Below are positions 1-64,000 of a stretch of 64,000 bases of DNA, in pieces. Each line of letters starts with the position of its first letter. The first letter of the stretch is position 1. The notes beneath the pieces are model-generated. The model searched no databases. It saw only the letters and a program-made list of their open reading frames with translations, and was not told where the DNA came from. The stretch comes from an uncultured Ignavibacteria bacterium (GTDB lineage: Bacteria > Bacteroidota > Ignavibacteria > SZUA-365): the NCBI GenBank assembly GCA_913061095.1, contig CAJXVM010000025.1, forward strand, positions 1 through 64,000, given 5' to 3'. The translations under genes were made by a program, and so were the position numbers.

Positions 1-669
1 CTCGAAGCGCAGGTGCGGTCGCTCGGCAACGGGGATGAACGCAGGCAGGAAGTGCTGACGCTGCTCGAAGAACTGAAGGGCAACATGGGCCGCATTCATC
101 AGCACGGACAGCGCGCGGACGGTATCGTTGCGAGCATGCTGCTGCATGCGCGGAGCCAGAAGGGCGTACGGCAGGAAGCGGATATCAACACGCTGCTGCG
201 CGAAGCGGTGCAGCTGGCCTGGCACGGGATGCGGGCGCAGGTGCCGGACTTCACCGTGGAGATCGAGGAGGACTACGATGCATCGCTCCCGAAGATCGAA
301 GTGATCCCGCAGGAGATCAGCCGGGTGTTTCTCAACGTGCTGAGCAACGCGTTCCAGGCGGTGCGCAAACGCATGCAGGATGGCAGTGAGGACGCGTACA
401 TCCCGGCAGTGCGCGTATCCACGCGCGGGACGGCAACGGGCGTGGAAGTGCGCATCCGTGACAACGGTCCCGGCATCCCCGAAGCGATCAGGGACAAGAT
501 CTTCCAGCCATTCTTCACAACGAAGCCGACAGGCGAGGGCACGGGCCTGGGCCTGTCGCTGAGCTATGACATCGTGGTGAAGGGGCATGGCGGGCAAATC
601 CGTGTAGAAAGCGAGGGGCATCGTTCCACCCAGTTTGTCATATCCCTTCCGGTCAAGGAGGACGCATGA
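1..669 (+). CDS. Sensor histidine kinase, C-terminal part (5' end outside window)
   Basis: The reading frame is open from base 1, so the gene starts upstream; 222 residues are visible. They cover the end of the dimerisation helix and a complete HATPase_c domain: N box around [11 protein letters not shown]1 box DNGPGIP, and G2 box [10 protein letters not shown]. The H box lies before the window. The protein autophosphorylates on ATP and should pass the phosphate to a response regulator that is not visible here. Its TGA overlaps the ATG of the next gene (ATGA), so the two are translationally coupled. The visible part is close to the C-terminus of that next kinase at both DNA and protein level, so they are tandem duplicates. 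The sensory part and signal are unknown. Confidence 0.9.
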
Positions 670-3509
670 AAAACAGCATTCGGATTGCTGCATGTCTCAT
701 CATGTTCTGCGCTGTGACCGGGACCACACCTGCACAGAATTTCCGGATCGACAGTCTTCGTGATGTTCTGTCGCAGGCGAAGGGAGCAGAGCAGCAGCTG
801 CAGCTTCATCTCGAGCTGGCGGAAGGTCTGCAGTTTGCACGGCCTCTGGTCTCATTGCAGCACGCGAAAAACGCCAGGGTGCTCGCAAAACGCCTGGGGC
901 GTACTGAAGATGAAAGCAGGGCCCTCCTCACGATGAGTCTTGTGTCGGGTCTTCTCGGCAATGTCAGAGGCAGCCGGCGGATGCTTGAGCAGGCTGACAG
1001 CATCGCATCTTCGGAGGATATATACGAACAGGCGATGATCGCGCACCTCAGAGGAAATCTCCTGACGAATGATGGTTTTCCGGAACGTGCCGAACCATGG
1101 CATCACCGCGCTGATTCCCTTCTCCGTCTGATACCCGGCCAACGGATGCAGGTTGATGTGATCAACAATTACGCATCATGCCTGAGTAATCTGGGCCATC
1201 TGGAGCGAGCGGAGAAGCTTCTGGAAGAATCCATGGCACTCGCGAGGGCACGGAACGATACGTCGCTTATTGCGGCATGCATCTTCTTCCGCAGCGCCAT
1301 CCTCCCCCCGCTGGAAAACGTCGCGGAAGAAGAAACCCCGATGCGCCTGGCGCTCCAGCTCTCGAGCAGTCAGGGCGACAGTGTCACAATGTCGGCGATC
1401 CTGTCGAATCTCGCAGGCACGTATCTGCGTCGCGGGAATATCGCACTGGCCGAGGAGTTCTACCGTAGATCGGTCCTGATTGCAGAGCATATTTCCTACA
1501 AGCGGGGACGACTGTTTTCGACGATCAATCTCGCGTATGTCCTGACGCAGCGGGGAAGACTCGATACTGCTCTTGTCCTGCTGCAGAATACGCGGTTGCT
1601 GGCCCGAGAAGTCGAGGAGCCCGTGTATGAAGCTGTCAGCCTCGGATTGATGGGGAATCTGTATGATCATCAGCGCAAGTACGAAAAACTGCTTTCGTGT
1701 TCTCTTGAAGCGCAGAGCATTCTCGAGGACCTTGGGGAGAACAATGAGCTTGCCAGTGCATACGGGACGACCGGTATCGCTTACTGGCGTCTCGGACGTG
1801 TCGATTCCGCCGAATTCTATCTCCAGGCCTCGATGGTACTGGATAAGAAATTCGATCAAACGATGGGATTATCTCTCAGCGAGGCGACCTATGGGAACGT
1901 GAAGCGGTTGCGCGGCCAGTTCGACAGTGCCCGGTACTATTACGAGCGGGCAATCGAAGATGCAGAGCGGACCGGCTTCATGGTGGCACGGATTTTCGCT
2001 TTGAACGGTCTTACCGAACTCGCAATCCATGAAAAACACATCGCCACCGCCGACAGCCTCTCTCAACTGGCCGTGCACCTGGCCGAGGAATCCGAGACTG
2101 TTGAAATCATTCGTGATGCGTATGAGATCCGCAGCAGAGCGGCCGCGATGGCAGGGCGGTTCCATGACGCTCTGGACGCGCACAGACAGTATGTCATGGT
2201 GAAAGACTCTCTGCTGAATGAAGACAACCTGCGCACGATCAACGAACTCAACGCGAAGTACGAAGCCGAACAACGGGAGAAGCAGATCGCCCTGCTGGAG
2301 AAAGGCCGCGAGATCAAGAATCTCGAGCTCAAGCGCCAGCAGGAGGAACTGCATGTTCGCACGCTCGAGGCGCTGCAGCGCGAGCAGCAGATCGGTCTGC
2401 TGCAGAAAGATCGGGAAATCCAGTCCCTCGAAATCGCCCGCCGGGACGCGGACCTCGCTCGCCAGGAGGCGGTTACCGAACGGCGGGAACACGAAGTGCG
2501 CCTGCTGCGCAAGGACAAGGATCTGCAGGCTTCGCTCCTTGAGCGTGAAACCTTCCGGCGCAATGCGACACTCGTCGGACTCGCAGCCCTTCTGCTGGTG
2601 ACCGGACTCGTCTTCTGGCGCTACCGCGAGAAACAGCGCTCGAACCGAAAGCTCGAACGCACGCTCGGGGAACTGAGGCGCACGCAGGATCAGCTGATCC
2701 ACACCGAGAAGATGGCCACGCTCGGCGAACTGACCGCGGGGATCGCCCACGAGATCAAGAATCCCCTCAACTTCGTGACGAACTTTTCGACGGTATCAAC
2801 CGAGCTGGTGGAGGAACTCGAAGAGAAAGTGCAGTCGCTTTCAGACGGCGACGAGCGCCGCGCCGGTGTGTTCACACTGCTCGAGGAACTGAAGGGGAAC
2901 ATGAGCCGCATCCATCAGCACGGACAGCGTGCGGACGGCATCGTGGCGAGCATGCTGCTTCATGCGCGAAGTCAGAAGGGTGTGCGGCAACAAACGGACA
3001 TCAACACGCTGCTGCGCGAAGCGGTACAGCTGGCCTTCCACGGCATGCGTGCGCAGATGCCGGATTTCACTGTAGAGATTGAAGAGGAATACGACACGGC
3101 ACTGCCGAAGGTCGAAGTCATTCCGCAGGAGATCAGCCGGGTGTTTCTCAACGTGCTGAGCAACGCGTTCCAGGCAGTGCGGAAGCGTACACAGGAAGGG
3201 AAGGACGAATCGTACATCCCGGTAGTCCGGGTATCGACACGCGCGACGGCGACGGGTGTGGAGGTTCGCATCCGGGACAACGGTCCGGGCATCCCCGCCT
3301 CGATCCGCGAGAAAATTTTCCAGCCGTTTTTCACAACCAAACCGACAGGCGAGGGCACGGGGCTCGGGCTGTCACTGAGTTATGACATCGTGGTGAAGGG
3401 CCACGGTGGAGAAATCAGTGCCGAATCCGAGGAAAACCGTTATACCGAGATAGTGATGTCGATACCGGGTAAGGAGATGAGAACGCGATCAACAGCCCGC
3501 ACAGGCTGA
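666..3509 (+). CDS. TPR-repeat sensor histidine kinase
   Basis: The 947-residue protein has, in order: a signal peptide (about 1-24); a long helical region of tetratricopeptide-type repeats (about 45-520); a charged heptad-rich coiled coil (about 525-630) containing internal repeats such as [18 protein letters not shown]; one membrane segment (about 636-655); a HisKA domain with phospho-acceptor His695 in the [12 protein letters not shown] motif; and HATPase_c with DNGPGIP and [10 protein letters not shown]. The TPR sensor is thus predicted to be periplasmic and the kinase cytoplasmic. It starts inside the stop of the upstream paralogue and is followed 28 bases later by a SusC gene, which suggests a role in sensing nutrients at the envelope (inference). 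No response regulator is adjacent. The catalytic third is nearly the same as in the upstream gene. Confidence 0.93.
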
Positions 3510-3537
3510 CCATATATCAACTGAGAAGGAGGCCGCG

Positions 3538-6507
3538 ATGAAACAAACGCTGTCGTGTATGATCCTGCTCCTGCTGTTCCCTGCGTTATACTGCGCAGGA
3601 CAGACGGGAGGTATCAAGGGTCGCGTCATTGACTCGGAAACCGGTGCTCCCCTTGTGGGCGCGACAATCCTGCTGTACGAGGGACAGATGACCGACATCC
3701 GTGATCAACGCACACCCACCGAGCTGGCCGTTGGCAGAGCCAGCAATCTCAAAGGGCAGTTCACGTATGAGAATGTCTCACCCGGACAGTACACCCTCAA
3801 AGTAACCTACATCGGATTCCGGGATCATATACAGCAGATAACCGTCGAGGCCGGTGCTCCGATGGATATCCTGATCGGCCTGCTTCCGGATATCATCGGT
3901 CTGCAGGAAGTCGTGGTTTCCGGCGCGGCCTCCCGAACGCAGAAAGAAGTTGCCGAAGTGGCGGTGGCTCGTCTGAATGCCAATGAACTGACCAGCGTCC
4001 AATCCTACAACGATATCGGCCAGCTCCTTACCGGCAAGGTACCCGGAGTGCGTGTAAGCACGACGTCGGGCAATGTCGGCGGCGCGATGAAATTCGATGT
4101 GCGCTCCGGGGCGGGATTGCTCGGCGGCCAGCCGGTGATTTATGTCGATGGTGTCCGCATGCTCAATGCATCGTATGGTTTTGGTGTCGGTGGACAATTC
4201 AGCAGCACACTGGCGGATATCAATCCCCAGTACATTCAGAATATCGAGGTGCTGAAAGGTCCGGCAGCGGCAGCACTCTACGGTACGTCCGGTGCAAACG
4301 GTGTCGTGCTCATCAGCACAAAACAGGGTTCCCGCGATATCACCGTGGGTGACTACCGTTTCTGGTACCGGGCAACGACGGGGTGGAATGAACAATTGAA
4401 TGAATACACACAGGATTATGCCCGGTCGTATCAGGATGCCAACGCAATATTCCGGGACGGAAGCATTGCCGAACATGCACTCGGTGTTGTCGGGAACGCC
4501 GGACTCTTCAACTATTTCCTCGCCTATGAAAATCGCGCAGAGGACGGCATTCTCAGAAACAGTTCCATGCACCGGAACTCCATCCGCGCCAATTTCAGTG
4601 CGTTCCCGAGCAACAGGCTGTCGCTTGATGTCCATACCAATTATACATTCAACAATGTCCTCCGCCCGCAGAATGATAACAACATCCTGGGACCGCTCGG
4701 CAATACGCTGCTCAGCGGACCGGCGGAAGTCGGCGGGTACGGGTCGTATGCTTTCACCGACAGCGTTGCTGTGGATGGAATAGAAACAATGAGCAACGTG
4801 AATCACTTCACGGGATCTGTGCAGGCGAACTGGGTTCCGATTGACGATCTCGTGCTCCGCGGAGTCATCGGGTACGACGGTTTCCTGAACAACGAGGACC
4901 AGACCTACCCGCAGAATCTGAATTACACCGGTGTGGGAGTGATAAACGGTATGCGATCACTTGGGATGGAGAAGTATGAAGCCTTCAATCTCGATCTGTC
5001 CGCAGGGTATACGTGGCAGCCGGCGGACAACTGGCGCGCGCTTTCCACACTGGGATTCCAGGGGTATCAGCGCACAGCACAGGATTACTACTTTCAGAAG
5101 ATGGACTTCCCCTCAACGCTGATCACCAACATCGGTGCGGGACAGGAGTTCATGGGCGGGGATCAGACGTATATCCAGTTTCGTGAAGCCGGTGTCTTTT
5201 TCCAGCAGGACGTCTCCTTCGCGCACACCTGGTTCTTTTCCGCAGGTATCCGCAATGATTATGTCAGCAGTGTCGGTGAGGAAGCCCCGAGCATCTTCTA
5301 TCCGCGCGCAAGCGCCGCGGTGCGGCTGGACAGGCTCGACCTGCTGCCGGAGTCCTTCAATTTCGTCAAACTTCGCGCAGCATACGGTGAGAGTGGCATC
5401 CTTCCCGGTGTGCTCGACGGATCGGCGCTCCGATGGGGCGGTCAGCCTTCCGGCTTCGGTGCCGGCGCTGTCATTTCGTCCATCGGAAACGCAGCCATCG
5501 AGCCGGAGCGCACGCAGGAACTGGAAGTCGGCCTGGAGGCCGAATACGATCGAAGCTATGGCATTGATCTGAGTTACTACTGGCGCTGGGGAAACGAAGC
5601 CATTGTTTCATTCCTGAATCCACCGTCCACCGGACTGACGGCAACATCCGTGCCCCGGAATGTGGGTGCGATCAATGGATGGGGGTTCGAGAGCAATCTT
5701 TACGCGCGTCCGATATACACCAAGGACGTTCAGCTGAATCTCAACTTTATCTATAACTTCGCGAACAACGAGGTCGACGATCTCGGCGGTGCGGCACCGA
5801 TATTCAGTGGTCCGAATGCCATCGTCGAGGGACAGCCGCGGTCCGCGTTTTATGTGTTCGCCATTCGCGGTGCGAATTTCGATCAGGACGGTAATTACGC
5901 CGGCCCGGTCGTGGATACCGTGCGCAGTTTCCTGGGCACGCCGGTGCCGCCGCACAGTGCCTCGTTCAGTCTGTCGCTGACCCTGTTCAATGATCTGACG
6001 ATTTATGCCCTCCTCGATGGTGCATGGGGAGGCACGCTCTGGAATCAGACACGCATGTTCGGCACGCTGTACGCGAACAATATCGAGTACGCGACGCTGG
6101 CCACACAGCTTGGAATCGCGGAGGCCATGGGTGTTGTCCCGGTCGAGGGAGTCGAAACGCTGACACCCGGCTCGGATGCATACGTCAATGCCGGCAATCA
6201 GTTTGCCCGTCTGACACCGGGCACCAATCAGGGCGCAGCATATTATGAATCCTCAGATTTCATCCGCCTTCGCGAGATCAGTGTCCGCTACGACCTGACG
6301 CGGCTGCTCGGGAATCTTTTTGACAAGCGCCATGTGCGTTCGCTTGCGCTCATTCTTTCTGCACGGAATCTGTTTCTCAGCACCAAGTATTCCGGACCGG
6401 ATGTGGATGTTCAAACGGATGCGACCACACAGGTATACCGTGGCGTCGACTTCCTCACGCTGCAGAATCCCCGTGTCTATAACCTGACCCTTGCCATCGG
6501 ATTTTAA
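3538..6507 (+). CDS. SusC/RagA-family TonB-dependent outer-membrane transporter
   Basis: The 989-residue protein has a signal peptide (1-20), a carboxypeptidase-regulatory-like beta domain (about 25-110, KGRVIDSETGAPLVGA), a plug domain (about 120-260) with the SusC-typical stretches PVIYVDGVRM and IEVLKGPAAAALYG, and a long beta-barrel ending in an aromatic residue (LAIGF), as usual for BAM substrates. It should import oligomers or other large nutrients through the outer membrane, powered by TonB-ExbBD. The ATG follows a strong GAAGGAGG site. The SusD-type lipoprotein starts 13 bases after the stop, so the two form an operon, probably with the upstream sensor kinase. The substrate cannot be inferred, since no glycosidase or peptidase lies in the same operon. 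Confidence 0.95.
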   Translation: MKQTLSCMILLLLFPALYCAGQTGGIKGRVIDSETGAPLVGATILLYEGQMTDIRDQRTPTELAVGRASNLKGQFTYENVSPGQYTLKVTYIGFRDHIQQITVEAGAPMDILIGLLPDIIGLQEVVVSGAASRTQKEVAEVAVARLNANELTSVQSYNDIGQLLTGKVPGVRVSTTSGNVGGAMKFDVRSGAGLLGGQPVIYVDGVRMLNASYGFGVGGQFSSTLADINPQYIQNIEVLKGPAAAALYGTSGANGVVLISTKQGSRDITVGDYRFWYRATTGWNEQLNEYTQDYARSYQDANAIFRDGSIAEHALGVVGNAGLFNYFLAYENRAEDGILRNSSMHRNSIRANFSAFPSNRLSLDVHTNYTFNNVLRPQNDNNILGPLGNTLLSGPAEVGGYGSYAFTDSVAVDGIETMSNVNHFTGSVQANWVPIDDLVLRGVIGYDGFLNNEDQTYPQNLNYTGVGVINGMRSLGMEKYEAFNLDLSAGYTWQPADNWRALSTLGFQGYQRTAQDYYFQKMDFPSTLITNIGAGQEFMGGDQTYIQFREAGVFFQQDVSFAHTWFFSAGIRNDYVSSVGEEAPSIFYPRASAAVRLDRLDLLPESFNFVKLRAAYGESGILPGVLDGSALRWGGQPSGFGAGAVISSIGNAAIEPERTQELEVGLEAEYDRSYGIDLSYYWRWGNEAIVSFLNPPSTGLTATSVPRNVGAINGWGFESNLYARPIYTKDVQLNLNFIYNFANNEVDDLGGAAPIFSGPNAIVEGQPRSAFYVFAIRGANFDQDGNYAGPVVDTVRSFLGTPVPPHSASFSLSLTLFNDLTIYALLDGAWGGTLWNQTRMFGTLYANNIEYATLATQLGIAEAMGVVPVEGVETLTPGSDAYVNAGNQFARLTPGTNQGAAYYESSDFIRLREISVRYDLTRLLGNLFDKRHVRSLALILSARNLFLSTKYSGPDVDVQTDATTQVYRGVDFLTLQNPRVYNLTLAIGF

Positions 6508-6520
6508 TCAGGAGGAAATG

Positions 6521-7717
6521 ATGAAACGCATGATATATATCCCGCTGGTCCTGACTGCCGTCCTCCTGCTGACCTCCTGCGAGGAGACAGTACTGGATGT
6601 CAATCCCCCGATCGCTTCGGTCGAGGATGCCCGGCTCGACAATGAAGCACAGATTCCCTTTCTCGTCACCGGGATACAATCGAAATTCGCGGAAATCTAT
6701 GGCGCGTTGGCCGTGATGTCGGGCGCCCTTTCCGACGAACTGGTGTTTGACCGGACGGTCCCCGGTGCGACGTATCCCTCATACGCCGAACTCGAAACCG
6801 GTCAGATCACCCTGACAAATGCTTCGGTACAGGGAGACGGCCTCCTCGTGCTCGGAGAGTATCGCCTGCTCGCCGACACACTCGTCGCCCGCGTGGGACG
6901 CATCACGTTCACCGATGAATCACTCCGGGGGTATGCGCTCTATCATGCATATCTCCATGGAGCCATTGCCCGATATTTCTGGGGTGCCTATTTCGGACTC
7001 GAGCCGGAGCGCGGTGGCGGCGTGATCAATGCCGGGCCGTTCATACCCTCAGCGGACATGTACGCGCAGGCACTTACGCTGCTTGATCTGGCCATACAGA
7101 ATGCGCCGGCACCCACCGATGCGGCGGTCGCATCGAGTCTTACCGCGCGCATTCACCTCATCGAGGGGCGTTTTTCCGAAGCGTCGGCAGCGGCCCAGGC
7201 CGGACTGCAGCAGGGTGATCCGTCGTTCTCCGCTCTCTACAACACCGATCAGCCAAACTACTGGTACTTCTCCGCGGGCTCCGGGCGCACGCAGTTCGTC
7301 GTCGACGATCGCTTCCCGGCATATCTGCAGGAGGATCCCGCCGAGAGCGCACGCATTCCTGTCGTGCAGGTGACACAGACGCGTTTCCGGCAGGACAAAT
7401 ATCCCGAGCTGGACAGCCCTCTCCCGTTTGTTACATGGCAGGAGATGGCGCTGATCCAGGCTGAAGTGGCTCTGCGCGACGGGCAGGCCGGTCCGGCGCT
7501 CGATCTTGTCAACACCGTTCGGCAATCGCATGGCCTCGCGGATCTTGATGACCTCACGCTGGAAGGCATGCTCACCGAGCGGGACAAGGAGCTGTTCTGC
7601 ATGGGCATCCGGCTGATTGATCAGCGGCGGCTGGACATCTGGCATCTTCCTGACGGAACCTGGAAATATCTGCCCATCACCCAGCGTGAACGCGACAGCA
7701 ATCCGAATCTGAATTGA
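6521..7717 (+). CDS. SusD/RagB-family nutrient-binding lipoprotein
   Basis: This 398-residue surface lipoprotein is the partner of the preceding SusC. Of two adjacent ATGs (6518 and 6521) the second is better spaced from the AGGAGG at 6510-6515. A lipoprotein signal ends in LLLTSC, so the lipidated Cys is near residue 17. The rest is helical SusD fold, and the C-terminus LPITQRERDSNPNLN is the family's usual ending (PIPxxExxxNPxL). It would cap the SusC barrel and deliver ligand. It is shorter than many glycan SusDs (about 500 residues), which resembles the small SusDs of peptide or other non-glycan systems; that point is inference. Confidence 0.92.
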   Translation: MKRMIYIPLVLTAVLLLTSCEETVLDVNPPIASVEDARLDNEAQIPFLVTGIQSKFAEIYGALAVMSGALSDELVFDRTVPGATYPSYAELETGQITLTNASVQGDGLLVLGEYRLLADTLVARVGRITFTDESLRGYALYHAYLHGAIARYFWGAYFGLEPERGGGVINAGPFIPSADMYAQALTLLDLAIQNAPAPTDAAVASSLTARIHLIEGRFSEASAAAQAGLQQGDPSFSALYNTDQPNYWYFSAGSGRTQFVVDDRFPAYLQEDPAESARIPVVQVTQTRFRQDKYPELDSPLPFVTWQEMALIQAEVALRDGQAGPALDLVNTVRQSHGLADLDDLTLEGMLTERDKELFCMGIRLIDQRRLDIWHLPDGTWKYLPITQRERDSNPNLN

Positions 7718-7773
7718 CGTAATGAGATGCGCGAGTCCGCTTGACGGACGTCGTGCCTGCCGCATCGGGCATC

Positions 7774-7811
7774 GCTGCGGACCGGGTGTTTCTGATATTC
7801 CGGTCCGCAGC
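7774..7811 (+). terminator. Perfect 12-bp stem-loop after the SusD gene
   Basis: GCTGCGGACCGG (7774-7785) and CCGGTCCGCAGC (7800-7811) are perfectly complementary around a 14-base loop, about 57 bases after the susD-like stop. There is no T-tract, so a classical intrinsic terminator is unproven; it could instead protect the transcript 3' end. Confidence 0.4.
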
Positions 7812-7903
7812 GCGCGGCAGCTGTCCGCTGCGCTGACAGAACCGTATGGCGTGCATTCAATCTGCCCGCAAGACGAAAAGGCGAAAAACTTGTCCGATCT
7901 TCC

Positions 7904-7932
7904 TTGACATTGATCCCCGATTTCGCAACTAT
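7904..7932 (+). promoter_or_regulatory. Possible promoter of the prolyl oligopeptidase gene
   Basis: TTGACA (7904-7909), a 17-bp spacer, then AACTAT (7927-7932). The -35 is perfect but the -10 is poor. The resulting leader would be close to 190 bases. Confidence 0.35.
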
Positions 7933-8126
7933 GAAGATGTCTTCATCCACTCATCGTTTTGGCTGATCTGCTTCACCGGATTGTCGTTCAGGTTTGTGAA
8001 GCGTTGCTGCATCATAGCCATCGGACCGGAGATGCGGCCGGTTAAGGGGCTTCCGTATCATGATTGCGACGATTGGATGATCTGTCCCGGCGATCAGTAC
8101 TGTGCATAGTGGCAGGAGAAACGACA

Positions 8127-10226
8127 ATGAGATATCCGCTTTCCTTCGCATTCCTTCTGATCAGTACACTTGTATGCTGCTCGGATCATTCGATACATAT
8201 TCCAGATCCGCCCCATAATCATGTCGTTGATATCACCGACACGCTGCACGGCGTTGTTGTTCGCGATCCTTATCGCTGGCTCGAAGATGGCAGCAGTGCT
8301 GAAACGCGCGACTGGGTCACGCAGCAGAATGCATACTGCGATACGGTTCTCCGGCAAATCAAGGCCAGGAAGACACTTCGGGAGCTCATCAGGCAGCTGG
8401 TTGTCGTTGACCGCGTGAGCTGCCCGGTCGCGGCGGGTGGACGGTATTTCTATAAACGCTATCGAGGCGGGGATGATCTGCCGGTGCTCTGCGTGCAGGA
8501 CGGGAATAAGGGGACCGAACGCATCCTGGTCGATCCGCACCTGATGAACCCGGATCATTCGGTGTCGGTGAAGTTGATGGATATCTCCCGAGACGGGTCC
8601 GTGATTTCCTATTCAGTGCATGAGGGTGGGACGGATGAATCACATATCCGTTTTCTGGATGTTGAAAGCGGAAGGGATTATCCGGAAATTCTCCCTCTCG
8701 GACGGTATTCCAGCCTGTGCTTCAATCAAGACAATACAGGGGTGTACTATACCCGGCAGGAGCGGGACGGCCCGCGGCTGTATTACCACCGGCTGCGCAA
8801 CGGCATGGTGCATGATATTGAACTGTACGGAGATCACTGTGGTCCCGGAACGATTCTCTGGGTGGAGCTGTCGGAGAACGGCCGATGGATGCTTGTCACG
8901 GAACTGCAGGGGTCGGTCGGTCCCACTGCACTGTATCTCGCGGATCTTTCGGAAGGTGCAGTGTTCAGACAGGTGATCAACGATGGGGAAAGCCGGAATT
9001 ATGCATGTTTCGCGGGGAACGATCTGGTGATCCGAACCAACAGGGGGGCACCCCACTGGCGAGTTATGAAGGTTCCCTGTGGCAGCAATCTTCTCGGGGA
9101 GTGGACGGAGGTGATCCCGGAAAACGATGAAGCTGTGATCCAGGATGTCGTGCCCGCCGATGGCCGTCTGATGGTCCGGCTGCTCGTGGATGTTTCACAC
9201 CGCCTGCGATTGTACGACATGGAGGGGACACTTGTTCGCGAACTGGATTTTGGGACTATCGGTACGATCAGCAAGCCCAGTGGCAGCTGGACAGACAGAT
9301 TCGCCTTTCTCGGGTTTTCGTCCTTCCACATTCCAGACCTGGTACACCGCGTTAATCTCCGGACCGGGGAGCAGACGGAATGGTTTCGAACGGAGATTCC
9401 GGTCGATACGGAGAGTTTTATTGTGCGGCATGTGCGGTACACTTCGGCCGACGGGACGAATATTCCCATGTTCCTTCTGCATCGGGAGGGGATGACTCCA
9501 AACGGGGATGCGCCGACACTCATGTATGGATTTGGTGGTTTCGGTTTGAATGTGACGCCGGAGTTCAGTGCGCTTGCCGCGGCTTTCGTAAACGCCGGCG
9601 GCATATTCGCTGTCCCCAATCTCCGTGGCGGAGGAGAATTCGGCGAGCAATGGCACGAAGCCGGTCGGCAGGCCCGCAAGCAAAACGTGTTTGACGACTT
9701 CATTTCGGCAGCGGAGTATCTCATCGCCGAGGGATATACCAATCCTCAACGGCTGGGCATCTGTGGTGTGAGCAATGGCGGACTGCTGATCGGTGCCTGT
9801 CTCACGCAGCGGCCGGACCTGTTCGGCGCCGCGGTCGGTTGCTACCCGTTATTCGACATGCTTCGATATCATCTTTTCCACGCCGGACGGTTCTGGCTGA
9901 CAGAGTATGGCTCCAGTGACGATCCCGGGCAATTTCATTACCTTCATGCCTATTCTCCCTATCATCACGTCCGTCACGGAACAGCCTACCCGGCAGTGCT
10001 CATGATCACCGGAGATGCCGACACACGGGTCGATCCGCTGCATGCGCGGAAAATGACCGCACTGCTGCAGGCCGCAAACAGCGGCGACACACCGATTCTG
10101 CTGCGCTGCAATCCGTTCAGCGGACATGAAGGGGGACAGTCCATGTCCGAGATCGTCGATGAATGTGTGGACATCTACAGTTTCCTTTACTGGCGGCTGG
10201 GTCTTCGTCTCGATCCCGGGACATGA
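8127..10226 (+). CDS. Prolyl oligopeptidase family serine peptidase (S9A)
   Basis: The 699-residue enzyme cleaves proline-containing peptides. The chosen ATG follows an AGGAG site and begins a signal sequence (MRYPLSFAFLLISTLVCC) that could be a lipoprotein signal, so the enzyme is probably periplasmic or membrane-anchored. The N-terminal segment DPYRWLED is typical of S9A, followed by a seven-bladed propeller (about 75-420) and an alpha/beta hydrolase domain. The nucleophile is Ser549 in GVSNGG, the catalytic Asp is about residue 632 (GDADTRVDP) and the His is residue 667 (FSGHEGG). Length and motifs fit the family. It stands alone, with a hairpin directly after the stop codon. A role in peptide nutrition alongside the upstream SusC/D is possible but unproven. 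Confidence 0.93.
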   Translation: MRYPLSFAFLLISTLVCCSDHSIHIPDPPHNHVVDITDTLHGVVVRDPYRWLEDGSSAETRDWVTQQNAYCDTVLRQIKARKTLRELIRQLVVVDRVSCPVAAGGRYFYKRYRGGDDLPVLCVQDGNKGTERILVDPHLMNPDHSVSVKLMDISRDGSVISYSVHEGGTDESHIRFLDVESGRDYPEILPLGRYSSLCFNQDNTGVYYTRQERDGPRLYYHRLRNGMVHDIELYGDHCGPGTILWVELSENGRWMLVTELQGSVGPTALYLADLSEGAVFRQVINDGESRNYACFAGNDLVIRTNRGAPHWRVMKVPCGSNLLGEWTEVIPENDEAVIQDVVPADGRLMVRLLVDVSHRLRLYDMEGTLVRELDFGTIGTISKPSGSWTDRFAFLGFSSFHIPDLVHRVNLRTGEQTEWFRTEIPVDTESFIVRHVRYTSADGTNIPMFLLHREGMTPNGDAPTLMYGFGGFGLNVTPEFSALAAAFVNAGGIFAVPNLRGGGEFGEQWHEAGRQARKQNVFDDFISAAEYLIAEGYTNPQRLGICGVSNGGLLIGACLTQRPDLFGAAVGCYPLFDMLRYHLFHAGRFWLTEYGSSDDPGQFHYLHAYSPYHHVRHGTAYPAVLMITGDADTRVDPLHARKMTALLQAANSGDTPILLRCNPFSGHEGGQSMSEIVDECVDIYSFLYWRLGLRLDPGT

Positions 10227-10227
10227 C

Positions 10228-10247
10228 GTGTCGGCTCCCTCCGACAC
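10228..10247 (+). terminator. Stem-loop immediately after the peptidase stop codon
   Basis: GTGTCGG (10228-10234), a six-base loop, CCGACAC (10241-10247). The stem is perfect and starts one base after the TGA, but there is no T-run, so terminator function is only likely. Confidence 0.4.
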
Positions 10248-10316
10248 CTGTTGATCTGGGGATATGGCGCCCGGGGAAGCGCAAGGGGGCTTGAATCTGA
10301 GAAGCATTTCCATATC

Positions 10317-10346
10317 TTGTTTCAGCCTGAACATCCCAGATACTAT
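10317..10346 (+). promoter_or_regulatory. Promoter-like site overlapping the annotated start of the VWA gene
   Basis: TTGTTT (10317-10322), an 18-bp spacer, TACTAT (10341-10346). The -10 element lies two bases before the ATG at 10349, so transcription would begin inside the reading frame. Either this site is not used or translation starts at a downstream codon. Confidence 0.35.
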
Positions 10347-10348
10347 GT

Positions 10349-13300
10349 ATGGTGGCACCGTTGTTTTTTGCCGCGGGGAAATTGAGAGGGCATGCGGCCG
10401 TCCTCCTGCTGCTGTTCGTCGTTTTCACGACAGGCACTGCCCAGCAGCATATCGGCATCAATCACCTGCGCAGCGACAGCGGGCGCATCCATCTCACGTT
10501 CACACTTTCCTGTGACAATACGCGTCTGATGAATGTCGATCCGACGTCGCTGCGAATCCGGGAAGACGGGCTGTCGGTGACGGAATTCACGTTGCGCGCT
10601 CCGGCAGCTGCCCGCGCTCCGGTCTGCGCCATCCTCGTGTTCGATGCAAGCGGGAGCATGGGAGCCGAGGGCGTCGCTGGTGCGAAGAACGCGGGGCATG
10701 CCTTCATCAACATGATGGATGGAATGAAGGACCGTGCCGCGATCATGTGGTTCGGTGACACCGTGACGCTCGCACAGCACCTGACGACCGACAGAACGGA
10801 TCTCCATGCGGCGATGGACCGGATGCCGCGGGGCGGCGGCACGGCCCTGTGGGATGCCTGCTTCCAGGCACTGCAGCTGCTCGGGGGCATGCCTGACAGC
10901 GTGTATCGCTCCCTGATCGTGCTGTCAGACGGAACGGACAATTCCAGTTCATTCACCGGCGGGGCGATCACCAACGAAGCCCGCCGCCTCGGAGTGTATA
11001 TCAATTCCGTAAGTCTCTGGTCTGGCTGGAGCGGGCTCAGTTCCGTCGCTCAGATGACAGGAGGACTCAGCTTTTATACGGACGATCCTGATGACCTTGC
11101 GGGATATTACACCGAGATATTCAGGGAAATGCGAGACGCATACGGCGAATTCTTCCTGACGTGGAAGAAACGTACCTGCGATGACGGCGAGAATCATACC
11201 GTACAGCTCGATGTGGATAGTCCCTGCAGCAGCTCATACACCGCGACCGGTGTGTTTCGCGCCGATCTCGACAGCGCGTCGTTCGCCAGCATGCCCATGC
11301 ATCTCGGCAGCACGTTCGTGCAGGGCGGGCAGGAGGCAACATCGACACTCTGGCTCGATGCGCCGGTGGATACGACACTTCTGTATGACTTTTCGTTTCG
11401 TCTGCTTTTCGATACGGACAGACTGCAACTGCAGCAAATCGATGCACCTGCAGGGACATTGCTTGAAGGATTCCAGCTGTCTTTTACCAACACGGCATTC
11501 GGAGCCGAAGTGACGGTGAGCGGCACTACGCTGTTCAGCGGCATCGGCGCCATGGCGGATCTGACATTTCTTGCCCAGAAGAAACTGGATACGGCCTACG
11601 TATCGGTGGATATCGTCGACTGGGATTTCGAAGCGGGCTGTCTTCGGCCTGCTGTCAAAGCCGGACACATCGGGATTTTTCCTCCCACGCCACACCCGTT
11701 GATCGCCTGCGAGATCTTTGCTCCCGAGGTGCTGGCCTGGGAGCGTTCCGCCGGTGACTATGCGCCAAATCCGTTCTCCGTGTCGGCCAGATTTCTGAAT
11801 GCCGGCGGAATGACGGCGCGGAATGCGCGCTTCGCGATCGCGTATGACAGCACAAAGCTCAGGCGTATCCTGCCTGCGGAGGATACGATCGCATACGCCG
11901 CGGCGGATATCACGTCGGGAAGTCACGCTGCGGTGGCATGGGATCTCTGGACGCCCCGCCTCCTGTATGATGACACGACTGATGTCATGATCACGGCCAT
12001 GTTTGACAATCACCCGCCGGTGACGTGCAGAAAGACGATTGTCATTCCACGCGCCGATGCGGTGCTGACCTGTCATCTTCAAACACCGGAGTTCTGGGCC
12101 GATCCCGCGCGCGGCCGTTTTGGTCCCATGCCGTTTTCCGTCAACGCAGTCATCCGCAACATCGGCGGGCGGAACGCGAATCAGATTACGGCGGGCATCG
12201 TGCTGCCGGACAGCATGACACTCGCGGGCGCTGACGCGCCGGACCGCTTCGTGAAAATACCCATCCCATCCGAACTCGCTCCCGGTGATTCCGCCGTGGT
12301 CGAGTGGCTTCTGCAGCATCCGCCGGTGCGGCATGCACAGTCTCCCGAAGTTCAGGTGATTGTCCAGTCATCCTCCACGGCGGCTTCATCCTGCACCGCA
12401 CCGGTCAATCTTCCCGCCATCGACCTGTCACCGTTTCATTTTACGTTGACGCGGAAGGGTGGTATCGTTCTTTGTGAAGGCGATTCCGTGCTGCTTGATG
12501 CGAGCAGCGGGCGTGACAGCTGGCGCTGGAATACCGGTGACAGCACGCGCGTCATCGCGGTGCGCGAGGAAGGGATCTATTTCTGTGTGGTCCGTCTCGG
12601 CAATCGTACCGGCTATTCCGATACAGTGCGTGTGACGGTGCGTGAAGCACCGACGCCGGTGCTGACAGTCGACGGATCCCTGCCGTTGTGTGCCGGAGAT
12701 TCGCTGCTGCTCGATGCCGGGGAAGGCTTTGCCGGATACGCCTGGAATACGGGGGCCGCGACACGCATGCTCACGGTCATACTGCCCGGTGCCTACTGGG
12801 TTCATGTCACGGATGATGCAGGATGCACGGGTTCTTCCGATACGGTGCAGGTGAACGTCGTGTCCCCTCCGCGCAGACCGGAAATCACCCGCATTGATGA
12901 CAGGCTGGTCGTCGACTCCGCGGGAGCGCTGCAGTGGTACCGTGACGGACGCGCCATGGAAGGGGAGACGTCACGGATGCTCGCACTTGTACGCACGGGC
13001 ACATATCATGTTCACGTGACGGATGCAAACGGCTGCGCGGCGAAATCGGAGCCTTTTGACGTCAGCGTGCTCGACATGAAGCATCTTCCTCCCGCCATCC
13101 GCTCGTTCAATGTGTTTCCGAATCCCACGGGAGACGTGCTGCAGCTGCGGCTCACACTCCGTGATGCGGAGGCGGTATATGTCAGCATCACCGACATGCT
13201 CGGACGCGTCGTCATCCGGCAGACCCTGCATCCCGCATGGCAGCATCGAAGCAGTCTCGACATGGGATCACTCCTGCCCGGCGCCTACGTGCTGCATGTC

Positions 13301-13366
13301 GATGCGGCGTCGATGCACATTTCCCGCATGGTGATTCGGAAGCAAGCTGGGTCGCTCGGTAGATGA
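10349..13366 (+). CDS. Secreted von Willebrand factor A protein with T9SS sorting domain
   Basis: The 1005-residue protein has a signal peptide ending near TGTAQQ, an N-terminal extension, a VWA domain with an intact metal-ion-dependent adhesion site (DASGSMG, about residues 98-104), several beta-rich Ig/CARDB-like modules, two short repeats containing WRWNTG and YAWNTG (about 720-850), and a type A T9SS sorting domain (last 80 residues, from FNVFPNPTGDVL). It should cross the outer membrane through T9SS and be attached to or released from the surface. No Shine-Dalgarno site precedes the ATG; TTG at 10382 (codon 12) would give a cleaner signal peptide and fits the promoter position better. 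A longer paralogue lies at 37668-41597. Ligand and function are unknown. Confidence 0.88.
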   Translation: MVAPLFFAAGKLRGHAAVLLLLFVVFTTGTAQQHIGINHLRSDSGRIHLTFTLSCDNTRLMNVDPTSLRIREDGLSVTEFTLRAPAAARAPVCAILVFDASGSMGAEGVAGAKNAGHAFINMMDGMKDRAAIMWFGDTVTLAQHLTTDRTDLHAAMDRMPRGGGTALWDACFQALQLLGGMPDSVYRSLIVLSDGTDNSSSFTGGAITNEARRLGVYINSVSLWSGWSGLSSVAQMTGGLSFYTDDPDDLAGYYTEIFREMRDAYGEFFLTWKKRTCDDGENHTVQLDVDSPCSSSYTATGVFRADLDSASFASMPMHLGSTFVQGGQEATSTLWLDAPVDTTLLYDFSFRLLFDTDRLQLQQIDAPAGTLLEGFQLSFTNTAFGAEVTVSGTTLFSGIGAMADLTFLAQKKLDTAYVSVDIVDWDFEAGCLRPAVKAGHIGIFPPTPHPLIACEIFAPEVLAWERSAGDYAPNPFSVSARFLNAGGMTARNARFAIAYDSTKLRRILPAEDTIAYAAADITSGSHAAVAWDLWTPRLLYDDTTDVMITAMFDNHPPVTCRKTIVIPRADAVLTCHLQTPEFWADPARGRFGPMPFSVNAVIRNIGGRNANQITAGIVLPDSMTLAGADAPDRFVKIPIPSELAPGDSAVVEWLLQHPPVRHAQSPEVQVIVQSSSTAASSCTAPVNLPAIDLSPFHFTLTRKGGIVLCEGDSVLLDASSGRDSWRWNTGDSTRVIAVREEGIYFCVVRLGNRTGYSDTVRVTVREAPTPVLTVDGSLPLCAGDSLLLDAGEGFAGYAWNTGAATRMLTVILPGAYWVHVTDDAGCTGSSDTVQVNVVSPPRRPEITRIDDRLVVDSAGALQWYRDGRAMEGETSRMLALVRTGTYHVHVTDANGCAAKSEPFDVSVLDMKHLPPAIRSFNVFPNPTGDVLQLRLTLRDAEAVYVSITDMLGRVVIRQTLHPAWQHRSSLDMGSLLPGAYVLHVDAASMHISRMVIRKQAGSLGR

Positions 13367-13381
13367 CGCGATACATGAAAA

Positions 13382-13407
13382 AATCCCCCGCCAACCGGCG
13401 GGGGATT
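13382..13407 (-). terminator. Intrinsic terminator of the octaheme cytochrome gene
   Basis: A perfect 11-bp GC-rich stem (AATCCCCCGCC, loop AACC, GGCGGGGGATT). Read on the minus strand it is followed by a run of T (complement of the A-run at 13378-13383). It may also end the convergent VWA gene. Confidence 0.85.
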
Positions 13408-13436
13408 CCTGGAGTAAAGGGGCGAACTGAGACCCG

Positions 13437-15185
13437 TCAGTTCATCACCACCATTTTCCTGCTGAGCGACATCTCCTCGAAGGAGATGACGCAGAAGTAC
13501 ACGCCGTTCTGCAGCGGTGAAGAATCGAAGGCGATTTTGTGTGCGCCGGCATCGAAGCGGCTTTCGCGCGTCAGCGACTGCACCGCGCGTCCGCGCGCGT
13601 CATAGACGTTCATCGTGACCATGCCGCTGCGCGGCAGGGAGAAGTTCAGGACGGTCTGTCCCGTGCTGGGATTCGGGAAAGTCTGACCGATCGTGAACAT
13701 GAAGGGAGTGCTCGGATCTTCCGCCGATGTGGCGATGCCGCGGAGCGTCTGCGCTTCCTGCTCGCTGTATCCGAGTTCCTCGAAAGGCATCACGCCTTCC
13801 GGCGTATGGCAGTCGGTGCAGGTCAGTCCCTCTCGCACGGTGCCGTGCCCGGGATTTCCCCACATCTCATCCCATTTCCACTCATACTCTGCGGTGTAGT
13901 TGCCGTCGTTGTCGAGCGGGAAACCAAAGCGTGCCGCGGTCAGTTTGGCGCCAGTGCGGATCGCGGCGTCGATCTTCGCTTCCATATCCTCGATGCTGGA
14001 GGATTCGGGCGAACCGAACACCATGCCGAGCTTGAGGGGAATGTACACGCCGGTGCTCTTGTCGACAGGCACATATGCGCGCGTCAGCTTGAACGGATGG
14101 ATCTTTCCGTCTTCACGGGAGCCCAGCGGTACGACATGGACGTGATCAACCTTGCCGTTGAACCACTTGTAATGCGGACGGGTCGGCTCGAGGAAATCCA
14201 GCTGGAAACTCCACTGTTTAAACGAGCCGTTTGCCATGACCTTCACGGGCGTGTCGAAACGCTTGTTTGTCATTCCCTTGTGGAACGGAACGTGACAGGT
14301 GCCGCAGTCCATTTTCGCGTAATGTGCATTGAGCACCGATGCATTGTCGACCTCGGCATGCGGCTCCGCGGTATGGCAGTTCTCACAGCGGTTTTTCATC
14401 AGCACGTTGGCGTTGAGTTCGTCGCGCGCGACGAGAGCCGGATCCGGACGGCTGAAGGCGATCTTGTGATTCTCGGTCGCATGGCAGGTGCTGCAGGTGA
14501 GTCCCTTGTCGTAGTGCAGATCGTCGACCAGGTAATCCAGTCCGCGCTTGAAGGTGTATCCACCCCCGTTGTAGCTGTGACAGCGGCTGCAGGCTTCGGC
14601 GGAGGGCACGCGCGTGATACTGGCGCTGGTGACCTTCAGATCGTCGCCGGAGGGATAGGGAAGGACTTTTTTCCCGTTGCCATTCGTATAGGAAAGCCGC
14701 TTGCCGGCGGCGTCAATTTCAACACCGTTGACCCTGTACGTGCTCGAATGGCAGAGCAGACAGTCGATACGCTTCCACGCGTCATCGGGATTTGCCGCAC
14801 CCTCGTCGGGATTGAACTCGGCGTTGCTGATATGACAGCGGCTGCATCCACCGGGAAGGGTGCCATCGAAAAAATTGCCGAGCCAGTTGATGGCGACCAC
14901 CGAACCGGGCAGGCCGCAGTAGCGCGTCCATTTGCCGTTTTCCTCATTGATCAGCTCAATTCCCTTATCATCGTACACGTCCTTGCCCCAGCCTTTGAAC
15001 TTGTAGTGCACGGTCTGCATGATCTCCATGGCTTTGGCCTTGGCGTCGAACTTCAGTGCGCCACTGTGACAGGGGACGCAGCTTTCCGCGCCATTGTACG
15101 ATGACATTTCGGGGTGCTGAGCGGATACCGTGCCGGCAAGCAGCAGCACGAGAATGCCCGGAAAAACGGTGTTCCAACATTTCAT
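13437..15185 (-). CDS. Octaheme cytochrome c with T9SS sorting domain
   Basis: The start (15185) was chosen because it begins a signal peptide (MKCWNTVFPGILVLLLAGTVSA); a longer frame to 15239 lacks one. The 582-residue protein has eight CxxCH haem motifs: CVPCH (36-40), CSRCH, CLLCH, CSRCH, CSTCH, CENCH, CGTCH and CTDCH (456-460). Haem count, spacing and the TVHYKF segment after haem 1 recall the octaheme tetrathionate reductase/hydroxylamine-oxidoreductase group, but I cannot assign a substrate. The last 80 residues (from FTIGQTFPNPSTGQTV) are a type A T9SS sorting domain ending in the usual KMVV segment. A cytochrome exported by T9SS would sit on the cell surface and could take part in extracellular electron transfer (inference). 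It is monocistronic, with its own promoter, operator-like dyad and terminator. Confidence 0.9.
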   Translation of the reverse strand: MKCWNTVFPGILVLLLAGTVSAQHPEMSSYNGAESCVPCHSGALKFDAKAKAMEIMQTVHYKFKGWGKDVYDDKGIELINEENGKWTRYCGLPGSVVAINWLGNFFDGTLPGGCSRCHISNAEFNPDEGAANPDDAWKRIDCLLCHSSTYRVNGVEIDAAGKRLSYTNGNGKKVLPYPSGDDLKVTSASITRVPSAEACSRCHSYNGGGYTFKRGLDYLVDDLHYDKGLTCSTCHATENHKIAFSRPDPALVARDELNANVLMKNRCENCHTAEPHAEVDNASVLNAHYAKMDCGTCHVPFHKGMTNKRFDTPVKVMANGSFKQWSFQLDFLEPTRPHYKWFNGKVDHVHVVPLGSREDGKIHPFKLTRAYVPVDKSTGVYIPLKLGMVFGSPESSSIEDMEAKIDAAIRTGAKLTAARFGFPLDNDGNYTAEYEWKWDEMWGNPGHGTVREGLTCTDCHTPEGVMPFEELGYSEQEAQTLRGIATSAEDPSTPFMFTIGQTFPNPSTGQTVLNFSLPRSGMVTMNVYDARGRAVQSLTRESRFDAGAHKIAFDSSPLQNGVYFCVISFEEMSLSRKMVVMN

Positions 15186-15316
15186 AGCTGAATATCCTTT
15201 GTGAGAGGTGCGATTATGGAAAGGGGTAACAGGTGACAATAGAAATAGTTGGTAATAGCAAGAATTGATGGAAATAAATATCCGCTTCGTGCGGATGATG
15301 CGGCATGCTCTATTTA

Positions 15317-15331
15317 GTTGCTACTAGCAAC
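15317..15331. promoter_or_regulatory. Operator-like palindrome at the cytochrome promoter
   Basis: GTTGCTA-C-TAGCAAC is a perfect 7-bp inverted repeat around one base. It overlaps the -10 box (15329-15334) and the expected transcription start, the place for a repressor site. Confidence 0.5.
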
Positions 15332-15357
15332 ATATAGCGCTGTTACGTAAAAGTCAA
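15329..15357 (-). promoter_or_regulatory. Promoter of the octaheme cytochrome gene
   Basis: On the minus strand: TTGACT (15357-15352), a 17-bp spacer, TATGTT (15334-15329). The start codon is about 140 bases downstream. Confidence 0.65.
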
Positions 15358-15450
15358 GAGAAAGCACCCTGATTATCGGAATTTTCTTCCGACGTAATAC
15401 GGGAGGTCGCGAAGGTCTGTACCGCTTCAGCACCGATGGCAGGAAGTGAG

Positions 15451-16884
15451 TCAGCTGCCGGAGTGCTGCTCGGCCCTGCGGACGATGGCCCGAGCCATGC
15501 CGCGAAACACAAGGACGTGTATGGGATAAATGCTGTACCAGTACAGCAATCCCGCCAGTCCGCGGGGATAATACCGGGCGGTCTGAATGAGACGCGATCC
15601 GTGATCATTGGATTCGACGCGGAATTCAAGCCATGCGCGCCCCCAGACCTTCATTTCCGCGCGCAGCAGCAGTCGCTCACCGGGATCGATTTCTTCCACG
15701 CGCCAGAAATCCAGCGCCTCTCCCACGCGCAGATTCGTCGGATGACGGCGCCCGCGCCGGAGTCCCACACCGCCAAGCTGCTTGTCGATGAAACCGCGGA
15801 AGCGCCAGAGTCGATTGGCGTAATGCCAGCCGTTGATGCCGCCGATCGAAGACACGACGTGAAAGAGCCGCGATGCGGATGCAGCGCAATGCACGTTCTG
15901 CTCGTCCGTTTTCAGATGCGAGGGATCGAGTGGCTGCTGAGCCGGCGGCGAACCGGCTGCGGCCCAGGTCGTTTCCACCGATGCTGTCTGCAGCTTCTGC
16001 AGCGCCCGACGTACAGCCTCTTCGAAGGGCATCGGCCGGATGTCGAACAACTCCGCTGCACGGTCGTTCTCGCAGACGGTTTCGGAGCGGACACTTTCGA
16101 TCAGGGAGCGGGCGAGGGAAAAGGGGATGGGCGTGACGAGATTTACCCAGTACGACGAGAGTTTCGGGGTCAGGACCGGAACGGGAAGAACATGGCGGCG
16201 CAGTCCCAGTACGTGCGCTACGGTGCGCATCATTTCCCTGTATGTGAGCACCTCCGGACCGCCGATATCGATGACCTCACCGGCTGTCTCCGGCTTCTCG
16301 ACGGCATCGAGCAGGTAGGAGAGGAGATCGGCGATGGCGAGGGGCTGTGTGCGCACGCTCACCCAGCGGGGCGTGATCATGACGGGAAGGCGGTTGACGA
16401 GGTGATGCATCATTTCGAAAGAAGCGCTGCCCGATCCCACGATCACCGCTGCCCGGAATTCCGTGACGGGAATACCGGACGACCGGAGAATATCGCCGAC
16501 TTCGTGACGGCTGCGCAAATGCGGTGTCTGATTCGCATCCCGCCGCCCGAGACCGCCGAGGTAGACGATGCGCTTCACGCCCGCTTCCCGTGCGGCTTTC
16601 GCGACATGCTCCGCTCCGCGACGATCACGCTGTTCAAAATCTTCCTCACCGCCGGACATCGAATGCACGAGGTAGAACAGAACATCGGTATCGGCGAACG
16701 CCGGAGGCAACGTCTCGGGATTAAGAACATCCCCCGCGAAGACCTGCGTCATTTCTGCGTCCGCGGGAGGGATTTTGTTGGGATTTCGCAGAAGACAACG
16801 GACGTCATGCCCCCGCTGATTGAGTCGGGGAAGGAGGCGGCCGCCGATGTAACCGCTCGCGCCGAGAAGAAGGATACGTGCCAT
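15451..16884 (-). CDS. NAD(P)-binding epimerase-like protein with C-terminal DUF2867
   Basis: The 477-residue protein starts directly with a Rossmann fold (GASGYIGGRLL, residues 7-17, GxxGxxG pattern) of the atypical short-chain dehydrogenase/NmrA type (to about 310), followed by a DUF2867 domain (about 320-470, with the WRVEEIDPGERLLLRAEMK and RYYPRGLAGLLYWYSIYP segments). The pairing is a known domain architecture of unknown biochemical role; the N-terminal half is related to complex I assembly-factor-like and nucleoside-diphosphate-sugar epimerases. No signal peptide, so cytoplasmic. It lies 78 bases after the GH1 gene on the same strand and may be co-transcribed with it. The substrate is not known. 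Confidence 0.87.
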   Translation of the reverse strand: MARILLLGASGYIGGRLLPRLNQRGHDVRCLLRNPNKIPPADAEMTQVFAGDVLNPETLPPAFADTDVLFYLVHSMSGGEEDFEQRDRRGAEHVAKAAREAGVKRIVYLGGLGRRDANQTPHLRSRHEVGDILRSSGIPVTEFRAAVIVGSGSASFEMMHHLVNRLPVMITPRWVSVRTQPLAIADLLSYLLDAVEKPETAGEVIDIGGPEVLTYREMMRTVAHVLGLRRHVLPVPVLTPKLSSYWVNLVTPIPFSLARSLIESVRSETVCENDRAAELFDIRPMPFEEAVRRALQKLQTASVETTWAAAGSPPAQQPLDPSHLKTDEQNVHCAASASRLFHVVSSIGGINGWHYANRLWRFRGFIDKQLGGVGLRRGRRHPTNLRVGEALDFWRVEEIDPGERLLLRAEMKVWGRAWLEFRVESNDHGSRLIQTARYYPRGLAGLLYWYSIYPIHVLVFRGMARAIVRRAEQHSGS

Positions 16885-16962
16885 TAATACCTAACACTGC
16901 CGGAAGGAAAATGGTTGAACCAAGGTGCGATTCCGCCCGGATTACTGCGCAGATGCCGATCG

Positions 16963-18318
16963 TCAACGTAGTCGTTTCGTCCCTGTGCCTTGGGGATGTC
17001 TGGAAGGACTATGTCGACGCAGCAATGCTTGCGAAAGGGCGTTGTTCCTGCAGATATCGGCATAGGCAATCGCACTGCCGCGTGGCGTGCGCACCTGTGT
17101 CTGCCGATTGAGCTCCCAGAGACCGAAGCGGTGAGACCATCCCTTGTCCCACTCGTAGTTGTCAACGATGGACCAGTGAAAGTAGCCGCGGACATCAATC
17201 CCTTCCTGCAGCGCTGCCCAGACGCGTGCAACGTGCTCGACCAGAAAACGCGGTCGCAGTGCGTCTTCGCTGTCATCGACACCGTTTTCCGTGATGATTA
17301 TTGGCCGGCCGTAGCCCGCGGCCCAGCGCATCGCGCGGGTGAAACCGTCGGGATGGAGAGCCACAAGTCCTGTCGCACTACGCGCCGCATCGGGCGGATA
17401 GAAGTAATACAATCCGAGGCGTCGAATATGGCGAAGCGACCATCCGATATGAACACCGGTGTAGTAATTCAGTCCGAAGAAGTCCAGTGTGTCCTGCGGA
17501 AGATCACGGCGGGAGCGAGCGAAAAGGGAAGGCATGCGGCCATAAACGGCAGCGTCCGGGAAAAAATCATTGACAAGATGCGAGAGCACTTCGACGAGAC
17601 GGATATTCCATCGGCGCTGCGGATGCGCGGGCATGAGATCGTAGTGCAGGATGACGATGCCCACACGTGCCACAGACTGCCGTTCGTGGATCGCATGGTA
17701 CGCGGCGCCATGTGCCTCGGCGAGCCGTGCCGCCACGCGGAACGCACTGCGGAGACTCTTTTCGCCGGGAGGATAATTTCCCCCGACATGTCCCTGCAGT
17801 ACATAGGCGTTGGGTTCATTGAGTGTGCACCAGTCCGAGCAGAGATCGCCAAACCGTTCGACAACACCTGAAACATATTCACTGAAACGCTTCACTGCGT
17901 CAGGAGCGCGCCAGCCGCCGCGATCCGCAAACCAGATAGGATCGGTGTAATGATGCAGGGTGACGAACGGATGGAGACCGCGTTCATGCATCCCCTCCAG
18001 CATCATCCGGTAGAATTGAACAGCTTCCTCGTCCCAGCTTCCCGGCGCTGGCTGCAGCCGGCTCCATTCGAAGGAGCAGCGATGCGCATTCTGACCGCCC
18101 GCGGCCGCATGGTCGAGATCGTCACGCCAGCGACCATGAATCCATGCCGAGGCAACACCTGAACTCGAGCCGTCGAGAATATGCGCGGGATTCTGCTCCC
18201 AGCGCCACCAGGTGTTCGCGGTATTCTCGCCCTCAACCTGATGCGAAGAGGTTGCGCTTCCCCAGAGGAAGCCGGGAGGAAATGCAAAATCCTCACTCTG
18301 TGTCGAGGCGGACGCCAT
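16963..18318 (-). CDS. Glycoside hydrolase family 1 (beta-glucosidase-like)
   Basis: The frame extends to 18684, but only the ATG at 18318 gives a normal GH1 beginning (FPPGFLWGSATSSHQVEG), so the protein is 451 residues, standard for GH1. The acid/base is Glu168 in TLNEPNAYV and the nucleophile is Glu344 in IITENGVDD. It should hydrolyse beta-glycosides with retention of configuration. No signal peptide precedes the chosen start, so the enzyme is probably cytoplasmic. A WSIVDNYEW segment near the end is the usual aglycone/glycone-site motif. It is followed by the epimerase-like gene on the same strand. Confidence 0.93.
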   Translation of the reverse strand: MASASTQSEDFAFPPGFLWGSATSSHQVEGENTANTWWRWEQNPAHILDGSSSGVASAWIHGRWRDDLDHAAAGGQNAHRCSFEWSRLQPAPGSWDEEAVQFYRMMLEGMHERGLHPFVTLHHYTDPIWFADRGGWRAPDAVKRFSEYVSGVVERFGDLCSDWCTLNEPNAYVLQGHVGGNYPPGEKSLRSAFRVAARLAEAHGAAYHAIHERQSVARVGIVILHYDLMPAHPQRRWNIRLVEVLSHLVNDFFPDAAVYGRMPSLFARSRRDLPQDTLDFFGLNYYTGVHIGWSLRHIRRLGLYYFYPPDAARSATGLVALHPDGFTRAMRWAAGYGRPIIITENGVDDSEDALRPRFLVEHVARVWAALQEGIDVRGYFHWSIVDNYEWDKGWSHRFGLWELNRQTQVRTPRGSAIAYADICRNNALSQALLRRHSPSRHPQGTGTKRLR

Positions 18319-18366
18319 ACGATCCCGTTCTGATAATTTGTTGCAGCAGTTGAAGGCAATATAATG

Positions 18367-18392
18367 AAAAGACCGCCCCGCGGGGGACGGCC
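18367..18392 (-). terminator. Terminator of the T9SS-tail/tail-fibre-like gene pair
   Basis: GC-rich stem (CCGCCCC against GGGGACGG with one bulged A) followed on the minus strand by TTTT (complement of 18367-18370). It lies between the small T9SS gene and the GH1 gene. Confidence 0.65.
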
Positions 18393-18473
18393 TTCGCATG
18401 TTCAAATATCGTGCATCGATGGAACGCTCCATCACGGATGCACGAAAACCGGATGCCGCATCTGTCTCGTGTT

Positions 18474-19013
18474 TCAGTGAAGCACAGCCAGCCGCTGTGT
18501 TCGCGTCTGTCCGTTCCAGGAGGCACTCAGCATGTGGATGCCGGTCGGAAGCCCCGGCAGCGCCAGTTTCAGCCGGTGGGTGCCGCCGTGATGCATCCGT
18601 ACCGTACAGCGATGAATCAGGCGGCCGAGCAGTCCGTAAACGGCGACCTCCACGGATCCGTGCTCCGGCATCCTGACAATGCATGTGAGCTGATCATGAA
18701 CCGGCTGCGGGAAGACAGCGATGAGTTCAAACGACGGCGCTGCGGTCGTATTCAGAGTTTCAACCGCGACGGTCGTATTGTCTCCGTCATACCAGAAGCC
18801 GAAAAAGCCGGCGTGACTGTTCGATTTTGCTGTCCCGACAGCCGCCTGACCGACGGTCCCGTGAATCTGATGGCCGCTCCCGGATGCCTTCACGCAGCCA
18901 GAGGCCATGACAGAGCGCGGAATCCTGTGCTGCGCGTGTGTATTCGTGGCAGCAGTGATGATGATCAGAGTGGAAATGGCGAGAAAGAAGAACCTGGTCA
19001 ATTGGGTGGTCAT
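18474..19013 (-). CDS. Small T9SS-exported protein
   Basis: The 179-residue protein has a signal peptide (1-27, ending near NTHAQ), then a short module (RSVMASGCVKASGSGHQI and HGTVGQAAVGTAKSN, residues about 31-65) that commonly opens T9SS cargo, and a type A sorting domain (from about 95, FELIAVFPQPVHDQLTC). Almost nothing lies between, so it is little more than a secretion and anchoring unit. The start has an AGGAGG site 7 bases upstream and lies 12 bases after the stop of the tail-fibre-like gene; the two form an operon. A plausible role is a small cell-surface partner or anchor for its neighbour (inference). Confidence 0.82.
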   Translation of the reverse strand: MTTQLTRFFFLAISTLIIITAATNTHAQHRIPRSVMASGCVKASGSGHQIHGTVGQAAVGTAKSNSHAGFFGFWYDGDNTTVAVETLNTTAAPSFELIAVFPQPVHDQLTCIVRMPEHGSVEVAVYGLLGRLIHRCTVRMHHGGTHRLKLALPGLPTGIHMLSASWNGQTRTQRLAVLH

Positions 19014-19025
19014 GGCGTCCTCCTG

Positions 19026-19823
19026 TCAGTGATGCGCATGATGGGATTGCCGTGCGTGGTCCTTGTCAGCGTTTGTTATCGATTCGAGTATCCGCATGTG
19101 CTGCTCGTATTCGAGACCCGCTTCTTCCGGAGCGCCGTACAGTGAAGGGTGGATGTACTTTCCGAGCCTGTCACCGGTTTTTGAGACCTCGGGAACAAGA
19201 GGATTCCTGCGTGCCCAGGCATCCTGTCGCTTCCCGGTCACTTCCCAGGAGATCTTGAGTCCGGGTGTGCCCCCGGCGATGCGGAACCTGTTATCGTGAA
19301 CTTCTTCCGCAATGTACACCCGCGCCCATCCTCCGATGCAGGTCAGCTGGTATCGGATATCGGTGTTCACCGCCTCAAAGTAGGAGGGAAGAATTACGGT
19401 TGCTTCTCCGCGTTCGTCGAGAATGACATTGCCGGAATACGTGTTCAGCATTTCGCAGCTCTCTATCGCCATGTGGTAGAGGTATTTCCCGGCCGGATCA
19501 AGCGGGTGATCGATCGCGAAGCCCTTGGCACCACCGTGAATTGTCCCGCTCACCGAGAGGTCGCCTTCAATACGCACGTCACCGCGAAAGAATCCGGCGC
19601 GGGTAGCCATTCCAAGGTATCCGTAGTAGTTCTGCGGTTTGTATACCCCGACAACGCCGCCGTCCGAGTAGCCGATGTAACCATGATAGTCGCCCCGCTG
19701 ACCAAAGACGCCGTTTGCTCCGCCGAGATATCCCCGCGTACTGTTCGCGGTATTCAATAGCAGCAGAAAACCCATCAGGGCCAGGGGGATAATGCAGAAC
19801 ACCGTACTGGAGTGAGTACTCAT
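19026..19823 (-). CDS. Secreted tail-fibre/adhesin-like protein, conserved, function unknown
   Basis: The ATG at 19823 follows a GGAAG site and starts a hydrophobic signal (MSTHSSTVFCIIPLALMGFLLLL); the frame extends upstream without support. The 265-residue protein then has Gly/Tyr-rich short repeats (GYLGGANGVFG, GYIGYSDGGVVG, GYLGMATRAGFFRGD; about 30-95), a VRIEGDLSVSG beta-helix-like step, and a compact C-terminal domain (about 110-225) with KYLYHMAIESCEML, RYQLTCIGGWARVYIAEE and WEVTGKRQDAWARRN. That C-terminal domain is widespread in proteins annotated as hypothetical or tail-fibre-like and is not tied to a known activity. The end is His-rich. Expressed with the next small T9SS protein. 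Confidence 0.8.
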   Translation of the reverse strand: MSTHSSTVFCIIPLALMGFLLLLNTANSTRGYLGGANGVFGQRGDYHGYIGYSDGGVVGVYKPQNYYGYLGMATRAGFFRGDVRIEGDLSVSGTIHGGAKGFAIDHPLDPAGKYLYHMAIESCEMLNTYSGNVILDERGEATVILPSYFEAVNTDIRYQLTCIGGWARVYIAEEVHDNRFRIAGGTPGLKISWEVTGKRQDAWARRNPLVPEVSKTGDRLGKYIHPSLYGAPEEAGLEYEQHMRILESITNADKDHARQSHHAHH

Positions 19824-19983
19824 GGCGTTGGCTTCCTGTTGGAATGAACGGGATCTCTGGCATGCGGCACGCAGGCAGGAAGCGATGTGCGGAACCATGA
19901 ATACACACGACCGCTCATTCCCGCCCGGCGTCGAATGCGACGGGATTCGTGCAGAAATGATGATGTTATCTTGAATACAGAAA

Positions 19984-20012
19984 AACATATCGAAATCAGA
20001 CAGGTTTGTCAA
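19984..20012 (-). promoter_or_regulatory. Promoter of the tail-fibre-like gene pair
   Basis: Minus strand: perfect TTGACA (20012-20007), 17-bp spacer, TATGTT (19989-19984). This is one of the best matches to the window consensus. Confidence 0.7.
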
Positions 20013-20024
20013 GACCGCACGGGT

Positions 20025-20053
20025 TTGTATTTATCCCGATATAACACTATTTA
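20025..20053 (+). promoter_or_regulatory. Possible promoter of the 190-aa protein gene
   Basis: TTGTAT (20025-20030), 17-bp spacer, TATTTA (20048-20053); start codon about 105 bases downstream. Confidence 0.45.
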
Positions 20054-20157
20054 TATCTGCCTCTCCATGACACAGCCCGACACCGATTCACGTTGGTGCG
20101 TGTGGTGTTGTACGCCCGCACGCCTCCGCATGTGCTGTTGGAACAGGAAGGGACACC

Positions 20158-20730
20158 ATGGAACTCGTGTTGTTTTCGGAAAGCACCGTTGGTGAGTTCT
20201 ATGAGCGCGTCGTTTCCGAACGCGCGGAACGCAGGATATTCAATCTCCCTGCCGAGGACCTCTGTGCAGGGTCGGTCAGGGAGCATGTGGACAGCATTAT
20301 TACCATGTTCTGTCCCGGCCGTCTGCTGCTTGATCCCGAACTGTTCGAGTCCGCCGGGAATCAACCGGAGGGACAATCGTGGAATCTCCACATGTGGCTT
20401 GAGTTTACCGGCCCCGCACGACTGTTCCATCTGCGTCCCCGTCAGCATTATACCGTGGCGCCGCTGGCAACACGGCTGCAACCGCCGGGCGGTGGCGTAC
20501 CGGGATGCGTGATCATTCAGAAAGCCATCGTCTCCGCTTCCGATGTCACGGAGTACCGGCGATTCGCGGAACAGCAGTTCCGTGCCATACGCGACTGTGT
20601 GCAGTGGGTGAATGATGATCTGGATTATTACGAGCAGGGGCTTCGCGGATGGTTGTGGTCACTGCTGGAAACGAAGCGGAAACGGATCTGCTCCGAATTC
20701 CATACTGACATTCCCGAGCGCCGGCACTGA
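20158..20730 (+). CDS. Protein of unknown function upstream of the large helicase
   Basis: The 190-residue protein is not recognised with confidence. The ATG follows an AGGAAGG site. No signal peptide or membrane segment is visible. It begins with a mixed alpha/beta part (ELVLFSESTVGEFYERVV), has a central beta-rich segment (WNLHMWLEFTGPARLFHLRP, then VAPLATRLQPPGGG), and ends in a long helical stretch (EYRRFAEQQFRAIRDCVQWV to LETKRKRICSEF). The layout recalls, from memory only, N-terminal regions of larger proteins that carry an effector domain after this helix; here no such domain follows. It is on the same strand as the helicase, 157 bases upstream, with a separate promoter in between, so co-function is possible but the link is positional only. 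Confidence 0.72.
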   Translation: MELVLFSESTVGEFYERVVSERAERRIFNLPAEDLCAGSVREHVDSIITMFCPGRLLLDPELFESAGNQPEGQSWNLHMWLEFTGPARLFHLRPRQHYTVAPLATRLQPPGGGVPGCVIIQKAIVSASDVTEYRRFAEQQFRAIRDCVQWVNDDLDYYEQGLRGWLWSLLETKRKRICSEFHTDIPERRH

Positions 20731-20789
20731 GCGACACTGTCGAGAGAGGGTGCAAGTCCAAACCTTTCAACCTTTTAATCTCAGCTTCA

Positions 20790-20818
20790 TTGTTTCTTTC
20801 GGGAGCAAGCACTATTCT
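20790..20818 (+). promoter_or_regulatory. Promoter of the helicase/coiled-coil operon
   Basis: TTGTTT (20790-20795), 17-bp spacer, TATTCT (20813-20818), 70 bases before the helicase ATG. Confidence 0.6.
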
Positions 20819-20887
20819 TTTTCTACCAGACTCAATGAGTTCCATTGATCTCCGTTCCCGCCGCACGCACCGAAGGATGAGTGTCGC

Positions 20888-23800
20888 ATGAATCAGTTCC
20901 TGTATGCCGGATATGTGCTGCCCGGCGTGGCGAATGCACTCAGCGCATCCGGCACGGAGGACGAAAATGTTCTGTCCATCCTGCGGCAGCGCTTCTGTTC
21001 GACCGCTGCGGAAATCGCTTCGCCCGGTGGTAAGCCACCACCTGCCGATCCTGTCGTTGCCACCGCGGCCAATATCGTCTCCCGCGGGCTGCCGACCTTC
21101 CCTTCATATGAGATTCAGCAGGCCTTTGATCGCGCGATCGGACTGACGCGGAGCAGCGTCGATGATCGGGGACGGATACGTGGCACACTTGCTTCACCGG
21201 ATCGTTCCGTTGGTGACCGCTTCCACGCAGCACTGGCTGCCGCTCAGACGGCACTGTCGCCGAAACGGAAGAAAGCGGATACGCCCGCGGACGGAGATCA
21301 TGTTCTCGAAACCCTGCTGCGCGAGAGCGGGGCCGAGGTGACGGCGCTGCTCTTTTCGCCGCTCCTCATGGCGCGGATTCAGCGTGCTCTGCTGCACCTG
21401 CTCCTGAAAGCCGTTCTGGACCTTTCGGCTGATCGATGGCGAATCACCATCATCGAACGAGATGTCCCTGCCGCAGCGCTCGCCATCGCAGATCTCAGGG
21501 CGCTGTTCGATGCGCTTTTTGCACTTGAAGGGAAAGGACGTAGTGTACCTGATATCACGCTGACCGTATTGCCGTCGAAGGCGTTTGCGGATTCCCCGCT
21601 CCACCGTCACGCCGATGCCACGATCGCGAAGGATGCCCGTCATCTTCCCGCATCGGACTGCTGCATCGATGCCGCGATTCTCTCGTTTCCCGGTGCGGTG
21701 CATCCCGAGATTCCCTCAGACACGGCGGTCCATGTCACGCTGCGGACAGCCGGCGACGAAGGCGGTGCGCGGGAGTTCATGGCAGTAGAAGCAGTGCCCT
21801 GGGCTCCGATCGTGGACGCCGGGGCGCCAGACCGCAGCGACGCAGCGGTTCACCTCCTTCGACGGCTTTTTCGTCTGGATGCGTTTCGCGAACAGCAGCT
21901 TCCGCTGCTGGACCTTGCACTGCGGCAGCGGCCGATGCTTGTCAGTCTGCCCGCGGGGTCGGGCAAGTCACTGATCTACCATTTTGCGGCATTGCTGCAG
22001 CCGGCACGGTCGCTGATCATTGAGCCGCTGTCTTCTCTTGCTATCGACCAGGAACAGAGTCTGCGCGACTGTCTCATCGACGGTGTTGCCTGTCTGCACG
22101 AATCCCTGGCGGCGGAACAGCGGCGACAGGAAATCGCCAGCATGAAAAGAGGCGAGGTGTTCTGCACGGTCATGACTGCCGAGTTGTTTCGTGACGAGGA
22201 ATGCATCACCGTCCTGCAGGAACTCCGCAATGCGAATGTATTTTTCTCACAGTGTGTGATCGACGAAGCGCATACGCTTTCGGAGTGGAGTCATGACAGC
22301 CGATGTACCATGTACGGTGCCGCGGAGGCTGCGGCGCAACGGCTCCGGGGCGGGAAGAAAGCCGTCGTTCCGCTGCGGCTGTTCACCTCCGCGATCGCCC
22401 GGGATGTCATCGAGGATCTTCGCCGTCAATGTGCGGCGGCCGGTCGAGCCGGCAGACTGTCAGACGGGGAAATCGTCGTTGAACGGAAATCCCTGCATTC
22501 CGCCACACACTATTCCGTGTATCCTTCCCCCGTCGGAAATTCCGCTCCGCGGGAGCTTCTGCGCGGCAAACGCGCGGCCATTGACAGCCTGCTGCAGCGG
22601 CTTCCCGCATTCTTCGATGAGCTGCAATCAACCGTGCCGCTGTCAAGCCGACTCCCTGATTTTCGTCCCGATACGTTTTTCTCCCGTGAAACGGGATACG
22701 CGGGAGTGCTGTACTGTCCGCGGCCATCCGGTGTTCTCGGCGTGACGAGCAAGTTCTCGCCGGCGGGCGGCGACTATACGGTTGCAGAAAAGCTCGAACG
22801 GGACGACCTCCGCATCGGCGTCTTTGTCGGAAAGGAGGAGGGGGTATCTCATGTCGGACGTCAGGTGCTCGAGGAAGCGGCGGCCGAGCGGAGCCGTTTG
22901 CGCGCGGGCGATATCAATCTGCTCGTCGCCACAGGGGCCTTCGGGATCGGCATCGATAATCCCCGTATTCGCTACACTGTACATCTCACCCCGCCGCCCA
23001 GTATCGAGCGCTTCGTGCAGGAAAGCGGACGGGCAGGCCATGACGGCAGATCAGCCCTGGCAGCCGTGCTCTTCGCTCCCGACGGAGCATCGCGCAGTGC
23101 CGATGCCGCCATCGCCACGGAGACGCAGGCGATCGCAACCAGCAGTGCCGCCCGGGAGAAACAGCAGCTGCATGATCTCCTGCATGAAATTTCGTATCCC
23201 GAGGATTCGAACACCGGACGCGTCGCGAACATGATCGAAGATGAGTTCGGCATCAATGTGCGTGTCAGCTACTGGCAGCGTGGACTCGACGAACGCATGT
23301 ATGTGTATGAAGCAGGGAACGCCTGCGGTTACGTTGATCTCGTGACACAGGATGTCGTGACCGAGTCCGCAGTGCACGACGCGGAGTTCGCGCGCTCCAT
23401 TCTGCAGTTTGCCCATGATGTCAGCCTCGCGGAGGCCGGCTCGGGACCGACCCTCTCATCCTGGGTCTCTGCAACCTTTCCGTCCGATGTGGATGACGGT
23501 ATCGCGCAGCAGATGGTGGAGTTCGATCCCGACGCGACCTTTACCCTTCGTATCGGGTTCGAAAACGACCGGGAGCCGCTGCTCAACAGGATTCACCAGC
23601 TGCTCTGGCATGATGCAGACATTCAGATTCAGCGAAAGCTCCTCTCGCAGGCCAGCGCGCAGTCATGGACCGATTTCTGTTCGCAGCTGGAAATGCGCAG
23701 CAGGAAAATCGGTGCCTTCGAGGCGCTCGATGCCGATCTTGAACAGCGCCTCATCGCACTGTTCAATAAAATCCGCACGCGCGCGGATACCGAACGCGTT

Positions 23801-25309
23801 ATTCAGCGCCTCGCCATGCTGGGAGCGGTGCAGGACTACACGATCAACGCCAGCGCACGGAAATTTTCGCTGACCATGCACGTGCGCCACGATAACGAAT
23901 ACCGCGAATCGCTGCGCGCGTACATGGGGACTTTTGTCCCGGAAGCACATGTCGAGCGCCTGCTTGCCGGACTGTCATCGTATCCGGGGGATTCCGAACT
24001 TGAGCGATGCCTCTATTTTCTCGTGGATTTCACATATCAACAGCCCATACGCCGCAGGCAGGAGGCCGTCGCCATCATGCTGCATGCCTGCGAGGTGGGA
24101 GCCGGGGAGGGAGCCGCGGCGTTTCGCCATGAACTCGATTTCAGCCTTCGCGCGAAATATGCCCGGCGTGACAGGCTGCCGCGTGACCTCAAAAGCGCAG
24201 CGGACCGCTTCGCCGTGCTGCAGACCTACCTTGGGCTGATTGAGGAGGATGCAAGTGGAAGCATGTTTGAGAATGCCGAGCATCTTGAACGCTCCTGCAT
24301 CGAACTCGGTCAGGCAGGGGGGAATGATCCGCTGCTTGATGCTCTCGCCTCGTTCGCGAGACTGCTCATGTGCCGTAATGACCAGCGAATTCCCGCGCTA
24401 CGCGCGCAGTTTGTTGATGCCGTGACCGAGTGCGCCGCTGCATCCGGCATCAGCGGTTCGCGGTATCTCGAGGCGGTGACGCCGCTTTTCCAGTTGTTTC
24501 GCCGCTATTTCTCACAGGAGCTTACCTCGCAGCTGAGAACGGAACTCGAAAATGCTGCAGATAGGATCAGGAAATCGGTACCGCGATCCATGCCAACTCT
24601 GACCGGGACTGCCGGCGACGACGTTCCGGGAGCAATGCACGATCTCACCGCTGCGCCCGTATCTCCACCGGCACGGGATGACACCCCTGCATCCAGGGCG
24701 GCAGAAAAGTCCGGCGGAACAGACGCTGAACGCAGGACTGAAGGCACGGGGAGGGTGGACCGGAAGCGTGAATCTCGCGCGCCGCGCCGTGCTGATACGG
24801 AGCACGAACGCAGACCTGCGGAGAGACCCGAAGCGGAGGAGAAGCATTCAGAGACACCGGAGAGTGAAACGGATATCGAGGCGATCCTTGCGGATCTCGA
24901 GCGGACACTCGCCGGTGATCAGGATACTCCGTCAGAAAAGCCCCCTCGTCGGCACAAAGATCCCGCAACAGATTCTGCATCGAAAGAAGCGCCGGGCGAA
25001 GACCGGAAACGTGTCAGTGAGAGGGAATCGCCATCCGGAAAATCCCGGGCAGCGGGAAAGAAATCATCGGCGGAGCTCAGTGCCGCTGCGAAGCAGAAGC
25101 CGTCCGCAGAGAAGGCAGCGCGGCGAAAATATACCGCAAGGAAGAGTGCCGCTACACGTTCAGCGGAGAAGCACGACCCCGGGGAAACGGATCCTGGCGC
25201 GACAGTGGATCCTGCGGTTGACCAGGCTCTTACATGGCTGCAAACATTCAACAATAGATTCCTGAAGGATTATGAATCCCGAAACGCTCGCATCCCTGCA
25301 GGCTCTTGA
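20888..25309 (+). CDS. Giant RecQ-type superfamily 2 helicase with unassigned N- and C-terminal domains
   Basis: The 1473-residue protein has an SF2 helicase core at about 325-735: Walker A PAGSGKS (355-361), DEAH box (459-462), a motif III-like LFTSA, motif V region VATGAFGIGIDNPR, and motif VI QESGRAGHDG (711-720). The order and the DEAH and QESGRAGRDG-like signatures are RecQ-type. No RQC zinc cysteines or HRDC domain are visible. Residues 1-320 are unassigned alpha/beta sequence and about 735-1235 unassigned helical sequence, so more than half of the folded part has no known match for me. Residues about 1240-1440 are charged, low-complexity and probably disordered; a short ordered tail follows. 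The stop lies 38 bases inside the next gene, implying coupled translation. A DNA-processing or genome-defence role is the best guess (inference). Confidence 0.85.
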   Translation: MNQFLYAGYVLPGVANALSASGTEDENVLSILRQRFCSTAAEIASPGGKPPPADPVVATAANIVSRGLPTFPSYEIQQAFDRAIGLTRSSVDDRGRIRGTLASPDRSVGDRFHAALAAAQTALSPKRKKADTPADGDHVLETLLRESGAEVTALLFSPLLMARIQRALLHLLLKAVLDLSADRWRITIIERDVPAAALAIADLRALFDALFALEGKGRSVPDITLTVLPSKAFADSPLHRHADATIAKDARHLPASDCCIDAAILSFPGAVHPEIPSDTAVHVTLRTAGDEGGAREFMAVEAVPWAPIVDAGAPDRSDAAVHLLRRLFRLDAFREQQLPLLDLALRQRPMLVSLPAGSGKSLIYHFAALLQPARSLIIEPLSSLAIDQEQSLRDCLIDGVACLHESLAAEQRRQEIASMKRGEVFCTVMTAELFRDEECITVLQELRNANVFFSQCVIDEAHTLSEWSHDSRCTMYGAAEAAAQRLRGGKKAVVPLRLFTSAIARDVIEDLRRQCAAAGRAGRLSDGEIVVERKSLHSATHYSVYPSPVGNSAPRELLRGKRAAIDSLLQRLPAFFDELQSTVPLSSRLPDFRPDTFFSRETGYAGVLYCPRPSGVLGVTSKFSPAGGDYTVAEKLERDDLRIGVFVGKEEGVSHVGRQVLEEAAAERSRLRAGDINLLVATGAFGIGIDNPRIRYTVHLTPPPSIERFVQESGRAGHDGRSALAAVLFAPDGASRSADAAIATETQAIATSSAAREKQQLHDLLHEISYPEDSNTGRVANMIEDEFGINVRVSYWQRGLDERMYVYEAGNACGYVDLVTQDVVTESAVHDAEFARSILQFAHDVSLAEAGSGPTLSSWVSATFPSDVDDGIAQQMVEFDPDATFTLRIGFENDREPLLNRIHQLLWHDADIQIQRKLLSQASAQSWTDFCSQLEMRSRKIGAFEALDADLEQRLIALFNKIRTRADTERVIQRLAMLGAVQDYTINASARKFSLTMHVRHDNEYRESLRAYMGTFVPEAHVERLLAGLSSYPGDSELERCLYFLVDFTYQQPIRRRQEAVAIMLHACEVGAGEGAAAFRHELDFSLRAKYARRDRLPRDLKSAADRFAVLQTYLGLIEEDASGSMFENAEHLERSCIELGQAGGNDPLLDALASFARLLMCRNDQRIPALRAQFVDAVTECAAASGISGSRYLEAVTPLFQLFRRYFSQELTSQLRTELENAADRIRKSVPRSMPTLTGTAGDDVPGAMHDLTAAPVSPPARDDTPASRAAEKSGGTDAERRTEGTGRVDRKRESRAPRRADTEHERRPAERPEAEEKHSETPESETDIEAILADLERTLAGDQDTPSEKPPRRHKDPATDSASKEAPGEDRKRVSERESPSGKSRAAGKKSSAELSAAAKQKPSAEKAARRKYTARKSAATRSAEKHDPGETDPGATVDPAVDQALTWLQTFNNRFLKDYESRNARIPAGS

Positions 25310-26621
25310 GAAGGAACTGGAGCGCCTGCGCTCCGCTGTGGACCACATCGATCAGGCGAAGTCTGTCTCCCAGAAAGTCGTCGGTGCCGTCGCGCTCATC
25401 CAGAAAAAATACGGGGAACATCTCGATGCGCTGCTGGCCGCGCAGAAAGAAGCAGCGGAGCAACTCGGTGAAGGGACGCAGGACCGCTTTGAGGAAATCA
25501 GTGGCAGTGCGCGCCGCCATATCCTCGAGTCGGCCGCACGTGCCAAAAAATACCTCGAGGATTACAACAGGCAAATGCGTGAAGCGCTTGACAGCGCGGG
25601 CAGTATCGCGGGTGATCACGTCGAGGAGATTTCCTCGAAAGCCGCGGACGTTGTGCGCGACGCCGGGGCGCAGCTTGAGAAACTGACCGAGCAGTCTTCC
25701 GAACTGCTGGATTCTTTCCGCCGGGAATCAGAGGAACAGATTCTGCGGTCGGGAGAAAAGATCGAGGAAGATGTCAGGAATCTCCTCCAGCAACTGCGGG
25801 AGGATTTCGATGAGCTGCAGCGTTCGGCGGCGCAGTCTGTCCAGAAGGCCGGAGGCGCAGCCGCGAAGCATGCCAATGACATCACCGAGAAGGCGCGTTC
25901 CGCACTCGATGCGATGGATGCGTCGGCGCGGCAGAACGTGCAGGAAATCACTGCGGAGACCCGGACCGCGCTCGAGAAACTTGAACATTCCGTAAAGAGA
26001 CATATCGAGGAAGTCGGCGTCCTCGCGCAGGGTGGGGTGAAGGAAACCGCGGCCCTTGCGCGGTCAGCTGTGGAGGATGCAGGAAACCAGTCCAAGAGAA
26101 TTTTTGCCGCCATCAAGAAGGCGCACGATCAGCAGATCACCGATTTCGAAAAAGTCACCGTCTCATCGGATGCACTGATCGCCGCCTCGGGGAAACTCGT
26201 TCGCACGATCGATGCCATCGATTTTCCGTCGCGGCTGCAGGGTATCGAAAACGACATTCGCTCGCTGCACTACAATTTCAACACCGCCATGTCCCGTCTC
26301 GATGGACTGGAAAAATCCACGGAAGCATCCATGGCATCCATGGGTGATGAAATGGTAGGCAAAATCGGCCGGGTCGAAGCGTTCACGGACAAGACCATCC
26401 GCACATTCAGCGACGAGGTTGAAAAGCGCTTCGCGGAACAACAGAAAACGCTCGGAGCGACACGGGTCATTGTCATGCTGCTTCTGCTGCTCAACCTGCT
26501 GATGGCCGCCGGAATCTACATGCTGTGGAGCGGCAGCGACACGTCGGAACCGCAGGGAGAGCCCGAACTGTACGAGACGCTCGACTCACTTGCCGTGCCG
26601 GAAGCGGATCAGCAGCCGTAA
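25272..26621 (+). CDS. Long coiled-coil protein with C-terminal membrane anchor
   Basis: The 449-residue protein is almost entirely heptad/hendecad helix (about 1-390), rich in Ala, Glu, Lys and Ser, with repeated segments of the form SARxxIxExxAxAxxxLE. A single membrane segment (about 398-420, VIVMLLLLLNLLMAAGIYML) follows and then a short acidic tail, so the rod is probably anchored at its C-terminus and cytoplasmic. It begins 38 bases before the helicase stop, in another frame, a strong sign that the two proteins are made together and may interact. The helical region loosely resembles chemoreceptor and apolipoprotein-like rods, but no signalling tip or motor motif is seen. Function unknown. 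Confidence 0.85.
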   Translation: MNPETLASLQALEKELERLRSAVDHIDQAKSVSQKVVGAVALIQKKYGEHLDALLAAQKEAAEQLGEGTQDRFEEISGSARRHILESAARAKKYLEDYNRQMREALDSAGSIAGDHVEEISSKAADVVRDAGAQLEKLTEQSSELLDSFRRESEEQILRSGEKIEEDVRNLLQQLREDFDELQRSAAQSVQKAGGAAAKHANDITEKARSALDAMDASARQNVQEITAETRTALEKLEHSVKRHIEEVGVLAQGGVKETAALARSAVEDAGNQSKRIFAAIKKAHDQQITDFEKVTVSSDALIAASGKLVRTIDAIDFPSRLQGIENDIRSLHYNFNTAMSRLDGLEKSTEASMASMGDEMVGKIGRVEAFTDKTIRTFSDEVEKRFAEQQKTLGATRVIVMLLLLLNLLMAAGIYMLWSGSDTSEPQGEPELYETLDSLAVPEADQQP

Positions 26622-26707
26622 TCCGAAACGATCCGCGACGAAACGCTGCAGGGACTGCGCGCGGCCCGTCAACGGATATACTCGTTACAGAGATGGTCAA
26701 ATCTCTC

Positions 26708-26737
26708 TTGCGGAATTTTGTCCCCGTGTTGTACATT
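26708..26737 (+). promoter_or_regulatory. Promoter of the DUF4136/GGT operon
   Basis: TTGCGG (26708-26713), 18-bp spacer, TACATT (26732-26737), about 70 bases before the ATG. Confidence 0.55.
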
Positions 26738-26809
26738 TTTCCCCGTGGGAGCCGCGGAGGATGTGCTCCTCCGGCGGCGGAAACTCATCTGAAATAATCG
26801 GAGGACACA

Positions 26810-27358
26810 ATGCGCACACAGCTCGGAATGACCGCTGTCCTGCTGCTGATGCTCGCAGGCTGCGGATCTGCGCCACCGCAGAAAACGATTATCTCGGAGT
26901 TCAATCCGGAAACCGACTTCCGTCTGTACAAGACCTATCGATGGTTCGACGGACCCTTCCTGCCCGGTGATCCGGCCACGTCAGAAGAGACGCAGTATCA
27001 TACGGTTCGCAACGCCATCAATAAAATCTTCCGCGCAAAGGGATACGAGTGGCAGCAGTTCGAGGCTACCGATCTCGTACTGCACATCCACAGCGGACTC
27101 GACACGCCGCCGGAAATCGACCAGTGGATGACGTACAACTGGTACAAGCCGTGGTGGGGCGCCTACGGTCCAATGGTGGAAGTCAGCCGTTTCGAGCCCG
27201 GCATGCTGGTGCTGGATATCATCGATGCAAAAAACGTCGAGCTGATATGGCGTGGACTCATTCCCGATTTCTATACTCCGGAGGGCAGACTGCGCGACGT
27301 CGAGGGCTTTGCCGACCGCATACAGCGGGCATTGCGTGATTTCCCCGCAGCTATTTGA
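26810..27358 (+). CDS. DUF4136 lipoprotein
   Basis: The 182-residue protein has a lipoprotein signal with lipobox LAGC (Cys about residue 18) and a DUF4136 domain over the rest: the opening FNPETDFRLYKTYRWFD, a central DLVLHIHSG, a Trp/Tyr-rich loop (NWYKPWWGAYGP), LVLDIIDAKNVELIWRG and the closing IQRALRDFPA are characteristic. The family is found widely in envelope lipoproteins of Bacteroidota and Proteobacteria and has no established activity. ATG follows a CGGAGGA site. The stop abuts the next gene, so they are an operon. Confidence 0.9.
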   Translation: MRTQLGMTAVLLLMLAGCGSAPPQKTIISEFNPETDFRLYKTYRWFDGPFLPGDPATSEETQYHTVRNAINKIFRAKGYEWQQFEATDLVLHIHSGLDTPPEIDQWMTYNWYKPWWGAYGPMVEVSRFEPGMLVLDIIDAKNVELIWRGLIPDFYTPEGRLRDVEGFADRIQRALRDFPAAI

Positions 27359-27363
27359 CCACC

Positions 27364-29022
27364 ATGCTTCAGTATACGCGCATCCTCATTGTTGTTCCAC
27401 TGATCCTTCTGGCGTCCTGCGCACGGCAGCAGCCCGGTGTCGTGTCTGCCGCCGCACCTGCCGCGGCCGAAGCGGGATGGGACATGCTGCTCGCCGGCGG
27501 CAATGCTGCTGATGCCGCCGTCGCCGCGGCCTTCACACTGGGGGTGGCGGAACCCGCGGGTTCGGGCATTGGGGGGCAGAGTGTTGTGCTTCTCCAGCGG
27601 CCCGGCGAGCTGCCCATTGTCCTCGACGGCAGTTCCTCTGCGCCGCGTCAGCTGCCGTCGGAGGTGATCAGCGCTGGAGCGGGAGCCGCCGACGCCTCGG
27701 CAGAAACCGGGCTGTCGGAAATCGGCATCAGCGCCGCGCGGGATCCGTTCGCGGGGAGGCGCGGGACGACTGTTCCGACGACGGTGCGTACGCTCCACGC
27801 ACTGTGGCGCGACTACGGCAGCGGGGAGCTGTCCTGGCAGGATGTTCTCGCACCCGCCATCCGCGCCGCCGAAGAGGGCGTGCGCTTCGGTCCCTTCGCC
27901 CGGTCCGCGCTGCGCTCCTCGCGTGAACATCTGCTGAAGGACAGTCTTGCCCGCACGGTGTTCCTCCCCGGTGGCCACATCCCTGCCGTAGACCGGATCG
28001 TGCGTCAGCCGCAGCTCGCACGCACGCTTCGACGCATCGCCGCTGACCCGGAATCCTTCTATACGGGTGAGATCGCCGATGAGATCGTCGCGGACATGCG
28101 GCGGCACGGCGGCTGGCTCAAGGCGGAGGATCTCGCATCCGTGGAGGATCCGATCGAGCGCAAACCGCTGCACGTGCGGTATCACGGGAAGGATATCTAT
28201 AGTGTACCGCCGCCGTACGGCGGCTGGGTGGTGCTGCAGGCGCTCGCCTTGCTTGATGGGGAGGAACAGACCGGCGGGGCCGGGGGAAGTGATGCGCTCA
28301 TCGAAGCGCTGACTGCCGCGCACCGGTCGCGTCGTGAGTATCCCGTCCGTGCGCTGCGAGGAGAGGATTCAACCGCGGCCGGACATCTCACACCGCAGCG
28401 AATCCGCGCACTGCGCCGTGACGCACCCGGCAGCGGGGAGACCACGCATCTGAGCGTCGCCGATGCTGACGGGATGGTCGTGGGAATATCCCAGAGCGTC
28501 AACTACTATTTCGGCGCGAAAGTCATGCATCCGACGCTCGGGTTCTTCTACAATGATTATATGCGTGAATTTGTTCGCGACGATGCGCGGCATCCCTACG
28601 CGCTCAAACCGGACGCACTTCCCTATTCGTCCATGAGCCCCACGGTTGTCACGGAAAACGCGTCCCCGCTGCTGATGCTGGGCAGTCCCGGAAGCGCCCG
28701 CATTATCTCGGCGGTCGTTCAGGTCATTCGCGCGACGATCGGCGAGGGCGCAGATCTGGCTGACGCCGTGTCCCGGCCCCGCCTGCACGTCATTCCCGAC
28801 AGCGCCGTGTTTTTCGAGGATGCCGGCCATCGGGATGCATGGATCCATCGTGGGGGTGCAAATGGCAAGGCCGGAGATCCCCCTTCGGATGTATCGATCA
28901 GGGGACGCAACCCCTGGTTCGGGGGAGTGCATGCGGTGATGCGGACGGAGGAAGGGTGGATCGGCGCAGCTGATCCGCGGCGGGACGGCGCCGTGCGTCC
29001 GGATTCACGTTCGGCGCGATGA
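27364..29022 (+). CDS. Gamma-glutamyltransferase-type N-terminal nucleophile hydrolase
   Basis: The 552-residue protein is a proenzyme that should self-cleave before Thr360 (ETTHLSVADADG, matching the TTHxS signature), giving large and small subunits. The N-terminus MLQYTRILIVVPLILLASC is a lipoprotein signal, so the enzyme is probably periplasmic and lipidated. The large subunit has the AxxAGWDMLLAGGNAADAAVAA and GSGIGGQ motifs. It would hydrolyse or transfer gamma-glutamyl groups, for example from glutathione. The start is taken at ATG 27364; TTG at 27355 is in frame but within the upstream stop. No ribosome site is clear, so it may depend on translation of the DUF4136 gene. Confidence 0.9.
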   Translation: MLQYTRILIVVPLILLASCARQQPGVVSAAAPAAAEAGWDMLLAGGNAADAAVAAAFTLGVAEPAGSGIGGQSVVLLQRPGELPIVLDGSSSAPRQLPSEVISAGAGAADASAETGLSEIGISAARDPFAGRRGTTVPTTVRTLHALWRDYGSGELSWQDVLAPAIRAAEEGVRFGPFARSALRSSREHLLKDSLARTVFLPGGHIPAVDRIVRQPQLARTLRRIAADPESFYTGEIADEIVADMRRHGGWLKAEDLASVEDPIERKPLHVRYHGKDIYSVPPPYGGWVVLQALALLDGEEQTGGAGGSDALIEALTAAHRSRREYPVRALRGEDSTAAGHLTPQRIRALRRDAPGSGETTHLSVADADGMVVGISQSVNYYFGAKVMHPTLGFFYNDYMREFVRDDARHPYALKPDALPYSSMSPTVVTENASPLLMLGSPGSARIISAVVQVIRATIGEGADLADAVSRPRLHVIPDSAVFFEDAGHRDAWIHRGGANGKAGDPPSDVSIRGRNPWFGGVHAVMRTEEGWIGAADPRRDGAVRPDSRSAR

Positions 29023-29041
29023 AGAAATTTCCAGCCGTCTT

Positions 29042-29070
29042 TTGACCTTTTCCCCGCGCAGTACTACATT
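29042..29070 (+). promoter_or_regulatory. Promoter of the desaturase gene
   Basis: TTGACC (29042-29047), 17-bp spacer, TACATT (29065-29070), about 70 bases before the ATG. Confidence 0.65.
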
Positions 29071-29141
29071 TTTCTTTCAGGATATCACCGTTCCGTAATT
29101 TCCTGCGACGAGCATGTTTCCCACAAGCACGGGAGCGCATC

Positions 29142-30086
29142 ATGGCCGCACCAGACGATTTCTCCTACTCCGCGGAACCGGAGCCGCACAAGGCCCGGAC
29201 CAAGGCGATTCTTGCCGCCCATCCCGAAGTCCGTGCACTGATCGGCCGCACACCGGCAAGTTTTTTTCTCATCCTCAGTGTGGTCGCCATCCAGGTCACC
29301 GCTGCCTGGCTGCTGCATACGCTGCCATGGTGGACCGCCATCATCGCGGCCTGGCTGTTCGGCGCATTCGCCAGCCACATGGCCTACGTTCTGATACACG
29401 AGGCCGCGCACAACCTGATCTTCAAAAAGAAAGCGGCGAATATGCTGGCCGGCATTTTCGTGGACATCGTCAACGTGGTCCCCAGTGCGGTGTCATTCCG
29501 CAGTTACCATTTGAAGCATCATTCATATCAGGGGGATTATGACTTCGATGCGGACCTCGCGAGCAGGTGGGAAGCGCGTCTTGTCGGTCATACCTTCATC
29601 GGAAAAGCGCTGTGGCTGCTGTTCTTCCCCGTGTTCCAGGGACTTCGGCCTCCGCGGCTGAAAAACATCCCTTTCATGAGCGGCTGGGTCGTACTCAACT
29701 GGATCGTCGTCTTCGGCTTTGACGCGCTGGTGATCGTTTTTCTCGGACCGACGGCCTTCCTGTATTTCGTGCTTTCCTTCGCCTTCGCTATCGGACTGCA
29801 TCCGCTGGGTGCGCGGTGGATTCAGGAGCATTATCTCACCGCTCCCCCGCAGGAGACCTACAGCTATTACGGTCCGCTGAACATCGTCGCGCTGAACGTG
29901 GGCTATCACAACGAGCACCACGACCTGCCGTCGGTGCCCTGGAACCGCCTCCCGAAGCTGAAGGCGGCGGCACCGGAATTCTACGAGAACCTTCACTCGC
30001 ACAGTTCATGGACCCGTCTTCTCCTGCGCTTCATCTTTGACCCGAAGCTGTCCCTGTACAGTCGCATGGTGCGCGTCAGGCAGTAG
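29142..30086 (+). CDS. Sphingolipid (dihydroceramide) delta-4 desaturase-like membrane enzyme
   Basis: The 314-residue membrane di-iron enzyme has three His boxes: HEAAH (86-90), HLKHH (123-127) and HNEHH (256-260), with four to six membrane helices between and around them. The third box [10 protein letters not shown] and the following [11 protein letters not shown] closely match eukaryotic DES1/DEGS1 ([10 protein letters not shown] and NLPxxxSW), and the N-terminus [17 protein letters not shown] matches the Des1 leader (HxxRxxxIxxxHPE). The most likely reaction is introduction of a double bond into a long-chain base or ceramide; another fatty-acyl desaturation is possible. The ATG follows GGGAG. 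No other sphingolipid gene lies in the window, and a hairpin repeat array follows directly. Confidence 0.87.
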
Positions 30087-30092
30087 GCATAG

Positions 30093-30436
30093 CCCCACGC
30101 GTGAGCGTGGGGATGGAGGAGGCAGTAGCCCCACGCGTGAGCGTGGGGATAGAGGAGGCAGTAGCCCCACGCGTGAGCGTGGGGATCGAGGAGGCAGTAA
30201 CCCCACGCGTGAGCGTGGGGATGGAGGAGGCAGTAACCCCACGCGTGAGCGTGGGGATAGAGGAGGCAGTAACCCCACGCGTGAGCGTGGGGATAAAGGA
30301 GGCAGTAACCCCACGCGTGAGCGTGGGGATAGAGGAGGCAGTAACCCCACGCGTGAGCGTGGGGATCGAGGAGGCAGTAACCCCACGCGTGAGCGTGGGG
30401 ATCGAGGAGGCAGTAACCCCACGCGTGAGCGTGGGG
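30093..30436. repeat. 36-bp tandem array, 10 copies, each with a perfect hairpin
   Basis: Ten units start at 30093 and every 36 bases to 30417. Each has the 20-bp palindrome CCCCACGC-GTGA-GCGTGGGG and a 16-base linker ATnGAGGAGGCAGTAA (the first linkers read GTAG). Only one linker position varies freely (A, C or G) with rare extra changes, and the palindrome is identical in all ten. The period is a multiple of three, which explains the open repetitive frames in both directions; they are not genes. The 437-base gap 30087-30523 contains only this array and about 85 bases of unremarkable sequence. Confidence 0.95.
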
Positions 30437-30523
30437 ATGGAGCAGCAGGCACAATTCCGCACTCCCCGCGAAAAACTGCCTGCTGGCAGCGCAGATGTTC
30501 AATCAGACTGATAAAAGGATCCC

Positions 30524-32482
30524 ATGAACAATACATTTGACTTCGGCGGCGAGATTGTGTGGCGTCCCTCATGGGATGACATTGATCGCAGTAACCTGCA
30601 GGCATTCATGAAGGAGCACGCCATCGCCTCGTTCGATGAACTGCTGCGCCGCTCCACCGGGGACGTGGCCTGGTTCACCGATGCCATTCTGCGCTTTCTC
30701 GATATTCAATTCGACACTCCCTACACGCAGGTGATGGATCTCGAAAAGGGCATGCAGTTCCCGCGCTGGTGTGTCGGCGGGGAAATGAATATCGTCACGA
30801 ACTGCGTGGACAAGTGGGCCGCGGATCCTGTGCAGCGCGATCGCGACGCCTTCACATGGGAAGGGGAGGAAGGCACGGTGCGGAGTCTCACCTATGGGCA
30901 ACTTGCGGCGGAAGTCAATCGCTGCGCGAATGCATTACGCGCACTGGGATTCGGGAAAGGTGATGCCATCGGCCTCTACATGCCCATGACGCCGGAAATC
31001 GTAATTGCTCTCTTCGCCATCGCCAAAATCGGCGGTGTCATTCTGCCGCTTTTCTCCGGGTATGGCGAAAGCGCCGTGGCCTCGCGTCTACGGGATGCCG
31101 ATGCGGCGGGACTCTTCACGGCGGACGGTTTTTTTCGTCGCGGCGAAGTGGTGGATCTCAAGCGCGTCGCGGATGCTGCCCTTCGTGACGTGCCCACGAT
31201 GCGGCATGTCATCGTGCAGCGCCGCACGAGGCATGACATCCCGATGCAGGAGGGACGCGATCTCTGGTGGGATGACATCGTGCCCGAACAGTCGGCGCAG
31301 GCGCAGGCCGAGCGGACCGCAGCCGAGGATATCCTCATGATCATCTACACATCGGGCACGACGGGACGTCCGAAAGGCGCGGTGCACACGCACTGCGGCT
31401 TTCCGGTCAAGGCGGCGCAGGACATGGCCTTTGGCACCGACGTGCATCGTGACGACCTGATCTACTGGATGACCGACATGGGATGGATGATGGGGCCGTG
31501 GCTCGTTTTCGGCGCCACTCTGCTCGGGGCAAAGTTCTTCCTGTTTGACGGCGCGCCGGATGTCCCCGGCGTCGACCGCCTGTGGGACATGGTGCAGCGG
31601 CATCGCATCACAGTACTCGGCATTTCTCCCACCCTCGTGCGTGCCCTGATGAAGCATGGCCTCGATCCCGTGCGCGCGCACGACCTGTCCACGCTCCGCT
31701 TTTTCGCCTCAACGAGCGAACCCTGGAATCCCGGTCCCTGGATGTGGCTCTTCCGCGATGTGGGTGAATCCCGCTGTCCGATCATCAATTACTCCGGGGG
31801 CACGGAAATCAGCGGCGGCATCCTCATGGGCAACCCGCTGCTGCCGCTCAAGCCCGCGGCGTTTTCGGCGCCATGCCCGGGCATCGCCGCCGACGTATAC
31901 GACGAGCTCGGGAATCCGCTGCGCGGCGCCGTCGGCGAACTGGTTATCACCGCACCGTGGATCGGGATGACGCGCGGTTTCTGGCGTGATGACGAGCGCT
32001 ATCTCGAAACCTATTGGTCACGCTGGGAAAACGTCTGGGTGCACGGGGATTTCGCCGCGGTGGATGAGGACGGCCTCTGGTACATCCTCGGTCGCTCGGA
32101 TGACACCATCAAGGTTGCCGGCAAGCGCATCGGTCCGGCGGAAATCGAAAGCCTTCTCGTGCGGCACCCGGCCGTCAACGAAGCCGCGGCTATCGGCGTT
32201 CCGCATGAACTGAAGGGAAGCGAGGTTGTGTGCTTCTGCGTGCTCAATCCCGGCCACGCCCCGGACGGCGCGCTCGTCACGGAACTCCGTGAATCCGTCA
32301 TGCGCGACATGGGCAAGCCCCTCGCGCCGAAACGCATTCATTTCATCGGCGACATCCCGAAAACACGAAACGGGAAAATCATGCGCCGCATCGTCCGCAG
32401 CGCCTATCTCGGCGAGGATCCGGGTGACGTATCCAGTCTCGTCAATCCCGGCGCGGTCGATGAAATCGCCGGTATCGGCTGA
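30524..32482 (+). CDS. Acetyl-CoA synthetase-like AMP-forming acyl-CoA ligase
   Basis: The 652-residue enzyme has the acyl-CoA synthetase N-terminal cap (about 45-95) and the ANL adenylation core: P-loop [12 protein letters not shown] (about 273-284), the NYSGGTEI motif (A5), the [20 protein letters not shown] region (A8) and the C-terminal catalytic Lys in RNGKIMRR (A10). It should activate acetate or another short carboxylic acid with ATP to the acyl-AMP and then acyl-CoA. Length and the closing NPGAVDEI fit the Acs branch, but the family includes propionyl- and acetoacetyl-specific enzymes, so the substrate is uncertain. An AAAGGA site precedes the ATG. No clear promoter is seen between the hairpin array and the gene. 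Confidence 0.9.
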
Positions 32483-32611
32483 CATCGAACCACCATTCCG
32501 CGCGCACGGTCGGCGGGGAGGGAATCTACGGTCGGAGGATCATCCGCGCAGGGGAAAAAAGAAAAAAGAAATTTTTTCCGAAATAGGGAACTTCCCCGGA
32601 TACGGGGCGTG

Positions 32612-32643
32612 TTGTCATATCGATACATCGACATATCTATATG
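32612..32643 (+). promoter_or_regulatory. Promoter/operator abutting the arsR-type gene
   Basis: TTGTCA (32612-32617) and a -10-like TATCTAT (32634-32640) flank an imperfect dyad ATATCGA-TACA-TCGACATAT (32617-32636), the kind of AT-rich inverted repeat bound by ArsR repressors. The elements run into the start codon, implying a leaderless mRNA or a start at 32656. Confidence 0.4.
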
Positions 32644-32961
32644 TGGCAATACGACATGACAATCACCATTGAAAAGACAGACCAGGAATTGCTTGAGGAA
32701 GCCAGCAGCATGCTGCGTGCCGTCGCGCACCCGGTGCGCCTGGCGATTGTGGAGCTGCTGGACAACGATACGCGCTTCAACGTGACCGAGATTTTCGAGC
32801 GTCTGGGACTCGAACAGGCCGTCGCATCGCATCACCTTTCCATTCTCCGGGACCGCGGTGTGCTGAACCAGGAGCGGGAAGGAAAACACGTGTATTATTC
32901 CCTGCGTCATCCCCGGCTGACCGAAATCGTGCACTGTGTCAAAGACTGCTGCATGGTGTGA
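32641..32961 (+). CDS. ArsR/SmtB-family transcriptional repressor
   Basis: The 106-residue winged-helix protein (alternative start at 32656, MTITIEK) has the family's layout: AHPVRLAIVELL, helix-turn-helix VTEIFERLGLEQAVASHHLSILRDRG, and the wing NQEREGKHVYYSL. Its only cysteines are at the extreme C-terminus (C99, C103, C104 in HCVKDCC), so ligand sensing, whether by metal or persulfide, would be at the alpha-5 end. It lacks the first cysteine of SqrR/BigR-type sensors, so sulfide sensing is inferred from context: its stop is 1 base before the TauE/SafE gene and a rhodanese and persulfide dioxygenase follow. It probably represses this operon. Confidence 0.88.
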   Translation: MWQYDMTITIEKTDQELLEEASSMLRAVAHPVRLAIVELLDNDTRFNVTEIFERLGLEQAVASHHLSILRDRGVLNQEREGKHVYYSLRHPRLTEIVHCVKDCCMV

Positions 32962-32962
32962 G

Positions 32963-33772
32963 ATGGAAGCAATGACGACTCTGTTCGGATTTCTTGCCGC
33001 CGTGCTGATCGGCGTGACGCTCGGACTCATCGGCGGCGGCGGATCGATTCTGACTGTACCCGCACTCGTGTACCTGGTCGGCGTCGCACCCGTGCCGGCA
33101 ACGGCATATTCTCTCTTCATTGTGGGACTGACGGCGCTTGTCGGCGCGGTCGCTTACATGCGCAAGGGGCTCATCAGCTACCGCACCGCGCTGGTGTTCG
33201 GCGTGCCATCCTTCATCGCAGTATTTCTGACACGCAGCTTCCTCGTACCGGCGATCCCGACGGAGCTGTTTTCCGTCGGAGGATGGATGATCACGCGCGA
33301 TATCGGCATCATGCTGCTGTTCGCCGCCCTGATGATCGCCGCCTCCGTGTCCATGATCCGCAAGAGCAGGAAGGAAAGCGCTGGCGAGGAAATCCAGTAC
33401 AATTATCCCATGATATTTGTCGAGGGACTCGTGGTCGGGGTGCTGACCGGGCTGGTCGGCGCCGGCGGGGGTTTCCTCATCATTCCGGCGCTCGTCGTGC
33501 TCGCACGGCTTCCCATGAAGCTCGCCGTCGGCACGTCACTGCTGATCATCGCCGTCAAGTCCCTGATCGGATTTACCGGCGACATGATCACCATGCCGAT
33601 CGACTGGGGCTTTCTCGCCCTGTTCTCCGTGTTCGCGATTGCGGGCATCATCCTCGGCAGCTGGCTGACGCGATACGTCTCCGGCGCCCGTCTCAAGCCC
33701 GCCTTCGGCTGGTTCACGCTCGCGATGGGCGTCTACATTATCGGAAGAGAAATAGCAATCAACACATTGTAA
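32963..33772 (+). CDS. TauE/SafE (TSUP) family sulfur-compound permease
   Basis: The 269-residue protein has about eight membrane helices in two related halves, each opening with a Gly-rich motif ([20 protein letters not shown] and [20 protein letters not shown]), the hallmark of TSUP transporters. These carry sulfite, thiosulfate or related anions across the inner membrane. The ATG at 32963 was chosen since it follows the upstream stop by one base; ATG 32972 is an alternative. The gene sits between an ArsR regulator and two sulfur-transfer genes, so it likely moves sulfite or thiosulfate made by persulfide oxidation. Confidence 0.9.
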
Positions 33773-33795
33773 CATCATTCACGGACGAATAGATC

Positions 33796-34149
33796 ATGTT
33801 CAACGATATCTTCTCCGCCCTGCGCGGAACACAGGTCAGGGTCCCGAACATCGGGTCCGAGGAATTCGCCCGGCTCATGCGCGAAGAGAAAGACGCCGTC
33901 ATTCTCGATGTCCGCACGCCGGGTGAGTTTGCCGCGGGACATATCCCTAACGCGGTAAACATCGATATGATGGACCCGCAGTTCCAGCAGAAACTCGACT
34001 CCCTCGACAGGGGGAAACCCATGCTGCTATACTGCCGCAGCGGCAACCGCAGCTATCACGCGGGCAATGCCATGCTGAAAATGGGCTTCGAGCACGTGTA
34101 CAATCTCGCCAGCGGTCTTCTCGACTGGCACGACTCCCTGGAACGATAA
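33796..34149 (+). CDS. Single-domain rhodanese (sulfurtransferase)
   Basis: The 117-residue protein is one rhodanese domain: EFARLMREEKDAVILDVRTPGEFAAGHIPNA opening and an active-site loop YCRSGNRS with catalytic Cys about residue 80. It should move sulfane sulfur as a Cys-persulfide to an acceptor such as cyanide, sulfite or glutathione. No signal peptide, so cytoplasmic. It lies 23 bases after the permease and 37 bases before the persulfide dioxygenase. Confidence 0.92.
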   Translation: MFNDIFSALRGTQVRVPNIGSEEFARLMREEKDAVILDVRTPGEFAAGHIPNAVNIDMMDPQFQQKLDSLDRGKPMLLYCRSGNRSYHAGNAMLKMGFEHVYNLASGLLDWHDSLER

Positions 34150-34186
34150 ATACGACCTGATGAACGAATACCGGAGAAAATGAGTC

Positions 34187-35611
34187 ATGTTTTTTCAGCA
34201 TATATACGAACGAGGACTGGCACAGGCGAGCTATTTCATCGGATGTCAGGCGACCGGCGAGGCGCTGGTCGTCGATCCCCGCAGAGACATCGATGTGTAT
34301 CTCGAACTCGCCGAGAAGCACAACATGCGGATTACGCACATCGCGGAAACGCACATCCACGCAGATTTCCTGAGCGGCTCACGTGAACTTGCTGCCGCCA
34401 CGGACGCGACCATGTACCTTTCCGACGAGGGTGGAGCCGACTGGCAGTATGCCTTCGATCATGTGGGTGTCAGGCATGGCGATCATTTCATGGTCGGCAA
34501 CCTTCGTGTCGACGTCCTTCACACTCCGGGACACACGCCCGAGCATGTATCCTTCCTGCTGACGGATACGCCCGCGAGCGATCGTCCCGTGATGATTTTC
34601 ACCGGCGATTTCGTGTTTGTCGGCGACGTCGGACGTCCCGATCTTCTCGAAAAGGCCGCCGGCATTCAGGGCACGCGAGAGAAGGGGGCACGCGACATGT
34701 TCCATTCCCTCAAACGTTTCAAGGCGCTGCCTGATCATATCCAGGTCTGGCCCGGTCACGGCGCCGGATCCGCCTGCGGAAAATCGCTCGGCGCCGTGCC
34801 CAGCAGCACTGTCGGGTACGAGAAGATCACGAACTGGGCACTCCGCATTGATGACGAGAAGGAGTTCGTCAGCGAACTGCTCGCCGGACAGCCAGAACCG
34901 CCGAAGTATTTCGCCATGATGAAAAAGCTCAACAAGGTTGGTCCGAGCGTCCTGGGCGGTGTCCCGCATCCCGCGCGTCTGACACTCCGTCAGTTTGAAG
35001 ACGCCGTGAAGCAGGGGGTTACCGTCGTCGACACGCGCGACAAGCTCGCGTTTGCAGGCGGTCATGTGCCGGAGAGCCTGAACATCCAGGACAACAATGC
35101 CTTCAGCACCTGGGCTGGGTGGATGCTGTCGTATGACAGACCCTTCCTGCTCGTCGCAGCCGACAGCCGCATCGAGGACCTGACGCGTGCGCTGATCCGT
35201 ATCGGGCTCGATCATATGGTCGGATATGTCAGCGACATGGATCGTATCGGCGACACGGGGCATACCATGCGTGTCATGGACCAGATCACCGTTGAGGAAT
35301 TATACGCCAACCGTGACCGGTATCACGTGATCGACGTCCGGGGCTATACCGAGCATGAAGCGGCCCACATCCCCGGAGCGCAGAATATCCATGCCGGCTA
35401 CCTGCGTGAGCATCTCGATCAGATTCCTCGCGACAGGACTGTTGTCGTGCACTGTGTCAGCGGCGACCGCTCGAGCATCGCGACCAGTCTGCTGCTCTCC
35501 GAGGGCGTTCGCAACGTGCGCAATCTCACCTGTGGATTCAACGGCTGGCGTCAAAACGGATATCCGATCGAGACGGCACTGCCACAGGACGCTGACGTCC
35601 TGGCGGCCTGA
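34187..35611 (+). CDS. Persulfide dioxygenase-rhodanese fusion (ETHE1/CstB type)
   Basis: The 474-residue protein has an ETHE1-like metallo-beta-lactamase domain (1-240; ETHIHADFLSG, HTPGHTPEHVSF, TGDFVFVGDVGRPDL and WPGHGAGSACGK provide the Fe(II) ligands) and two rhodanese domains. The first (about 265-350) has lost the catalytic Cys (loop LLVAADSRIED) and is probably structural. The second (about 365-465) is intact, with Cys in VVHCVSGDRS. It should oxidise glutathione or other low-molecular-weight persulfides to sulfite and couple this to sulfur transfer. It is the last gene of the operon and a strong terminator follows. Architecture matches CstB-type enzymes. Confidence 0.92.
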   Translation: MFFQHIYERGLAQASYFIGCQATGEALVVDPRRDIDVYLELAEKHNMRITHIAETHIHADFLSGSRELAAATDATMYLSDEGGADWQYAFDHVGVRHGDHFMVGNLRVDVLHTPGHTPEHVSFLLTDTPASDRPVMIFTGDFVFVGDVGRPDLLEKAAGIQGTREKGARDMFHSLKRFKALPDHIQVWPGHGAGSACGKSLGAVPSSTVGYEKITNWALRIDDEKEFVSELLAGQPEPPKYFAMMKKLNKVGPSVLGGVPHPARLTLRQFEDAVKQGVTVVDTRDKLAFAGGHVPESLNIQDNNAFSTWAGWMLSYDRPFLLVAADSRIEDLTRALIRIGLDHMVGYVSDMDRIGDTGHTMRVMDQITVEELYANRDRYHVIDVRGYTEHEAAHIPGAQNIHAGYLREHLDQIPRDRTVVVHCVSGDRSSIATSLLLSEGVRNVRNLTCGFNGWRQNGYPIETALPQDADVLAA

Positions 35612-35677
35612 CCGTTTCACATCCCCGGTCCGCGCCCTGTATCCCGCTTTCACGTCATCGTCGTGAAGCGATCCATC

Positions 35678-35716
35678 GTCCCGTCTGTCTCCGTGCAGGC
35701 GGGACGTATTTTTTTT
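35678..35716 (+). terminator. Intrinsic terminator of the sulfur operon
   Basis: Stem GTCCCGTCTG (35678-35687) with CAGGCGGGAC (35696-35705), ten pairs including one G-T, followed by a nine-T run (35708-35716). Confidence 0.9.
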
Positions 35717-35725
35717 CGTGAAATG

Positions 35726-35754
35726 TTGTGGAAAAAGTCAACTTTAGGTATTCT
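35726..35754 (+). promoter_or_regulatory. Promoter of the NagZ-like gene
   Basis: TTGTGG (35726-35731), 17-bp spacer, TATTCT (35749-35754), 33 bases before the ATG. Confidence 0.6.
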
Positions 35755-35787
35755 TAAACTTAGTCAGTCCTTTATCCGGAGCCTTTC

Positions 35788-36942
35788 ATGAAATGCTTCG
35801 ACCCACCCTCTCACCGTTCCGATCGCAGTGCAGCTTTCCTGCTGGTCACGGTTGCTGTCATCGTTTCCCTGTGTGTTTGCACACTGGAAACCTACGCGCA
35901 GAGTGACAGCGACCTGGACGTGAAAATCGGGCAGATGCTGATGGTGGGATTTCGTGGGACGAGTGCCCGCGAGCAGAGCAGTATAGCGAAGGACATACAT
36001 GATCTTCATCTCGGGGGAGTGATTCTCTTCGATTTTGACGTCGAGAAAAAGGAATACGGGAGAAATATCGTCTCACCGATGCAGTTGCTGGACCTGACGG
36101 CACAGCTGCAGCAGCTCTCGCCGAGTCCTCTGCTGATCGCCGTGGATCAGGAAGGTGGGATGGTCACCCGCCTCAAGAGCAGCGAGGGATTTCCGCAGAA
36201 TGTGTCGCATGCGTATCTCGGGCGCATCGATATTGCCGACACCACGAGGTACTACTCCGATCTGTTGGCCCGTTCCCTGGCCATCGTCGGTATCAATGTG
36301 AATTTCGCGCCGGTGCTCGATCTGGACATCAATCCCGACAACCCCGTCATCGGCAAGCTGGACCGCAGCTTTTCCGCCGATCAGGATATCGTGACCCGGC
36401 ATGCTGGACTGTTCATCGATGCCATGCACAACTGGGATGTGCTGAGCGCGGTCAAGCACTTCCCCGGCCACGGAAGCTCCGTCGAGGATTCCCACCTCGG
36501 CTTCGTCGATGTCACTGATACATGGTCGGAAGAAGAACTCGCCCCGTACCGGGCGCTCATTGCGCAGGAGAAGCTGGATCTCGTCATGACCGGACATATC
36601 TTCAACCGGGATCTGGATCCCGAATGGCCGGCGACACTTTCAGAGAGCATCATCGACGGGACGCTGCGGGAGCAGCTGGGATTCGACGGTGTGGTCGTCA
36701 GCGACGACATGATGATGCGGGCCATCACCGAACACTACGGGCTGGAAACCGCGATCAAGCAGGCCGTCAATGCCGGTGTGGATATCCTCATATTTGCCAA
36801 CAATACCTACGCATATGATCCCGACATCGCCCGGGTTGCGTTCACGACGCTGAAAAACCTTGTCATGAACGGTGATATCCCCCGTGCGCGCATCGACGAA
36901 TCCTACGACCGCATTCGTGCCCTCAAGAAACACCTCCACTGA
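35788..36942 (+). CDS. GH3 beta-N-acetylhexosaminidase (NagZ-like)
   Basis: The 384-residue single-domain GH3 enzyme carries the NagZ signature KHFPGHGSSVEDSH (K223, H228) with the Asp-Ser-His dyad as acid/base and the nucleophile Asp306 in VVVSDDMMM. It should remove beta-1,4-linked N-acetylglucosamine, typically from 1,6-anhydro-muropeptides during wall recycling. Unlike cytoplasmic proteobacterial NagZ it has an N-terminal hydrophobic segment (about 14-36, ending CTLETYAQ) that looks like a signal peptide, so it may work in the periplasm. Its own promoter precedes it and secG follows 90 bases later with a separate promoter. Confidence 0.9.
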   Translation: MKCFDPPSHRSDRSAAFLLVTVAVIVSLCVCTLETYAQSDSDLDVKIGQMLMVGFRGTSAREQSSIAKDIHDLHLGGVILFDFDVEKKEYGRNIVSPMQLLDLTAQLQQLSPSPLLIAVDQEGGMVTRLKSSEGFPQNVSHAYLGRIDIADTTRYYSDLLARSLAIVGINVNFAPVLDLDINPDNPVIGKLDRSFSADQDIVTRHAGLFIDAMHNWDVLSAVKHFPGHGSSVEDSHLGFVDVTDTWSEEELAPYRALIAQEKLDLVMTGHIFNRDLDPEWPATLSESIIDGTLREQLGFDGVVVSDDMMMRAITEHYGLETAIKQAVNAGVDILIFANNTYAYDPDIARVAFTTLKNLVMNGDIPRARIDESYDRIRALKKHLH

Positions 36943-36969
36943 CAATTCCCCTCATATCGGTTCCGCATC

Positions 36970-36998
36970 TTGTCTTTGATCGTGGATTGAAGTATATT
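36970..36998 (+). promoter_or_regulatory. Promoter of secG
   Basis: TTGTCT (36970-36975), 17-bp spacer, TATATT (36993-36998), 34 bases before the ATG. Confidence 0.65.
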
Positions 36999-37032
36999 TC
37001 ATTTTCGTGTTGAAAACGGAGATTCTTGCGAT

Positions 37033-37470
37033 ATGTTCACCGTACTCATGATCCTTATCATCCTCATCAGCATCGCCATCACGGGCACTGTGCTCATGCA
37101 GAACCCGAAGGGCGGCGGACTTTCCAGTGCGTTCGGCGGAAGCAGCGGCGGCATCGGCACCATGCTCGGTGTCCGGCATGCCTCCGACATTCTCGCCAAG
37201 ACGACCTGGGGACTTTCCATCGCATTCGTGGTGCTGATTTTCGCGGTCAACATGTTTTTCCTCCCCACCGAAGGGACGCAGGAAAGCATTATCCAGCGCG
37301 AGGCCAGTGAAGCGCCGATCTCCCCGATGGAGAAGCAGCAGCAGATGCAGGAGCAGGCCGCGCCTCCCCAGGGCGCCGAGCAGGCACCGCCGCCTGCGGG
37401 CGGACAGACCGCCCCGGCAGGTACACAGACCGCGCCGGCCGACGGACAGGCCCCGCCACCGACGGAGTAA
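37033..37470 (+). CDS. secG: Preprotein translocase subunit SecG
   Basis: The 145-residue protein has the two membrane helices of SecG (about 2-22 and 56-77) linked by the conserved LMQNPKGGGLSSAFGG loop. It assists SecYE/SecA in moving proteins across the inner membrane. The C-terminal 60 residues are a Pro, Gln, Ala-rich tail (QQMQEQAAPPQGAEQ and similar), longer than in typical SecG (about 75-110 residues) and probably disordered. It is transcribed alone, with its own promoter and a strong terminator. Confidence 0.92.
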   Translation: MFTVLMILIILISIAITGTVLMQNPKGGGLSSAFGGSSGGIGTMLGVRHASDILAKTTWGLSIAFVVLIFAVNMFFLPTEGTQESIIQREASEAPISPMEKQQQMQEQAAPPQGAEQAPPPAGGQTAPAGTQTAPADGQAPPPTE

Positions 37471-37492
37471 CTTCTGTACATCCAGAATTGAG

Positions 37493-37522
37493 CGGAACCC
37501 CACGGGGTTCCGTTTTTTTTTT
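37493..37522 (+). terminator. Intrinsic terminator of secG
   Basis: Stem CGGAACCC / GGGTTCCG around CACG (37493-37512), followed by ten T. Confidence 0.92.
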
Positions 37523-37667
37523 GTCTCCACCGCTCCACAGATCCGGTGTCCGTTGAATGATCGCCGTAGCCTGTGCTGCCTGTTCGCCTGTCCTTTGTAA
37601 CATAACGGACTGAGAGGTGTTTATGGATTAAACATGCCACTTTGTCCAACACAAAAAGCTGCCCTCC

Positions 37668-40600
37668 GTGTCACATCGTACCCCGCACCGCTTCTGGCAT
37701 CCCCATGGATGGGGCTTTCTGCTGGTTTCATCTCTTGCCGTGCTTCTGCTCTGGATTGTTGCCTCTCCTGCCTGCACGGCACAGCCTTCCCTTACACTTC
37801 ATCGCGCCGTCGTGAACTATCCCACGGTCCGGCTCTATTTCACCGTACGATGTGACAGTATCGTGCAGAGAACCTTTTCGATCCATGATTTCCGGATCTT
37901 CGATGATGGAATCGAAGTCCCTGGCTTTTCTATCCAGTGCCTCCCGTTTGGCTGTCCGTTCTCCGTCGGACTCGTGCTCGATGCCAGCAACTCCATGACG
38001 GGCGCAGCCACCGATGTCGTCAGTGGTGCCAGCGGGTTCATCAACAGTATGGAAGCCGGCGTGGATGAAGCTGCTGTCGTCCTGTTCAACCAGTCGTCGA
38101 GCATTGTACAGCACATGACAACCGATCAGTCGGCGCTGCTGTCTGCTGTGGCACAGATGACGATACAGGGACACACGGGCTGGCGCGACGCCACATACGA
38201 AGGGATTATGGAAGTCGCGGATCGTGCGAGCCATCAGACGAAGGCGCTTATCCTCGTCAGTAATGGCGGCGACAACACATCGACACACTCCACCGCAGAA
38301 CTCATCGATTCTGCACTTCACAAAGACGTGCGGATCTTTTCAATTATCGTCGGAGGTGGACCGGATTACGAGGATATGATACTCCTGTCTGACACGACGG
38401 GTGGCGTCGCGCTGCATGCGGCGCAGTCCTCGATGATTCCGTCACGCTTCGCGATGATCTATGATATTCTCAAGGACTGTGAATGCAGTCTCGAGTACAA
38501 GATCAACTGTCCTGACGGATCGGAGAATCTCGTCGAACTTCAGCTCGTGAATTATTGCGGGGGAAATGACACTGCCTACGCCAGGTACAGGGTGCCCCTT
38601 ATGCCGGAGCTGTTCCAGGAACTCAGGATGCATCTGTCCGCGGCCAGGAGCTACGGTGGTCGTGATGTGACGCTTACGCTGCGCAGTGAGAATGTGCCGC
38701 CGGACCTTACGTTCTATCCACTGACCTTTCTGCTGCATCATGATCCGGTTCGCATGCCGCTGAAAAGCGTGCGCATTCCGCCGTCCTCGATTCTCTCAGG
38801 CATGTCCGTGACGGCAACTCCGGCGGCAAACGGTACCAGAATTCGAATGGCCGGGCGGAGTCCGCTTGCTGATGCCGGTATCCTTCTCGAATGTACGTTC
38901 CATCCGGAACCCCGGGTTTCCGATACCGTCTGTCATGAAATCTGGGCGGTGGATCCCGCGTTCGAAGAAGGGTGCCTGATTCCCGTTATTGACACGGGGC
39001 GCATCTGTGTTCTACCCGATCAGGCGGAGGTATCGTGCCAGATGACGGGACCCACACGAGTCTCCTGGTCACACAGACTTCAGCGATATGCGCCCGACGT
39101 ATTTCCGGTGACGGTCATGATGCAGAATCAGGGGACGCGAGACGCGGAAGGGATGCGCCTGCAGTTCAGCGTGGATACGTCGGTTGTGCGTGTGCTGTCG
39201 TTTGTTTCGGATTCGCTCACCGGAACGAATGACACACTGTGTGCTTCACAGGAGCTGTCAGCCACCTGGATGCTCGAAGCGCTGCCGCGGGTCGCCCCGG
39301 ATACCGTCGAGATATGCGTGACGGCGACGTTCGCGAACCATGCCCCCGTTCGGTGCTGCATGACCGTCGCCATTTCCGCCGCGGGGCCCGAGCTCGACTG
39401 CTCTCTCGTCCTTCCTGTCCTGGAGGCGGATTCCGTGCATCCACGGTATGTTCCGGAGCGTTTTCCCGTTCGCGTGGATGTGATGAATCACGGGGTGTCA
39501 CCGAGTGATTCTGTCATGGCGACACTTGTGCTGCCAGCGGACATGCTGCTCGACGGCTCCGATCTGAATGGAAGTATGAGCAAATTCATCAATCCGGCCA
39601 TGCTGCAACCCTCGGAGCAGGGAAGCGTATCCTGGACGGTGCGTCATCTCCCCCGCGCGGAAGCCCATCACGATACGATTCTTGTCTATCTCACAGGAAC
39701 CGATGGAAGCGAAACACACTGCTCGACCGAACTGCTGGTCCCCGCACTGCGGCTCTACCGCCTGGGTGGCAGCTGCCTGATCCCGGATTCGCTTCTGTTC
39801 GACTGCAGCACCGGGACGTACACGCCAGCGCCGTTTACGGCCGAGGTGACGCTGACCAACCACGGAATCAGCGCCGCACACCATGCGACAGCAACGATTC
39901 TGCTCCCACCTGAAGTGACGTTCGATCCGCCCGGACAGCCGATCACAAAGGCCTGGCCTGACAGTATCCTTCCATGGCAGCCGGGGGATTCGATCAACGT
40001 GATGGACTGGACGCTGCGCTGGACCGGGAGGTATCCCGACCGTCGCTCGGCGACGATCACATTTGTCCTGGCCGCGCGGACGGGGGAAGGAGCCGCGTTC
40101 GATACGGCGGTCGTATCCTGTCCCGTTTCCGCTGCGGGAATCCCCGATTCGCTGTACTGTGAACTCCGGATGATGGACAGTCTGCATGTCAGCGACGGAA
40201 CGAGTCTTTCTCCGAATCCCTTTCCCGTCCGGTACCTCCTCCGTAATGACGGATCTGCCGACGTGGACATCGACAGCATCGAAATATTCATCATGGATCC
40301 TCTCCTGCATCTTCATCCGACATCCCCGCACGGGATGAAGGTGCCGGTGGGTGTTCAGTTGCAGTCCGGAGAAACCATCTCCTGGGAGTGGTTTGTGTCA
40401 GCCAGTGGAACTGATGCCGACCGCGAAGCCATGATCCGCGCATGGATTATTGACGGAGAGGGAAATCGTCTGTATTGTGAAAAGAGCATCCACATCCCCG
40501 CCATCGCACCCGACGACATCGTCTGTGACCTGACAATACCGTCGATCCGTGTTGACCGGGACAGCGCACGCTATGAGCCCATGCCATTTCCTGCCGTTGT

Positions 40601-41597
40601 TACCGTGTCCAATTACACACAGTTACTCTCCGACTCGATACAGGTGGAATTGCATCTTCCGGCGGGATTTCAGCTCGCGGGACAGGATGCCCCGGATCGG
40701 TTCCGGAAGTTCATCGTTCCCGGTCGACTGTTCCCGGGTCAGTCCGGAAGTGCTGCATGGTGGGTCACGCATCCACGGGTGGCTTCGATGCGGATGGAAC
40801 CGATTCAGGTATCGATTCTCCAGCCCGATTCGGTTCTGCGGTTCTGTGAGGGGCTTGTATCCATCCCCGCATTTCCATCCGATGTCGGCGTAAACCTTGT
40901 GGCGGATGGTCCACTCAGGTTCTGTGATCGCGACTCTGTCACGCTTGATGCGGGTGAGGGGTGGGTCGCCTACAGGTGGAATACCGGGGAAACCTCGCGG
41001 GTAATTGTCATCCGAAAGAGCGGTTCGTATTTCTGCCATGTACGGGACGGGAACGGCTGGACGAGTTATTCGGATACACTCACGGTGACGGTGGATCCGA
41101 TGCCATCCAAACCGATCGTGTGGCAGGACGGGACGGTTCTGCGCTGCATCGCCGATAAAGGGGTGACATTCCAATGGCTCAGGGACGACCAGGAGGTCAT
41201 CGGGGCTGTGAATGATACGCTTCACCTGATGCGGATCGGCCAGTACCGCGTAACGGTCGCCAACGGGGAGGGCTGCGTGACGGTATCCGATCCCTTCGAT
41301 GTGACAACACTGGTCCTGAGGAGTGATCCCACCCCCGCAGGGTACAGCCTGCATTGCTGGCCGGAGCCCGCCAGGGAACGACTGCATATCGAGGCACGGA
41401 TCCCTCCGGGGAAACGCATGTCTCTCGTGCTTGTGGACCTGCTGGGAAGGAAAACGGTTCTCGCGGAAACCGTACTACAGGACGGTGAATTTCGGACGAC
41501 TGTGGACTTTCCGGAGCCGGGTGGCGCTGGTGTCTGGCTGTGCGTCCTTCGCAGTGGGAACGTACTGAAAGTGCAGCGGATCACACGCCTGAAATAG
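37668..41597 (+). CDS. Giant secreted VWA-domain protein with T9SS sorting domain
   Basis: The 1309-residue protein starts at GTG (37668), before a signal peptide ending near ACTAQP; no ribosome site is evident. A VWA domain with adhesion site DASNSMT (about residue 105) follows, then at least five related beta-sandwich modules of the CARDB/Ig kind (each with PxPFPxxVxxxNxG and LPxxxxL motifs; about 440-1100), a module with YRWNTGETSRVIVIRKSG, and a type A sorting domain from YSLHCWPEPARERLHIE. It is a longer paralogue of the protein at 10349-13366, with more modules. It should be exported by T9SS and act at the surface; adhesion is the usual role of such proteins but is not shown. The 3' end meets lipA head to head. 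Confidence 0.87.
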   Translation: MSHRTPHRFWHPHGWGFLLVSSLAVLLLWIVASPACTAQPSLTLHRAVVNYPTVRLYFTVRCDSIVQRTFSIHDFRIFDDGIEVPGFSIQCLPFGCPFSVGLVLDASNSMTGAATDVVSGASGFINSMEAGVDEAAVVLFNQSSSIVQHMTTDQSALLSAVAQMTIQGHTGWRDATYEGIMEVADRASHQTKALILVSNGGDNTSTHSTAELIDSALHKDVRIFSIIVGGGPDYEDMILLSDTTGGVALHAAQSSMIPSRFAMIYDILKDCECSLEYKINCPDGSENLVELQLVNYCGGNDTAYARYRVPLMPELFQELRMHLSAARSYGGRDVTLTLRSENVPPDLTFYPLTFLLHHDPVRMPLKSVRIPPSSILSGMSVTATPAANGTRIRMAGRSPLADAGILLECTFHPEPRVSDTVCHEIWAVDPAFEEGCLIPVIDTGRICVLPDQAEVSCQMTGPTRVSWSHRLQRYAPDVFPVTVMMQNQGTRDAEGMRLQFSVDTSVVRVLSFVSDSLTGTNDTLCASQELSATWMLEALPRVAPDTVEICVTATFANHAPVRCCMTVAISAAGPELDCSLVLPVLEADSVHPRYVPERFPVRVDVMNHGVSPSDSVMATLVLPADMLLDGSDLNGSMSKFINPAMLQPSEQGSVSWTVRHLPRAEAHHDTILVYLTGTDGSETHCSTELLVPALRLYRLGGSCLIPDSLLFDCSTGTYTPAPFTAEVTLTNHGISAAHHATATILLPPEVTFDPPGQPITKAWPDSILPWQPGDSINVMDWTLRWTGRYPDRRSATITFVLAARTGEGAAFDTAVVSCPVSAAGIPDSLYCELRMMDSLHVSDGTSLSPNPFPVRYLLRNDGSADVDIDSIEIFIMDPLLHLHPTSPHGMKVPVGVQLQSGETISWEWFVSASGTDADREAMIRAWIIDGEGNRLYCEKSIHIPAIAPDDIVCDLTIPSIRVDRDSARYEPMPFPAVVTVSNYTQLLSDSIQVELHLPAGFQLAGQDAPDRFRKFIVPGRLFPGQSGSAAWWVTHPRVASMRMEPIQVSILQPDSVLRFCEGLVSIPAFPSDVGVNLVADGPLRFCDRDSVTLDAGEGWVAYRWNTGETSRVIVIRKSGSYFCHVRDGNGWTSYSDTLTVTVDPMPSKPIVWQDGTVLRCIADKGVTFQWLRDDQEVIGAVNDTLHLMRIGQYRVTVANGEGCVTVSDPFDVTTLVLRSDPTPAGYSLHCWPEPARERLHIEARIPPGKRMSLVLVDLLGRKTVLAETVLQDGEFRTTVDFPEPGGAGVWLCVLRSGNVLKVQRITRLK

Positions 41598-41616
41598 CGC
41601 CGTCTTACACGGCGCT
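41596..41616. terminator. Convergent hairpin shared by the VWA gene and lipA
   Basis: AGCGCCGT (41596-41603), loop CTTAC, ACGGCGCT (41609-41616). The stop codons of both convergent genes lie in or beside it; lipA's TAA is in the loop. No T-run, so bidirectional termination is inferred. Confidence 0.5.
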
Positions 41617-42501
41617 CTGTTCGTCGGCATGATAGCTCGAGCGCACGAGCGGACCCGATTCGATGTGCGAGAATCCGAGCTCGAGTCCCCGCCGTTTCCA
41701 TTCCGCGAATTCCTCGGGGGTGACGTAGCGCTCCACCGGCAGATGCGCCTTTGTCGGCTGCAGGTACTGCCCGAGTGTGATGATATCCGCATCAACCGCG
41801 CGAATGTCACGCATGACCTCGAAAATCTCCTCATCCGTTTCGCCGAGACCGAGCATGATGCCGGTCTTTGTGGTGAGACCCTGCTCCTTGCACATGTGCA
41901 GCAGGTCGAGTGAGCGCTGGTACTTCGCCTGCGGCCGCACGCGGCGGTAGAGGCGGGGGACCGTCTCGACGTTGTGGTTGAAGATATCCGGGCGCGCGTC
42001 GATCACCGTCTGAATTGCGTCGGTCTTGCCCTGGAAGTCAGGTGTGAGCACCTCGACACGGCAGTGGGGGAGACGGTTCCGGATCGCACGGATCGTATCG
42101 GCGAATATGGATGCGCCGCCGTCTTTCAGTTCGTCACGGTTCACGGAGGTGATCACGGCATGACGCAGTCCCATGCGTGCCACGGCCTCCGCAACCCGGC
42201 GCGGCTCGTCGGTGTCGAGTTTCAGCGGCCGGCCGGTTTTCACCGAGCAGAATCCGCAGCTGCGCGTACAGATGTCGCCGAGAATCATGAACGTCGCCGT
42301 GCCGCGATTCCAGCACTCCTCCATGTTGGGACAGCGGGCGTCCTCACACACGGTATTCAGTCGCTGCTCATCGACGAGGCGCCGCACTTCGGAGAATTTC
42401 GTGCCGAGGGGCACCTTGATTTTCAGCCATGACGGACGGCGTTCACGTTCGCGCTCCCGCGCGGGCGTCTTTCCTGGAATGTCGATATCTATGGGATTCA
42501 T
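41605..42501 (-). CDS. lipA: Lipoyl synthase
   Basis: The 298-residue radical-SAM enzyme has both iron-sulfur clusters of LipA: the auxiliary [12 protein letters not shown] (CX4CX5C) and the radical-SAM CTRSCGFC (CX3CX2C), and the conserved C-terminal RSSYHADE with the Ser ligand. It inserts two sulfur atoms into octanoyl groups on carrier proteins. The E2 lipoyl domain of the nearby 2-oxoacid dehydrogenase (43233-44639) is a natural target. The start follows an AAAGG site; a promoter and a hairpin repeat lie just upstream. Confidence 0.97.
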
Positions 42502-42533
42502 ACTGCCTTTCGTTCAAATACTACGCAGAAGAA

Positions 42534-42561
42534 AAGATACTTTCACTCCGTGAGAAGACAA
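42534..42561 (-). promoter_or_regulatory. Promoter of lipA
   Basis: Minus strand: TTGTCT (42561-42556), 16-bp spacer, TATCTT (42539-42534), 33 bases before the start. A dispersed hairpin repeat begins 3 bases upstream of the -35. Confidence 0.55.
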
Positions 42562-42563
42562 AA

Positions 42564-42656
42564 CCCCATCCGTGAGGATGGGGCGTAGAGCTGCCATTGT
42601 CTGTCTGATGCTGTAACCCCACCCGTGAGGGTGGGGCTCAACACCCGTGAGGGTGT
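42564..42656. repeat. Three dispersed GTGA-loop hairpins
   Basis: CCCCATCC-GTGA-GGATGGGG (42564-42583), CCCCACCC-GTGA-GGGTGGGG (42617-42636) and ACACCC-GTGA-GGGTGT (42641-42656). The loops are identical while the stems differ by paired, compensating changes. The second copy has the upstream TGCTGTAA motif also seen in other copies. Confidence 0.85.
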
Positions 42657-42664
42657 GGGAGGCG

Positions 42665-43009
42665 TCAAAACACTGTCATCACGATCACAAACGCCGACAC
42701 CGTCAATATGACAGACGCGACGGTGAGCACGATGAGTGAGAGGCTCTGCACCGGAGAGTCGGGCAGTCCGTAACGGCTCAGCCCACGCTGAATGCTCGTG
42801 TGCGCCTTGTAGTAAAAAACACCGGATACGGGGATGCCGAGGAAGCCGATGGCGAGCAGCATCTGCTCGAACGGAACACCCTGACTGATGTCATTCTCGA
42901 GATAGGCCTGCGCGCCGGATATGAGCAGAATGACACCAACGAGCGCAAACAGCAATCCGATGAGGGAAACCAGCACGGTGACGAGTTTCCGGAGTGGAGA
43001 AAGAGCCAT
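42665..43009 (-). CDS. Small membrane protein of unknown function
   Basis: The 114-residue protein is not recognised. It has three predicted membrane helices: about 12-32 (LVSLIGLLFALVGVILLISG), 49-66 (LLAIGFLGIPVSGVFYY) and 90-113 (LSLIVLTVASVILTVSAFVIVM). The short loops carry an acidic ENDIS segment and a basic TSIQRGLSRYG segment. It lies between lipA and the E2 gene on the same strand; both gaps contain repeats or a terminator, so it is probably its own unit. No function can be assigned. Confidence 0.75.
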   Translation of the reverse strand: MALSPLRKLVTVLVSLIGLLFALVGVILLISGAQAYLENDISQGVPFEQMLLAIGFLGIPVSGVFYYKAHTSIQRGLSRYGLPDSPVQSLSLIVLTVASVILTVSAFVIVMTVF

Positions 43010-43147
43010 AGGTATCGGATGGAGATGCTCGATGCCGTATCCCGACGGCAGCGCATTCTGCGCCCGGGAGACATGTTATTTCCTATAAAATTACACAAAA
43101 AGGAAAAAAAGTAAATAGCGGGGAGTCGAACGGTGAGATAAAAAGAG

Positions 43148-43175
43148 AAACCCCCGGAACGCGTGCCGGGGGTTT
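43148..43175 (-). terminator. Intrinsic terminator of the 2-oxoacid dehydrogenase operon
   Basis: Perfect 10-bp stem AAACCCCCGG / CCGGGGGTTT (43148-43157, 43166-43175), followed on the minus strand by CTCTTTTTAT. Confidence 0.88.
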
Positions 43176-43232
43176 CAGATACCGTGAGCGAGGGATGCTC
43201 CGCTGTGGCAGAGGCATGTACACCGCTGTTGT

Positions 43233-44639
43233 CTACACACCGTCGGGATTGAATTCCTCGAGGTACTGCCTGACACGCTCCAGGAAGCGTCCGCCGAGCG
43301 CCCCGTCCACGATGCGGTGATCGAAGCTCAACGACAGCTGCATCATCGAACGGATGGCGATACTGTCTTCGCCGTCATGCTCGACGACGACCGGTTTTTT
43401 CTGCACCGCGCCCACACCGAGGATGGCCACCTGCGGCTGGTTGATGATCGGCGTGCCGACCACGTTGCCGAAAATGCCGAAGTTCGTGATCGTGAACGTG
43501 CCGTCCTGGATTTCCTCCGGATTCAATTTACGGGTGCGCGCCCGGTACGCGAGGTCGGCGATGCCGCGGCCGAGCCCGACGACGTTCAGCGTGTCGGCGT
43601 TCTTGAGAACCGGTACGATCAGTCCGCCATCGTCCATCGCCACGGCGATCCCGAGGTTGATCATGCGCTTGAGAATGATATTGTCGCCGTCGATCGAGCT
43701 GTTGACCAGCGGAAAATCCTTGAGCGCGCGGATCGTCGCCTCGGCGATGAACGGCATGTACGTCAGTGAAATGCCTTCACGCTGCTTGAATTCCACCGTG
43801 TGCGCCTTGCGGTATTTTTCGATGCGCGTCATGTCCACTTCCGAAATCACGGACACATGCGGCGAGATCTGCTTGCTCTTGACCATGTGTTCGGCCATGA
43901 GCCGTTGCATGTTGTCCATCGGAATGACTTCCGTGCCTTCGCCAGCCACGCGCGAGGGAGCGGGCATCGATGAGAGCGAAGGCGCGGCGCCTTGCTGCGT
44001 ACCCGTGGCAGGAGCGCCCGCGGGAGCGGCACCGGATTTTCGCGCCTCGAGCCAGGAGAGCACGTCGTTTTTCGTGACGCGTCCGCCCATGCCACTGCCC
44101 TCGATCTGTTCGAGCTCCTGCATGGGAATGCCCTCCACCGATGCGATTCGCATTACTACAGGAGAGTAAAACCGTGCGCTGCCGGACTCCGTGGATGCGG
44201 AAGCGATCTGCTGCGCCGCGGCTTCCCGCTTCCCGGCACCGGCCTGCTGCGGACCGGACTCCGCTTCGGCACGTTCCACCGGCGCCTGCTTCGGCGTCTC
44301 TTCGGCCTTTTCTTCCTCCTTCGCCCCGGCTTTCTCGTCCGTGGCATCCCCGGCCTTCGCGTCACCGGATGAGCCGGAGTCCTCCACTTTCGCATTCTCC
44401 GCATCGGTCTCGATCACGGCGATGGGCGTTCCCACCTCGACGGTGTCGCCTTCCTCAGCCATGATTTTCACCAGCACGCCGGCATTCGGCGCGGGGACCT
44501 CGGTGTCGACCTTGTCGGTCGCAATCTCGAGGATGGTCTCATCGCGATCGACGCTGTCGCCCGGCGATTTCACCCATTTGAGGATGCGTCCCTCGGTGAT
44601 GCTCTCGCCCATTTTGGGCATCTGTACTTCGACTTTCAT
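43233..44639 (-). CDS. 2-oxoacid dehydrogenase E2 (dihydrolipoyl acyltransferase)
   Basis: The 468-residue protein has an N-terminal lipoyl domain (1-76, lipoylated Lys in EIATDKVDTEV), an Ala/Glu/Lys-rich linker (80-150), an E3-binding domain (about 155-195, SPVVMRIASVEGI and GMGGRVTKNDVLSWLE), a second linker, and the acyltransferase domain (about 235-465) with DHRIVDGALGG at the active site. It takes the acyl group from E1 to CoA. The gene lies 63 bases after the E1 gene, with a terminator downstream. Sequence does not separate pyruvate, branched-chain and 2-oxoglutarate specificity; the fused alpha/beta E1 argues for branched-chain or pyruvate rather than 2-oxoglutarate. Confidence 0.93.
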   Translation of the reverse strand: MKVEVQMPKMGESITEGRILKWVKSPGDSVDRDETILEIATDKVDTEVPAPNAGVLVKIMAEEGDTVEVGTPIAVIETDAENAKVEDSGSSGDAKAGDATDEKAGAKEEEKAEETPKQAPVERAEAESGPQQAGAGKREAAAQQIASASTESGSARFYSPVVMRIASVEGIPMQELEQIEGSGMGGRVTKNDVLSWLEARKSGAAPAGAPATGTQQGAAPSLSSMPAPSRVAGEGTEVIPMDNMQRLMAEHMVKSKQISPHVSVISEVDMTRIEKYRKAHTVEFKQREGISLTYMPFIAEATIRALKDFPLVNSSIDGDNIILKRMINLGIAVAMDDGGLIVPVLKNADTLNVVGLGRGIADLAYRARTRKLNPEEIQDGTFTITNFGIFGNVVGTPIINQPQVAILGVGAVQKKPVVVEHDGEDSIAIRSMMQLSLSFDHRIVDGALGGRFLERVRQYLEEFNPDGV

Positions 44640-44702
44640 GACGAATGAACCTCGTTATGCTGTAAAATGTATCCGAATTCCATCTGAGTCGGCAGGCCTG
44701 TT

Positions 44703-47051
44703 TCAGTAGGCGAGCAGGTCGCGCGCCGCTTCCATGACATCCCTGTCCTGCGGAAGAATTTCACCCTCCAGCGTCCAGGAGTAGGGGATATGGCAGTCCT
44801 TCGCACCGAGCCGCCGCACCGGGGCGTCGAGCAGTTCAAAGCCCTCCTGCGCGATGCGTGCCGCGACTTCACCGCCGAAGCCGCCGGTGAGATTATCCTC
44901 GTGTGCGACGAGCACGCGGCTGGTTTTCTCCAGCGAGCGCAGCACGGTTTCCATGTCGAGCGGCACCAGCGTACGCAGGTCGATGACTTCCACCGAAACG
45001 CCTTCCTTGTCGAGCAGGCGCGCGGTTTCAAGGGATTTCTGTACGAGCGCGCCCCAGGCGACGATGGTCAAGTCGCTGCCCTCGCGGCGAATGGCCGCCT
45101 TGCCGAAGGGGAGGAGGTAATCCTCGTCGGGTTCCAGTGAGGCGGCATAACCCTGCCGGTACATGCCCTTGTGCTCGAGAAACATCACCGGATCGTCCAT
45201 GCGGCAGGCGGATTTCAGCAGTCCCTTTGCGTCAGCCGCCGTGGAAGGATAGGCGATGTACAATCCCGGCGTGTGCGTGAAATACCCGTCGATGCTCTGG
45301 CTGTGATAGAGCGCGCCATGGATGTACCCGCCCACGGGCACCCGGATCACGACCGGGGATGCGAAGTGATTGTTGGAGCGGTAACGCATCGTCGCAACCT
45401 CGTTGCGGATGTGCATCATCGCCGTCCAGATATAGTCGCCGAACTGGATTTCCACCACCGGCTTGAACCCGCGCACGGCGAGTCCAACGGCCGTACCGAC
45501 GATACTTGATTCCGCGAGCGGTGAATTGAAGCAGCGGTTCGTGCCAAATTTCGTCGAGAGACCCTTCGTCGCGGTGAACACGCCGCCCTTGCCGTCCTGC
45601 ACGTCCTGCCCATACACGATCATCCGTTCGTTCTGATCCATTTCCTCCATCAACGCATGGTTGATCGCATCGACCAGTACGATCTTGTTTCCGGCCGGCG
45701 GATTTTTCTCGTACTCCAGCGCAGGCGGATCGGGCGTGTACAGGTAGTTGGTCGCTGTGGTGGGATCCGGGGTTGATTTTTCCTCGGCCGTGTCCGTGGC
45801 GTCGTTGACCTCGTCCGCCACGTCCTTCTCCATCTGCTCGAAATCCTCCTGCGTCAGCATCCCCGCATCGATGAGCGCGTCCTTCATGCGGTTGATCGGA
45901 TCGCGCTGGCGGTCACGTTCGAGTTCCTCCTTGCTGCGATATTTCGTCTGGTCGTCGGAGGAGGAGTGGGCCAGGAGGCGCACCACGTCGGTGACGAGTA
46001 CTGTCGGACCGTCGCCCCGGCGCGCGCGTGACACCGCCCGGCGGAATGCCTCGTAGGTTTCGAAGAAATTCGTGCCGTCCACCTCGATGCGGTCGAGATT
46101 TACGTACCCGGCTACCATGTCATAGACCGATCCGCCCGTCTGCTGCGAGAGATGCACGCTGATGGCGTACTTGTTGTCCTGCACACAGAAAATCACCGGC
46201 AGCTTGGCGCGGCTGGCCCAGTTGACGGCCTCGTGAAAGTCGCCCTGGCTCGTCGTACCCTCGCCGGAGGAGACGTACACCACCTCGTCGGTGCCCTCGA
46301 GACGCGCACCCTTGGCCGTGCCGACGGCCTGCAGGTACTGGGTGCCGGTGGGAGAGGACTGCGAGACCACGCGCGCGTCTTTCATGCCGTAATGCTGGGG
46401 CATCTGCCGTCCGCCCGAATTCACGTCGTCTTCCCGTGCGAGGAAATTCGTCATGATGTCTTCCGAGGTCATCCCCATGCCGAGCATGTAGGAGAGGTCG
46501 CGGTAGTAGGGATACGACCAGTCTTTGCCAGGTTCGAACGCCTTCGCTGCGGCGATCTGCGCCGCCTCATGTCCCGATGCCCCGATGTGGAAAAAACTTT
46601 TTCCCTGCTTGAGCAGAGTCAGCATTTTCTGGTCCAGCCGCCGTGACAGCATCATCGAATAGAGGATGTCACGCAGTTCGTCGGGTGAGAAAGGATTGTT
46701 CTTCGGGATGGTGAGCGCAAACGGGTTGTGTGAGGCCCCCGGGGTGGCAGCGATACCCGCCGGCTGCTTCCCCGGGGACGCAGCAGCAGCCTTCGATTTC
46801 GTGGATGCCTTTGATTTCGTCGAGGCTTTCGATTTCGGGGACGCCTTCGATTTGGCAGAAGCCTTCGATGTATCAGAGGCTTTCGATGCTGCTGTTGCCT
46901 TCTTGCCGGCGGCGGTGTCCGATTTCTTGCCGGCGGCGGCCCGGCTCTTCGTTCCGGACGTCGCCGCTGTCTTCCGGGTGGATGCCCCGGCAGGTGCGGT
47001 TTTCCTGGATTTCTGCGCGGATTTTGCCGTGCCTCTCCTGGATTTGGACAT
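44703..47051 (-). CDS. Fused E1 alpha-beta component of a 2-oxoacid dehydrogenase
   Basis: In this 782-residue protein both E1 subunits are joined. Residues 1-105 are a basic Lys/Ala/Ser/Thr tail with tandem KSKAS-type repeats, resembling histone H1-like tails and unlikely to be catalytic. The alpha part (about 120-410) has GSGHEAAQIAAAKA, a thiamine-diphosphate motif (YVSSGEGTTSQGDFHEAVNWA) and the phosphorylation-loop-like RLLAHSSSDDQTKYR. The beta part (about 445-780) has EMDQNERMIVYGQDV, PLAESSIVGTAVGLAVRG, and HTPGLYIAYPSTAADAKGLL. It decarboxylates a 2-oxoacid and transfers the acyl group to E2. The N-terminal tail is absent from ordinary E1 enzymes. Start has a CCGGAG site. Confidence 0.93.
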   Translation of the reverse strand: MSKSRRGTAKSAQKSRKTAPAGASTRKTAATSGTKSRAAAGKKSDTAAGKKATAASKASDTSKASAKSKASPKSKASTKSKASTKSKAAAASPGKQPAGIAATPGASHNPFALTIPKNNPFSPDELRDILYSMMLSRRLDQKMLTLLKQGKSFFHIGASGHEAAQIAAAKAFEPGKDWSYPYYRDLSYMLGMGMTSEDIMTNFLAREDDVNSGGRQMPQHYGMKDARVVSQSSPTGTQYLQAVGTAKGARLEGTDEVVYVSSGEGTTSQGDFHEAVNWASRAKLPVIFCVQDNKYAISVHLSQQTGGSVYDMVAGYVNLDRIEVDGTNFFETYEAFRRAVSRARRGDGPTVLVTDVVRLLAHSSSDDQTKYRSKEELERDRQRDPINRMKDALIDAGMLTQEDFEQMEKDVADEVNDATDTAEEKSTPDPTTATNYLYTPDPPALEYEKNPPAGNKIVLVDAINHALMEEMDQNERMIVYGQDVQDGKGGVFTATKGLSTKFGTNRCFNSPLAESSIVGTAVGLAVRGFKPVVEIQFGDYIWTAMMHIRNEVATMRYRSNNHFASPVVIRVPVGGYIHGALYHSQSIDGYFTHTPGLYIAYPSTAADAKGLLKSACRMDDPVMFLEHKGMYRQGYAASLEPDEDYLLPFGKAAIRREGSDLTIVAWGALVQKSLETARLLDKEGVSVEVIDLRTLVPLDMETVLRSLEKTSRVLVAHEDNLTGGFGGEVAARIAQEGFELLDAPVRRLGAKDCHIPYSWTLEGEILPQDRDVMEAARDLLAY

Positions 47052-47375
47052 GTATGATCTCCGGATTCAGGTTTGTGTAGACTCAGAAATCTAACCCCGG
47101 AAGGGCGAAAATAATTCCCTCCATGGAAGCAACGGGATCGTTGTACCGCTGATGCCGAAAGAGGACAGAAAACCTCCGAAAGAACATGAAATATAGGCGT
47201 TCATGCGGTGGATCGCAACGCGCCGCGTTTCGATGGAAAAGTGCCTTTGCTTCTTGCGAGTATCCTCGACAAGTGATATCATTACGCATTCGAAAGTCTG
47301 CTTATGTATCTGAGAGGGAGGTCCCGTTTCGATCGCGTCATTCCTCTATCCATCTTATCATAGCACGGAGGTTCC
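47052..47375. other. Divergent intergenic region
   Basis: 324 bases between the E1 gene (leftward) and the DUF5684 gene (rightward). No supported coding sequence. A rightward promoter is at 47254-47282; no convincing leftward promoter was found. Confidence 0.55.
47254..47282 (+). promoter_or_regulatory. Promoter of the DUF5684 gene
   Basis: TTGCGA (47254-47259), 17-bp spacer, TATCAT (47277-47282); the ATG is about 93 bases downstream. Confidence 0.55.
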
Positions 47376-47753
47376 ATGTACGAGTACGAATACGAATACG
47401 GTAGTTCCGGCGGACTTGAGGCACTCGGCATCGGTTACATCATCGTGATGCTGCTGCTCACGCTGCTGGTCATTGTCAGTCTGTGGAAGATTTATGACAA
47501 AGCCGGACAGCCGGGCTGGGCCGCCATCATTCCCATTTACAATATCTGGGTGCTTCTGCAGATTGTCGGCAGACCGGGATGGTGGATTATCCTGTTTTTC
47601 ATTCCATGCGTGAACATCGTGATCGGCGTCATGGTCTATCTGGATCTCGCCAGGGTATTCGGGAAATCCGTTGGATTCGGCATTGGTCTGATCCTGCTGT
47701 CATTCGTATTTCTGCCCATCCTTGCCTTCGGTGACGCGGAATATGTCGGCTGA
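47376..47753 (+). CDS. DUF5684 membrane protein
   Basis: The 125-residue protein starts with a curious MYEYEYEYGS, then has three to four membrane helices. The signature KIYDKAGQPGWAAIIPIYNIWVLLQIVGRPGWW is typical of DUF5684, a family found as stand-alone membrane proteins and fused to signal peptidase I-like domains. No catalytic motif is visible. The ATG follows a CGGAGG site. The DUF2752 gene starts 18 bases after its stop, so the two are probably one operon. Confidence 0.88.
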   Translation: MYEYEYEYGSSGGLEALGIGYIIVMLLLTLLVIVSLWKIYDKAGQPGWAAIIPIYNIWVLLQIVGRPGWWIILFFIPCVNIVIGVMVYLDLARVFGKSVGFGIGLILLSFVFLPILAFGDAEYVG

Positions 47754-47771
47754 CGTCGCGACTGCGTGATC

Positions 47772-48245
47772 ATGCCGGCGCTTGATGACATATCTTCTGC
47801 AAGTGAAGGGAGCGGGACGCAGCGTTCCGCTCCCTTCGCTGCGTTCGGGCGCCGTATCGGACGGACGGCCACGGTCGCGGTTATCACCGGGGGACTGATC
47901 CTGCTTGCCGTCTTCTGGATGAAGGTCATCGTTCCGTATACACCCGTCTCCACTATCCCCTGTCCGTTTGAAACCGTCACCGGTTACGACTGTCCGGGCT
48001 GCGGACTGCAGAGTTCACTGATGAACCTCGCGCAGCTGCGGTTCAAATACGTGTTCATGTCGAATCTCCTCAGTCCGATCCTTCTCCCGCTTTTCTACAT
48101 CATCGTTGTATCCTGGACCGCCGACACGCTTTTCGGCGTCACTGTCTGGCGTTTTCAAATGCCGAAACCGATCATCATCGCGGGAATTGTTCTGCTGATC
48201 CTCTATGGCATCGCGCGAAACATCCCCGCACTCGGTGTGTGGTAG
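47772..48245 (+). CDS. DUF2752 membrane protein
   Basis: The 157-residue protein (GTG at 47766, two codons earlier, is an alternative) has a short N-terminal soluble part, a membrane helix (about 32-52), the DUF2752 motif CPFETVTGYDCPGCGLQSSL, and two more helices. The CPGCG motif defines the family, whose members are small membrane proteins of unknown role; a redox or metal site at the cysteines is possible. It follows the DUF5684 gene closely. Confidence 0.88.
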   Translation: MPALDDISSASEGSGTQRSAPFAAFGRRIGRTATVAVITGGLILLAVFWMKVIVPYTPVSTIPCPFETVTGYDCPGCGLQSSLMNLAQLRFKYVFMSNLLSPILLPLFYIIVVSWTADTLFGVTVWRFQMPKPIIIAGIVLLILYGIARNIPALGVW

Positions 48246-48252
48246 ACAGCTT

Positions 48253-48280
48253 TTAGCTGTTGGCTGTTAGCTGTTGGCTG
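48253..48280. repeat. 14-bp direct repeat, two copies
   Basis: TTAGCTGTTGGCTG occurs twice in tandem (48253-48266, 48267-48280) right after the DUF2752 gene. A similar two-step repeat of the form CATAGCC(CA)CAGCC lies at about 55932-55960. Confidence 0.7.
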
Positions 48281-48323
48281 CCGAATGGCTGCAGGGTGCA
48301 TTCGATACCACCTGCCTCGTGCC

Positions 48324-48397
48324 CCACACGCTTACGCGTGTGGTTATCGCTTTGCCCGGGGTCTCCCCGCGTCCCATCCCCACGCTGACGCATGGGG
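48324..48397. repeat. Two dispersed hairpins of the GTRA-loop family, reverse orientation
   Basis: CCACACGC-TTAC-GCGTGTGG (48324-48343) is the complement of the GTAA-loop form. The second, CCCCACGC-TGAC-GCATGGGG (48378-48397), has one mismatch and a GTCA loop on the complement, so it looks decayed. They sit in the gap between convergent DUF2752 and mutS. Confidence 0.75.
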
Positions 48398-48405
48398 CTA
48401 TCCCT

Positions 48406-51018
48406 TCATTCCCCCGTGGCGAGTTTCTTGAGTTCTTCCAGCAGCTTCCAGGCTTCGACCGGTGAGAGAGAATTGATGTCGATGGCGCGGAGGCGGTCCT
48501 TGAGCTCTGCGTCGCTGGCTTCGAAGAGGCTGATCTGGAACTGTGAGGGACGATTCGCGAGCTTCCGGTGGGCTTCTTCATCGTCGGCCGCGGCGAGCAC
48601 GGTCAGATCCTGGCCTTCGAGGGAATGCAGCACGTCGCGCGCCCGCTCGATCACGCGATCAGGCAGCCCGGCCATCTGGGCGACCTGAATGCCGTAACTG
48701 TGATCCGCCGTGCCGCGCGAGACGTTGCGCAGGAAGATCACCTTGTCCTGATATTCGCGCACCTCCACCTTGTAATTGCGGATGCGCGGGAAGATGTCGG
48801 CCATCTCGTTGAGCTCGTGGTAATGCGTGGCGAACATGGTCTTCGCCCGGCACTCGGGATGATCGTGCATGTACTCGGTGATCGCCCAGGCAATGGAAAT
48901 GCCGTCAAACGTTGACGTGCCGCGACCGATTTCATCGAGCAGCACGAGGCTCTTCGGCGTCGCGTTGTTGAGGATATTCGCCGCCTCGTGCATCTCCACG
49001 AGAAAGGTACTCTCACCGGCGGCGATGTTGTCGGATGCGCCCACGCGCGTGAAGATGCGGTCGACCAGTCCGATGCGCGCCTCTGCGGCGGGCACGAAGC
49101 TGCCGATCTGCGCAAGCAGCACGACGAGTCCCACCTGCCGCAGGTACGTGCTCTTGCCGCTCATGTTGGGACCGGTGATGATCATGATCTGCTCGTCGGT
49201 GCTGAGCAGCGTGTCGTTGGCCACGAAGCGCTCGCCGGGAGGCAGCATCTGCTCGACAACCGGGTGGCGTCCGCCGCTGATCTCGATCTCCTCGCCCTCG
49301 TCGACCGAGGGACACACGTAGTTGTGCTCCAGCGCGGCGACGGCGAGCGCATTGATGCAGTCGAGCACCGCGACGGCGCGCGAAATTTTCTGAATCCGGT
49401 CCGCCGTGGCGGCAACGGTCATGCGCAGCTCATTGAACAGCTCGGTCTCGAGCATGAGAATCTGGTCGCGCGCATTCAGCACACGGTCCTCGTACTCCTT
49501 GAGTTCCGGCGTGATGTAGCGTTCGGCGTTGACCAGTGTCTGCCGCCGGATGAAGGTGTCGGGCACCTTGTCGAGATTCGCTTTCGAAACGTTGATGTAG
49601 TACCCGAAGGCCTTGTTGTATTCGAGCTTCAGCGACGTGATACCGGTTTCCTTCCGAAGCTGCTCCTGGTAGTCGCGCATCCACTCCTTGCCGTGCACAG
49701 AAATGTTGCGAACTTCGTCGAGTTCCACATGGAATCCCGGACGAATGACGCCTCCCTCCGCCAGAGTGATGGGAGGATCGTCGACCAGTGTCTCGTCGAT
49801 CAGCAGCGCCACGTCCTCCATCGGCTCGATCTGCGTATGCAGCGAGCGCAGCAGGGGGGAGTCGAGCGACTCGAGCGCTTCGCGCAGCAGGGGAATGCGC
49901 CGCAGGCTGCTCCGCAGTGCCGTCAGCTCGCGCGGCGTCGCGCGCCCCGTGCAGATGCGCCCGATCAGGCGATCGAAATCCACCATTTCCGCCAGCATCC
50001 CGCTGATGCCATCGCGCGCTTCGTGCGCCGCGGTCAGTTCCCGCACCGCGGCCAGCCGCTGCTGGATGGCGTCGAGCCGTTTGAGGGGATGTGTGATCCA
50101 GTACTTGAACAGGCGTCCGCCCATACTCGTCGCTGTTCGGTCGAGAATGGACACCAGCGTGCCGTCCCGCGAGCCCTCGTCCATGGATGTGATGATTTCG
50201 AGATTGCGCCGCGTGGCGGCATCCAGCGTGATGTATTCGTCGACGAGATAGTGTCGGAGGGACTGCAGGTGGGGAAGCCGCGCCTTCTGCGTTTCCCGCA
50301 GGTAATGCACCGCCGCGCCAGCCGCGATGATGCCGGCGTCGAGATCCTCGATGCCGAAGCCCTTGAGGGACTGCGTGCGGAAATGCTCCACGAGGATTTC
50401 ATATCCCACATCCCGCGCGTACAGCCAGTCGTCGAGCTTCGTGATCGGCACGCGCAGGGGATCGCGTCCGAACAGGTCGTGGAAATGATCCACGTCGCGT
50501 TTGGCCAGCAGCACCTCGCTCGGCGCGATTGTCTCGATCTGATCGCGCAGCGTATGCTCCGGCATCTCCGCGGTGAAAAAGTCGCCGGTGGATGCATCGA
50601 CAAATGCCACGCCCGCGACGCCGTCGCGGAATGCCACCGAGGCGAGGAAATTATACTGTTTGTGATCGAGCAGTTTGTCGGTGAACACCACGCCCGGCGT
50701 GACCACCTCCACCACGTCGCGCTTGACTATGCCCTTCGCCTTTTTCGGATCCTCCAGCTGTTCGCACACCGCGACGCGGTGTCCCGCCCGGATAAGCTTC
50801 GGCAGATAGCTGTCCAGCGCATGATGCGGAAATCCCGCCAGCGGTACCTCGCTGGCCTTGCCATTGGAGCGCTTGGTCAGCGTGATCCCCAGCACCTTCG
50901 CAGCCGTCAGGGCGTCATCCTCGAACGTTTCGTAGAAATCGCCCATGCGGAACAGCAGAATCGCATCGGGATACTCCGCCTTGATCCGCTGATACTGTTT
51001 CATCAAAGGTGTGGACAT
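48406..51018 (-). CDS. mutS: DNA mismatch repair protein MutS
   Basis: The 870-residue MutS has the mismatch-recognition domain with the GDFYETF motif (about 27-33, Phe and Glu stack on the mismatch), the connector, core and clamp domains, and the ABC ATPase: Walker A ITGPNMSGKST (about 612-622), LLDEIGRGTSTFDG (signature/Walker B) and the ATHYHEL segment. It binds mispairs and recruits MutL. The full length agrees with MutS1. No mutL lies in the window. A GxxExxY gene is inserted upstream on the same strand. Confidence 0.97.
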   Translation of the reverse strand: MSTPLMKQYQRIKAEYPDAILLFRMGDFYETFEDDALTAAKVLGITLTKRSNGKASEVPLAGFPHHALDSYLPKLIRAGHRVAVCEQLEDPKKAKGIVKRDVVEVVTPGVVFTDKLLDHKQYNFLASVAFRDGVAGVAFVDASTGDFFTAEMPEHTLRDQIETIAPSEVLLAKRDVDHFHDLFGRDPLRVPITKLDDWLYARDVGYEILVEHFRTQSLKGFGIEDLDAGIIAAGAAVHYLRETQKARLPHLQSLRHYLVDEYITLDAATRRNLEIITSMDEGSRDGTLVSILDRTATSMGGRLFKYWITHPLKRLDAIQQRLAAVRELTAAHEARDGISGMLAEMVDFDRLIGRICTGRATPRELTALRSSLRRIPLLREALESLDSPLLRSLHTQIEPMEDVALLIDETLVDDPPITLAEGGVIRPGFHVELDEVRNISVHGKEWMRDYQEQLRKETGITSLKLEYNKAFGYYINVSKANLDKVPDTFIRRQTLVNAERYITPELKEYEDRVLNARDQILMLETELFNELRMTVAATADRIQKISRAVAVLDCINALAVAALEHNYVCPSVDEGEEIEISGGRHPVVEQMLPPGERFVANDTLLSTDEQIMIITGPNMSGKSTYLRQVGLVVLLAQIGSFVPAAEARIGLVDRIFTRVGASDNIAAGESTFLVEMHEAANILNNATPKSLVLLDEIGRGTSTFDGISIAWAITEYMHDHPECRAKTMFATHYHELNEMADIFPRIRNYKVEVREYQDKVIFLRNVSRGTADHSYGIQVAQMAGLPDRVIERARDVLHSLEGQDLTVLAAADDEEAHRKLANRPSQFQISLFEASDAELKDRLRAIDINSLSPVEAWKLLEELKKLATGE

Positions 51019-51071
51019 ATCAATTTATCTTGGGGACACGAAGGCTCGAAGTCACGAAGACACTAGTGAAT

Positions 51072-51467
51072 TTATAATATAACGCGTTTTATTCCATTCT
51101 TCAGAATGGGGACGTTGAAGTTCATCAAAAAGCCCAGCCGGATGCCGGTCAGCTTCATGTACGTCAGCAATTGCGATCGGTGAACGTTCAAAAGCGCGTC
51201 GACGGATTTGATTTCAATGATGACACGATCCTCGACCATGAGATCGAGACGAAATCCATATGGAAAATCGACTTCCTTGTAACTCGCGGGTACAATGACC
51301 TGCTGTTCCACGTTGAATCCACGTTCCCTGAGTTCGTATGCCAGGCTGCGCTCGTAAACGGACTCCAGTAATCCCGGACCCAATGTCGTATGCACCTCGA
51401 ACGCCGCATCCACGATCTGCGTCGCCAACCGCTCCGTCCAAACATCCAGTTTCGGAAATATCTTCAC
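51072..51467 (-). CDS. GxxExxY family protein
   Basis: The 131-residue protein begins at GTG after an AGGGAGA site. It contains the naming motif GLLESVYE and, further on, the PD-(D/E)xK-like core RLDLMVEDRVIIEIKSV, and ends with FNVPILKNGIKRVIL, all standard for the family. Its members are small predicted nucleases of unknown role. It is flanked on both sides by CTTCG-rich repeats (about 51030-51063 and 51499-51616) and lies between mutS and the adenine deaminase gene, so it may be a mobile or recently inserted unit. Confidence 0.9.
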   Translation of the reverse strand: MKIFPKLDVWTERLATQIVDAAFEVHTTLGPGLLESVYERSLAYELRERGFNVEQQVIVPASYKEVDFPYGFRLDLMVEDRVIIEIKSVDALLNVHRSQLLTYMKLTGIRLGFLMNFNVPILKNGIKRVIL

Positions 51468-51498
51468 GATAATTCTCCCTAAATGTGAATGAATCTAC

Positions 51499-51616
51499 TC
51501 CCTTCGCGTCTTCGCGCCCCCAAAAAAATCCCTTCGTGTCTTCGCGTCTTCGCGCCTCAAAAAAAAATCCCTTCGTGTCTTCGCGTCTTCGCGCCTTCGT
51601 GCCTTCGTGCCCCCAA
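51499..51616. repeat. CTTCGCGTCTTCG-type imperfect tandem repeat
   Basis: About 2.5 copies of a 40-45 base unit built from TTCGYGTC and TTCGCGCC words with A-runs of 7 to 9. A shorter related stretch on the other strand sense is at about 51030-51063, on the far side of the GxxExxY gene. Not coding. Confidence 0.8.
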
Positions 51617-51622
51617 GATACA

Positions 51623-53338
51623 TCACACAAACAGGGACGTCAATTCGAATTTCTCCGCATCCACCAGGCCGCGGTCTGTCACTTTCAGCGCGGGGATGGG
51701 GGAGAGGGCGAGGAAGGAAAGCGTCATGAAGGGGTCGGGAAGGCCGCAGCCGAGCTGCTGCGCGGCGGCGATGAGGTCATCTACCTTTTTCCGCACGAAG
51801 GCCAGCGGTTGATCCGACACGAGACCGGCGATGGGCAGCGGCAGCTCTTCGACGACCTTCGCGTCTGCGACCACGCACTGCCCGCCGCCCATGCGGATCA
51901 GCTGCAGCGCCGCGACGTACATGTCCGCGTCGTTTGTGCCCACGATGATGATGTTGTGTGCGTCATGCGCCACGGTGGATGCCAGCGCCCCGCGCTGCAG
52001 GCCGAAGCCGCGCACGAACCCGAGTCCGATATTGCCGGTGGCGTTGTGCCGCTCAATGACGGCGAGCTTGAGGATGTCACGCGCGGGATCGGCGACCGCG
52101 AAGTCGCCTTCAATCGTTGCATCCTCCACGGCGGCGCGCGTAACGATCTGTCCCGGCACGAGATCGATCACGCGTATCCTGCTGTGGGGAATGAAGCCGA
52201 TTTCGAAATGCTCCTTGCCGAATTCCCCTACTTTCATCGTGTCGGTCATGTGCGAGAAGTCGACCTCCGTCTCGGCGCTGAATACGGCCGCGCCGTTTTC
52301 GGCCGCCAGCGCACCGCGGTAGTAAACGCGCTCGGCGCGGATATCCCGCAGATCCGAAAACACCACCAGGTTCGCCCAGCGGCCGGGAGCAATGGCGCCA
52401 TGCCGGCGCAGACCGTAATGCCGCGCGGTATTGATCGTCGCCATCTGCAGCACGGTCATCGGATCGAGGCCGAAACGCACCGCCTCGCGTACGTGATGGT
52501 CGATGTGTCCCTCGTCCTCGAGATCCGCGGGATGCTTGTCGTCGGTGGCAAAGGAGCACTGCGCGGCGTTCTCCTTAGTGACCAGCGGCAGCAGGTCGTG
52601 CAGGTTGCGTTCGGCCGTGCCCTCGCGGAGCAGGATGTGCATACCGCGCCGCAGTTTCTCGCGCGCCTCCTCGAGCGTGGTGCACTCGTGGTCGCTGTGC
52701 ACGCCGGCGGTGATGTAGGCGTTGAGGGCGGGACCGCCGAGTCCGGGTGCATGTCCGTCGACGGCCTTGTGCCGAGCGGCGTCGATTTTCGCCAGCTCGG
52801 CATCCATGCCGCTGACCACACCCGGGAAGTTCATCAGCTCGGCCACGCCGACGACGTTGTCATAATTCATGTAGTGGAGGATATCCACCGCGCTGATGCG
52901 CGCGCCCGCGGTTTCGAGGGGAGTGGCGGGCACGCAGGACGACATCATGATGAACAGGTCGATCGGGAGATCGCGGTCGGCCTCGCGCACGTAATCCACG
53001 CCGTCGAGTCCGACGACATTGGCGAATTCATGCGGATCCACCACGGCGGCCGCCGTACCGTGGGGCACCACCGCCCGCGCAAATTCCCGCACGGTCAGCA
53101 TGGTGCTCTCAACGTGGATATGCCCGTCGATGAAGCCCGGCGCCACATACCGTCCCTCGAGGTCGACGACCTCGCGTCCTTCATACGTACCGATACCCAC
53201 GATCATGCCGTTCGTGACGGCGATGTCGCCCTCGTGGATTTCCCCGCTGAGCACGTTGATGATCTTTCCGTTGCGAAATACGGTATCCGCGGGTTCGTCA
53301 CCCCGCGCAGCCGCAAGATTCTGCCGGATGTCTTCCAT
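51623..53338 (-). CDS. ade: Adenine deaminase
   Basis: The 571-residue amidohydrolase converts adenine to hypoxanthine and ammonia. The start at 53338 follows a GCGGAGG site; a longer frame to 53395 has no support. Features: a beta-sandwich start (DTVFRNGKIINVLSGEIHEGDIAV), the metal-binding GFIDGHIHVESTM (about 89-101), the EFANVVGLDG and TDDKHPADL segments, and a C-terminal domain (from about 400) with the ade-specific HDAHNIIIVGTNDADM. Length and motifs match AdeC, not the adenosine-deaminase type. Confidence 0.93.
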   Translation of the reverse strand: MEDIRQNLAAARGDEPADTVFRNGKIINVLSGEIHEGDIAVTNGMIVGIGTYEGREVVDLEGRYVAPGFIDGHIHVESTMLTVREFARAVVPHGTAAAVVDPHEFANVVGLDGVDYVREADRDLPIDLFIMMSSCVPATPLETAGARISAVDILHYMNYDNVVGVAELMNFPGVVSGMDAELAKIDAARHKAVDGHAPGLGGPALNAYITAGVHSDHECTTLEEAREKLRRGMHILLREGTAERNLHDLLPLVTKENAAQCSFATDDKHPADLEDEGHIDHHVREAVRFGLDPMTVLQMATINTARHYGLRRHGAIAPGRWANLVVFSDLRDIRAERVYYRGALAAENGAAVFSAETEVDFSHMTDTMKVGEFGKEHFEIGFIPHSRIRVIDLVPGQIVTRAAVEDATIEGDFAVADPARDILKLAVIERHNATGNIGLGFVRGFGLQRGALASTVAHDAHNIIIVGTNDADMYVAALQLIRMGGGQCVVADAKVVEELPLPIAGLVSDQPLAFVRKKVDDLIAAAQQLGCGLPDPFMTLSFLALSPIPALKVTDRGLVDAEKFELTSLFV

Positions 53339-53458
53339 GATGTCCTCCGCCTTTCTGTGTACCCGCAAGAAACGCTTTTCGGAGGAGGAAATCAATCACC
53401 TGCCGCAAAATGACGCAGCAAAAACGCCCGTATTGCTGTGGATTGCCCATTGAGAGAG

Positions 53459-53605
53459 GGATATCGGGCTTCGGGGGATGCCGGGCTTCGGGGGATGCCG
53501 GGCTTCGGGGGATACCGGGCCTCGGGGGATACCGGGCCTCGGGGGATACCGGGCCTCGGGGGATGCCGGGCTTTGCGGGATGCCGGGTTTTGCGGGATGT
53601 CGGCG
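53459..53605. repeat. 17-bp minisatellite, about 8.5 copies
   Basis: Units of the form ATRCCGGGCYTCGGGGG start at 53461, 53478, 53495, 53512, 53529, 53546, 53563 and 53580, with a partial at 53597. It ends 12 bases from the 3' end of the histidine kinase gene. The period is not a multiple of three, so no coding constraint. Confidence 0.92.
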
Positions 53606-53616
53606 GCGTTTGTGTG

Positions 53617-54801
53617 TCAGGCCGGCAGGATGATGCGGAAGGTGGTGCCTTTGCCGGGAGCGGTTTCGTGCACGAACAGTTTGCCGCGGTGATAATCCTG
53701 CACGATGCGCCGCGCCAGGCTGAGGCCGAGTCCCCAGCCGCGCTTTTTCGTGCTGTAGCCCGGACGGAAAATATCCTTCTTCAGCCGCAGGTCGATCCCC
53801 TTGCCGTTGTCCTTCACGTCGATGATGATCTTTTTTCCGCGCCGGGAGACGAAGTATTCGATGCGTCCGTCAGTCTGCTCCATCGCGTCCAGAGCGTTTT
53901 TCATCAGGTTCTCGAACACCCATTCCAGCAGTTCGGCGTTGTAGCGTGCGGTCACCGATGCGATTTCGGGCACGATGATGGATACTTTTTTCCCCAGCTG
54001 CGGCGTTCGCCGGCGGTAGTAATCCGCGCTCTTCCGGATGGTATCCATCAGATTCTGCTCGCTGAGCTGCGGCTTCGATCCGATCTTGGAGAAGCGCAGT
54101 GCGATGCGGTTGAGCCGGCTGACATCCTTTTCCATTTCCGCGACTGTCTGCTCGAGCGCCTCCGGATCGTCGGTCTGCTCGCGCAGCAGCTCGAGCCAGC
54201 CCATCATGCTCGAAAGCGGCGTGCCGAGCTGATGCGCGGTCTCCTTCGACATTCCCACCCAGATGTTCGCCTGTTCGCTGCGCTTGATGTAGCTGAATCC
54301 GATGTAGCCGATGAGGATGAACATCCCCGCCACGAGGATTTCGATATAGGGCAGGGCGCGGAGATCTCTGACCAGCTCGGATTCGTCGTAGAACACATAC
54401 CCCAGCACCGTGGAGTCTTTGTACTTGACCACGATTGGCGGATTGACCTCCGCCATGTGATCGCGCCGCTGCACGAAGAATTCGTGCAGTTCCTCGGTCG
54501 TGAATGCTGCGGAATCCACGTCGATATTGCGCTGACTGTAAGGCGTCAGGTCGGCGTCCGTCATGAGCAGCGGAAAGTCGATCACGTCGGTCACGCTCTG
54601 CTCGAACGTATAATCCCCGTTCGGAGAATCATCGTTTGCGATATACTCAAGCGCGCTGATATGCAGTTGAAGGCTGACATGCTCGCGCTCCTGCAGTTTC
54701 TCGACGATGGACTGCGTATAAAACAGCACGGCGATCACAATGAGCATCGCGAGGGCGACGAGGGCGATCTTGAAATTCGCGGAAACCGGTCTGCGTTGCA
54801 T
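53617..54801 (-). CDS. Membrane sensor histidine kinase
   Basis: The 394-residue kinase has two membrane segments (about 11-32 and 154-176) around a periplasmic sensor loop of about 120 residues, then HisKA with phospho-acceptor His190 (SKETAHQLGTPLSSMMGW) and HATPase_c with NLMKNALDAM, DNGKGI and GWGLGLSLARRIV. The H-box variant AHQLGTPLS instead of the usual HELRTPL belongs to a known Bacteroidota subgroup. No response regulator is adjacent. The start at 54801 is preferred over 54831 because the promoter and a GGAT site fit it. Minisatellites lie on both sides. Confidence 0.9.
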   Translation of the reverse strand: MQRRPVSANFKIALVALAMLIVIAVLFYTQSIVEKLQEREHVSLQLHISALEYIANDDSPNGDYTFEQSVTDVIDFPLLMTDADLTPYSQRNIDVDSAAFTTEELHEFFVQRRDHMAEVNPPIVVKYKDSTVLGYVFYDESELVRDLRALPYIEILVAGMFILIGYIGFSYIKRSEQANIWVGMSKETAHQLGTPLSSMMGWLELLREQTDDPEALEQTVAEMEKDVSRLNRIALRFSKIGSKPQLSEQNLMDTIRKSADYYRRRTPQLGKKVSIIVPEIASVTARYNAELLEWVFENLMKNALDAMEQTDGRIEYFVSRRGKKIIIDVKDNGKGIDLRLKKDIFRPGYSTKKRGWGLGLSLARRIVQDYHRGKLFVHETAPGKGTTFRIILPA

Positions 54802-54834
54802 GATATCCGAGCGAATGTGGCAGAAAAACACAAC

Positions 54835-54862
54835 AGATTACGGAACTCGCACGCTCGATCAA
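54835..54862 (-). promoter_or_regulatory. Promoter of the histidine kinase gene
   Basis: Minus strand: TTGATC (54862-54857), 16-bp spacer, TAATCT (54840-54835), 34 bases before the start codon. Confidence 0.5.
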
Positions 54863-54911
54863 AGTCCAAAAACGGGGATGCATGGAATTTTCACCCCGTC
54901 TGCACGGTCGC

Positions 54912-54995
54912 AGGATGCAGGAGGCAGGATGCAGGAGGCAGGATGCGGGAGGCAGGATGCGGGAGGCAGGATGAGGGAGGCAGGACGCGGGAGGT
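54912..54995. repeat. 14-bp minisatellite, 6 copies
   Basis: Units AGGATGCRGGAGGC at 54912, 54926, 54940, 54954, 54968 and 54982; the copies differ at one or two positions. Confidence 0.93.
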
Positions 54996-55013
54996 GTTGA
55001 GCGATGCCGTATT

Positions 55014-55088
55014 CACACGCGTGAGCGTGTGGCTGTCGAATACCGCCCCGGTTGATCCGCTGCCGTAACCACACGCGTAAGCGTGTGG
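55014..55088. repeat. Two dispersed GTRA-loop hairpins
   Basis: CACACGC-GTGA-GCGTGTG (55014-55031) and CCACACGC-GTAA-GCGTGTGG (55069-55088). Both are preceded by TGCCGTA and followed by GCTGTCG, so the conserved unit extends beyond the stem. Confidence 0.85.
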
Positions 55089-55226
55089 CTGTCGCATGCC
55101 GGATCCCGATCCCCCGAGTCCTCCTCCTGACGACGGACGTCGGTAAAAACATGCTCATTTGCTCGAAAAAACCGATTTTAGGTTATGCTAAAAAATATTT
55201 TAATACACCCTAAAACTCGTTTTCGC

Positions 55227-55255
55227 TTGATTTTTGCTTCGAATCCTGCTAATGT
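55227..55255 (+). promoter_or_regulatory. Promoter of the glycosyltransferase gene
   Basis: TTGATT (55227-55232), 17-bp spacer, TAATGT (55250-55255), 33 bases before the TTG start. An AT-rich inverted repeat TTTTAGG ... CCTAAAA (55176-55182, 55209-55215) lies just upstream. Confidence 0.6.
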
Positions 55256-55287
55256 GAGCCATTCCCAGCTCAGACCGGGAGGCAAAT

Positions 55288-55935
55288 TTGGCGCAGCCGC
55301 TTGTTTCCATCATTCTTGCAACCTACAACCGGTCGGACCTGCTTCCGCGGGCGGTGGAGTCGGTGTTGCTGCAGTCCTGGCACAACTGGGAGCTGATCAT
55401 CGTCGACGATTGCAGCACTGATGGCACTCCCGCTCTTCTCGAAGAATTTGCGCAGATCGACTTCCGGGTGCGTACCATTCGACAGCAGCGGTCGGGTGCG
55501 GGTCCGGAGGGACCCGGTCCGACCCGCAACAGGGGACTGCGGGAAGCTTCCGGGGACCTCATCACCGTGCTGGATTCCGACGACGCCTACGCGGTCGATC
55601 ATCTCACGCTGCGCGTGCGCTACATGATCGATCATCCGGAAGTGGATTTCATTTACGGGGGATATCGCGCCATCGGGAACGACGCACAGATGCGGGTACC
55701 CGACATCGAGGATCCCTCCATCATGATTCCGCTGGACGAATGCATCATCGGCGGTACCTTCTTTACGCGCCGCGGCGTGATCGAACGCGCCGGCGGCTGG
55801 GATTCCGGCTACGGCGAGGATGCGCGGCTCTTCTCCCGCATCCGCGCAAGCTTCGTCGTGCGCAAGGTTGATTATCCCACCTACCTCTACCACCGCGACA
55901 CCATCGACAGCCGCTGCAGCCGTCTCATCCCATAG
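55288..55935 (+). CDS. Family 2 glycosyltransferase
   Basis: The 215-residue protein starts at TTG after a GGAGG site. It is a compact GT-A domain: PLVSIILATYNRSDLL opening, VDDCSTDGT, the Arg-rich loop, and the metal-binding DSDD (in ITVLDSDDAY), then GWDSGYGEDARLFSRI. It transfers a sugar from a nucleotide-sugar to an acceptor that cannot be predicted. It is shorter than most GT2 enzymes (250-350 residues), with no membrane segment, and stands alone, so a surface-glycan or protein-glycosylation role is only a guess. Confidence 0.88.
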   Translation: MAQPLVSIILATYNRSDLLPRAVESVLLQSWHNWELIIVDDCSTDGTPALLEEFAQIDFRVRTIRQQRSGAGPEGPGPTRNRGLREASGDLITVLDSDDAYAVDHLTLRVRYMIDHPEVDFIYGGYRAIGNDAQMRVPDIEDPSIMIPLDECIIGGTFFTRRGVIERAGGWDSGYGEDARLFSRIRASFVVRKVDYPTYLYHRDTIDSRCSRLIP

Positions 55936-56010
55936 CCCACAGCCCATAGCCGTCAGCCCATCCGCCTTCGATGCGCTCCGGCGGACCTGCGGCAGCCCGG
56001 AAAAAATCCA

Positions 56011-56039
56011 TTGAATCCCCGCCAAATTCTCCGTACATT
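56011..56039 (+). promoter_or_regulatory. Promoter of the yicC-gmk-rpoZ-coaBC operon
   Basis: TTGAAT (56011-56016), 17-bp spacer, TACATT (56034-56039), 42 bases before the ATG. Confidence 0.65.
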
Positions 56040-56081
56040 ACGAGTTCGTAACGAGTTGCGGCGAAACAAGGATAGACACAT

Positions 56082-56960
56082 ATGCTCATCAGTATGACGG
56101 GATACGGGACGGCGACGGCGGTGAACGGACAGATGTCCGTGACTGCGGAAATCCGTTCGGTCAACAGCCGCTTCTATGAATTCTCGGCGCGGCTCCCCAA
56201 GCACCTGCAGGTCAAGGAACTCGAGCTCAAGGAGGCCGTGCGCGGACGCGTCAAGCGCGGCAAGGTCAACCTGGCCGTCAGCGTCGACCGCAGCAACGGC
56301 GACGTGCTGCCGGTGCATGTGGATGAGGAAGCCGTGCGCGCGGTGATGACGCTGCTGCGCCGACTCAACGAGGTCTCCGGCCTCAATGAGAACATCAACC
56401 TCGAAACGCTCATGAAATTCTCTGAGGTGTTCACCACCGAGGATCAGGACGAACTCCCCGAGGAAGAGTGGAAGCTCGTGGTCCAGGCCGTGGGAGAGGC
56501 CGCCGACGCCCTGCTCGCCATGCGCTCGCAGGAAGGCGCGGAGCTGACTCGCGATATGCGCGAACGTATCGGTGGACTCGAAGACGTCATCGACAAAATC
56601 GAGAAGCTCACGGCGGGACGCAGCGAAAAGGAGCGCGACCGGCTGCGCGAGAAACTGCGCAATCTCCTGACCGACGAGAAAATCGATCCCGCCCGGCTCG
56701 ACATGGAAATCGCCCTGCTGGCGGATAAAATGGATATCACCGAGGAAATGGTGCGCTTCCGCAGCCACACGAAGTTTTTCCTCGAAGCGCTCGACGCGGA
56801 CGAATCGGAAGGACGCAAGCTTTCCTTCCTCCTTCAGGAAATGAACCGCGAGGCGAACACCATCGCAGCAAAAAGCTACGACGCCGACATCGCGCATCTT
56901 GTCGTGTCTGTGAAGGAAGAACTCGAGCGCGTTCGCGAACAGATTCAGAATATCGAGTAG
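56082..56960 (+). CDS. yicC: YicC/YloC family endoribonuclease
   Basis: The 292-residue protein has the family's N-terminal SMTGYGTA and RSVNSRFYEFSARLP motifs and the C-terminal SHTKFFLEAL, GRKLSFLLQEMNREANTIAAKS segment. Homologues are hexameric RNases that affect small-RNA turnover and stationary-phase growth. It is the first gene of an operon in which gmk starts 8 bases after its stop. No unusual features. Confidence 0.95.
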   Translation: MLISMTGYGTATAVNGQMSVTAEIRSVNSRFYEFSARLPKHLQVKELELKEAVRGRVKRGKVNLAVSVDRSNGDVLPVHVDEEAVRAVMTLLRRLNEVSGLNENINLETLMKFSEVFTTEDQDELPEEEWKLVVQAVGEAADALLAMRSQEGAELTRDMRERIGGLEDVIDKIEKLTAGRSEKERDRLREKLRNLLTDEKIDPARLDMEIALLADKMDITEEMVRFRSHTKFFLEALDADESEGRKLSFLLQEMNREANTIAAKSYDADIAHLVVSVKEELERVREQIQNIE

Positions 56961-56968
56961 TCCCGCCC

Positions 56969-57538
56969 ATGCTCTTCGTGCTGTCCGCCCCGAGCGGATC
57001 CGGCAAGACGACCATCGCGCGAAATGTGCTCCGGCACTTCGACGATCTCTCCTTCTCCGTGTCCGCCACCACGCGGCCGAAGCGGCCGAAGGAGATCGAT
57101 GGCCGGGACTACCACTTTCTCTCCCGCGACGACTTCGAGCGCCGCATCGAGGAAGACGGCCTCGTCGAGTGGGAGGAAATTTACGGCAATCTCTACGGCA
57201 CGCTGAAGTCGGAAACCGACAGTGCGATAGGCGCTGGCAGTCACCTGCTCTTCGACATCGACGTCAAGGGCGCCCTGTCACTCAAGAGGCTGTACTCCGA
57301 CGATGCCGTACTGATCTTTATTCGTCCTCCGGATCTCGACGTGCTGCGTGAGCGGCTCGAACACCGGGGAACGGACGATGAAACGGTGATCGCGCGCCGC
57401 ATGCAGCGTGCCGCCTGGGAACTCGAACAGGCTCCGCAGTTCGACCACGTCGTGGTTAATGATGACCTCGCGCGGTCCATCCCCGAGGTCGAGCGCATCA
57501 TCGGCATCTACATGAATGGATCGAAACAACAGCAGTAA
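56969..57538 (+). CDS. gmk: Guanylate kinase
   Basis: The 189-residue enzyme phosphorylates GMP to GDP with ATP. P-loop SAPSGSGKTTI (residues 5-15), the GMP-binding SATTRPKRPKEIDGRDYHF, and VEWEEIYGNLYGT are as in the family. Cytoplasmic. It sits between yicC and rpoZ, a common arrangement. No clear ribosome site, consistent with coupling to yicC. Confidence 0.97.
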   Translation: MLFVLSAPSGSGKTTIARNVLRHFDDLSFSVSATTRPKRPKEIDGRDYHFLSRDDFERRIEEDGLVEWEEIYGNLYGTLKSETDSAIGAGSHLLFDIDVKGALSLKRLYSDDAVLIFIRPPDLDVLRERLEHRGTDDETVIARRMQRAAWELEQAPQFDHVVVNDDLARSIPEVERIIGIYMNGSKQQQ

Positions 57539-57559
57539 CGTTCTCATACAGGAGGAAGC

Positions 57560-57850
57560 ATGTCACTCGAACCCCTGGATCTCACCAAAATCGACAGCCA
57601 CGCCGAGAACATCTACGAGGCGATCGTCGTGCTCTCGAACCGCGCGCGGCAGATCAACGAGGAGTTGAAAATCCGCCTCAACCAGGAACTGGAAGCCTTT
57701 ACCCCGCGCTCCGATTCCGAGGAAGAAGTGGAGCTCAATCCCGAGCAAACGCGCATCAGCATCGAGTTCGAGAAGATGGCCAAGCCGACGCAGAAGGCCG
57801 TCGAGGATCTGCTCGGCGATAAGATATCCTACCGCTATAAGGAAGAGTGA
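57560..57850 (+). CDS. rpoZ: RNA polymerase omega subunit
   Basis: The 96-residue protein has the omega pattern NIYEAIVVLSNRARQINEELK near residues 18-38 and a C-terminal helix with KPTQKAVEDLLGDKI. It helps assemble RNA polymerase through the beta-prime subunit. The ATG follows an AGGAGG site; the stop overlaps the coaBC start (GTGA). Confidence 0.9.
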   Translation: MSLEPLDLTKIDSHAENIYEAIVVLSNRARQINEELKIRLNQELEAFTPRSDSEEEVELNPEQTRISIEFEKMAKPTQKAVEDLLGDKISYRYKEE

Positions 57851-59061
57851 GCTTCGCGGGCAAACATATCATCGTCGGCGTAACGGGAAGCATCGCGGCC
57901 TACAAATCAGCCCTGCTCGTGCGCGAACTCGTCAAACGGGGCGCGGAGGTGCGCGTCGTCATGACACCCGCCGCCTGTGAATTCATCACACCGCTGACGC
58001 TGGCAACGCTCAGCGGCAGCGATGTCGTGATCGACATGTTCCCGGCGGACCGGTCGAAAGGCACTTGGCATATCCACCTCGGGGTGTGGGCCGACCTGAT
58101 GATCGTGGCGCCCGCATCCGCTAACACCATCGCGAAACTGGCACACGGTTTCGCCGACAATGCGCTGACCTCGCTCGCGCTTGCCATCCGCTGTCCGATG
58201 GTGATTGCCCCCGCGATGGATACCGACATGTATCTGCATACCGCCACGAAAGACAACCTCGATATTCTCCGCCGCCGGGAGGTCGACATCATCCAGCCCG
58301 AAAGCGGGGAACTGGCCAGCGGACTCACCGGTCCGGGACGCCTGCCCGAGACACACGTCCTGATGCACGCGATTGAGCGGCATTTCCGGGCGGGGGATAA
58401 CGACCTGCGGGGCATGGCAGTGCTCGTCACCGCGGGGCCCACGCAGGAGCCCATCGATCCGGTGCGTTACATCGGCAACCGCAGTTCCGGCAAGATGGGA
58501 TTCGCGATCGCGGAGGCCGCCGCCCTGCGCGGCGCGGCCGTGACGCTGGTCAGCGGTCCGGTCGCCCTGCCGACGCCCGAAGGCGTCACACGTATCGACG
58601 TCGAAAGCGCCCGGGAGATGCACGACGCCGTCATGAAGTACTACGACGTGCAGAATATCTGCATTCTTGCTGCCGCTGTTGCGGACTTCACCGTTTCCAC
58701 GCCTGCCGAGCAGAAAATCAAGAAGCACTCCCTCGGAAGCGGCGGCATGCAGCTTGCGCTCGACCGTACGCCCGACATTCTCGCCGGGCTCGGGGAGCGC
58801 AAAGGCGACATGCTGCTGGTGGGCTTTGCCCTGGAGACGGAAAACGAGCAGGAGAACGCCCTGCGGAAACTGAAAGAAAAAAACGCCGACATGATGGTGC
58901 TGAACAATCCGCGTGTGGAAGGCGCGGCCTTCGGCAGCGACACCAATGTCGCCACGCTGCTCTTCGCCGACGGGGAGCACGAGGAACTCGAGCGCATGAG
59001 CAAGGCGCAGCTGGCCGACATCATCATCGATCGCGCGCTCATTGCCCTGCGTAAGCGCTGA
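57847..59061 (+). CDS. coaBC: Bifunctional phosphopantothenoylcysteine decarboxylase / synthetase
   Basis: The 404-residue CoaBC starts at GTG, overlapping the rpoZ stop. The CoaC half (1-185) is a flavoprotein with [12 protein letters not shown], the active-site His in [24 protein letters not shown] and the PAMDTDMY motif. The CoaB half (190-400) has [24 protein letters not shown] and AAAVADF. It makes 4'-phosphopantetheine for coenzyme A. The last codons and the stop lie in a degenerate first copy of a 41-bp repeat. Confidence 0.97.
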
Positions 59062-59222
59062 GTCGCGCCGCGCATGCACTGCGCTTCTCGCGATTACGCT
59101 GAGTCGCGCCGCGCATGCACTGCGCTTCTCGCGATTACGCTGAGTCGCGCCGCGCATGCACTGCGCTTCCCTCGCAAGCGCTGAATCGTTCCACGCACGC
59201 ACTGCGCTTCCTGTGCAAACAC
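59059..59222. repeat. 41-bp tandem repeat, four copies, beginning at the coaBC stop
   Basis: Copies at 59059, 59100, 59141 and 59182, each starting with TGA and containing CGCGCATGCACTGCGCTTC. The first two are identical, the third has a changed end, and the fourth has diverged. The end of a copy resembles the coaBC tail, suggesting the repeat grew out of that gene's 3' end. Confidence 0.93.
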
Positions 59223-59251
59223 TGATTCCGCGGGAGCCACCGGCGACCCTG

Positions 59252-59280
59252 TTGACAGTTCGACCTCCCGGTCGTACTTT
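59252..59280 (+). promoter_or_regulatory. Promoter of the UDG gene
   Basis: Perfect TTGACA (59252-59257), 17-bp spacer, TACTTT (59275-59280), 11 bases before the ATG. Confidence 0.65.
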
Positions 59281-59291
59281 TTCTTTTACCC

Positions 59292-60020
59292 ATGAACCAC
59301 GAAACCGTGTCAGATCTTCACCGGTATTTACGCCAGCAGCGCGAGCGTTACGGAGACGAGCTCTATGTCGAGCAGGACGTGCTTCGCGCCGCGGAGCTTG
59401 CCGCGCAGGGACTGACCGAGGAAAACGGAGAAGTGACCGAAGCCTGGAAATCAGCGCGCACGCTCGAGCATCTCTACGATCTCATCCACGACTGCCGAAA
59501 ATGTCCGCTTGCGGAATCGCGCAACAAATTCGTCTTCGGCGTCGGCGATCCCGAGGCGGATATCGTGCTCGTCGGCGAGGCGCCGGGCGCCGAGGAGGAC
59601 CGCCGCGGCGAACCTTTCGTCGGTCGAGCGGGACAGCTGCTCGACAAAATCCTCGCCGCCGTGGAACTCAGCCGTGAGGATGTGTTCATCTGCAACATCC
59701 TCAAATGCCGTCCCCCGAAAAACCGTGATCCGCTGCCCGCGGAGGTGGAGCAGTGCGAGCCCTATCTGCACAAGCAGCTGGAGGTGCTCAAGCCGAAAAT
59801 CATGCTCGCCCTCGGACGCATCGCCGCGCAGACGCTTCTGCGCACGAAAGACTCCCTCACGAAGCTGCGGGCCGGTGTTCATGAATATCAGGGCATCCCC
59901 CTCGTGGTGACCTATCACCCGGCAGCACTGCTGCGGAATCCCAACTGGAAACGTCCCACCTGGGAGGACGTGCAGAAATTCCGGCAGCTCTACGACGAAC
60001 TGAAATCCACCGCAGAATAA
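59292..60020 (+). CDS. Family 4 uracil-DNA glycosylase
   Basis: The 242-residue enzyme removes uracil from DNA. Residues 1-65 are an extension. The core has Fe-S cysteines (CRKCPLA, then CNILKCRPPKNRDP), the active-site GEAPGAEEDRRGEPFVGRAG, and the closing HPAALLRNP. The N-terminal extension is common in this family. A very short leader (about 5 bases after the expected transcription start) suggests a leaderless or near-leaderless mRNA. It precedes dnaB by 28 bases. Confidence 0.93.
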   Translation: MNHETVSDLHRYLRQQRERYGDELYVEQDVLRAAELAAQGLTEENGEVTEAWKSARTLEHLYDLIHDCRKCPLAESRNKFVFGVGDPEADIVLVGEAPGAEEDRRGEPFVGRAGQLLDKILAAVELSREDVFICNILKCRPPKNRDPLPAEVEQCEPYLHKQLEVLKPKIMLALGRIAAQTLLRTKDSLTKLRAGVHEYQGIPLVVTYHPAALLRNPNWKRPTWEDVQKFRQLYDELKSTAE

Positions 60021-60048
60021 GCACGTTGCATCAGAACGGATAACAGGC

Positions 60049-61491
60049 ATGCAGGATCCAGCATACTCATCGCGTCCACCCATCGATGAAGGCCCGCCGT
60101 CGCGGAGTGAGGGACGCGAACGCAGTGCGGGACGCGTTCCGCCGCAGGCGGTGGACGTGGAGATGGCCGTGCTCGGCGCCATGCTGCTGCAGGCCGACGC
60201 CACCGTCTCCAACGTGTTTTCCCTTCTTACGCGGGATGCATTCTACAAGGAAGCCCATCGCACGATTTTCGATTCCATCTCGCGGCTGTTCGAAAAGCAG
60301 GAGCCGATCGATCTGATCACCGTGGCGGAGGATCTCCGACGCAGCGACGAACTCGAGAAAATCGGGGGCATGTACTATCTCACGGAGATGACCAACGAGG
60401 TCATCTCGCCCGCGCACATCGAGCATCACTGCCGCATCGTGCTTGAGAAGGCCATCAAGCGGCACCTGATTGAGATCAACACCGGCATCATCAGCGACTG
60501 CTATCTTGACAGCAGTGACGCGTTCGAGCTGATCGACGAGGCCGAAGAACAGATCTTCGAGCTCTCCGAGAAGCACATCAAGCAGAGCTTCACGGAGGTG
60601 AAAACCATTGTCAAGCCGCTGCTCGACCGCATCTACAAAATTTCGCAGGATCACACCGGTGTCACCGGCGTGCCCTCGGGCTACGAACTGCTCGACGAGA
60701 AAACCGGCGGCTGGCAGCCGACCGACCTGATCATTCTCGCCGCGCGTCCCTCAATGGGAAAAACCGCACTCGCGCTGTCGATGGCGCGCAACGCCGCGAT
60801 CGACAAGGGCATGCCCGTCGGTATTTTCAGTCTCGAGATGGCAAGCGATCAGCTCGCTCTGCGCCTGCTCTGTGCCGAGGCGCGGGTGAACATGCAGCAG
60901 GTGCGCACCGGCCGCATCCGCGAACAGGAGTTCCATCGTCTCGCCAGCTACGTCGGCAAGCTCGAACGGGCGAGCATTCTCATCGACGACACGCCCGGCA
61001 TTTCCATCCTCGAAGTTCGCGCGAAGGCCCGCCGCATGGTGCACGAGCACGGCGTGAAGCTCATCGTCATCGACTATCTGCAGCTCATGAGCGCGCCGAT
61101 GGTGCGCGAGAGCCGCGAGCGGGAGATCGCATCGATCAGCCGATCGCTGAAAGGGCTTGCCAAGGATCTGCGCATTCCCGTCATCGCGCTTTCGCAGCTC
61201 AACCGCAGCGTTGAGCAGCGTACCGGTGGGAAGCCCATGCTCGCCGATCTCCGCGAGTCCGGGTCCATCGAACAGGATGCCGACGTGGTCATGTTCATCC
61301 ATCGCAGCAAGGATCAGGACGCGCCGCCCGAGGAGCGCGGAAAGGCTTCGGTGATCATCGCCAAGCAGCGCAACGGCGAAATCGGGGAAGTCGATCTCGC
61401 GTGGATCGCCGACTATGCGCGCTTCGAAAACCTGGAGACGCGCATGCCCTCCACCGCGCTGCCGCCGCCGGAAGAGGAAGCGAATTTCTGA
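60049..61491 (+). CDS. dnaB: Replicative DNA helicase DnaB
   Basis: The 480-residue hexameric helicase has the N-terminal helical domain (about 25-130, AVLGAMLLQADATVSNVF) and the RecA-like ATPase domain: Walker A ARPSMGKTALALSMARNAA, Walker B LIVIDYLQLM, QLNRSVEQR and the arginine-finger SGSIEQDADVVMFIHR. It unwinds DNA at the fork. The gene follows the UDG gene closely. No intein or insertion. Confidence 0.97.
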   Translation: MQDPAYSSRPPIDEGPPSRSEGRERSAGRVPPQAVDVEMAVLGAMLLQADATVSNVFSLLTRDAFYKEAHRTIFDSISRLFEKQEPIDLITVAEDLRRSDELEKIGGMYYLTEMTNEVISPAHIEHHCRIVLEKAIKRHLIEINTGIISDCYLDSSDAFELIDEAEEQIFELSEKHIKQSFTEVKTIVKPLLDRIYKISQDHTGVTGVPSGYELLDEKTGGWQPTDLIILAARPSMGKTALALSMARNAAIDKGMPVGIFSLEMASDQLALRLLCAEARVNMQQVRTGRIREQEFHRLASYVGKLERASILIDDTPGISILEVRAKARRMVHEHGVKLIVIDYLQLMSAPMVRESREREIASISRSLKGLAKDLRIPVIALSQLNRSVEQRTGGKPMLADLRESGSIEQDADVVMFIHRSKDQDAPPEERGKASVIIAKQRNGEIGEVDLAWIADYARFENLETRMPSTALPPPEEEANF

Positions 61492-61573
61492 GATGACCGC
61501 TTATGACGTCTCGCCATCCCGGTCCAGCGCCGCGCACCGTGTCTCGCGAGAAAATCCTGTCCCGTTTTTTCCA

Positions 61574-61602
61574 TTGTCTGCCGGGGAGCAGACACGTAGT
61601 TT
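61574..61602 (+). promoter_or_regulatory. Promoter of the DUF5683 gene with internal dyad
   Basis: TTGTCT (61574-61579), 17-bp spacer, TAGTTT (61597-61602). A perfect 7-bp inverted repeat, TGTCTGC-CGGGGA-GCAGACA (61575-61594), fills the spacer, a likely regulator site. Confidence 0.55.
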
Positions 61603-61631
61603 TCCCCAGTAATTCGACAATCGAGAGAAAG

Positions 61632-62654
61632 ATGCGTTCATACCTCGTTTTCGTTCTGCTTCTCGTTCCGTACTGTTCCGCGCTTACGCAATACATCCCC
61701 ACGGCCGGGGGGCAGGAATCCGTATCGCCGGCATCCCGCGAAGCGGCCCCCGTCACGTCGGCATCCCGCGAAGCGGCCCCCGTCACGTCGGCATCCCGCG
61801 AAGCGGCCCCCTCCGACATGCCGCCCTGCGCGGATGCGCCTGTATCCATCCTGATGGAGATGAAGGGATACGGCACCGGCCGCATGCTGACCGATGCGAC
61901 TGCAGTGCCGCGTCCATGGACGGCGCTGCCGTCGCGCGAACCCGTCTACGGAAAGAAATCCCCCTTTCTCGCCGGTGTGCTGTCGCTGGTTGTGCCCGGA
62001 GCAGGCGAGCTGTACGCCGGCAGTTACTGGCTGGCGGCGCTGTTTGCCTCGATCGAGGGCGCGGCGTGGTATTTCAACATCGACCAGACGAACAAGGGCG
62101 ATGAGCAGACCGACGTCTACCGCGCCTACGCCGACGATCACTGGAGCGTGGTCAAGTACGCGCAGTGGCTGAACGAAAATGCGGGGAAATTCCCCGGCGG
62201 GGAGGACGCAGTGCATATCGCGATCGATCCCAACGAATCCCTGCCGCCGTGGCAGCGTGTGGACTGGGACGCCATGCACACCACCGAACTCGCGGTGCCG
62301 GTGTTCTCGCACAAGCTGCCGCCGCACGGTGACCAGCAGTACTACGAGCTGATCGGGAAATACAACCAGTACAGCTACGGGTGGGACGACAAGCTGTCGG
62401 GTGATTACTGGAATCCGTCGACGAATTTTGTTTACTACTCCGGCCTTCGCGGCGAGGCGAACGACTATTACAACACGGCCGATACCATCCTGAATCTGAT
62501 CATCCTCAATCACGTGCTCAGCGCCGTGGATGCCGCGTGGGCCGCCGCGCGTTTCAACAAGTTCGCGAAGCTGTACGCGCGCTCGCGCCTCGAGCGCACG
62601 CCCGCCGGACAGCTCGATATCCGCACCACCGCGCAGCTCTCATTCCGGTTCTGA
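61632..62654 (+). CDS. DUF5683 membrane protein with in-frame repeats
   Basis: The 340-residue protein (ATG 61632, after GAGAGAAAG) has a signal peptide (1-20), then a 10-residue repeat SREAAPVTSA in three copies (about 36-65), encoded by three near-identical 30-bp units, and a DUF5683 segment (about 110-155): KKSPFLAGVLSLVVPGAGEL, YAGSYWLAALFASIEGAAWYF, the marker of this envelope family. The rest (YYELIGKYNQYSYGWDD, the WNPSTN segment, RGEANDYYNTADTILNLIIL) is typical for it. Function unknown. It is followed by an Omp85-like gene 13 bases later, so the two may be co-transcribed. Confidence 0.88.
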   Translation: MRSYLVFVLLLVPYCSALTQYIPTAGGQESVSPASREAAPVTSASREAAPVTSASREAAPSDMPPCADAPVSILMEMKGYGTGRMLTDATAVPRPWTALPSREPVYGKKSPFLAGVLSLVVPGAGELYAGSYWLAALFASIEGAAWYFNIDQTNKGDEQTDVYRAYADDHWSVVKYAQWLNENAGKFPGGEDAVHIAIDPNESLPPWQRVDWDAMHTTELAVPVFSHKLPPHGDQQYYELIGKYNQYSYGWDDKLSGDYWNPSTNFVYYSGLRGEANDYYNTADTILNLIILNHVLSAVDAAWAAARFNKFAKLYARSRLERTPAGQLDIRTTAQLSFRF

Positions 62655-62667
62655 AAACGCGCCGCCC

Positions 62668-64000
62668 ATGAACGCATCCCGCCGACTGTTCTTCGTCTTT
62701 GCCGCGCTTGTCCTTGCCGGACAGGCGTCGCTGCTCTGCGGCCATTCCTCGCCGCTGTACGGGCAGGATGCAAATGATAGCACCAGGCAGGATGCGTTCG
62801 GATCGGACTCGCTCAGGCAGGGCACCGCCGGGACGGGCACCGCCGGGACGGGCACCGCCGGGACGGGCACCGCCGGGACGGGCACCGCCGGGACGGAATC
62901 CGTTACACGGGAGGGAATGGGGGGGGGCATCGACACGCGGGCCTCCACGCAGACCAAACCCCCTCGCGCGCCGGTGATCAGTGCCTTCGCCGTCATCGGC
63001 AACGAGGTGACGCAGCCCGAAATCATCGTGCGCGAACTGCCAATGGAGGTGGGAGACACCATCGATCTCGAGGAGATCGAATTCGCGAAGTCCCGCATTT
63101 ACAGTCTCGGTCTGTTCACCCGCGTCGACATCAGCTGGCCGCCACTTGACAGCACGACACTCATCATCGAGGTGGAGGAGCGCTGGTATCTGTATCCCGT
63201 GCCCATGGCCGGCATCGTTGAGCGCGACTGGGAACACTGGTACTTCGGTCTCGGTGTCAAGCACGACAACTTCCGGGGCTGGAACGAGAAAATCTTTGCC
63301 GGATTTGTGCTCGGGTACAATCCCTGGGTGTCGCTCAGCTACAGCAACCCGTGGATCCTGGGGGATGATCAGTTCTTCACCACCACCGGGTTTTCCTGGT
63401 CGCGCGTGGAGAACAAGAGCCAGGAATCCCGCGGCGAGGGACCCAACTTCGATGAAATCCATTACGCTGTTTCCGAGATGTTCGGCAAGCGCCTCGACGC
63501 CTATCACAGCGTATGGTCTTTTCTTGCTTACAATTATATCGAAGTCACCGAGAATCGCACGGGCCGCACGCTGGATCCTTCCGGTATCGACCGCTTTCTC
63601 AGTGTTGGCTTCGGTGCGGCGCATGACACCCGCAACCTGCAGGAGTATCCCACAAGCGGCATTTACTCCAGCGCAACGATCACGAAAAAGGGATTCGGCA
63701 TCGGCGAAGTGGACATGGTGTCGTACAGTCTCGACATGCGCGCCTATCAGCCGGTGTATCGCGACGTGTCGCTCGGAGTGCGCTTTTTCACGCGGCTCAG
63801 CAGCGGTCCCGCCATCCCAAACTACGCCCATCATTTCTTCGGATTTTCCGAGCGCATCCGCGGTCATTTCCATCGTGAGCTGGAGGGAGAAAATTCCGCG
63901 GCCGCGTTCGCCGAGCTGCGCATTCCGATCGTGAAGGAGCTGTACATCACCGTGCCGGAGGTGCCGATCCGTCAGTTCGCCACCTGGAAACTCGGCTTCT
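62668..64000 (+). CDS. Omp85/BamA-like outer-membrane protein (3' end outside window)
   Basis: A long reading frame starts at 62668 and stays open to the window end (444 codons). It has a signal peptide (about 1-32), a low-complexity GTAGT repeat (five copies at about 52-76), a POTRA domain (about 105-175, PVISAFAVIGNEVTQPEIIV, VGDTIDLEEIEFAKSRIYSL, RVDISWPPLD, VEERWY), and the start of a D15/Omp85 beta-barrel (EHWYFGLGVKHDNFRGWNEK, GFGAAHDTRNLQEYPTSGIY). It should help insert or export proteins at the outer membrane, or act as a channel. Because only one POTRA is visible it is more like TamA or small Omp85 proteins than BamA. The real function is unclear. Confidence 0.87.
   Translation, partial: MNASRRLFFVFAALVLAGQASLLCGHSSPLYGQDANDSTRQDAFGSDSLRQGTAGTGTAGTGTAGTGTAGTGTAGTESVTREGMGGGIDTRASTQTKPPRAPVISAFAVIGNEVTQPEIIVRELPMEVGDTIDLEEIEFAKSRIYSLGLFTRVDISWPPLDSTTLIIEVEERWYLYPVPMAGIVERDWEHWYFGLGVKHDNFRGWNEKIFAGFVLGYNPWVSLSYSNPWILGDDQFFTTTGFSWSRVENKSQESRGEGPNFDEIHYAVSEMFGKRLDAYHSVWSFLAYNYIEVTENRTGRTLDPSGIDRFLSVGFGAAHDTRNLQEYPTSGIYSSATITKKGFGIGEVDMVSYSLDMRAYQPVYRDVSLGVRFFTRLSSGPAIPNYAHHFFGFSERIRGHFHRELEGENSAAAFAELRIPIVKELYITVPEVPIRQFATWKLGF

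Follow-up and report, generated by a model that had tools for sequence, protein, structure and literature searches.

The window, that is, the whole stretch of 64,000 nucleotides analysed here (contig CAJXVM010000025.1 of an uncultured Ignavibacteria bacterium), harbours a gene that encodes an octahaem cytochrome with a C-terminal T9SS sorting domain. The coordinates given in the original prediction are correct, and the gene is located on the minus strand (15185..13437), the plus-strand reading being ruled out by two stop codons. The features are listed below; apart from haem motif 2, for which the position in octahaem tetrathionate reductase (OTR) is given, the haem motifs are entered on the basis of the motif count.

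13374..13412, minus strand: intrinsic terminator (-25.1 kcal/mol, z -5.05) with a T run at its end
13437..15185, minus strand: octahaem cytochrome gene, 582 aa, ATG at 15185, stop codon at 13437-13439
13440..13685, minus strand: T9SS type A C-terminal sorting domain, residues 501-582 (PF18962, TIGR04183, structural matches)
13740..15116, minus strand: octahaem OTR-type core, residues 24-482 (match to 1SP3)
13806..13820, minus strand: haem motif 8, CTDCH (456-460)
14292..14306, minus strand: haem motif 7, CGTCH (294-298)
14373..14387, minus strand: haem motif 6, CENCH (267-271)
14481..14495, minus strand: haem motif 5, CSTCH (231-235)
14547..14549, minus strand: Lys213, aligned with the haem-ligand lysine of OTR
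14577..14591, minus strand: haem motif 4, CSRCH (199-203)
14748..14762, minus strand: haem motif 3, CLLCH (142-146)
14832..14846, minus strand: haem motif 2, CSRCH (114-118), at the site that in OTR holds the Lys-ligated catalytic haem (PMC11024163)
14916..14918, minus strand: Cys90, candidate active-site cysteine
15066..15080, minus strand: haem motif 1, CVPCH (36-40)
15120..15185, minus strand: putative signal peptide, residues 1-22, probable cleavage between VSA and Q (read from the sequence)
15248..15262: operator 2, GTTGGTAATAGCAAG, imperfect copy within the leader at a distance of 69 bp from operator 1
15317..15331: operator 1, GTTGCTACTAGCAAC; overlaps the start region and the last bases of the -10 box
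15329..15357, minus strand: promoter conserved in four species, -35 box TTGACT (15357-15352), -10 box TATGTT (15334-15329), spacer 17

All eight predicted CxxCH motifs were counted in the protein, whereas 20,000 shuffles of it yielded a mean of 0.02 and a maximum of 2 motifs. Moreover, several cytochrome domains were matched by Pfam and NCBIfam. The signal peptide that had likewise been claimed is probably present: the hydrophobic N-terminus reads MKCWNTVFPGILVLLLAGTVSA followed by Q, and an N-terminal signal peptide is also clear by eye in the orthologues from three genomes of the same genus. In one of these orthologues (genome G003, L024/L011) ACG replaces the ATG start codon of the others, which reflects either a sequencing error or an unusual start; the ribosome-binding region is conserved.

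The promoter and both palindromes (TTGCTANTAGCAA) are kept in four species, and the surrounding DNA is not conserved. We regard the promoter as real on the grounds of this conservation and not of the consensus scan alone, which found 1 promoter with 1.1 expected. One palindrome had been noticed before, and the second, imperfect copy at 15248-15262 was found here. At one mismatch or less, TTGCTANTAGCAA occurs at just these two sites in the whole genome, which rules out a genome-wide repeat; a local accident is ruled out by the conservation in four species. Strong hairpins 3' of the gene are also present in three other species. Thus, the proposal of a stand-alone regulated unit with promoter, palindrome and terminator is supported by the four-species conservation, by the genome-wide uniqueness of the palindrome and by the z score of the terminator.

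A conserved operon with the neighbouring genes was not found, and the upstream SDR/DUF2867 gene is not adjacent in the relatives. The gene convergent with the octahaem gene (window positions 10349-13366) encodes a VWA-domain T9SS protein, homologues of which (36-42% identity) are located within about 10 kb of the octahaem gene in three relatives.

OTR-like core and T9SS tail

The closest solved structure is OTR of Shewanella oneidensis (1SP3), which was matched at E 4.2e-14 by phmmer with the single sequence and at E 1.6e-93 with a profile built on 62 relatives. An AlphaFold2 model computed from 62 relatives (mean pLDDT 80, pTM 0.73) aligned with 1SP3 over 373 residues at Z 24.1 and an rmsd of 3.4 (VIA-align), and Foldseek matched the model to the OTR fold at E 9e-19. 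This comparison of a predicted structure with octahaem reductases, which the original prediction had proposed as a check, identifies an OTR-type octahaem protein with 1SP3 as the best match. However, the score with TIGR04315, the family of octahaem OTR proper, is about 105 bits (104.9, and 99.8 in a second search) and thus below the curated cut-off of 375, so that we consider the protein a relative of OTR and not a member of OTR proper. The same genome also encodes a proper OTR (G000:C14; 583.7 bits with TIGR04315) and a second OTR relative (G000:C29), the tail being absent from both. A further protein with eight CxxCH motifs (L298:13491-14774, G000:C8) shows weak similarity to hydrazine dehydrogenase (96.7 bits against a cut-off of 900).

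OTR reduces tetrathionate, nitrite and hydroxylamine, its second haem being catalytic and ligated by a lysine in place of histidine, and the physiological role of the family is cryptic (PMC11024163). Lys213, which aligns with this lysine (GGDAVKHG in 1SP3) and is invariant in 62/62 aligned relatives, is the predicted ligand of catalytic haem 2. Three positions ahead of its lysine OTR has an aspartate (GGDAVK), in place of which the octahaem protein has a tyrosine (Y210). Six distal, non-motif histidines are invariant in the alignment of the relatives (H60, H224, H240, H276, H288 and H447), where OTR has seven; this pattern is consistent with bis-His haems, and His24 might, as a guess, be the seventh. 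The candidate Cys90 is a cysteine in 45 of the 62 relatives, a tyrosine in 13 and an asparagine in 4, and its alignment to a cysteine of 1SP3 is uncertain.

The type A sorting domain at the C-terminus proved to be genuine. Placed at residues 503-580 by Pfam and NCBIfam, it exceeds the curated cut-offs of both Por_Secre_tail PF18962 (36.9 bits, cut-off 27) and TIGR04183 (31.9 bits, cut-off 23). The modelled tail resembles that of the gingipain RgpB (C-terminal domain 7pq4; Foldseek E 9e-4), a known T9SS signal, as well as the CTD of mirolase (8qb1; Z 8.8). The tail also hit numerous beta-sandwich proteins in the structure library; these hits stem from a widespread fold and were disregarded. The genome is competent for T9SS, as it encodes both SprA (1003 bits) and the sortase PorU (974 bits); similar tails are present on well over a hundred further open reading frames. 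Among the multihaem proteins seen, with about half of the genome scanned directly, no other carries a sorting tail. The tail is in frame and of full length in all four species that possess the gene, and it evolves faster than the core, with non-synonymous codons amounting to 34/82 in the tail and 72/459 in the core.

The T9SS transports folded proteins, so that the haems could be attached in the periplasm prior to export. Given the export tag, the octahaem cytochrome should be located at the cell surface.

Distribution and phylogeny

In a search of 100 relatives, the gene was present in 3/4 other species of the genus, in all cases with the tail and with a core identity of 80-84%, and was not found in the other genera of the family. 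A class-wide search of 391 genomes otherwise returned only distant relatives (35-37%). Likewise, a scan by sequence pattern across some 85,000 species genomes yielded 80 loci, a few of those lacking the tail being cut by contig ends; the sorting tail occurs in only two, both of this genus. In a sample of the phylum, an OTR-family protein is encoded in 57/395 genomes, and 29 further loci either stop soon past the final haem or close with a membrane anchor. Tails are consequently not a general feature of OTR relatives, since they are confined to this genus among the loci examined. In a Clostridia MAG, an OTR-type octahaem protein (L099:5965-7503) continues beyond its final haem with an additional, unrelated domain of some 90 residues.

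Phylogenetically, the proteins with the tail group in a single clade with full support, the stem of which is very long (3.26 changes per column). This clade lies apart from four other OTR-like clades, and its sister group is not resolved on so long a branch. The octahaem protein thus represents, as judged from its sequence, a new and deep branch of OTR-like octahaem cytochromes outside OTR proper, and the tail was, as far as can be seen, gained once, in one genus of Ignavibacteria.

Shared operator, MarR-type gene and conduit-like operon

When family members were searched with TTGCTANTAGCAA, matches were obtained in two places: the promoter of an operon that encodes a tetrahaem protein together with a porin-like protein, and the gap between a MarR-type gene and the gene for class I fumarase. 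An operator matrix trained on the octahaem sites only was used to scan 2.13 Mb of the genome. The octahaem sites ranked first and second, followed by the site before the operon on L160 (G000:C33), which scored 17.6 bits versus 14.1 bits for the next. The operon site is identical to one of the training sites; with this training site left out it was still third at 16.3 bits, the next site scoring 14.5 bits. The same site precedes the orthologous conduit-like operon in two relatives. These two relatives lack the octahaem gene; among the species that possess it, the sharing of the operator was seen in this genome, the one in which the conduit-like operon was located. The fourth-best operator-like site (L229:2025, G000:C2; 14.1 bits) is located 41 bp before a gene for a secreted protein of 151 aa, for which no match was found in Pfam or NCBIfam; this gene is a possible further member of the regulon.

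The operon is arranged as follows.

L160 5963-9932 (G000:C33), directly after nuo-like genes: tetrahaem c554-like protein, 436-aa porin-like protein, 11-haem protein, 5-haem protein

The secreted porin-like protein displays 130 amphipathic-strand windows, whereas its shuffles gave a mean of 67 and a maximum of 111, and it has no sequence match in Pfam, NCBIfam or PDB. The 5-haem protein contains the lipobox SACSS. Gene order and haem counts fit the layout of a porin-cytochrome conduit, and the operon may encode such a conduit, possibly of a new type. Porin-cytochrome conduits and an association with electrodes have been reported in Ignavibacteria (PMC4245776, PMC7399161).

The MarR-type gene is present in 11/12 family genomes (G000:C14:76648-77103, L193, and L190-L200); it is divergent from the gene for class I fumarase and adjoins that for a sodium/solute symporter. 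In the eight MarR-gene promoters displayed, the site is found at a fixed place directly after the -10 box and scores 11.9-20.5 bits, that of this genome being the weakest (11.9). This pattern is apparently that of an autoregulated MarR-family regulator, and the MarR-type protein probably controls both the octahaem gene and the conduit-like operon.

Proposed surface reductase, alternatives and known systems

Taken together, these data suggest that an OTR-like octahaem cytochrome has turned into a reductase of the outer surface that is exported by the T9SS, fed by a conduit and controlled by a MarR-type protein, a reading to which we assign a probability of roughly one half. The protein would be exported by Sec and loaded with haem in the periplasm. 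The T9SS would then recognise the C-terminal domain and pass the folded holo-protein through SprA, whereupon PorU would cleave and anchor it; SprA and PorU are encoded in the genome, the export itself being presumed. At the surface, the octahaem cytochrome would take electrons from the putative conduit, consisting of the periplasmic 11-haem protein, the porin-like protein and the 5-haem lipoprotein. Here the sharing of the operator is observed, and barrel, lipoprotein state and electron flow are predicted. Electrons may then proceed along the bis-His haems and reach haem 2, the catalytic haem with the presumed lysine ligand, where a small soluble external acceptor could be reduced, for instance an oxidised sulfur or nitrogen species; tetrathionate is not to be assumed as the substrate from the family name. 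As to control, the MarR-family protein encoded divergently from class I fumarase would bind TTGnTAnnAGCAA next to the -10 box. The conserved sites are observed, binding and the sign of control are conjectural, and the position of the operator next to the -10 box renders repression more likely.

The more specific proposition, that the T9SS brings a fully haem-loaded, catalytic multihaem reductase to the cell surface, where it completes an outer-membrane electron conduit as terminal enzyme, all under a single MarR-type regulator, we rate slightly short of even odds. With regard to the original prediction, the observation stands and the interpretation holds in part, namely for the OTR type, the T9SS tail and the regulated unit. 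The role in external electron transfer that it had envisaged gains support from the operator that the octahaem gene shares with the conduit-like operon and the MarR-type gene, as far as sequence can tell.

The main rival, which we deem unlikely on balance, is that catalysis has been lost as in MmcA and that the protein acts as a surface relay or store of electrons linking the conduit to external acceptors such as minerals or humics. The very long stem branch of 3.26 changes per column would fit such a loss, as would the replacement of the OTR aspartate by Y210, and MmcA, itself a relative of OTR, works as an electron conduit; however, haem motif 2 and the lysine are kept here, whereas MmcA lost both (PMC11024163).

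Less likely still, and in our view improbable, is a non-respiratory function in which reactive species of nitrogen or sulfur are reduced or detoxified by the protein on the outside and the MarR-type protein senses the stressor. MarR proteins often sense reactive nitrogen- or sulfur-type compounds, which we counted in favour of this explanation. The activity of OTR on nitrite, hydroxylamine and tetrathionate (PMC11024163) would agree with it as well, but the shared operator links the protein to a respiratory-type multihaem operon directly after nuo-like genes, and the MarR gene sits between fumarase and solute symporter.

That the octahaem cytochrome stays periplasmic with its C-terminal domain unused for export, as the two homologues without tail in the same genome might suggest, is very improbable, given that the tail exceeds the curated cut-offs, is modelled as a T9SS CTD fold and is kept in all four species despite its faster change, in a genome with SprA, PorU and well over a hundred such tails.

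Electron export on the Bacteroidota/Ignavibacteriota side of the tree is poorly understood. Ignavibacteria have been found on anodes (PMC7399161) and increased in Fe(III)-dosed sludge (PMC11495043). If the surface-reductase reading is true, the T9SS would represent a second route, besides surface lipoproteins, by which respiratory cytochromes reach the outside of Gram-negative cells, and, provided that it exports a multihaem reductase in holo form, proteins tagged with a sorting domain should be considered alongside lipoproteins when outer-surface cytochromes are sought. Moreover, the operator common to the regulator, the putative conduit and the surface enzyme defines a concrete, testable gene set. 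A literature search returned no paper naming both multihaem cytochromes and the T9SS, though differently worded ones, or ones beyond the literature covered, may exist. New here are the fusion confined to a single genus, the deep separate clade and the operator that ties the octahaem gene to the conduit-like operon and the MarR-type gene.

Like OTR of S. oneidensis (1SP3, TIGR04315), the octahaem protein has eight CxxCH motifs, the fold over 373 residues and the lysine of the catalytic haem, and it is predicted to be secreted; it differs in that it shares only 25% identity in the structural alignment and carries a T9SS tail, which OTR lacks. MmcA of Methanosarcina is likewise related to OTR and serves extracellular electron transport (PMC11024163), yet it is archaeal, contains seven haems, has lost motif 2 and the lysine, and has no T9SS. 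The other OTR-like clades, comprising a Geobacteraceae type, a type of ~640 aa from Zixi-, Calditri-, Ignavibacteriota and others, and a Kryptoniota/Acidobacteriota type, share eight haems, the invariant lysine and about 25-35% identity with the tagged proteins; however, none of those examined has a sorting tail, and they form separate well-supported clades in the tree. With the Pcc/Mtr conduits the system has in common a multihaem protein presumably destined for the cell exterior, and in this genome an operon of that layout has the operator of the octahaem gene. In contrast to these conduits, in which the surface cytochrome is a lipoprotein, the additional cytochrome would here arrive via the T9SS.
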